Part shown: one piece after another, positions 1 to 20,983 of the stretch | How the letters are laid out: each line of letters begins with the position of its first letter | Position numbering within the stretch: the stretch's first letter is position 1 | Program-made: the position numbers and the translations under genes | The notes under the pieces: generated by a model | The model's input: only the letters and a program-made list of their open reading frames with translations | Told to the model about the DNA's origin: nothing | Databases searched by the model: none | IMG/VR virus record: IMGVR_UViG_3300037233_000064 | Span: 1-20,983 of that record | Length of the DNA stretch: 20,983 bases | Source: a virus | Reading direction: 5' to 3' (one strand)

Positions 1-2
1 TT

Positions 3-1577
3 GAATATTACGGACAAGTCGGGCCGGTTGATCGCGCCAAGGGCCGCGCCGTCGCATCCGACCTTCACCGCAGAATCCGAGAGTGTAACCTTGATACTCT
101 GATCGAGGATGCGGTTTCGTGGTCTCTAGTCAAGGGAAAAACTCTTGTCAAATTGAATTGGGCCGATGGCGGGTTTGATCCGTACCTTGTCCAGCCGGAA
201 ATGTTCGGGGTCTTAAACGAATCTGTCTCGGACTTGGATCGCCAAAGCGCCTTCGTCCACAGCACTTACATGACGATTTATCAATTTGAAGATTTGGTCG
301 AACGTCGAAGCGATAAAAAAGAATTACTCAGGGCTGTAACGAAATATCTCTCCCCGTCTAAAACCGGAGACGATACGCAGCAGCAAGACCAGATGCGCCA
401 AGTTATCATCGGTGGCATCTACCCATACCAAACATCTGGCGGCGGACAGACTAAAAATCGCGGCATGGTCGATTGGCTGAGTGGCCCAAGTCCGAATTTG
501 GGACCGGAAGTTCTCGCCAAAATTCTGCGGCTCGATGAGCTTTGGGTTTGGAACAGCGCAGAAAAAGATTATACGACCATTCAAGTTGTCGGCGATGTGA
601 TTGTTGAGGGAAAAATTCAGCACAAGAACATCTTTGCCGATGCTGTCGATACAGACCTTTCCCTAGATCACAAAGACAACCCCCTCAACGGCCATCACCC
701 ATTCATTGAGTTTTGCCCGAATCGCCTAGATGGGTATTTCTATGGGCGCTCGGAATTGTGCAACGTCGCGCTACTGCAAAAAACCCTCAACGTCAGCATC
801 GACGGCATAAATATGTTGCTGCGTCTGCAAGAGAAACCGCCGCGCGCCATGATCGGCTCCACGAGCGTCAATCAAACTGCCTACGCCAAACTGAATAAGC
901 CTGGTGGCTGGCTATCCGATGCGAACCCGAACGCAAAAATTCAAACTCTCGCTCCTGAAATACCGCAGGGTCTCTACGAGAGAATCCATGAGACCTTGGA
1001 AATGTTCAATGACATGGCCGGTGCAACGCCTGTCATGCAGGGACGCGGGGAATCTGGCGTTCGCGCCCAAGGCCATGCTGAAACCCTAACCAGAAATTCC
1101 AGCCCCCGTTTCAAGGATCGCGCGCTTTTGGTTGAGCGCAGCGTCGAGGAAACTTTCGGCTTGGCCCTCGATCTTTGCAAGGCCCATGTTCCAACCGAAT
1201 TAACCGCATGGCTTATGCCTGGAAAAGGAAACGTCGAAACCCTCCACAAGCCAGACCAAGATATTGAACAGCCACCCGCCCAAGGCATGGAGATGATTAA
1301 ATTCCGCTACGCCAATTTGGATAAGGACGCCAAAGTGGTTGTGGATTCTCATTCTGGCTCCCCGGCGTTCTCGCACGATGCCCGCGCGCTGTTGTTCGAT
1401 CTGTTCAAGGCAGGCGCCGTTAAGCCAGACCAATTGATTAAGCACACTCACCCGCCGGGCGAGGATGAGTTAGTTAGCGACCTTGAAATGACTGAGGTTG
1501 AAAAGGCTCAGTTCGCGCAAGCACACCCGGAAGTGGCGTTGCAGGCTATCGAGGGCGGCAAGCACAAGAAAAAGTAA
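3..1577 (+). CDS. Phage portal protein (5' end cut by window edge)
   Basis: This is the dodecameric portal through which DNA enters and leaves the capsid and onto which the terminase docks. The frame is open from base 3 with no stop, so the true start lies outside the window; the TTG at 153 is internal. About 525 residues are visible. Portal-like features are the 'WSLVKGKTLVKLNWADGG' stretch followed by 'PYLVQPE', the segment 'DGYFYGRSELCNVALLQKTLN' (quoted in part: GYFYGRSE, LQKTLN), and an alpha-helical stem-like region 'YERIHETLEMFNDMAG' followed by a Gly/Arg-rich 'GRGESGVRAQG'. The family call is from recognition, not a search. The gene ends directly against the convergent gene at 1578 with no spacer and no terminator hairpin. 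The portal is transcribed towards the terminase operon, not with it, which is unusual because these genes are normally adjacent and co-directional. Confidence 0.8.
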   Translation, partial: EYYGQVGPVDRAKGRAVASDLHRRIRECNLDTLIEDAVSWSLVKGKTLVKLNWADGGFDPYLVQPEMFGVLNESVSDLDRQSAFVHSTYMTIYQFEDLVERRSDKKELLRAVTKYLSPSKTGDDTQQQDQMRQVIIGGIYPYQTSGGGQTKNRGMVDWLSGPSPNLGPEVLAKILRLDELWVWNSAEKDYTTIQVVGDVIVEGKIQHKNIFADAVDTDLSLDHKDNPLNGHHPFIEFCPNRLDGYFYGRSELCNVALLQKTLNVSIDGINMLLRLQEKPPRAMIGSTSVNQTAYAKLNKPGGWLSDANPNAKIQTLAPEIPQGLYERIHETLEMFNDMAGATPVMQGRGESGVRAQGHAETLTRNSSPRFKDRALLVERSVEETFGLALDLCKAHVPTELTAWLMPGKGNVETLHKPDQDIEQPPAQGMEMIKFRYANLDKDAKVVVDSHSGSPAFSHDARALLFDLFKAGAVKPDQLIKHTHPPGEDELVSDLEMTEVEKAQFAQAHPEVALQAIEGGKHKKK

Positions 1578-1994
1578 TTAAAAAATTTGCCAGTCTCCGA
1601 AATCAGCCACAAGACTTTCCGCGAAACAGTCAATTTTGTAGTCCCGCCTTCCGCCATCTAGGCGACCTAATTGATTTTTCGCAGTGTTCCTTACCCCATT
1701 TATAGAATGAGTTAGTTTTAGCAACTTGTCTTGTTGGTCTCCGCCAGCTCTGGCTTTGGATTCCGATTCCCAGATAAAACGGTTCGCCAACATGATAACG
1801 GCAATCGCATGAATGTCGGATGCGGTTACGCGGCGTTTGAGACCTTTCAAAATTAGGTCAATGTCGTGCTCAACCAGCTTGCGTTCAGCGACATATTCCT
1901 TGCTGTGCTCTGGAATGAAGATCGCCTTTAGCTGAATGATCGTCATCCGGTCCACAAGGTCCGAAAGTGTCGGAAGATATTTACGCTTGTTCAT
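1578..1994 (-). CDS. Small conserved protein of phage sugar clusters, function unknown
   Basis: A 138-residue soluble protein. The N-terminal signature 'LPTLSDLVDRMTIIQLKAIF' is one I associate with short unknown proteins in phage and bacterial nucleotide-sugar clusters. The middle contains 'HAIAVIMLANRFIWESE' and the C-terminal part contains 'INGVRNTAKNQLGRLDGG'. There are no membrane segments or catalytic motifs I can name. The start at 1994 is preferred because AAAGG lies 7 bases upstream. An in-frame ATG at 2009 overlaps the stop of the upstream SDR gene as ATGA and would add five residues, so either start is possible. It is the last gene of the leftward operon, and its stop codon touches the portal stop. 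Its place next to sugar-nucleotide enzymes suggests an accessory role there, but this is inference only. Confidence 0.7.
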   Translation of the reverse strand: MNKRKYLPTLSDLVDRMTIIQLKAIFIPEHSKEYVAERKLVEHDIDLILKGLKRRVTASDIHAIAVIMLANRFIWESESKARAGGDQQDKLLKLTHSINGVRNTAKNQLGRLDGGRRDYKIDCFAESLVADFGDWQIF

Positions 1995-2005
1995 ATCGCG
2001 GCCTT

Positions 2006-3019
2006 TCATCGTTGCAAGAATCTGTCACCTTCGCGCGACACCCTGCCGCGCCAGTAATTTAGCAAATCGAGCATGGTCTGCTCGAATGGAATTTCCGGTT
2101 TCCAGCCCGTGTGGTTTTTGAATTTCGTCGTGTCCGGGATTTGCAAATCGGCGTCAATCGGGCGCAGGCGCGTAGCATCAATTTCCCGCGCTATCGTCGC
2201 GCCTTTTGGAGACAAACTGAGCAAGTGATCCAGCACTCCGCCTATCGTCACCGTATGCTCGCCACCGATGTTGTAATAAGCGCCGGGGATTGGATTGACG
2301 GTCAGCAGCAAATGGTACGCGCGCACAGCGTCCCTAACATCGGCAATCGTTCTGAGAGAATGAAGGTTCCCAACTCTTACGACTGGCGGCAATAGACCAG
2401 CTTCGATCATTGCAATCTGTTTTGCAAACGATGATTCGGCGAACACATCGCCCCGGCGCGGGCCAGTGTGCGTAAACATTCGCGTCGTTTGCACGTTCAT
2501 TCCGTAAGCTTCGGCATAGAATCGCCCGACTAAATCGGTTCCGACTTTGGAAATTGCGTAAGGCGATGCTGGATGAAACGCACATTCCTCGCCAATCGGC
2601 CCTGTACCCTTTGGAACCCTGCCGAATACCTCAGATGAGGCGCAAACATGAACTAGGGCGCCCGGCGCGTGCTGTCTGATCGCATCCAGCAGCCGCGTGG
2701 TGCCGAGAATGTTTGTGTCAAGCGTATCAAGCGGCGCATCAAAACTGGTGAGCGGGAAACTTTGCGCGGCCAAATGAAAAACAAAATCCGGTTTTGACTT
2801 TTTGACAACTTCTTGGATTGAAATTGTGTCGCGTAAATCTCCATAAAGCAGATGAACGCGATCCCCTCTATTGATCCTCGGTACAAGCGTTTCAAAATTA
2901 TCCAGCGGCGAGCGCCACCGACACATCCCGTAAATATCCCAATCGGTATGCTCGATTAGGTACTCGGCAAGATGCGATCCGACAAAGCCGGAGCATCCGC
3001 TGATTAGCGCGCGTGTCAC
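2006..3019 (-). CDS. NAD(P)-dependent SDR, GDP-mannose 4,6-dehydratase-like
   Basis: Extended short-chain dehydrogenase of 337 residues, cytoplasmic, acting on a nucleotide sugar. Visible features are the Rossmann motif GCSGFVG at residues 8-14, catalytic Ser128-Ser129-Glu130 in 'CASSEVFG' (GMD uses Thr/Ser plus Glu), Tyr154 and Lys158 of 'YAISK', and a 'PRRG' motif of the kind seen in GDP-mannose dehydratases and GDP-6-deoxy-4-keto reductases. The most likely reaction is GDP-mannose to GDP-4-keto-6-deoxymannose; a 4-keto reductase is the main alternative. The GTG at 3019 is preferred because it overlaps the upstream ColD-like stop as GTGA, has GGGA six bases before it and gives a natural SDR N-terminus. 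The longer ATG at 3061 would add 14 residues and a 46-base overlap. It would supply the substrate for the ColD-like enzyme upstream. Confidence 0.85.
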   Translation of the reverse strand: MTRALISGCSGFVGSHLAEYLIEHTDWDIYGMCRWRSPLDNFETLVPRINRGDRVHLLYGDLRDTISIQEVVKKSKPDFVFHLAAQSFPLTSFDAPLDTLDTNILGTTRLLDAIRQHAPGALVHVCASSEVFGRVPKGTGPIGEECAFHPASPYAISKVGTDLVGRFYAEAYGMNVQTTRMFTHTGPRRGDVFAESSFAKQIAMIEAGLLPPVVRVGNLHSLRTIADVRDAVRAYHLLLTVNPIPGAYYNIGGEHTVTIGGVLDHLLSLSPKGATIAREIDATRLRPIDADLQIPDTTKFKNHTGWKPEIPFEQTMLDLLNYWRGRVSREGDRFLQR

Positions 3020-4167
3020 AGAACGTCCCGCATTATCTCGATTGCTCTTTCGTACCACCACATAGAGCCGTTATGCGGAGGGCACCCAATAAACATCGCT
3101 GTCTGGTGTATTCTGTCTGCTACGGGAGTTTTTTGAGACGCCCAAGGTTCCCCATAATGATGTTGGGTAAACGATCCGCCGCAAGGCAACCGACAATCAA
3201 TCCCCCTGGCACGGAAAGCATCGACAAGCCTTCCCCGCTTTTCGGCGTTCTCACATGAAAAAGCTATCCCGAACGGACTTTGGATTGTCCCATTTTTCTT
3301 TTGAAACCGGACGGAAACTCCAACGTGTTCGCACCTCTGAATAAAATAATCTCTGTTTTTATTTCTGGCTTCGATAAATCTAGACAACCTAGTTAGCTGA
3401 ACGCGAGCGACAGCGGCGTGCATCTCAAGCGGACGCAAATTATACCCAAAATATCTAAAATTGTATTCATCCTCGAATTTATCAATCTTGCCGAGCGAGC
3501 GCGTCATGCCGTGGTCTCGCAACATTCGGCACAATTTGGCGCACTCATCATCGTCGGTTAGGATCATGCCACCTTCAATGGCGGATAATTGGTGAGAATA
3601 GAAAAAAGAAAATGTATTCATTAGCCCGAACGTCCCGCAAAGTTTTCCATCAACCGACGCGCCGATAGACTCGCAGTTATCTTCCAAAAACATTGCGCCG
3701 TTCGCTTTTGCTAGTTGCCCCCAAAATTCATGGTGCATGGGGTTCCCAAGGATTGAGCAGCCAACCACCAGCTGAGCGCCTTCCCACCCTTTGGGAAGAG
3801 AGGTCGCCCATGGGGCGGCGGCGTTCCATGTTTCGTCGCAATCCGCGACAAGCAAATCCAAGCCATGTTGAACCAGGGGCGCGTAGGTTGTCGCCCATGC
3901 CATTGCCGGAACGATTGCCTTGTCGCCACGCTTTAGAGGGTTACGTTTAACGTGAAACAATGCGGCAACTGCCAGTAAATTAGCCGAACTCCCGCTATTG
4001 ACCATGATGGCGTGCTTCATCCCATGGGATGCTGCAAATTCCCCCTCAAACCCTTCTACCTCGGCCCCCATCGTATAATTGCCGGATGCCACGACGCGAT
4101 CTATTGCCGCTTTTTCTTGGAAAGACCAATCAGAAAACGCCGTGGGGAATGGATATTTAATCGGCAT
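3016..4167 (-). CDS. ColD-like PLP-dependent sugar 3-dehydratase (DegT fold)
   Basis: A 383-residue DegT/DnrJ/EryC1/StrS-fold enzyme. The residue that is Lys in sugar aminotransferases (FSF-xxx-K-xxxx-GEGG) is His192 here, in 'FSFFYSHQLSAIEGG'. In GDP-4-keto-6-deoxymannose 3-dehydratase (ColD) the same His replacement removes the internal aldimine and makes the enzyme a PMP-dependent C3 dehydratase. Further ColD-like stretches are 'VNSGSSANLL', 'PAMAWATTY', 'LEDNCESIGA', 'CGTFGLM' and 'GYNLRPLEM'. The predicted product, with the downstream SDR, is a GDP-4-keto-3,6-dideoxyhexose. The start at 4167 has GAGGA about ten bases upstream and overlaps the E1-beta-like stop by 11 bases. A longer ORF to 4269 lies entirely inside the upstream gene and adds a non-homologous leader. 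A simple aminotransferase annotation would probably be wrong. Confidence 0.88.
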   Translation of the reverse strand: MPIKYPFPTAFSDWSFQEKAAIDRVVASGNYTMGAEVEGFEGEFAASHGMKHAIMVNSGSSANLLAVAALFHVKRNPLKRGDKAIVPAMAWATTYAPLVQHGLDLLVADCDETWNAAAPWATSLPKGWEGAQLVVGCSILGNPMHHEFWGQLAKANGAMFLEDNCESIGASVDGKLCGTFGLMNTFSFFYSHQLSAIEGGMILTDDDECAKLCRMLRDHGMTRSLGKIDKFEDEYNFRYFGYNLRPLEMHAAVARVQLTRLSRFIEARNKNRDYFIQRCEHVGVSVRFQKKNGTIQSPFGIAFSCENAEKRGRLVDAFRARGIDCRLPCGGSFTQHHYGEPWASQKTPVADRIHQTAMFIGCPPHNGSMWWYERAIEIMRDVL

Positions 4168-4681
4168 AGAGTTTTGTTTCCTCAACAAGGATCGTCGAGT
4201 GATCTTCTCTCGCCGCGCGGAGATACGCTGGAACAATTTCGTCAACGTAGCGCAGTTCTCGGACCTCAACCGTTTTCAGCATCGCGCGAAAGGCCGGGCC
4301 AAAGTCCCCTAGATGCTGCGGGCCTGGGTCTAGCGGTTCTGGCGTTGCGATTGCGGTTCTAATAATGACGCGCGGGCGATAGTCGGAGTAGAGCGGAATT
4401 TTATCGAGGTGGTTTACGATTTGATTTGCCGCGAGAATTAGAAAGTTCCAACGCGGATAAATTGAGATTGGCAGCCCGCCAGACAGCGAAATGCCAATCG
4501 ACATTCCCATCTGCATTTCCTCGGCGACGGGCAGTTCAATCAGTTTTCCTCGCGGCACGCCTGAAAGAGTGTTTGTCATGCTGGTGCCGGGCTTCGCTAC
4601 GGCTTGGCCGAGAAAAACAGAATTTTCCATCTCGCCTAGCAGCGTCATGGCGCGAGTTATTTCGTCGGAGTAGGCGCTCAA
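4157..4681 (-). CDS. E1-beta-like thiamine-diphosphate subunit, Pyr domain only
   Basis: A 174-residue homologue of the N-terminal (Transket_pyr) domain of alpha-keto-acid dehydrogenase E1 beta. 'ELPVAEE' corresponds to the conserved P-I-A-E motif whose Glu activates the cofactor, and 'NFLILAANQIVN' matches the canonical NFALQAIDQIVN. 'GPQH' and the final 'ILVEETKLY' match the end of the Pyr domain in full-length proteins. Normal E1 beta is about 325-350 residues, so the whole C-terminal transketolase domain is absent. The stop is followed at once by coupled genes, and no frameshifted remnant follows. The best start is TTG at 4681, which overlaps the alpha stop as TTGA; an ATG at 4648 is an alternative. 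The ORF extending to 4783 is only open frame inside the alpha gene. It pairs with the alpha-like gene just upstream, and no E2 or E3 gene is seen. Confidence 0.85.
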   Translation of the reverse strand: MSAYSDEITRAMTLLGEMENSVFLGQAVAKPGTSMTNTLSGVPRGKLIELPVAEEMQMGMSIGISLSGGLPISIYPRWNFLILAANQIVNHLDKIPLYSDYRPRVIIRTAIATPEPLDPGPQHLGDFGPAFRAMLKTVEVRELRYVDEIVPAYLRAAREDHSTILVEETKLYAD

Positions 4682-5262
4682 AACTGAATGCGCTTCCCGG
4701 CGCCAGAATGCGGAAACCCGAGATGATAAACAAACCGGCGCTCCAAATCCTTCGGCTTTTGCCGGATGCCCCACGTTTCCCATGTTTCCGAACAGACGGA
4801 CATTCCATTATCCTCAACGACAAATCGGATTGGCAGAGCGTGGCCAGCGGCATACTGAATGCACTCGTGATAAATTCCCGTTGTCGCCGTCATGTCTCCA
4901 CTGAAAACAAAAACCTTTTCATTTCCTCCCGCGCGCTGAATTGCGAGCGCAATTCCTACGGCGATTGGAACGATCCCGCCGACGATGGCGCTAGAAATAA
5001 ATTTATGAGATGGGAAGCAGAGGCCCATGGATCGCCCGGCCATAATTTCGGCTTTAACTTCCTCTGGCGGGACGCCGTGCAAAAGCGCTTTCGCGTGTGC
5101 CCTCCATGAACAACAACACCAATCCCCCGGCTTTACATCCTTGAAAATAGCTATGAGCCCGGATTCGTTACCGCCGTCCAAATGGATTGGGGCACGGATA
5201 TGACCCGCGTTGAACTCCGAAGCTATATCAGCCTCGAACTTGATTAAATCTTCCGGCGTCAT
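4678..5262 (-). CDS. E1-alpha-like thiamine-diphosphate subunit, minimal
   Basis: A 194-residue homologue of the E1 alpha subunit (usually about 320-370 residues). The cofactor-binding signature runs from Gly122-Asp123 through 'YAAGHALPIRFVVEDN' to Asn152, matching the GDG-x(26)-NN pattern. Upstream, 'SWRAHAKALLHGVPPEE' (residues 52-68) and 'SSAIVGGIVPIAVGIALA' match conserved E1 alpha segments. The N-terminal helices and most of the C-terminal region of oxidative E1 alpha are missing. With the beta-like subunit it should form an alpha2-beta2 carboligase or decarboxylase in the cytoplasm. With no E2/E3, a non-oxidative two-carbon transfer is more likely than acyl-CoA formation. The start ATG overlaps the glycosyltransferase stop as ATGA, and the stop overlaps the beta-like start as TTGA. 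A 'CCC' run at residues 49-51 is a curious local feature. Confidence 0.87.
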   Translation of the reverse strand: MTPEDLIKFEADIASEFNAGHIRAPIHLDGGNESGLIAIFKDVKPGDWCCCSWRAHAKALLHGVPPEEVKAEIMAGRSMGLCFPSHKFISSAIVGGIVPIAVGIALAIQRAGGNEKVFVFSGDMTATTGIYHECIQYAAGHALPIRFVVEDNGMSVCSETWETWGIRQKPKDLERRFVYHLGFPHSGAGKRIQF

Positions 5263-6287
5263 GCGATGGCTCTGACTTTGGACCGAAACTTTATCGCAGC
5301 GAATACCTGTTCCCAGAATTTCATCGGCGAGTGTTCCCTGCTAACTCGCTCGTAAAGCGCCATTGCAATTTCTTCGCAGCGTTTCGGCTTGGTAATAAGA
5401 AACCGGCACATCTCAACGCAATCACCAGCGTTGGCATATTCCTCAAACTCTAACCGCTCGGTGAACCATTCTCTCAAGAGAGGATTGTTCCATTCGAGTA
5501 AACATGCTTGAGCAAGTGCGGTTTCGATCACGCGGCCCTTAACGTGCTTTCTCTCGCCAGAACCAGTGAGCGGGACATTGACGATGATTTGGCAGTTAGA
5601 AAGATATGTGGCGTAGTGCTGATACGATGCGTCGTCGCGCATTTTCAGAATGAACGGCATGTTTTCCTGTTGCAGCCGTTCAACGACACCCTTGCGTGCG
5701 TAGCTCCCGACATTCCCGCCAAACCCGATGGGGAAGGGGCGCTCGTCAAACGCCAAGGGTTGTTTTGGATAATATTGTGGACTGATCGGCGTCAAAAGAG
5801 ATAGCGCGTTACCAAGTCGCGTTGCCGCGTGCTTCCAATCTTTTCCTCCCGGCCAATCATGCGCGCCGTCGATGGTGACGGTTAGATCGAACGCACCCCA
5901 TGATTCCATTTCCGCAAGCGGCTTCCACCACGGAGGGTCCGCCCCATCAAAGATCATGTGGACCATGGGGGCCATGGCGTGAATCTGCGCTAGGGCTTCC
6001 GGTGACGGTGAGAAAGTCGCCCCCCAAGCGCTAATGTAGACAATCAAATCTGGAACAACATGCTTAACATGAGAAATTAGTTCAGCATCGCACCCAACAT
6101 TTTTATTTGTCAGGTCAGGTGGAGATGCCGCCGCGATGCGCTGGTCACGTTTGGCTTGTATGTCGATTTGTTGCGTCCACTTTTGATCGTAATGGAAAAC
6201 ACTGACGGTATGGTTCCCCATATACCGCAAGCTCTCCGAAATATTTTCGGTGTCGCCAGTCGAGGTGGTTGCGATAAGGATTTTCAC
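5259..6287 (-). CDS. Glycosyltransferase, CgeB / GT-B family-like
   Basis: A 342-residue cytosolic GT-B-type protein. It begins with a Rossmann-like strand 'MKILIATTSTGDTENISESL' (the first residue is read from GTG), and has the middle segment 'HMIFDGADPPWW'. The C-terminal nucleotide-sugar site region resembles CgeB/YkvP-like transferases: 'PIGFGGNVGS', 'NCQIIVNVPLTGSG', 'KGRVIETALAQACLL' and 'ERLEFEEYANAGD'. It would transfer a sugar, plausibly the one made by the downstream cassette, to an unknown acceptor. The GTG start overlaps the radical SAM stop as GTGA, and the stop overlaps the E1-alpha-like start as ATGA. There is no signal peptide or membrane segment. The family assignment rests on motif likeness, and the acceptor is unknown. 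Confidence 0.75.
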   Translation of the reverse strand: MKILIATTSTGDTENISESLRYMGNHTVSVFHYDQKWTQQIDIQAKRDQRIAAASPPDLTNKNVGCDAELISHVKHVVPDLIVYISAWGATFSPSPEALAQIHAMAPMVHMIFDGADPPWWKPLAEMESWGAFDLTVTIDGAHDWPGGKDWKHAATRLGNALSLLTPISPQYYPKQPLAFDERPFPIGFGGNVGSYARKGVVERLQQENMPFILKMRDDASYQHYATYLSNCQIIVNVPLTGSGERKHVKGRVIETALAQACLLEWNNPLLREWFTERLEFEEYANAGDCVEMCRFLITKPKRCEEIAMALYERVSREHSPMKFWEQVFAAIKFRSKVRAIA

Positions 6288-7735
6288 GCCGCGTTCTCCA
6301 ACAATTTCCGCTTGATCTTGTGCCGCGTCATGTCTTGAACATGCGCCAATGTCTCGGCTCCGAATTTCTCTCGCACCATTTCAAGGTAGCGCGGGTTCTT
6401 AAAATAAATATCAAACGCATCATCGCGGAAGCGCAGAACTTCTGCGGCGGTTAGGGTTTCGGTATCCATGCACCGGGTTTCGTAGGCGTGCTGAGAATAC
6501 CCAATCCACGAATCTGGGACTGCCCACCCCTTTGCAATTGCCTCATCATAAAGCGGGGAGCCAGGATACGCCTGCGCGACGTAAAAATTAGCCCACGCCG
6601 TATTCAGTTCAAGCGCAAGGTCCAGTGTCTCTTGCATTGTTGCGTATGTGTCCTGTCTTAACCCGAAGATAAAATTAGAGATTACATTTATCCCGGCTCG
6701 CTCAATTTCGCGCACCACTCCAACAATGTCATTGCTGCGTAGCGCCTTGTTCGCGCTGTCTCGGACAAGTTTCGAGCCACTTTCAATCCCTAGCGCGAAC
6801 CAATTAAACCCGGCGCGGCGCAAAAGGGAGAGATTTTCTGGGTTTACGGTATCGGTTCTGGCATAGCACCAACTTGATATTTTATCGCCGAGACCGGCGG
6901 CTATAATGCCGTGGCATATCGCCTCGTAATGATTTTTTTTCAAAATGAAAAGTTCATCGGTAAATTTGAACGTCTCAATTCCGTACTCTCGATTTAGTGT
7001 AACCATTTCTTTAACCACGGCATCGGGCGAGCGCGTCCGGTAGCGGTTGGTATGTTGGAAAACATTTATCATGCAAAAATGACAGGCGTGGGGGCATCCG
7101 AGAGACGTATAAATAGCCGCGTAGGGCTTCCGTTTCGCCTGATCGTCGAGTCTCTGCCAGTTATGGCTTCGATATCGAGTCATCTGGAATAAATCCCACG
7201 CGTCACCGTGTAGGTCTTTGTCTAAATCCAAAAGTGGTGCGGCACTGTTTTTGCCCCCAGACCAGACAAGCCCTGGTATTTCCGCAAGAGGTTCATCGCG
7301 GAGCAGCCCGGCTATCGTCAGCGGCCCCTCTCCGTCTGCTACATAGTCTATTGCCTCCTCGCGTAAGGTTCTCTCGGGGAGTGCCGAGGGATGATTCCCT
7401 GTCATAATGATTTTTTGATCGGCGTACTGTTTTTTTATCTCCCGCGCTATTTGCCCGGCACAAACCATTTTCTGAGAACTAGCTGACGGCTGCTGCCCCT
7501 CTACAACAATCACGACCAAACGCGGTCTCTCCACATAAACTATATCGGCAACTGTCTTTGGAGATATTCTTTCGGCGTCCGCGTCTATTACCAGGACGGA
7601 AAATCCGTGTTGGCGCAGATAGGCTGCATTTAGCCTTGTCCAAAGCGGCTGCTCAATCGCTGCGTAGTCGTTAGCAAGCCCCTGATAAATCTCCTGGGAC
7701 GCGCCTGGGTGAATTAGTATTGCGTCAAGCGTCAT
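6284..7735 (-). CDS. B12-binding-domain radical SAM protein
   Basis: A 483-residue radical S-adenosylmethionine enzyme of the class with an N-terminal Rossmann B12-binding-like domain (residues 1-150, ending 'YVADGEGPLTI') and a central TIM-barrel. The [4Fe-4S] ligands are Cys214, Cys218 and Cys221 in 'GCPHACHFC'. The barrel continues with 'KFTDELFIL', 'GFNWFALGIESGS' and 'INVISNFIFGLRQDT', typical of the MiaB/BchE-like Elp3 fold. Such enzymes carry out methylations, cyclisations or C-C/C-H rearrangements on unactivated carbons; the substrate is unknown. As the first gene of the sugar cassette, it may modify the sugar or the acceptor. The ATG overlaps the stop of the upstream zinc-ribbon gene as ATGA. 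There is no visible DxHxxG motif, as in other BchE-type members, so cobalamin binding is inferred. Confidence 0.88.
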   Translation of the reverse strand: MTLDAILIHPGASQEIYQGLANDYAAIEQPLWTRLNAAYLRQHGFSVLVIDADAERISPKTVADIVYVERPRLVVIVVEGQQPSASSQKMVCAGQIAREIKKQYADQKIIMTGNHPSALPERTLREEAIDYVADGEGPLTIAGLLRDEPLAEIPGLVWSGGKNSAAPLLDLDKDLHGDAWDLFQMTRYRSHNWQRLDDQAKRKPYAAIYTSLGCPHACHFCMINVFQHTNRYRTRSPDAVVKEMVTLNREYGIETFKFTDELFILKKNHYEAICHGIIAAGLGDKISSWCYARTDTVNPENLSLLRRAGFNWFALGIESGSKLVRDSANKALRSNDIVGVVREIERAGINVISNFIFGLRQDTYATMQETLDLALELNTAWANFYVAQAYPGSPLYDEAIAKGWAVPDSWIGYSQHAYETRCMDTETLTAAEVLRFRDDAFDIYFKNPRYLEMVREKFGAETLAHVQDMTRHKIKRKLLENAA

Positions 7736-8232
7736 TTCCGCCCCCTATTATCTGGCGCGTTCAAAATTCTTACGGGCGGCTTGTCTCGTCGCTGGTGCAT
7801 GAGTGCTACGGGGTCAACACCGCCAACTCTGTTGGGCGCAAAGTTTCCGGCCATCGCCTGCCGTGCGAGCTTCGCCGTGTTTATTCCGCGCATCATGCCG
7901 CCACGATTGCCGCCGGCAAACATGGTGTCGGCCATGGACTGCAATCTCGGTTGCAGTTTCGGGGCCATCGTCTCGCCCTGGCGAACATCGCTGCGTAAAT
8001 CTGTCATGCCGTAATCTTGCATGACCGTCTCTGCGGTGTGATCGACGGCGTTTGTGCGCGGGTTGTTTCCGACATTAGCTGGCGCTCGATTGCTTGAATA
8101 ATCCATGCCGCGCGAGCGTTGAATTTTTTTACAGTTCGGACACGGCGGGTCTGCCGAATCAACATCCGTCGTCGTGCGCGTCCACTTGTGCCCGCACTTG
8201 GTACATTGAAGTTTGACCCGCCACTTGTGCAT
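7732..8232 (-). CDS. Small zinc-ribbon phage protein, function unknown
   Basis: A 166-residue protein with an N-terminal zinc ribbon: 'CTKCGHKW' at residues 10-17 and 'CPNCKKI' at 31-37. A disordered, Asn/Arg/Gly/Met-rich tail includes 'FAGGNRGGMMRGIN'. The position directly downstream of terminase and three small genes suggests a phage morphogenesis or packaging accessory protein, but I recognise no specific family. The ATG follows immediately after the TAG of the upstream 59-residue gene, and the stop overlaps the radical SAM start as ATGA. It is the last ordinary phage gene before the sugar cassette. Confidence 0.7.
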   Translation of the reverse strand: MHKWRVKLQCTKCGHKWTRTTTDVDSADPPCPNCKKIQRSRGMDYSSNRAPANVGNNPRTNAVDHTAETVMQDYGMTDLRSDVRQGETMAPKLQPRLQSMADTMFAGGNRGGMMRGINTAKLARQAMAGNFAPNRVGGVDPVALMHQRRDKPPVRILNAPDNRGRK

Positions 8233-8412
8233 CTAGGCGTCTCGCAAAGAATCCACGACCGCTTTGGCGTCTGCCTCGAAATGAACCGCGCTGCGTGCGG
8301 TCCAAGTTTTTTCGCCTTCGTTCGCCATAAATTGATTAGCCCCGGCGTAGCGTCGAAAGTGGCAGCGAGCCAAGACGGTCGAGATTCGTTTCGTTTTTTC
8401 TTCATCAGTCAT
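8233..8412 (-). CDS. Hypothetical small protein (59 aa)
   Basis: Unrecognised. It begins 'MTDEEKTKRISTVLARCHF' and ends 'DAKAVVDSLRDA'. The start at 8412 is chosen because it overlaps the upstream stop as ATGA and has an embedded GAGGAAG ribosome site in the end of the upstream gene. The longer frame to 8502 would lie inside that gene. The two ends suggest short helices, with 'NQFMANEGEKTWTARSAVHF' in the middle. It belongs to the run of small coupled genes after terminase. No function is claimed. Confidence 0.6.
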   Translation of the reverse strand: MTDEEKTKRISTVLARCHFRRYAGANQFMANEGEKTWTARSAVHFEADAKAVVDSLRDA

Positions 8413-8711
8413 CGCTTGGCTTCCTCGTTCTCGGCCCTCTGTTTCATTCCTGCGGCCACTTCCTCGCGTAAAACTTCGTCTGGTGACGGCGCAAGTTTCC
8501 ATCCGGTCGGCTCAAATAAAATGTTGGAGCGCGTGTATGGGTCAACCCACTTACCTTTCGGTTGCCATTTCCCTCCTTCAAACCGGCGTGATTTTTGCCA
8601 CATCGCCGCCGCTTCGGTTTTCCCATCCGTCAGCGTGAGGTGGGTTCCGTCTTGCGGCGCGGTTTCCATGTCGGCAAAGGCCGATTTGAGTTTTGGTTTC
8701 GGCGCGTTCAT
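8409..8711 (-). CDS. Hypothetical protein with 'APQDGTHLTL' motif
   Basis: A 100-residue soluble protein. The segment 'METAPQDGTHLTL', followed by Trp-rich 'KWQPKGKWVDPYTRSN' and 'FEPTGWKLAP', resembles the widespread small phage proteins of the type 'APKDGTxxLL...W...PTHW' (DUF551-like). Those families have no established function. The C-terminal end 'AENEEAKR' encodes GAGGAAG, which serves the downstream gene as a ribosome site. The start overlaps the upstream stop as ATGA, with GAGG eight bases upstream inside that gene. Confidence 0.65.
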   Translation of the reverse strand: MNAPKPKLKSAFADMETAPQDGTHLTLTDGKTEAAAMWQKSRRFEGGKWQPKGKWVDPYTRSNILFEPTGWKLAPSPDEVLREEVAAGMKQRAENEEAKR

Positions 8712-8971
8712 GCGAGTCCTCTTTTTTCAAGATAGGTTTGTTCTCTGGTTGGAGACGCTTCCGTCGCAAGCGGTAGCCCCGCGTCGATCTGAAACCTCTT
8801 ACGATCCTCGGCCAAGGTTTCTGCGTAGAGCATTGCGTCGTTCAACTGCTCAAACTTTCGGTGGTGGTCTCCGATTGAGGCGACAAAATTATAGGGCAGT
8901 GCCTCAAACTCAATCGTTACATCCTCGAAGCCTTCGAGCTTTAGTTTTTCTTCTTCCTTGATCCAGGCCAT
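8708..8971 (-). CDS. Hypothetical protein (87 aa), shares terminase-like C-terminus
   Basis: Unrecognised 87-residue acidic/amphipathic protein starting 'MAWIKEEEKLKLEGFEDV'. Its C-terminus, 'TYLEKRGLA', closely resembles the end of the upstream terminase, 'EYLRERGLA'. In both genes the Arg-Gly codons contain GAGG, placed about eight bases before the next ATG, so the likeness may come from an embedded ribosome site. It starts one base inside the terminase stop (TAATG) and ends in an ATGA overlap. It is probably translationally coupled to terminase, and a packaging accessory role is possible but not shown. Confidence 0.65.
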   Translation of the reverse strand: MAWIKEEEKLKLEGFEDVTIEFEALPYNFVASIGDHHRKFEQLNDAMLYAETLAEDRKRFQIDAGLPLATEASPTREQTYLEKRGLA

Positions 8972-10857
8972 TACGCCAGCCCTCGCTCTCTCAGATATTC
9001 CGTTTCGGGGCTAAGAATTTCGTCCTCGGCGTGTTCCTCGGCGTTACGGAAAAACTCTGCAACCCTTCGATCTACGATTGATCCCATCGTTACCGGCTCG
9101 CCGTTTTCCTCGGCTGTCACAACCAAGAATGTCTGTCCATTTTGGATCATCGTCTTTCGCGGCCAATCAACCCATGCCTTGTTGGCGAGCGCCGCCGCGA
9201 AAACTCGATCATCCTTGCCGCGCCCAGCAGCTTTAATGTCATCTCCGTCCTGAGTAACGGTCATCATTTCTTCCAAGAGCGGCGCGGAAGAAATATCTAA
9301 AAGTTGTGTTACATAATTATCGCGGAGTTGATTCATGATTACGGACTTAGTACGGAAAGTCATTTCGGTGTTATACATATATCCAGCACCGATTGAATCG
9401 GGACGATGGAACAGATACCAACTTGCGGTCGATAAAAAATCATCCCACTCACGCGAGGCCATCGCCTTTTCGTACATCTCCGCGTGCATCTGATCGCGCT
9501 TATGGTCAAATTCTTCCATGACCGCGCGGCCTGGGCCGGTCAATTCAAGGTTCACCACACAATCCCGATACGCTCCCGCTAGATGCGCCAAAACCCAAGC
9601 GCACTGTCTCGTGTCAATGTGATGGGCCGCATATTCAGCGCACAAAACTAACCTATCGGCGTAGCAGCGCCAGACTGAAATTGCATGACGGTCGGACCAC
9701 TCGCTGCGCCCAAATGCGGGGTCACATCCGATAACATATTTTGCGCCCTTCACCGGCTCGTGCCAGATGCGTAGTTCAACATCATCAATACGCTCGGGAT
9801 CGTCAATCAATTCTAGTTTGACCGTGAAAAAATCGTTCCCCATAGAGTAGCGATAGCCTCGGTAAATTACCGGCTCCCCCCCATCGTTCCCGTAAATTCG
9901 TGCCAAATCCTGCTGGACGGTTCGCGCTTGGAAAAACGAATGGCCCGACTGAACGAAAGCATCGTCGGCGAGCCATGGCTGATTTTGCTGTAGCATCCCG
10001 GCGTCGGCACCTTCCTTGGAATCTTTCCACCGCCGCCACGCTAATTGCTCTTGAGAGATTCTGATTTTGTGTTGCACGCGCACCGCCTCGATTTTCTCTT
10101 GCTCAGGCGCGTCTGGCGGAGCCTCCCCATAAATCTCAAACCGTTGGTCTTTTTTAGAAAATGCGTTGAGAGGATTTGCCCACCACCCGATAAAGAACCG
10201 ATGCTTAGTCGCCGTGTCTTTCCCAGCATCAAGCCACCGCTCATACCAGTGGTTAATTCCCTTGGCCGTACCTTCTTTTATGAAAAGGCGGTCTGGATGG
10301 GACTGCGCCAGAGCTTCCTCGAATGAATCAAGGGCGGCGGGGTTTCCATAGTTGGCAACTTCGGTTAAATGAGCGAACGAATATCCAATGCCTTCGCCCC
10401 AGACTTTTGTTTTGCCGGTTCCCGCCACAAGAAAATCCAGGCGCGAGCCGTTGGAAAATTCCATGCGGTCTCGGTTATCGCCGATAACCCTGAACGATTT
10501 ACCAAGAAACCCGGTTGGAAACGATTTGATATACCGCCGCATCACGGTTCGGAAGGCGCTACTATTTTTCGGCGTGTCGGTTACGAGCGCCCCGATTGTC
10601 CCCGAATGAACGGCGAGCCAGAAAACATCAATCGCCAGACTGACCGTGGAAATTCCAAGTTGCCGGGCTTTTAAGCAAGTAAAATCGCGGACGCCTCGAT
10701 CTAGACCGCCGCACATTTCCTCCAAAAAAATTTTCTGGCTGCCCCAAAGATCGAGCGGCGCACCCTGCCCGTCGATATTTGCAACCTCTTTCGAGTCAAT
10801 GCGGAGCTTGGAACAAAAATCCAAGAACAGGGGGAGCCAGCGGTTTTCGTCGGTCAT
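8971..10857 (-). CDS. terL: Terminase large subunit (ATPase-nuclease)
   Basis: A 628-residue DNA-packaging motor. The N-terminal ATPase has an adapted Walker A 'KARQLGIST' at residues 63-71 and a Walker B with catalytic Glu, 'FAHLTE', at 161-166. The C-terminal RNase H-like nuclease shows its first Asp in 'VIGCDPAFG' (Asp379), a second acidic site in 'VNLELTGPG' and the third acidic region in 'GRGKDDRVFAAALA'. The length is normal for phage TerL. The ATG overlaps the small ribbon-helix-helix-like gene as ATGA. The C-terminal tail 'EYLRERGLA' carries the ribosome site of the next gene. Terminase is followed in the same operon by four small genes and then the sugar cassette, and is convergent with the portal 9 kb away. 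Confidence 0.95.
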   Translation of the reverse strand: MTDENRWLPLFLDFCSKLRIDSKEVANIDGQGAPLDLWGSQKIFLEEMCGGLDRGVRDFTCLKARQLGISTVSLAIDVFWLAVHSGTIGALVTDTPKNSSAFRTVMRRYIKSFPTGFLGKSFRVIGDNRDRMEFSNGSRLDFLVAGTGKTKVWGEGIGYSFAHLTEVANYGNPAALDSFEEALAQSHPDRLFIKEGTAKGINHWYERWLDAGKDTATKHRFFIGWWANPLNAFSKKDQRFEIYGEAPPDAPEQEKIEAVRVQHKIRISQEQLAWRRWKDSKEGADAGMLQQNQPWLADDAFVQSGHSFFQARTVQQDLARIYGNDGGEPVIYRGYRYSMGNDFFTVKLELIDDPERIDDVELRIWHEPVKGAKYVIGCDPAFGRSEWSDRHAISVWRCYADRLVLCAEYAAHHIDTRQCAWVLAHLAGAYRDCVVNLELTGPGRAVMEEFDHKRDQMHAEMYEKAMASREWDDFLSTASWYLFHRPDSIGAGYMYNTEMTFRTKSVIMNQLRDNYVTQLLDISSAPLLEEMMTVTQDGDDIKAAGRGKDDRVFAAALANKAWVDWPRKTMIQNGQTFLVVTAEENGEPVTMGSIVDRRVAEFFRNAEEHAEDEILSPETEYLRERGLA

Positions 10858-11024
10858 GGTGCGGCCAGATTCGGATTAACAAACCGCATCTTTTCCAGCA
10901 GCGCCTTACGCGCCCAGGTTGATAGCGCGATGCCCTCGTGCTTGGCTAACTGCCTAAGTGCCCGCTTGTGCTGCGGCGTGAGGGTCACGGTGATAAACGC
11001 CGTTTCGCTTGGTTTTCGTTTCAC
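10854..11024 (-). CDS. Ribbon-helix-helix-like small protein upstream of terminase
   Basis: A 56-residue protein from a GTG at 11024, with an in-frame stop six codons further upstream. The N-terminal strand 'TAFITVTLTPQHKRALRQLA' followed by 'HEGIALSTWARKALLEKM' has the strand-helix-turn-helix pattern of ribbon-helix-helix DNA-binding proteins. It overlaps the terminase start as ATGA, the position where a small terminase subunit is usually found. It is much shorter than classic small terminases, so it could be a DNA-recognition protein for packaging or an autoregulator of this operon. No clear Shine-Dalgarno lies at the usual distance (GGGGA is immediately adjacent), so the exact start is less certain than the frame. 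Confidence 0.7.
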   Translation of the reverse strand: MKRKPSETAFITVTLTPQHKRALRQLAKHEGIALSTWARKALLEKMRFVNPNLAAP

Positions 11025-11042
11025 TCCCCAGAAATACAGTCA

Positions 11043-11061
11043 CTTGCGAAAAAAGCGCAAG
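11043..11061. promoter_or_regulatory. Inverted repeat between RHH gene and RNA candidate
   Basis: CTTGCG and CGCAAG (6 bp) are separated by seven bases, AAAAAAG. The repeat lies 20-40 bases upstream of the ribbon-helix-helix start and just before the first hairpin of the RNA candidate, so it sits between two divergent transcription units. It could be an operator for the neighbouring small DNA-binding protein. No convincing -10/-35 pair was found for either direction in 11025-11078. Confidence 0.3.
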
Positions 11062-11078
11062 ATATTTGAATTTCACTC

Positions 11079-11751
11079 GGAGAATTTTCTAGAAAACTGG
11101 TTGTAAAAAATTCTCCTTGCGCCCCGTTGCTGAAGGTGGCACAAACGCAAACCGCCCCAGGAATGAGTTTCCGAGGGCGGTTCGCAGCCATCAAAGGCTG
11201 TGCAGTGTCTGGCTCTGGGAAGGGCAAAAGACACCGCTGATTGTGTGTTTATAGACAGAAACCACAACTCGGCGCAACAAAAAATAAATCCCTCATAACG
11301 GCTCAGTCTAGGCTCAATCCAGCGGTGATGTCGCGTTGGTACGGCCTACCGCCTCGGGGCGAGCCGCAAACTGTCAAATGACGGCGTGGAGTCGTTGATC
11401 CCTCTCCATGCTACAGAACCCGCTATTTTAACCGATTGCCGCAAGCCAGGGGTACAGGGTAACCGCCACTGGGCCGAACTCCGGCGCAATGAGGATCGAA
11501 CCGTCTGCCGTAACGCTCAGGTGCAGAAAGGAGTTATCTCTATACGAGGGATAACTCCGTCCATCGTTCGCTAGGTGCAGACCCATAAGAAACCGAGCCA
11601 AAGGCGAGGCAATTAGACTTAACTGGCAACGGGCGCAAGAGCCTGAAAGGCTAGACTGAGTAAGCGATTAAGCTAACCACCACGGCGAAAATCGAAAAAG
11701 AATTGATGTAATCCGTCTAAATCGTCAGCGGAAAATTCTCAATTCTTTTTC
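11079..11751 (+). ncRNA. Candidate large structured RNA, unidentified
   Basis: There is no convincing ORF on either strand, but a continuous nested fold. In order: a 10-bp hairpin (11079-11088/11107-11116); a 7-bp helix 11117-11123/11271-11277 that encloses four successive hairpins (11150-11182, 11183-11202, 11205-11234, 11241-11267); an A-rich linker; then a 10-bp perfect long-range helix 11302-11311/11651-11660 closing a domain with hairpins 11319-11339, 11384-11411 and 11530-11558 (12 bp); finally a 13-bp AU helix 11694-11706/11739-11751 ending in U-rich sequence. Five stems contain pairs that are G-U on the plus strand but would be A-C mismatches on the minus strand (for example 11539/11549, 11386/11409, 11184/11201, 11214/11223, 11322/11336), so the plus strand is the likely transcript. 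One hairpin has a GGGA (GNRA) loop. Size and phage context recall GOLLD and ROOL RNAs, but I cannot identify it with either. Confidence 0.55.
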
Positions 11752-11841
11752 TTATTCCAATTAACGTGAAATCTTACCTTAATTCACGCATTGATCAATT
11801 CAACAGCAGTTATTTGTAGAACATGCCTAAATAACACAAAT
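11752..11841. other. AT-rich spacer between RNA candidate and HTH gene
   Basis: A 90-base AT-rich gap where the plus-strand RNA candidate and the leftward HTH gene meet. It contains the short inverted repeat CGTGAA/TTCACG and the palindrome TTGATCAA. No ORF and no GC-rich terminator are seen. Confidence 0.5.
11771..11798 (-). promoter_or_regulatory. Possible sigma70-type promoter reading leftward
   Basis: On the minus strand TTGATC (11798-11793) and TAAGAT (11776-11771) are 16 bases apart, acceptable for -35 and -10 boxes. It would drive transcription across the RNA candidate on its antisense strand and into the terminase operon. It also lies in an AT-rich stretch containing CGTGAA/TTCACG (11765-11770/11783-11788). 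Such matches occur by chance in AT-rich DNA, so this is weak. Confidence 0.25.
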
Positions 11842-12240
11842 CTAGGTGCTAATCTTACAAATCACCAATTCATACCCCAGAGATTGAAGCGCCGCTTCGT
11901 ATGTATCTAATCTTGGGGTTGTTCGACCGTGCCGCCATCCTGAGAATGTTCTTTGGTTTTTGCCGCTGATCCTAGAAACCGCCGTGTCGGTAAGCTGCGC
12001 TGTTAGTGATAATTGGAAAAACTCTTGCACTAACCGACTGGCACTATCTGGCGAGAAAGGCGGGGTTCTCGGGGCTGTGCTTTTATATTTCGCAGCCCGC
12101 ACGGCGGCGCACTCGATACAATCGCCGCAGATGTATCTCTCCCCACTATGACCGTTTATACACGGCGTTCCCATATACCGCCGCAAGCCTTTACCTTGAG
12201 CCTCAATCCTGTTGGCGTGGGATGTTGCGGAATAGCTCAT
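11842..12240 (-). CDS. Zinc-knuckle plus helix-turn-helix protein
   Basis: A 132-residue two-part DNA-binding protein. Residues 20-52 hold a Cys/His cluster, 'MGTPCINGHSGERYICGDC' followed by 'IECAAVRAAKY', like the short zinc-binding modules found with phage HNH-type proteins ('TPCxxGHxGERY...CxxC'). The C-terminal half, 'TDTAVSRISGKNQRTFSGWR' then 'TTPRLDTYEAALQSLGYEL', looks like a Cro/C1-type helix-turn-helix with its final helix. It is probably a regulator or DNA-targeting protein. The ATG overlaps the upstream 72-residue gene as ATGA. It is the last gene of the leftward replication/modification operon and converges on the structured RNA candidate. Confidence 0.75.
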   Translation of the reverse strand: MSYSATSHANRIEAQGKGLRRYMGTPCINGHSGERYICGDCIECAAVRAAKYKSTAPRTPPFSPDSASRLVQEFFQLSLTAQLTDTAVSRISGKNQRTFSGWRHGRTTPRLDTYEAALQSLGYELVICKIST

Positions 12241-12455
12241 CCTTTGCTTCCATCACGGGTTTCAGTTGACAGCCTGATTGTCTTTTCTCTGGGCGGTTTA
12301 GGTGGTGGGGCTTCGGGCGGAAACTCTATCAAGTACCCATTGTCTATCTGCATCGCCGCGAAAACTGTTTGCGTCGGGATGTTGTATTTGGCGCAGAGGT
12401 AGGGAGAGAGGGCTTTAGCAACCTCGGCGCCGGAAAGAAAGATTGGGTTTCTCAT
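12237..12455 (-). CDS. Hypothetical small protein (72 aa), Pro-rich tail
   Basis: Unrecognised. The N-terminal 40 residues, 'FLSGAEVAKALSPYL' and 'NIPTQTVFAAMQIDNGYLIE', suggest a small helical domain that could be a winged-helix or HTH fragment. The rest is Pro/Lys-rich, 'PPEAPPPKPPREK'. The start overlaps the upstream 39-residue gene as ATGA, and the stop overlaps the next start as ATGA, so the frame is well supported by context. Confidence 0.6.
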   Translation of the reverse strand: MRNPIFLSGAEVAKALSPYLCAKYNIPTQTVFAAMQIDNGYLIEFPPEAPPPKPPREKTIRLSTETRDGSKG

Positions 12456-12571
12456 TTCTTTTTCTCTAGATATTCTTGGACCGCCTTGGCGAGCGTGAAA
12501 TACGCAAGGCGGTAATCGCCCATGTCGGCGGCGTGGCGCGCGAGGGTGGCCTGTTTCTCTAATTTACTCAC
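12452..12571 (-). CDS. Very small helical protein (39 aa)
   Basis: A 39-residue ORF from a GTG that overlaps the methyltransferase stop as GTGA, ending in an ATGA overlap with the next gene. The sequence 'KLEKQATLARHAADMGDYRL' followed by 'AYFTLAKAVQEYLEKKK' predicts two amphipathic helices, like many small phage proteins of unknown role. Exact coupling at both ends is the main evidence that it is a real gene. Confidence 0.6.
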   Translation of the reverse strand: MSKLEKQATLARHAADMGDYRLAYFTLAKAVQEYLEKKK

Positions 12572-13458
12572 GCCGTCACCCTTTTTCGGAACATATCAAG
12601 CTGGCGTTCCTCGGCGGCGAGGTATTGGCAAGCCTGTTTCCAGTAGCTTTCTTTCAGTTCAATCCCAAGGAAGCGGCGGCCATGCTTTAGCGACATAACG
12701 CCTTCGCTGCCGATCCCCATGAACGGCGACAACACAACATCGTCCTTGTTGCTCCACATAATCAGCGCTCGCTCGATTACGTCGAGTTGAAGCGGGCACA
12801 GATGGCGCTCGTCGCTATGCTCGCGCGCCATGCGGACGTTGAGGACGTTGGATTGATTGACCGTCATCCATACCGGAGACGCCCACTCTTGCCATTGATC
12901 CAGCGGAAACTCATCCTCGGTATGGGCAACCTTAGAGAGATTTTCGCCGGGCTTCACGAATGTCAAAAGATAATCCGGCATACCGCCACGCGATTTCATG
13001 CTGTCTTTTTTAAGTTGCTTGTAGAGCAGCCCGACATGCTTAGTCCGCGTCATTTCAGTTACGGGCGATTTCCAAATGGTGCGCCGAGAATGAAAAACCC
13101 ATCCCGCGTCCTGGTGGATTTTAATAATCTGGCCCGAAAAATCCTTAATACCGATTGCACCGTCTTTCCACTTTGTCATCGGAAGATCGGAACAATGGAC
13201 GGCGGTTACTCTGCCGGGCCGCGTGACACGGAATTTCTCTGCAACCATGAAAGCGTAGTGCTCGGCAAACTCGCTATCGGTGCTATTCCCCATGTCAGCA
13301 ACAGATTCGGAATAGACAAAGAGGGAGCCGAACGGCGGCGAATAGACTGAAAAATCTACGCTGTCGTCCGGCGTCTGCCGCAATACGTCAACGCAATCGC
13401 CGTTGAGGGCAACCCATCGCTCGGACTTTTCAGAATTTAAGCAGCGGACCTGATCCAT
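12568..13458 (-). CDS. DNA methyltransferase, N4/N6 beta class
   Basis: A 296-residue S-adenosylmethionine-dependent DNA methyltransferase. The catalytic motif IV 'SPPF' is at residues 40-43 and the SAM-binding motif I region 'SPFMGIGSEG' at 244-253, so the motif order IV to I is that of the beta class. SPPF fits N4-cytosine or N6-adenine methylation. There is no cognate restriction gene beside it, so it is an orphan phage enzyme, probably protecting the genome or marking DNA. The ATG at 13458 lies inside the end of the helicase gene (22-base overlap), with AGAGGG about nine bases upstream. Its fixed pairing with the helicase suggests they act together on DNA. Confidence 0.9.
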   Translation of the reverse strand: MDQVRCLNSEKSERWVALNGDCVDVLRQTPDDSVDFSVYSPPFGSLFVYSESVADMGNSTDSEFAEHYAFMVAEKFRVTRPGRVTAVHCSDLPMTKWKDGAIGIKDFSGQIIKIHQDAGWVFHSRRTIWKSPVTEMTRTKHVGLLYKQLKKDSMKSRGGMPDYLLTFVKPGENLSKVAHTEDEFPLDQWQEWASPVWMTVNQSNVLNVRMAREHSDERHLCPLQLDVIERALIMWSNKDDVVLSPFMGIGSEGVMSLKHGRRFLGIELKESYWKQACQYLAAEERQLDMFRKRVTA

Positions 13459-14825
13459 GCCGGCAATCCCTCTATGTGGTTTGGCTCGTAGGGCGCTTTG
13501 ACGATTTGTGCGCGGCCCATTGCTCGCGTCATGGCGTCACGCATCGCACGTTTCATTTTGTCGTGGTCGCCAGCCTTGCGGTCGATCACGCGGCCGATTT
13601 CGCTTTCGCCTTCGGCAACGACAATATCGACGATCAATTCGCGCTTCTGACCGAAGCGCCAGCAGCGCCTAACCGCTTGATACCATTGCTCGTAACTATA
13701 ACTGCGCCCGACGAAAGCCATGCGGGCACAATGGGACCAATCGAGACCAAGGCCGAGCATCGACGGCTTGCCGATTAAATGCTTTAGCTCGCCGGTCGAA
13801 AACGCCTCAATCAATTCCTCTTTCTTTTCGATCACCATAGAGCCGCGAATGTCATGCGCGGATGGGACGGCTCGTTTAAGCGCGTCGGCTTCGTAATCTG
13901 TATCGCACCAAATTATCCGTGCCTCGTTCGGCTCGGCGTCAACCAAGGACGCGGCAAGCTCGGCGCGGGCTTCGCTGGTCTGCCGCTTAACATCGTGCAT
14001 CGTTGTGGCGCTCATCGTGACTGTGCCGAACAGGTCTGCTAGTGCGCCTTCAATCGCGCTGTCTCGCGCCCGGTGCCGCTTAATCTTAAACGGTGGGAGG
14101 ATAAAGCCCTTATCGCTGTCGCCAAGGTCCGAAGGTTTCTCGGCCATCCTGGCGAAACTCGCCATCCAATCCCAAAACGCCGTAACCGCGTGACCCTTCA
14201 AGCGCCACTCTTGGGAGGCCGTCGAAGCGTCGTTAATGAAAAACCGAGACAGCATTTCATTTGCGGCCATGATTTCAAGAAACTCGGCTTGGTTTCCAAG
14301 TTCCATATGATCGTTCGGCGCTGGCGTTGCCGTGGCAGATAACTTGAAGCGGCAACCCTTGAACGCCTCGATTAGCGCGCGAGTGGTCTTGCCAGTGAAA
14401 TTCTTTAAGACGCTCGATTCATCAAGGGCGGCTGCGCCGAAAACCGAAACGTCTAGTTTGTCGAGCCGGTCATAATTGCAGATATTGATGCCGGGCTTTA
14501 TGTCGTCTTGCTCGCGGATCACCCGCGCTTCATAGCCCCACTTATCGGCGCGGCGCTTGAACTGCTGCGCCACGGCGAGCGGCGTCATTATCAGCGCGCG
14601 GCCGTTTGTCGCCTCTAGTGCTTTCTGGCACCACTCCAATTCACACTCTGTTTTGCCAAGGCCGGTATCTAAGAACAGGCCAGACGTCCCAATCCTTAGC
14701 CCAAAATCGACGCAATGCGCCTGGAACGGGAAAAGATGCTTTGCGAGCGATGGCACGGTATCAAGCCCGCGCGCTGGTGCGCGCGCAGACTTTCGCTCAA
14801 GGAAATTTGTATAATCGGGGGTCAC
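13437..14825 (-). CDS. SF2 DNA helicase (DEAD/SNF2-like)
   Basis: A 462-residue superfamily 2 helicase or translocase. 'FPFQ' (residues 32-35) resembles a Q motif. Walker A is 'DTGLGKT' at 53-59, motif II is 'LDES' at 134-137 (DES in place of DEAD/DEAH), motif III is 'SATATP' at 163-168, and motif VI is 'QAVRRCWRFGQ' in the C-terminal lobe. The GTG start overlaps the upstream gene as GTGA. Phage proteins of this type often lie directly before, or are fused to, a beta-class methyltransferase, as here. It probably works in phage DNA replication, recombination or restriction-like transactions; the sequence does not decide which. Confidence 0.88.
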   Translation of the reverse strand: MTPDYTNFLERKSARAPARGLDTVPSLAKHLFPFQAHCVDFGLRIGTSGLFLDTGLGKTECELEWCQKALEATNGRALIMTPLAVAQQFKRRADKWGYEARVIREQDDIKPGINICNYDRLDKLDVSVFGAAALDESSVLKNFTGKTTRALIEAFKGCRFKLSATATPAPNDHMELGNQAEFLEIMAANEMLSRFFINDASTASQEWRLKGHAVTAFWDWMASFARMAEKPSDLGDSDKGFILPPFKIKRHRARDSAIEGALADLFGTVTMSATTMHDVKRQTSEARAELAASLVDAEPNEARIIWCDTDYEADALKRAVPSAHDIRGSMVIEKKEELIEAFSTGELKHLIGKPSMLGLGLDWSHCARMAFVGRSYSYEQWYQAVRRCWRFGQKRELIVDIVVAEGESEIGRVIDRKAGDHDKMKRAMRDAMTRAMGRAQIVKAPYEPNHIEGLPAWIRSAA

Positions 14826-15178
14826 GTTGCCTTCGCCACTCTATCGACGCCCACATAGGTCTTTGATTCGCGGCCATGACTGGATTTTTTCAGCATCGGG
14901 GCATAGCGCCCGGTTTTCTTTATCCAGCCCTCTCTAACCGCGCGCATGATGATTGAGCCGAAAAGATTTGGAGAATGGGGAGGGCCGAGCCGCGCGTAAA
15001 TCTCCAGGGTCATTTCCTCGGCGATAAATTCTCCCAATTCCCACCGCAGCTTTTTGATTATCTCAATCGCTTTGTCGCCGTAGTCGATGGAATTGAGCAT
15101 GACTTTCTCAAGCGCCTTATCCCGTTCTTTCTCTGCTGCGCCGGGTGTCCAGTCTAGGAGGGAGGGTTGAGCGGTCAT
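14822..15178 (-). CDS. Winged-helix-like phage protein
   Basis: A 118-residue protein from ATG 15178, with AGAGG upstream and a one-base overlap with the DUF1064 stop (TGATG). The pattern 'EIYARLGPPHSPNLFGSIIM', 'AVREGWIKKTGRYAPM' and 'SSHGRESKTYVG' resembles short phage proteins with a winged-helix-like fold ('HPNxWG...R..GxI...G...HGR...W'). It is probably DNA-binding and acts in replication together with the helicase it precedes. The upstream extension to 15214 lies inside the neighbouring gene and was not used. Confidence 0.65.
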   Translation of the reverse strand: MTAQPSLLDWTPGAAEKERDKALEKVMLNSIDYGDKAIEIIKKLRWELGEFIAEEMTLEIYARLGPPHSPNLFGSIIMRAVREGWIKKTGRYAPMLKKSSHGRESKTYVGVDRVAKAT

Positions 15179-15528
15179 CACTTTGTCCTCTTTCCGGTTA
15201 TCAAAACCTTGCAATTGAAAAGCACCTCAAACAATTTAATGCGAAGCTTTGCCGCCTCTGTATGGGTTGGGCCGCCTTTGAAATCTTCATAGATATATTC
15301 GTAAATTCCTTCGTCCTTGCGGTCCCCATATTCATAATCTGGCTTGTAATGTCCGACAGTCTTACCGTTTACAAGCAGGGGATGGCGTTCTCCGCGCTTA
15401 AGTCCGACGATTTGTTTTCCGCGCTCCAGCAGCTTCAACTCTTGCCAGCGCCGGTATTCACCTTGTGAGTGAAAATATCCGTCCTCGGTCTTAAGACCTT
15501 TCGCGCCGTATTTGTTGCCGCGCGTCAT
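15178..15528 (-). CDS. DUF1064-family protein (predicted nuclease-like)
   Basis: A 116-residue protein with the DUF1064 pattern: 'KYGAKGLKTEDGYFHSQGEY' then 'RRWQELKLLERG', 'HYKPDYEY' and 'YIYEDFKGG', the last resembling the 'ED-x-KG' of restriction-endonuclease-like (PD-D/ExK) folds: Glu, Asp and Lys are in place. Family members occur in phage replication modules and are thought to act as nucleases or resolvases, though biochemical proof is limited. The ATG overlaps the LexA-like stop as ATGA, and the stop overlaps the next start as TGATG. Confidence 0.82.
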   Translation of the reverse strand: MTRGNKYGAKGLKTEDGYFHSQGEYRRWQELKLLERGKQIVGLKRGERHPLLVNGKTVGHYKPDYEYGDRKDEGIYEYIYEDFKGGPTHTEAAKLRIKLFEVLFNCKVLITGKRTK

Positions 15529-15752
15529 TGGGGCTGTCTCACTATCTCAATCGCCCTGGCTCGGTTTGGCAGACGCTTTATGAAGCCGCGTTCCTCTAAG
15601 CCGAGCAGCAAGCGTTGTATTCCGCTTTTCGATTCCAGGTGGAGACCAGCGCGCATTTCATCGTATGTTGGAGAAATGCCCTTGCGCTGCCGCGTATAGG
15701 TGGCGATGAATTTAAGAAGGTCTTGCTGGCGTGGTGTTAGCATGGACCGCAC
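15525..15752 (-). CDS. LexA-like DNA-binding domain, no peptidase
   Basis: A 75-residue protein matching the N-terminal winged-helix domain of LexA: 'MLTPRQQDLLKFI', 'GISPTYDEMRAG', 'SKSGIQRLLLGLEERGFIKR' and 'LPNRARAIEI' (each under 20 residues). The autocleaving S24 peptidase domain is absent, so it cannot be a classic SOS-cleaved repressor. It probably regulates the divergent promoters next to it. The GTG at 15752 is chosen because AAGGGGG lies six bases before it; ATG at 15743 or 15779 are alternatives. It is the first gene of the eight-gene leftward operon. Confidence 0.82.
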   Translation of the reverse strand: MRSMLTPRQQDLLKFIATYTRQRKGISPTYDEMRAGLHLESKSGIQRLLLGLEERGFIKRLPNRARAIEIVRQPQ

Positions 15753-15777
15753 GCTAACCCCCTTTGTCCCCCATTGC

Positions 15778-15822
15778 AACCATATTTGTACTTGACGCCC
15801 ATCCGCAGCCGTGTTTATGGTT
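15778..15822. promoter_or_regulatory. Divergent control region: +promoter with flanking inverted repeat
   Basis: A rightward promoter candidate has TTGACG (15792-15797) and TATGGT (15816-15821) spaced by 18 bases, about 55 bases before the first rightward gene. A 7-bp inverted repeat, AACCATA (15778-15784) and TATGGTT (15816-15822), brackets it, with one arm overlapping the -10 box. It lies between the LexA-like gene and the rightward operon, so it is a likely operator for that protein. No alphaproteobacterial LexA box of the GTTC-N7-GTTC form is seen. Confidence 0.45.
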
Positions 15823-15872
15823 CCCTCACGGCCCGCGCCTCGGGGTTTAACTGGGGCTTAGGAGATGACAAA

Positions 15873-16175
15873 GTGACGAACCACCCGAACCGAGCCAAGA
15901 AAGAACGTGCAGTGCTGGTGACGACTTCGCATCGCGGCGTATTTTTCGGCTACGCCACAGAAACCGGGGGCAGCACCATCAAGCTCCGTTCCGCGCGCAA
16001 CTGTATCTATTGGCCCGCTGGCAATCGCGGGTTCATGGGACTTGCGAGCGATGGTCCGAAAGATGGTGCCAAAGTCGGCCCCGCTGCGGACATCGAATTG
16101 CGCGACATCACTTGCGTTGCGGAATGCTCGCCAGAATCCGCGAAGGCTTGGGAAGCCGCGCCCTGGGCGCGCTAA
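15873..16175 (+). CDS. DUF6948-like small phage protein
   Basis: A 100-residue protein. 'TTSHRGVFFGYAT' followed by 'KLRSARNCIYWP', 'GLASDGPKDGAKV' and 'ITCVAECSPESAKAWE' fits the layout of phage DUF6948 proteins (VRTYSAGVHFG...ARRIWYW...L...G....EIxxCSEEA). Their function is not known. The GTG at 15873 has AGGAG eight bases upstream; the longer frame to 15774 runs through the promoter and was not used. It is the first gene of the rightward operon. The following repeat protein is commonly seen beside this family, in my recollection. Confidence 0.7.
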   Translation: MTNHPNRAKKERAVLVTTSHRGVFFGYATETGGSTIKLRSARNCIYWPAGNRGFMGLASDGPKDGAKVGPAADIELRDITCVAECSPESAKAWEAAPWAR

Positions 16176-16200
16176 AATAAAAGCGCAGGAGTAAACCACC

Positions 16201-16731
16201 ATGCAAGCGGCGATAATCCAAGGCTCGGTGCCGAATTTTTTTGGCTACGGCTACGGCGACGGCTACGGCTACGGCTACGGCGACGGCTACGGCTACAGCT
16301 CCGGCTCCGGCTACGGCTCCGGCGACGGCTACGGCGACGGCTACGGCGACGGCTCCGGCTCCGGCGACGGCGACGGCGACGGCGAGTATTGGGCTGGCAC
16401 CGTTTCGTTTTTTGCAAAAAAAATGCCAGATGCAGCGAAGGCTCGGCTCACTCAGTTGCAAAAGGCTGGCGCGAAGATCGCGTTTTGGCGCTCGGGTACG
16501 GATGGCCAGCCGTCGAACAGCGGCGGGAAGATCGAAGCCGCCGCACCGGGCGTTATCCACACTTCGCCGGGGCCACTTAAGATTTGTGAGAAAGGAACCT
16601 TACACGCCACACTCATTCCGCCGAAATGGAAAGGTGAGCGGTGGTGGATTGTCGCCCTGCATGGTGAAGTGGTGGGCGACGACGAAAAGTACGGATGCTT
16701 GAAGCGCGAAATTATCGGCGAATGCGTTTAG
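16201..16731 (+). CDS. Gly-Tyr/Asp/Ser repeat protein with C-terminal domain
   Basis: A 176-residue protein with AGGAG ten bases upstream. Residues 15-61 are a Gly-X alternation where X is Tyr, Asp or Ser, encoded by hexamers GGC-TAC, GGC-GAC or GGC-TCC; a single Ser for Gly breaks the pattern. The C-terminal half has 'LAFWRSG'-like text ('IAFWRSGTDGQPSN'), 'GPLKICEKGTLHATL', 'ERWWIVALHGEV' and 'YGCLKREIIGE'. The latter resembles the DUF7666 family ('LCEKGLHA...VELxG...KLxxxKRxI'), known in phages without a proven function. The repeat is probably disordered, and slippage could change its length. Confidence 0.75.
   Translation: MQAAIIQGSVPNFFGYGYGDGYGYGYGDGYGYSSGSGYGSGDGYGDGYGDGSGSGDGDGDGEYWAGTVSFFAKKMPDAAKARLTQLQKAGAKIAFWRSGTDGQPSNSGGKIEAAAPGVIHTSPGPLKICEKGTLHATLIPPKWKGERWWIVALHGEVVGDDEKYGCLKREIIGECV
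16243..16383 (+). repeat. Hexanucleotide tandem repeat GGC-(TAC/GAC/TCC)
   Basis: A 141-base run of 23 six-base units plus a final GGC. Units differ almost only at the fourth and fifth bases (TA, GA or TC). One unit starts AGC instead of GGC. It codes the Gly-X region of the protein above. The other frames and the antisense strand stay open only because of this repeat. Confidence 0.95.
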
Positions 16732-16751
16732 TAAATCGGAGGGCCGAGACA

Positions 16752-16994
16752 ATGACTTTGCCTTGTGACGTTGAGCCGATCACGCCAGTTATTCCACTGC
16801 ACTCTCCATCGTCGCACTCGCTTTGGATCAATTACCGAGCGGCGCAGAGAGGATTAAGTGCAGAGGCAAGAGAGTTCGGCGCTGGGATGGTAGAGTGGTT
16901 CGCCCGGCATAATCCTTCGCCAGAGATAAAAGGAATGGCGCGCGTGATGCAGAAACACTTAAAACGGAAACAGGAGACACAGCCATGCCGTTAG
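16752..16994 (+). CDS. Hypothetical protein (80 aa)
   Basis: Unrecognised. It begins 'MTLPCDVEPITPVIPLHSPS' and has an amphipathic middle, 'REFGAGMVEWFARHN'. The start at 16752 has GGAGG 11 bases upstream; the ORF starting at 16695 is within the previous gene. It overlaps the next gene by ten bases. It is Pro-rich at the N-terminus and helical afterwards, with no motif that I can name. Confidence 0.6.
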   Translation: MTLPCDVEPITPVIPLHSPSSHSLWINYRAAQRGLSAEAREFGAGMVEWFARHNPSPEIKGMARVMQKHLKRKQETQPCR

Positions 16995-17332
16995 ATGGTG
17001 ACGTAAAGCAATTCGAGACGGAGACGAAGCCGGATGTTTTCAGCCTGGAAGGGTTGAGGGACTGGCTCAAGACGCAAGACCCGAATGAAGGCTATGTGTG
17101 GGAAAATTGCAGGGGTGGTTGCTTGCTCGGGCTTTATCTTATCGCGCACGGGTACAACATGGAACACTATATCAAGCTCGCCAAAACCCCAACCCATGAA
17201 CGGCTCCCAGAAAGAATTTCATTGGGGTTGTCGTATGAAATTACTGATGTAGGGCGCATCGCGATGCGTAGGCCGCACGCCTTCGGCGCTGCTCTCTCCC
17301 GCTGTGAAGCCGCGATCAAAAGCCGCACATGA
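16985..17332 (+). CDS. Hypothetical phage protein (115 aa)
   Basis: A soluble protein with 'FSLEGLRDWLKTQDPNEGY' followed by 'WENCRGGCLLGLYLIAHGYN' (quoted in part: CRGGCLLGLYL). The pattern 'FSL..L..WL..QDP...Y......GCLLGxYL' is one I have seen in unannotated phage and alphaproteobacterial proteins. The function is unknown. Two nearby cysteines (CRGGC) might bind metal. It is coupled to the following gene by ATGA. Confidence 0.62.
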   Translation: MPLDGDVKQFETETKPDVFSLEGLRDWLKTQDPNEGYVWENCRGGCLLGLYLIAHGYNMEHYIKLAKTPTHERLPERISLGLSYEITDVGRIAMRRPHAFGAALSRCEAAIKSRT

Positions 17333-17601
17333 AAAGTAACGTCAGATCATTCCGCAAATCAATCCCGCTCGATCACATAGACCGCGCCGAGGGGGAGATA
17401 ACAGATAGAGCCAAAGCGCTAAAGCAGACGCGGCACATCCTCGATAGGTTCAATCAGCCAATCCAGGTTTTCGCGCTGACGCTCGGGAAAGGGTTGCCGA
17501 CAAAATTATCCGAAGATCAACGAGAGAAAGCATCGCGTATATCCATGCAAGTGATGGCCGTTCAGATGTGGCACGCCGCACATAAAACGGCGCTGCAATG
17601 A
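17329..17601 (+). CDS. Hypothetical helical protein (90 aa)
   Basis: Unrecognised, basic and predicted all-helical: 'RAKALKQTRHILDRFNQP', then 'LSEDQREKASRISMQVMAVQ' and 'MWHAAHKTALQ'. The start overlaps the previous stop as ATGA, and the stop overlaps the next gene's ATG as ATGA, which supports the frame. No DNA-binding or catalytic motif is evident. Confidence 0.55.
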   Translation: MKSNVRSFRKSIPLDHIDRAEGEITDRAKALKQTRHILDRFNQPIQVFALTLGKGLPTKLSEDQREKASRISMQVMAVQMWHAAHKTALQ

Positions 17602-17771
17602 GTATTATACGTTGTGACCGTTGCTCGCGCTTAATTGATTCCGATTATGACCTTGAATGCTTCTGCGAGGTCATGGATTACGGAGACGATGGCGCGACTA
17701 AGACGCGCGTACTGTGTGAACCATGCCGAGACGATGAGATAGAGGTTGAGGATATGGAGCCGACGCCGTGA
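17598..17771 (+). CDS. Small zinc-ribbon protein (57 aa)
   Basis: An ORF between the 90-residue protein and the exonuclease: ATG 17598 overlaps the upstream stop as ATGA, and the stop overlaps the exonuclease GTG as GTGA. It starts 'MSIIRCDRCSRLIDSDYDL' and has CDRC (residues 6-9) and CEPC (40-43), a spaced CxxC pair as in a zinc ribbon, with 'CFCEV' between. The C-terminus is acidic (DDEIEVEDME). It is possibly a partner of the recombination proteins next to it. It would be missed by a length cut-off of 60 residues. Confidence 0.72.
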   Translation: MSIIRCDRCSRLIDSDYDLECFCEVMDYGDDGATKTRVLCEPCRDDEIEVEDMEPTP

Positions 17772-18556
17772 GTACCGACGAATCAATCCCGCCGCGCGAC
17801 CGTGGCGACTTGGACAAATGGCTGCACGAGCGTCTTGGCAAGCTGACGGCCTCGCGGATGAAGGACGTTATCGCCGTCACCACGAAAGGACCGAGCGCAT
17901 CGCGCGATAAATACAAACTCGAATTGATCGCCGAGCGCCTAACCGGGATGCAGACCGACCACTACGTTAACGCCGCGATGATCCACGGCCAGATAACCGA
18001 GAAAGACGCGGTGCGCGCTTACGAAGAATCTAAGGGCATTAAAACGGAAACGGTTTGGTTTGTCCCGCATCCGAAGATTGAAAATGCTGGCGCGTCACCG
18101 GATCGCCGCGTCGGCGACAATGGACTTTTGGAGGTGAAGTGTCCAAACACGGCAACCCATATTGTGACGCTTTTGGAAAAGAAAGTTTCCAAGGATCACC
18201 AGACGCAAATTCAATGGCAACTCGCTTGCGATCCGAGCCGCGCATGGGCGGATTACGCCTCGTATGATCCAAGGCTTCCGCCCGCACTACGCCTTGTTGT
18301 TATTAGAGTGCCGCGCGATGAAGCGAAAATCGCGGAACTAGAAAAACACGCTAAAGATTTTCTCGCGGAGATTGACGCGGCTATTAAATCGCTCGGAACT
18401 TTCGAGCCGATCCAGGCCGCTGTTGTTGCGCCCGCAGATTCTTTCGGCGGCCCAGCGGCAACCGTGCAGCCATTCCCCGCAAACATGGAACGCCAAATCC
18501 GCCCCGAGGATGAGGCGAATTGGCAGCCGTCGCAGCTTGTGAGGCCGCGCGCGTAA
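17768..18556 (+). CDS. Lambda-exonuclease-type (YqaJ-like) recombinase
   Basis: A 262-residue viral recombination exonuclease. Matching features are 'KLTASRMKDVIA' near the N-terminus (the L-T/G-A-S-x pattern), 'AMIHGQITEKDAVRAYEE', the catalytic 'NGLLEVKCP' (E-x-K), and 'DHQTQIQWQLACDPSRAW' (the Q-x-Q-W-Q-L signature of the family). It processes double-stranded ends for strand annealing; I see no single-strand annealing protein nearby in this window. The GTG start overlaps the CxxC protein stop as GTGA. The stop shares a base with the next ATG (TAATG). The last 40 residues are low-complexity (Pro/Ala) and may be disordered. Confidence 0.88.
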   Translation: MSTDESIPPRDRGDLDKWLHERLGKLTASRMKDVIAVTTKGPSASRDKYKLELIAERLTGMQTDHYVNAAMIHGQITEKDAVRAYEESKGIKTETVWFVPHPKIENAGASPDRRVGDNGLLEVKCPNTATHIVTLLEKKVSKDHQTQIQWQLACDPSRAWADYASYDPRLPPALRLVVIRVPRDEAKIAELEKHAKDFLAEIDAAIKSLGTFEPIQAAVVAPADSFGGPAATVQPFPANMERQIRPEDEANWQPSQLVRPRA

Positions 18557-18957
18557 TGCTCCCGCCAGTCAACCGAGAAACCCAAGTCGATAAAAACGGG
18601 GTGATTAAATCCCAGAAGCACCATGCTTGGGTTAGGACGCGGCTGTGCATTGCGTGGGAACGGAAAGAATGTGAAGGGCCGGTCGAGTGCTGCCACGCGC
18701 GCGATATTGCGCCGCGCGGCCACGGTGGCGGCAAGCCGAGTTCCGTTTTCTGTGTGGCCATGTGCCGCAAACATCATCGTCAAAGTGAGAAGCGCGAAAA
18801 GGCATGGGGCGATGAGTTCGGAATTGATGTTGAAGTGTGCTGTATGGAATTTGCGGCGGCGTCTCCCGATTTTCGCGTCAAGGCTGGCGCGCTCGCGCAC
18901 ATAAAAGTTATGAAAGAACGAGCCCGCCACGCCACGGCAACCAAAGGAGAGGGGTGA
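18556..18957 (+). CDS. HNH-type / DUF968-like nuclease
   Basis: A 133-residue protein. The sequence 'HHAWVRTRLCIAWERKECEG' then 'VECCHARDI' and 'VAMCRKHHRQSEKREKA' fits a phage HNH protein, with the Cys/His-rich 'CCHA' and 'CRKHH' segments as metal and catalytic sites, and 'FAAASPDF' at the end, like DUF968/NinG-linked nucleases. It probably acts on recombination intermediates with the upstream exonuclease. The start ATG is in TAATG with the exonuclease stop; the longer frame to 18520 was not used. Confidence 0.8.
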   Translation: MLPPVNRETQVDKNGVIKSQKHHAWVRTRLCIAWERKECEGPVECCHARDIAPRGHGGGKPSSVFCVAMCRKHHRQSEKREKAWGDEFGIDVEVCCMEFAAASPDFRVKAGALAHIKVMKERARHATATKGEG

Positions 18958-19115
18958 TGCTTCCGAAACGAGATAGCAGAGAGCCGTTAGGCGCATGGGC
19001 ACCAGGAAATTACTGGCATACTTGCGTCAAGTGCTTGGAGAAATTTGTCGGCGATAAACACGCACACCTTTGCGCTGACTGTGCTTATCCAGCCACCCCC
19101 AAGGAGCGCCCGTAG
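18957..19115 (+). CDS. Small CxxC zinc-binding protein (52 aa)
   Basis: Starts in a TGATG with the HNH gene stop, with GGAGAGG just upstream. It holds 'CVKCLEKFVG' and 'CADCAYPAT', two CxxC pairs about 19 residues apart, a minimal zinc ribbon. The N-terminus 'LGAWAPGNYWHTC' is Trp/Tyr-rich. Neighbours suggest DNA or RNA binding. Function unknown. Confidence 0.68.
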   Translation: MLPKRDSREPLGAWAPGNYWHTCVKCLEKFVGDKHAHLCADCAYPATPKERP

Positions 19116-19424
19116 ATGAGCCGCAGGGTCAAAACGGCGAAGATTGTCAAGGCTCGCCGCCGCATAATCACCTACCAAGCGGTGACGCGCGAGGTGCTTC
19201 AATGCGAGCGCCCCTACGTCCTATTCGGCGAGGCTGTCCGCAAGGCGCGCCATGCGCTGCGCTGGAACCAGCAGGAATTGGCCGACAAGGTTAAGCTATC
19301 GCGGGGCTCCATCGCCAACATCGAAACCGGTCGGCAGCGCGTCCTACTCAGCGACCTATTCGACTTTGCCAAGGCGCTCAATCTCGACCCGAAGAAATTA
19401 TTTGCCGAGGTACAGAAGCCATGA
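19116..19424 (+). CDS. XRE-family helix-turn-helix regulator
   Basis: A 102-residue protein with AAGGAG nine bases upstream. The C-terminal 65 residues are a Cro/C1-type HTH: 'FGEAVRKARHALRWNQQELA' as helices 1-2 (quoted as a 20-residue stretch), 'LSRGSIANIETGRQRV' as the recognition helix and following turn, then 'LFDFAKALNLDPKKLF'. The N-terminus is basic (RRVKTAKIVKARRR) and may hold DNA or aid folding. No S24 peptidase is present. It is a likely regulator of the rightward genes. The stop overlaps the next start as ATGA. Confidence 0.85.
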   Translation: MSRRVKTAKIVKARRRIITYQAVTREVLQCERPYVLFGEAVRKARHALRWNQQELADKVKLSRGSIANIETGRQRVLLSDLFDFAKALNLDPKKLFAEVQKP

Positions 19425-20119
19425 CCGCCCTTACACCTACGCAGCTTGCGGAAGCGATTGAACGCGCGAAGAAATGGCTCTTGTGTCGGGCTGGGGAAGG
19501 AAGGGGCTATCACACCCTCGGTGCTGAAGCCCTCCTACATCAGACCGCCAAGCTCGAAGCGGCGCGGGAGGCGCTCGATAGTTATGCCGACCACCGCGAG
19601 GAATGTGCCTCTAACGGCGAAGGCGCGACGGAGCCGCCGTGCGATTGCGGCTTCGACGCCGCGCTCGCATCCCTCCCATCCGCCCCCGCCGCTACTCCGA
19701 CACGCACAGAAGCGCCCTGCTGTGAGTGCGGTGTCTCGATGATGCGGCCAAACCAGCATTGCAAGTATCCCGGCAACCATCCGGCGGGTGTGCTGGATGA
19801 AACCGCGCTCGCCGATTGGCTCGCTGGCCGGGCGAAGGATTGGGGCGCTCCGCAACTTGCCCAAGCGAGCGCGATCATTCGTGCGCTTACTAAACCTGCA
19901 TCCGCCCCCGCCAAGACGGCGGATGAGGCTGTGTTTGTTGCATTAGAAAAAGCCACACAGTTCATTAAAGACCATGCCGGTGTGACAGGCGGCTGGTGGA
20001 ACCACCCCACCGTCTATAAGTTTGTGAAGGAAGAACTAGAGCCGGTTATTTGCGCGCACAGGGAAGCAAACTCTTTTGCTGATTTACGCGCCTCTGGTGG
20101 CATCGTAGGTGCGCCATGA
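19421..20119 (+). CDS. Hypothetical phage protein (232 aa), modular
   Basis: Unrecognised as a whole. It shows three parts: a helical N-terminus (residues 1-55); a Cys/Ala-rich middle with 'PPCDCGFDAALASLPSAPAA' and 'PCCECGVSMM', likely metal-binding; and a C-terminal helical region, 'ADEAVFVALEKATQFIKDH' then 'KFVKEELEPVI'. Ala/Pro linkers separate them. Such mosaic small-domain proteins are common in alphaproteobacterial phage early regions. Starts in an ATGA overlap with the XRE gene. Confidence 0.6.
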   Translation: MTALTPTQLAEAIERAKKWLLCRAGEGRGYHTLGAEALLHQTAKLEAAREALDSYADHREECASNGEGATEPPCDCGFDAALASLPSAPAATPTRTEAPCCECGVSMMRPNQHCKYPGNHPAGVLDETALADWLAGRAKDWGAPQLAQASAIIRALTKPASAPAKTADEAVFVALEKATQFIKDHAGVTGGWWNHPTVYKFVKEELEPVICAHREANSFADLRASGGIVGAP

Positions 20120-20175
20120 AAATCCGCGCCCTCAAATCCACCACCACAAACCAAGGAGAACGAAAGTGCAAGTGA
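20116..20175 (+). CDS. Possible 19-aa leader peptide
   Basis: A short ORF starting in an ATGA overlap with the previous stop and running across the Gp49-like gene's ribosome site to TGA, ending with 'GERKCK'. It overlaps the GTG start at 20166. It may serve only to couple translation, or be a chance frame. No homology is visible. Confidence 0.25.
   Translation: MKIRALKSTTTNQGERKCK
20134..20150 (+). repeat. 17-nt direct repeat, copy 1
   Basis: AAATCCACCACCACAAA, identical to 20526-20542. The copy ends exactly 15 bases before the GTG of the Gp49-like gene. In the translated frame it gives part of a short leader ORF. Confidence 0.9.
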
Positions 20176-20549
20176 CTGACAGCCTCGCAGCAACCGAAGC
20201 GGCTTCCGCAGCGATAGCCGTTGCGCCGCGCGTCAAGCTCTCTGACATTGAGGCCGCAATCGGCGGCGTTTACTACACCACGGCGGTTCGCGCCCTCAGT
20301 GACGAAGCACTCAGCGTCGAGCATCTTAAGCCGCTCGGGCTACTGACGATCTGTATTGTAATTATGCGTAACGGCTTCACGGTCATTGGCAAGAGCGCGC
20401 CAGCATCGCCCGAGAATTTCAACGCCGATCTTGGCCGCCAATTCTCCTACGAGGACGCGGTTCGGCAACTCTGGCCGCTCATGGGTTTCTCGCTGCGTGA
20501 CAGATTGGGCGCGGCGACCGCGAATAAATCCACCACCACAAAGGACTAG
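20166..20549 (+). CDS. Gp49-like phage protein
   Basis: A 127-residue protein from GTG with AAGGAG upstream. The sequence 'VKLSDIEAAIGGVYYTTA', 'LTICIVIMRNGFTVIGKSA', 'PENFNADLGRQFSYEDAV' and 'LWPLMGFSLRDRLG' matches the Gp49-like (Phage_gp49_66) family, which has a conserved 'xLRNGFxVxGxSA..P.NFxx.xG...A...A...WPLxG' core. The family is common in phages; its function is not established. A 17-base direct repeat lies 15 bases before its start codon. Confidence 0.88.
   Translation: MQVTDSLAATEAASAAIAVAPRVKLSDIEAAIGGVYYTTAVRALSDEALSVEHLKPLGLLTICIVIMRNGFTVIGKSAPASPENFNADLGRQFSYEDAVRQLWPLMGFSLRDRLGAATANKSTTTKD
20526..20542 (+). repeat. 17-nt direct repeat, copy 2
   Basis: Identical copy, ending exactly 15 bases before the ATG at 20558. 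It codes the last residues (KSTTTK) of the Gp49-like protein, so the same DNA is coding here and leader-like at copy 1. Confidence 0.9.
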
Positions 20550-20557
20550 GGACGACG

Positions 20558-20755
20558 ATGGCTCAGGACGATAAGAAAGTAGCGTGGTGTATTAAGGACG
20601 GCGACGGGAAAATCCTACGCGCGATGCGCGGGTCATCGACATGGCACGCCGCCGCCTGTTTCAATCAGTTTATGACTAACGAGCATCACGCAGTTCTGCA
20701 TATTGAAGTGCGACCAGACACCGGAACTTTCCCGAGCGATTGGAAATCGCCATGA
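20558..20755 (+). CDS. Hypothetical small protein (65 aa)
   Basis: Unrecognised. 'VAWCIKDGDGKILRAMRGSS' then 'TWHAAACFNQFM' and 'VLHIEVRPDTG' suggest a small alpha/beta protein. A weak GGGACG lies before the ATG. The stop overlaps the next gene as ATGA. Confidence 0.55.
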   Translation: MAQDDKKVAWCIKDGDGKILRAMRGSSTWHAAACFNQFMTNEHHAVLHIEVRPDTGTFPSDWKSP

Positions 20756-20983
20756 CCCAACCCGCATCAGACAAGGAGATGGTGGAGGCTGTGACGCTGG
20801 CCGAGGAGTTATTCAAGACAGACTGGCCGAACGATAAATGGGGCAACCACCAGATCAGGGGAACGCCAGATGCGGCGGCTCGCCGCTATGTCAAGATGGC
20901 CGAGACCGCAATCGCCCTCATCCGCCGCTCCCCCGCCGATGATACTCAGAAGGACGAACCGATGCTCTCAAAAGACATGCCAG
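20752..20983 (+). CDS. Hypothetical protein, 3' end beyond window
   Basis: Starts with an ATGA overlap; open to the right edge. It begins 'MTQPASDKEMVEAVTLAEEL', followed by 'WPNDKWGNHQIRG' and 'DAAARRYVKMAETAIALIRR'. Mostly helical, unrecognised. The remaining length is unknown. Confidence 0.55.
   Translation, partial: MTQPASDKEMVEAVTLAEELFKTDWPNDKWGNHQIRGTPDAAARRYVKMAETAIALIRRSPADDTQKDEPMLSKDMP

What the first reader, a model, noticed from the sequence alone, without database searches (positions are those of the whole stretch)
11079..11751. Large plus-strand structured RNA of unknown family in a phage
The 817-base gap without a gene folds into ordered, nested helices. A 10-bp hairpin (11079-11116) abuts a 7-bp helix (11117-11123/11271-11277) that exactly encloses four hairpins. 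After a short A-rich linker, a perfect 10-bp helix joins 11302-11311 to 11651-11660, and a 12-bp hairpin sits at 11530-11558. Five helices have pairs that are G-U if the plus strand is RNA, but A-C mismatches on the minus strand. That bias gives the transcribed strand without any data. A GGGA (GNRA) loop occurs at 11217-11220. A 13-bp AU hairpin with a U-rich end closes it. GOLLD and ROOL are the known large phage RNAs of similar size; I could not match their sequence. A 10-bp chance inverted repeat in 600 bases is not rare alone, but the nesting is hard to explain by chance.
Basis: partly seen in the sequence, partly recalled or inferred. Interest (0 to 1): 0.88.

Follow-up and report, generated by a model that had tools for sequence, protein, structure and literature searches.

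The report
Unmatched large structured phage RNA candidate
A gene-free 670-base stretch of an uncultured phage genome, probably infecting alphaproteobacteria, folds far better than chance and matches no known RNA family, so it is probably a new large RNA, but it is known from a single sequence and no mutation-based test of its structure could be made.

Summary
The gap (11025-11841) is real and holds no credible gene. Its core, 11079-11751, folds much better than shuffles on both strands (z -6.7 on +, -5.8 on -). That crossing makes a pseudoknot or an alternative fold. The G-U strand bias is absent: 7 such pairs favour +, 9 favour -. The 7-bp "enclosing" helix is only one of three possible partners of the P1 5' strand. 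The + strand is still moderately favoured, because domain 11503-11623 folds well only there (z -3.5 versus -0.7). It is not GOLLD, ROOL or any other Rfam family by score. Eight viral scans, two genome scans, BLAST of phages, plasmids and E. coli genomes, and two covariance models found only one identical contig of the same phage population. Covariation is therefore untested. Best reading: a free-standing large structured noncoding RNA of no described family, functioning like GOLLD/ROOL-type phage RNAs; confidence about 0.6.

The parts
11042..11061 (.). hairpin / inverted repeat CTTGCG...CGCAAG between the RHH-type gene and the RNA; possible operator or leader hairpin
   Evidence: sequence; formed in the MFE fold
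11079..11116 (+). 5' hairpin, 10-bp perfect lower stem, directly abutting P1
   Evidence: z -3.0
11116..11132 (+). P1 5' strand CTTGCGCCCCGTTGCTG (one bulged C)
11150..11182 (+). D1 hairpin 1 (8+4 bp, CA/GA internal loop)
   Evidence: pair probability 0.97-0.99
11183..11202 (+). D1 hairpin 2 (7 bp, AUCAAA loop), abuts hairpin 1
   Evidence: p 0.96
11205..11234 (+). D1 hairpin 3 (6+5 bp, AAA bulge, GGGA tetraloop)
   Evidence: p 0.98-0.99
11235..11274 (+). D1 hairpin 4 (15 bp with two bulges), abuts hairpin 3
   Evidence: p 0.98; whole D1 z -5.3
11271..11277 (+).
11302..11311 (+). 5' strand of the 10-bp long-range helix; crosses P1 (pseudoknot or alternative fold)
   Evidence: -14.7 kcal/mol
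11383..11412 (+). 9-bp hairpin GGCGTGGAG/CTCCATGCT
   Evidence: p 0.96
11483..11489 (+). GGCGCAA, second alternative partner of TTGCGCC
11503..11582 (+). long irregular hairpin carrying the 12-pair terminal stem 11530-11558
   Evidence: domain 11503-11623 z -3.5 on +, -0.7 on -
11592..11607 (+). small hairpin CC-GA-GCC-AAA-GGC-GA-GG (possible tandem G-A pairs)
   Evidence: fold; sequence
11624..11639 (+). P1 3' strand TGGCAACGGGCGCAAG, contains the third GGCGCAA (11632-11638)
11640..11652 (+). 5-bp hairpin AGCCT-GAA-AGGCT between P1 and the pseudoknot strand
   Evidence: p 0.74
11651..11660 (+). 3' strand of the 10-bp long-range helix
11694..11751 (.). 13-bp perfect AT-rich hairpin with U-rich 3' arm; possible 3' end or terminator (works on either strand)
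   Evidence: z -5.7; not called a terminator by the scan

Best explanation
The region encodes a free-standing, large (about 580-670 nt) structured noncoding RNA, probably read from the + strand, against the direction of its two neighbouring genes. Shown: strong folding, no coding, no known family, one genotype. Inferred: P1 closes the molecule, a four-hairpin 5' domain and an irregular 3' hairpin domain pack inside it, and the 10-bp 11302-11311/11651-11660 helix locks (or alternates with) P1 as a pseudoknot. Inferred function: a trans-acting RNA made during phage growth that works as a stable folded particle, alone, as an oligomer or with a protein, in the manner of GOLLD/ROOL-type phage RNAs, without being a member of either family.
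For: No credible ORF or protein family in the gap. MFE z -6.7 on +. D1 z -5.3 with four abutting hairpins of pair probability 0.96-0.99. Domain 11503-11623 folds better than chance only on +. Three perfect long-range helices in 0 of 160 shuffles. Positive AT skew (+0.17), otherwise seen at that level only in windows of the plus-coded genes beyond 16900, while flanking genes are on -. No Rfam match.
Against: Only one sequence is known, so there is no covariation. Relatives of the neighbouring genes lack it, so it is an accessory insert of unproven use. No sigma-70-like promoter or canonical terminator was found. Folding of the middle (11400-11502) is not above chance. P1 alone is matched by 8% of shuffles. 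An antisense coding stretch in the same window reaches z -5.6.
Confidence: 0.6

Rival explanations
1. Minus-strand leader. The region is transcribed with the flanking minus-strand genes and acts in cis as a long structured leader of the RHH-type gene and the terminase large-subunit gene.
For: Both neighbours are on -, and the fold on - is also strong (z -5.8; D1 z -5.4). Weak -35/-10-like boxes TTGATC-N16-TAAGAT lie near 11806-11779 on -, by eye (8 of 12, below the scan cut-off).
Against: Domain 11503-11623 is unremarkable on - (z -0.7). AT skew points to +. 800 nt is very long for a leader, and terminase relatives lack it.
Confidence: 0.15
2. A DNA element: a cluster of inverted repeats that serves as a replication, packaging or protein-binding site rather than as RNA.
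For: 106 pairs are Watson-Crick on both strands, and G-U pairs show no strand bias. GGCGCAA/TTGCGCC recurs 4 times. The region lies upstream of the terminase gene beside an RHH-type DNA-binding protein gene.
Against: No iterons or tandem repeats here, no skew inflection at 11 kb, irregular bulged hairpins with short loops typical of RNA, and a strand-specific signal at 11503-11623.
Confidence: 0.12
3. A divergent ribozyme or intron (group I, group II, RNase P-like or other) that no Rfam model recognises.
For: Pseudoknotted, compact, multi-helix architecture. A 78-nt RNase P class A fragment match at E 0.04 contains ACAGAACCCG.
Against: Score 14.4 against a cut-off of 100, resting on model ends with 294 of 367 positions skipped; no exons or interrupted gene; no intron family at E<=5.
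Confidence: 0.06
4. No conserved function: chance folding or a decayed element.
For: Singleton; the middle third has no excess folding; another chance-like z of -5.6 in the window.
Against: Whole-region z -6.7 with none of 120 shuffles near it, several independent strong domains, and an open non-coding gap in a tightly packed genome.
Confidence: 0.07

Closest known systems
ROOL RNA (RF03087)
   Same: Size class (659-nt example), phage-encoded, complex fold with pseudoknots, no protein partner known (PMC12286853)
   Different: No match even at E<=10; no tRNA in the window (ROOL is often near tRNA islands)
GOLLD RNA (RF02032)
   Same: Large phage RNA of multi-domain fold, function unknown (PMC12286853)
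   Different: No match at E<=10 to the Rfam model of 416 positions; GOLLD has a universally conserved 3' region, which is not recognised here; no tRNAs nearby
OLE and raiA RNAs
   Same: Large, highly structured bacterial RNAs
   Different: No Rfam match; not phage-encoded as a rule (own knowledge)
phi29 packaging RNA
   Same: Phage structured RNA; here the RNA lies near the terminase gene
   Different: phi29 pRNA is far smaller (about 174 nt, own knowledge); no Rfam match; proximity to the terminase gene is the only link

Membership tests
GOLLD (RF02032) | Score over the covariance model's cut-off (150 bits) | tested here: not met
   no match at E<=10; the controls gave only sub-threshold noise
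ROOL (RF03087) | Score over the covariance model's cut-off (99.1 bits) | tested here: not met
   no match at E<=10 (no control genome rang, so sensitivity is unproven here)
GOLLD/ROOL | Neighbouring tRNA genes (frequent, not universal) | tested here: not met
   no tRNA in the window
GOLLD/ROOL | Self-assembly into a multimeric cage | not testable with these tools
   needs native gel or cryo-EM
Large structured noncoding RNA (general kind) | Folds better than shuffled sequence | tested here: met
Large structured noncoding RNA (general kind) | Covariation of base pairs among homologues | tested here: inconclusive
   no homologue found; the only other copy (L038) is identical
Large structured noncoding RNA (general kind) | Discrete transcript | not testable with these tools
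   no RNA-seq
Group I/II intron, RNase P RNA | Rfam model match | tested here: not met
   RNase P fragment 14.4 bits against a cut-off of 100
tRNA/tmRNA | ARAGORN detection | tested here: not met

The most novel reading that the evidence does not exclude
A previously undescribed class of large phage RNA, unrelated to GOLLD and ROOL, with a P1/long-range pseudoknot core. Three competing GGCGCAA partners for one 5' strand would let it switch between folds.
Probability: 0.4. Interest if true: 0.8.

Novelty: new variant of a known kind. Interest (0 to 1): 0.52.

Why it matters
Large ornate phage RNAs are few (GOLLD, ROOL) and their functions are unknown. A further unrelated one, in a phage of probable alphaproteobacterial hosts, would show that phages have evolved such RNAs repeatedly, and would give a compact system for structure probing and cryo-EM. 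If only the fold is real and not the function, the interest falls.

Tried and rejected
Homologue search: DNA BLAST of phages, plasmids and E. coli genomes and of sub-domains against phages: none or chance. Terminase relatives: 8 loci and the best 80 of 148; helicase relatives: 28 viral loci and the best 80 of 261 genome loci; the RNA was sought in them by nhmmer: absent. A terminase scan of genome contigs found no relative. Single-sequence covariance models R1 (D1) and R2 (3' domain) on loci and on 385-397 genomes a time around a Mesorhizobium-type genome: one chance hit inside an acyl-CoA synthetase gene.

Arguments tested and dropped: G-U strand bias; A-rich loops as a sign of RNA, equal to shuffle expectation; P1 as significant on its own; a duplexfold test of long-range pairing was useless, because it extended over everything; RNase P relation, end fragments only; coding, weak PHROG hit E 0.016 for a 62-aa ORF, not credible.

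Full report
What is there. The window is a 20,983-base virus record. Between 11025 and 11841 there is no credible gene: the ORFs there are 57-68 aa, overlap on opposite strands and match no family. The flanking genes are on the minus strand: a 132-aa protein with a cysteine-rich N-terminus (11842-12240; weak PHROG families of unknown function) and a small ribbon-helix-helix-like protein (10854-11024; DUF6290/NikA-like), followed by the terminase large subunit (8971-10857; Terminase_6C just under its cut-off; 23-36% identity to annotated phage terminases).

Fold. The stretch 11079-11751 has MFE z -6.7 (+) and -5.8 (-) against 120 dinucleotide shuffles each, and three perfect long-range inverted repeats of 9-10 bp, a combination seen in none of 160 shuffles. 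In a scan of 300-base pieces over the whole window it is the strongest cluster. By domain: 5' hairpin 11079-11116 z -3.0; D1 11133-11282 z -5.3; 11283-11420 z -1.7; 11400-11502 z +1.1; 11503-11623 z -3.5; 3' hairpin 11690-11760 z -5.7. Single stretches of z near -5 do occur by chance in this window: the antisense strand of the YqaJ-type exonuclease gene at 18001-18300 scores -5.6. The case therefore rests on several independent domains in one gene-free gap.

Architecture. P1 (11116-11132/11624-11639) is a 16-pair helix with one bulged C, at -26.4 kcal/mol. It begins directly at the end of the 5' hairpin. Inside it, four hairpins (11150-11182, 11183-11202, 11205-11234, 11235-11274) lie almost without spacers. 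The perfect 10-bp helix 11302-11311/11651-11660 crosses P1, so both together form a pseudoknot. Such a one-to-three relation is found in 35 of 2000 shuffles, so a conformational switch is possible but weakly supported. P1 by itself is not exceptional (78 of 1000 shuffles).

Strand. A-rich loops are no evidence either, since shuffles give the same. What favours + is the domain 11503-11623 (z -3.5 on +, -0.7 on -) and the AT skew of +0.17, a level otherwise reached only in the plus-coded part of the window. I put + at about 75%.

Known families. Nothing reaches an Rfam threshold in the window. Relaxed searches of the region give only chance-level matches. GOLLD and ROOL models find nothing at E<=10. 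There are no tRNAs. By the family definitions it is therefore not filed as GOLLD or ROOL. It resembles them in size, phage origin and pseudoknotted multi-domain layout (PMC12286853).

Relatives. The only other copy is in contig IMGVR_UViG_3300037147_000043 (L038), identical through the RNA, so it gives no covariation. Relatives of the terminase (45-71% identity) and of the helicase (up to 82%) show no similar sequence, and the closest ones checked keep tightly packed genes in its place. Pattern scans, sub-domain BLAST and single-sequence covariance models also found nothing. These tools detect only fairly close relatives by sequence, and the models, built on one sequence, are of limited reach. 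Absence of relatives is therefore weak evidence. The closest cellular relatives of the helicase are in alphaproteobacterial genomes, Mesorhizobium first, which suggests the host group.

Verdict. Mechanism is inferred: a stable folded RNA particle acting in trans during phage growth.

Noticed in passing
L090:1990-2540 (- strand): A second gene-poor, strongly folding stretch (z -4.3 on -, -3.6 on +) in another phage with a 47%-identical terminase; no Rfam or phage BLAST match and no similarity to the window RNA beyond chance.
   Followed up: partly
window 18001-18300 (- strand): The antisense strand of the YqaJ-type exonuclease gene folds unusually well (z -5.6 on -, -0.2 on +). Probably chance, but strand-specific.
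   Followed up: partly
window 2006-7735 (- strand): A cassette of sugar and cofactor enzymes in a phage: GDP-mannose dehydratase/epimerase, DegT aminotransferase, split TPP-dependent dehydrogenase subunits, glycosyltransferase-like, and B12-binding radical SAM protein.
   Followed up: partly
L047:499-1027: A gap rich in inverted and direct copies of GGTGACGCA (z -9.0 on +, -7.1 on -), more like clustered protein-binding sites than an RNA.
   Followed up: no
window 12570 against L038: L038 is almost identical to the window up to about 12570 and then diverges inside the methyltransferase gene, as if by recombination.
   Followed up: no
window 16243-16383: Tandem 6-base repeat (23.5 copies of GGCTAC-like units) encoding a low-complexity Gly-Tyr-Asp stretch.
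   Followed up: no
window 11042-11061: Inverted repeat CTTGCG...CGCAAG just upstream of the RHH-type gene, sharing its half-site with P1; a candidate operator.
   Followed up: no
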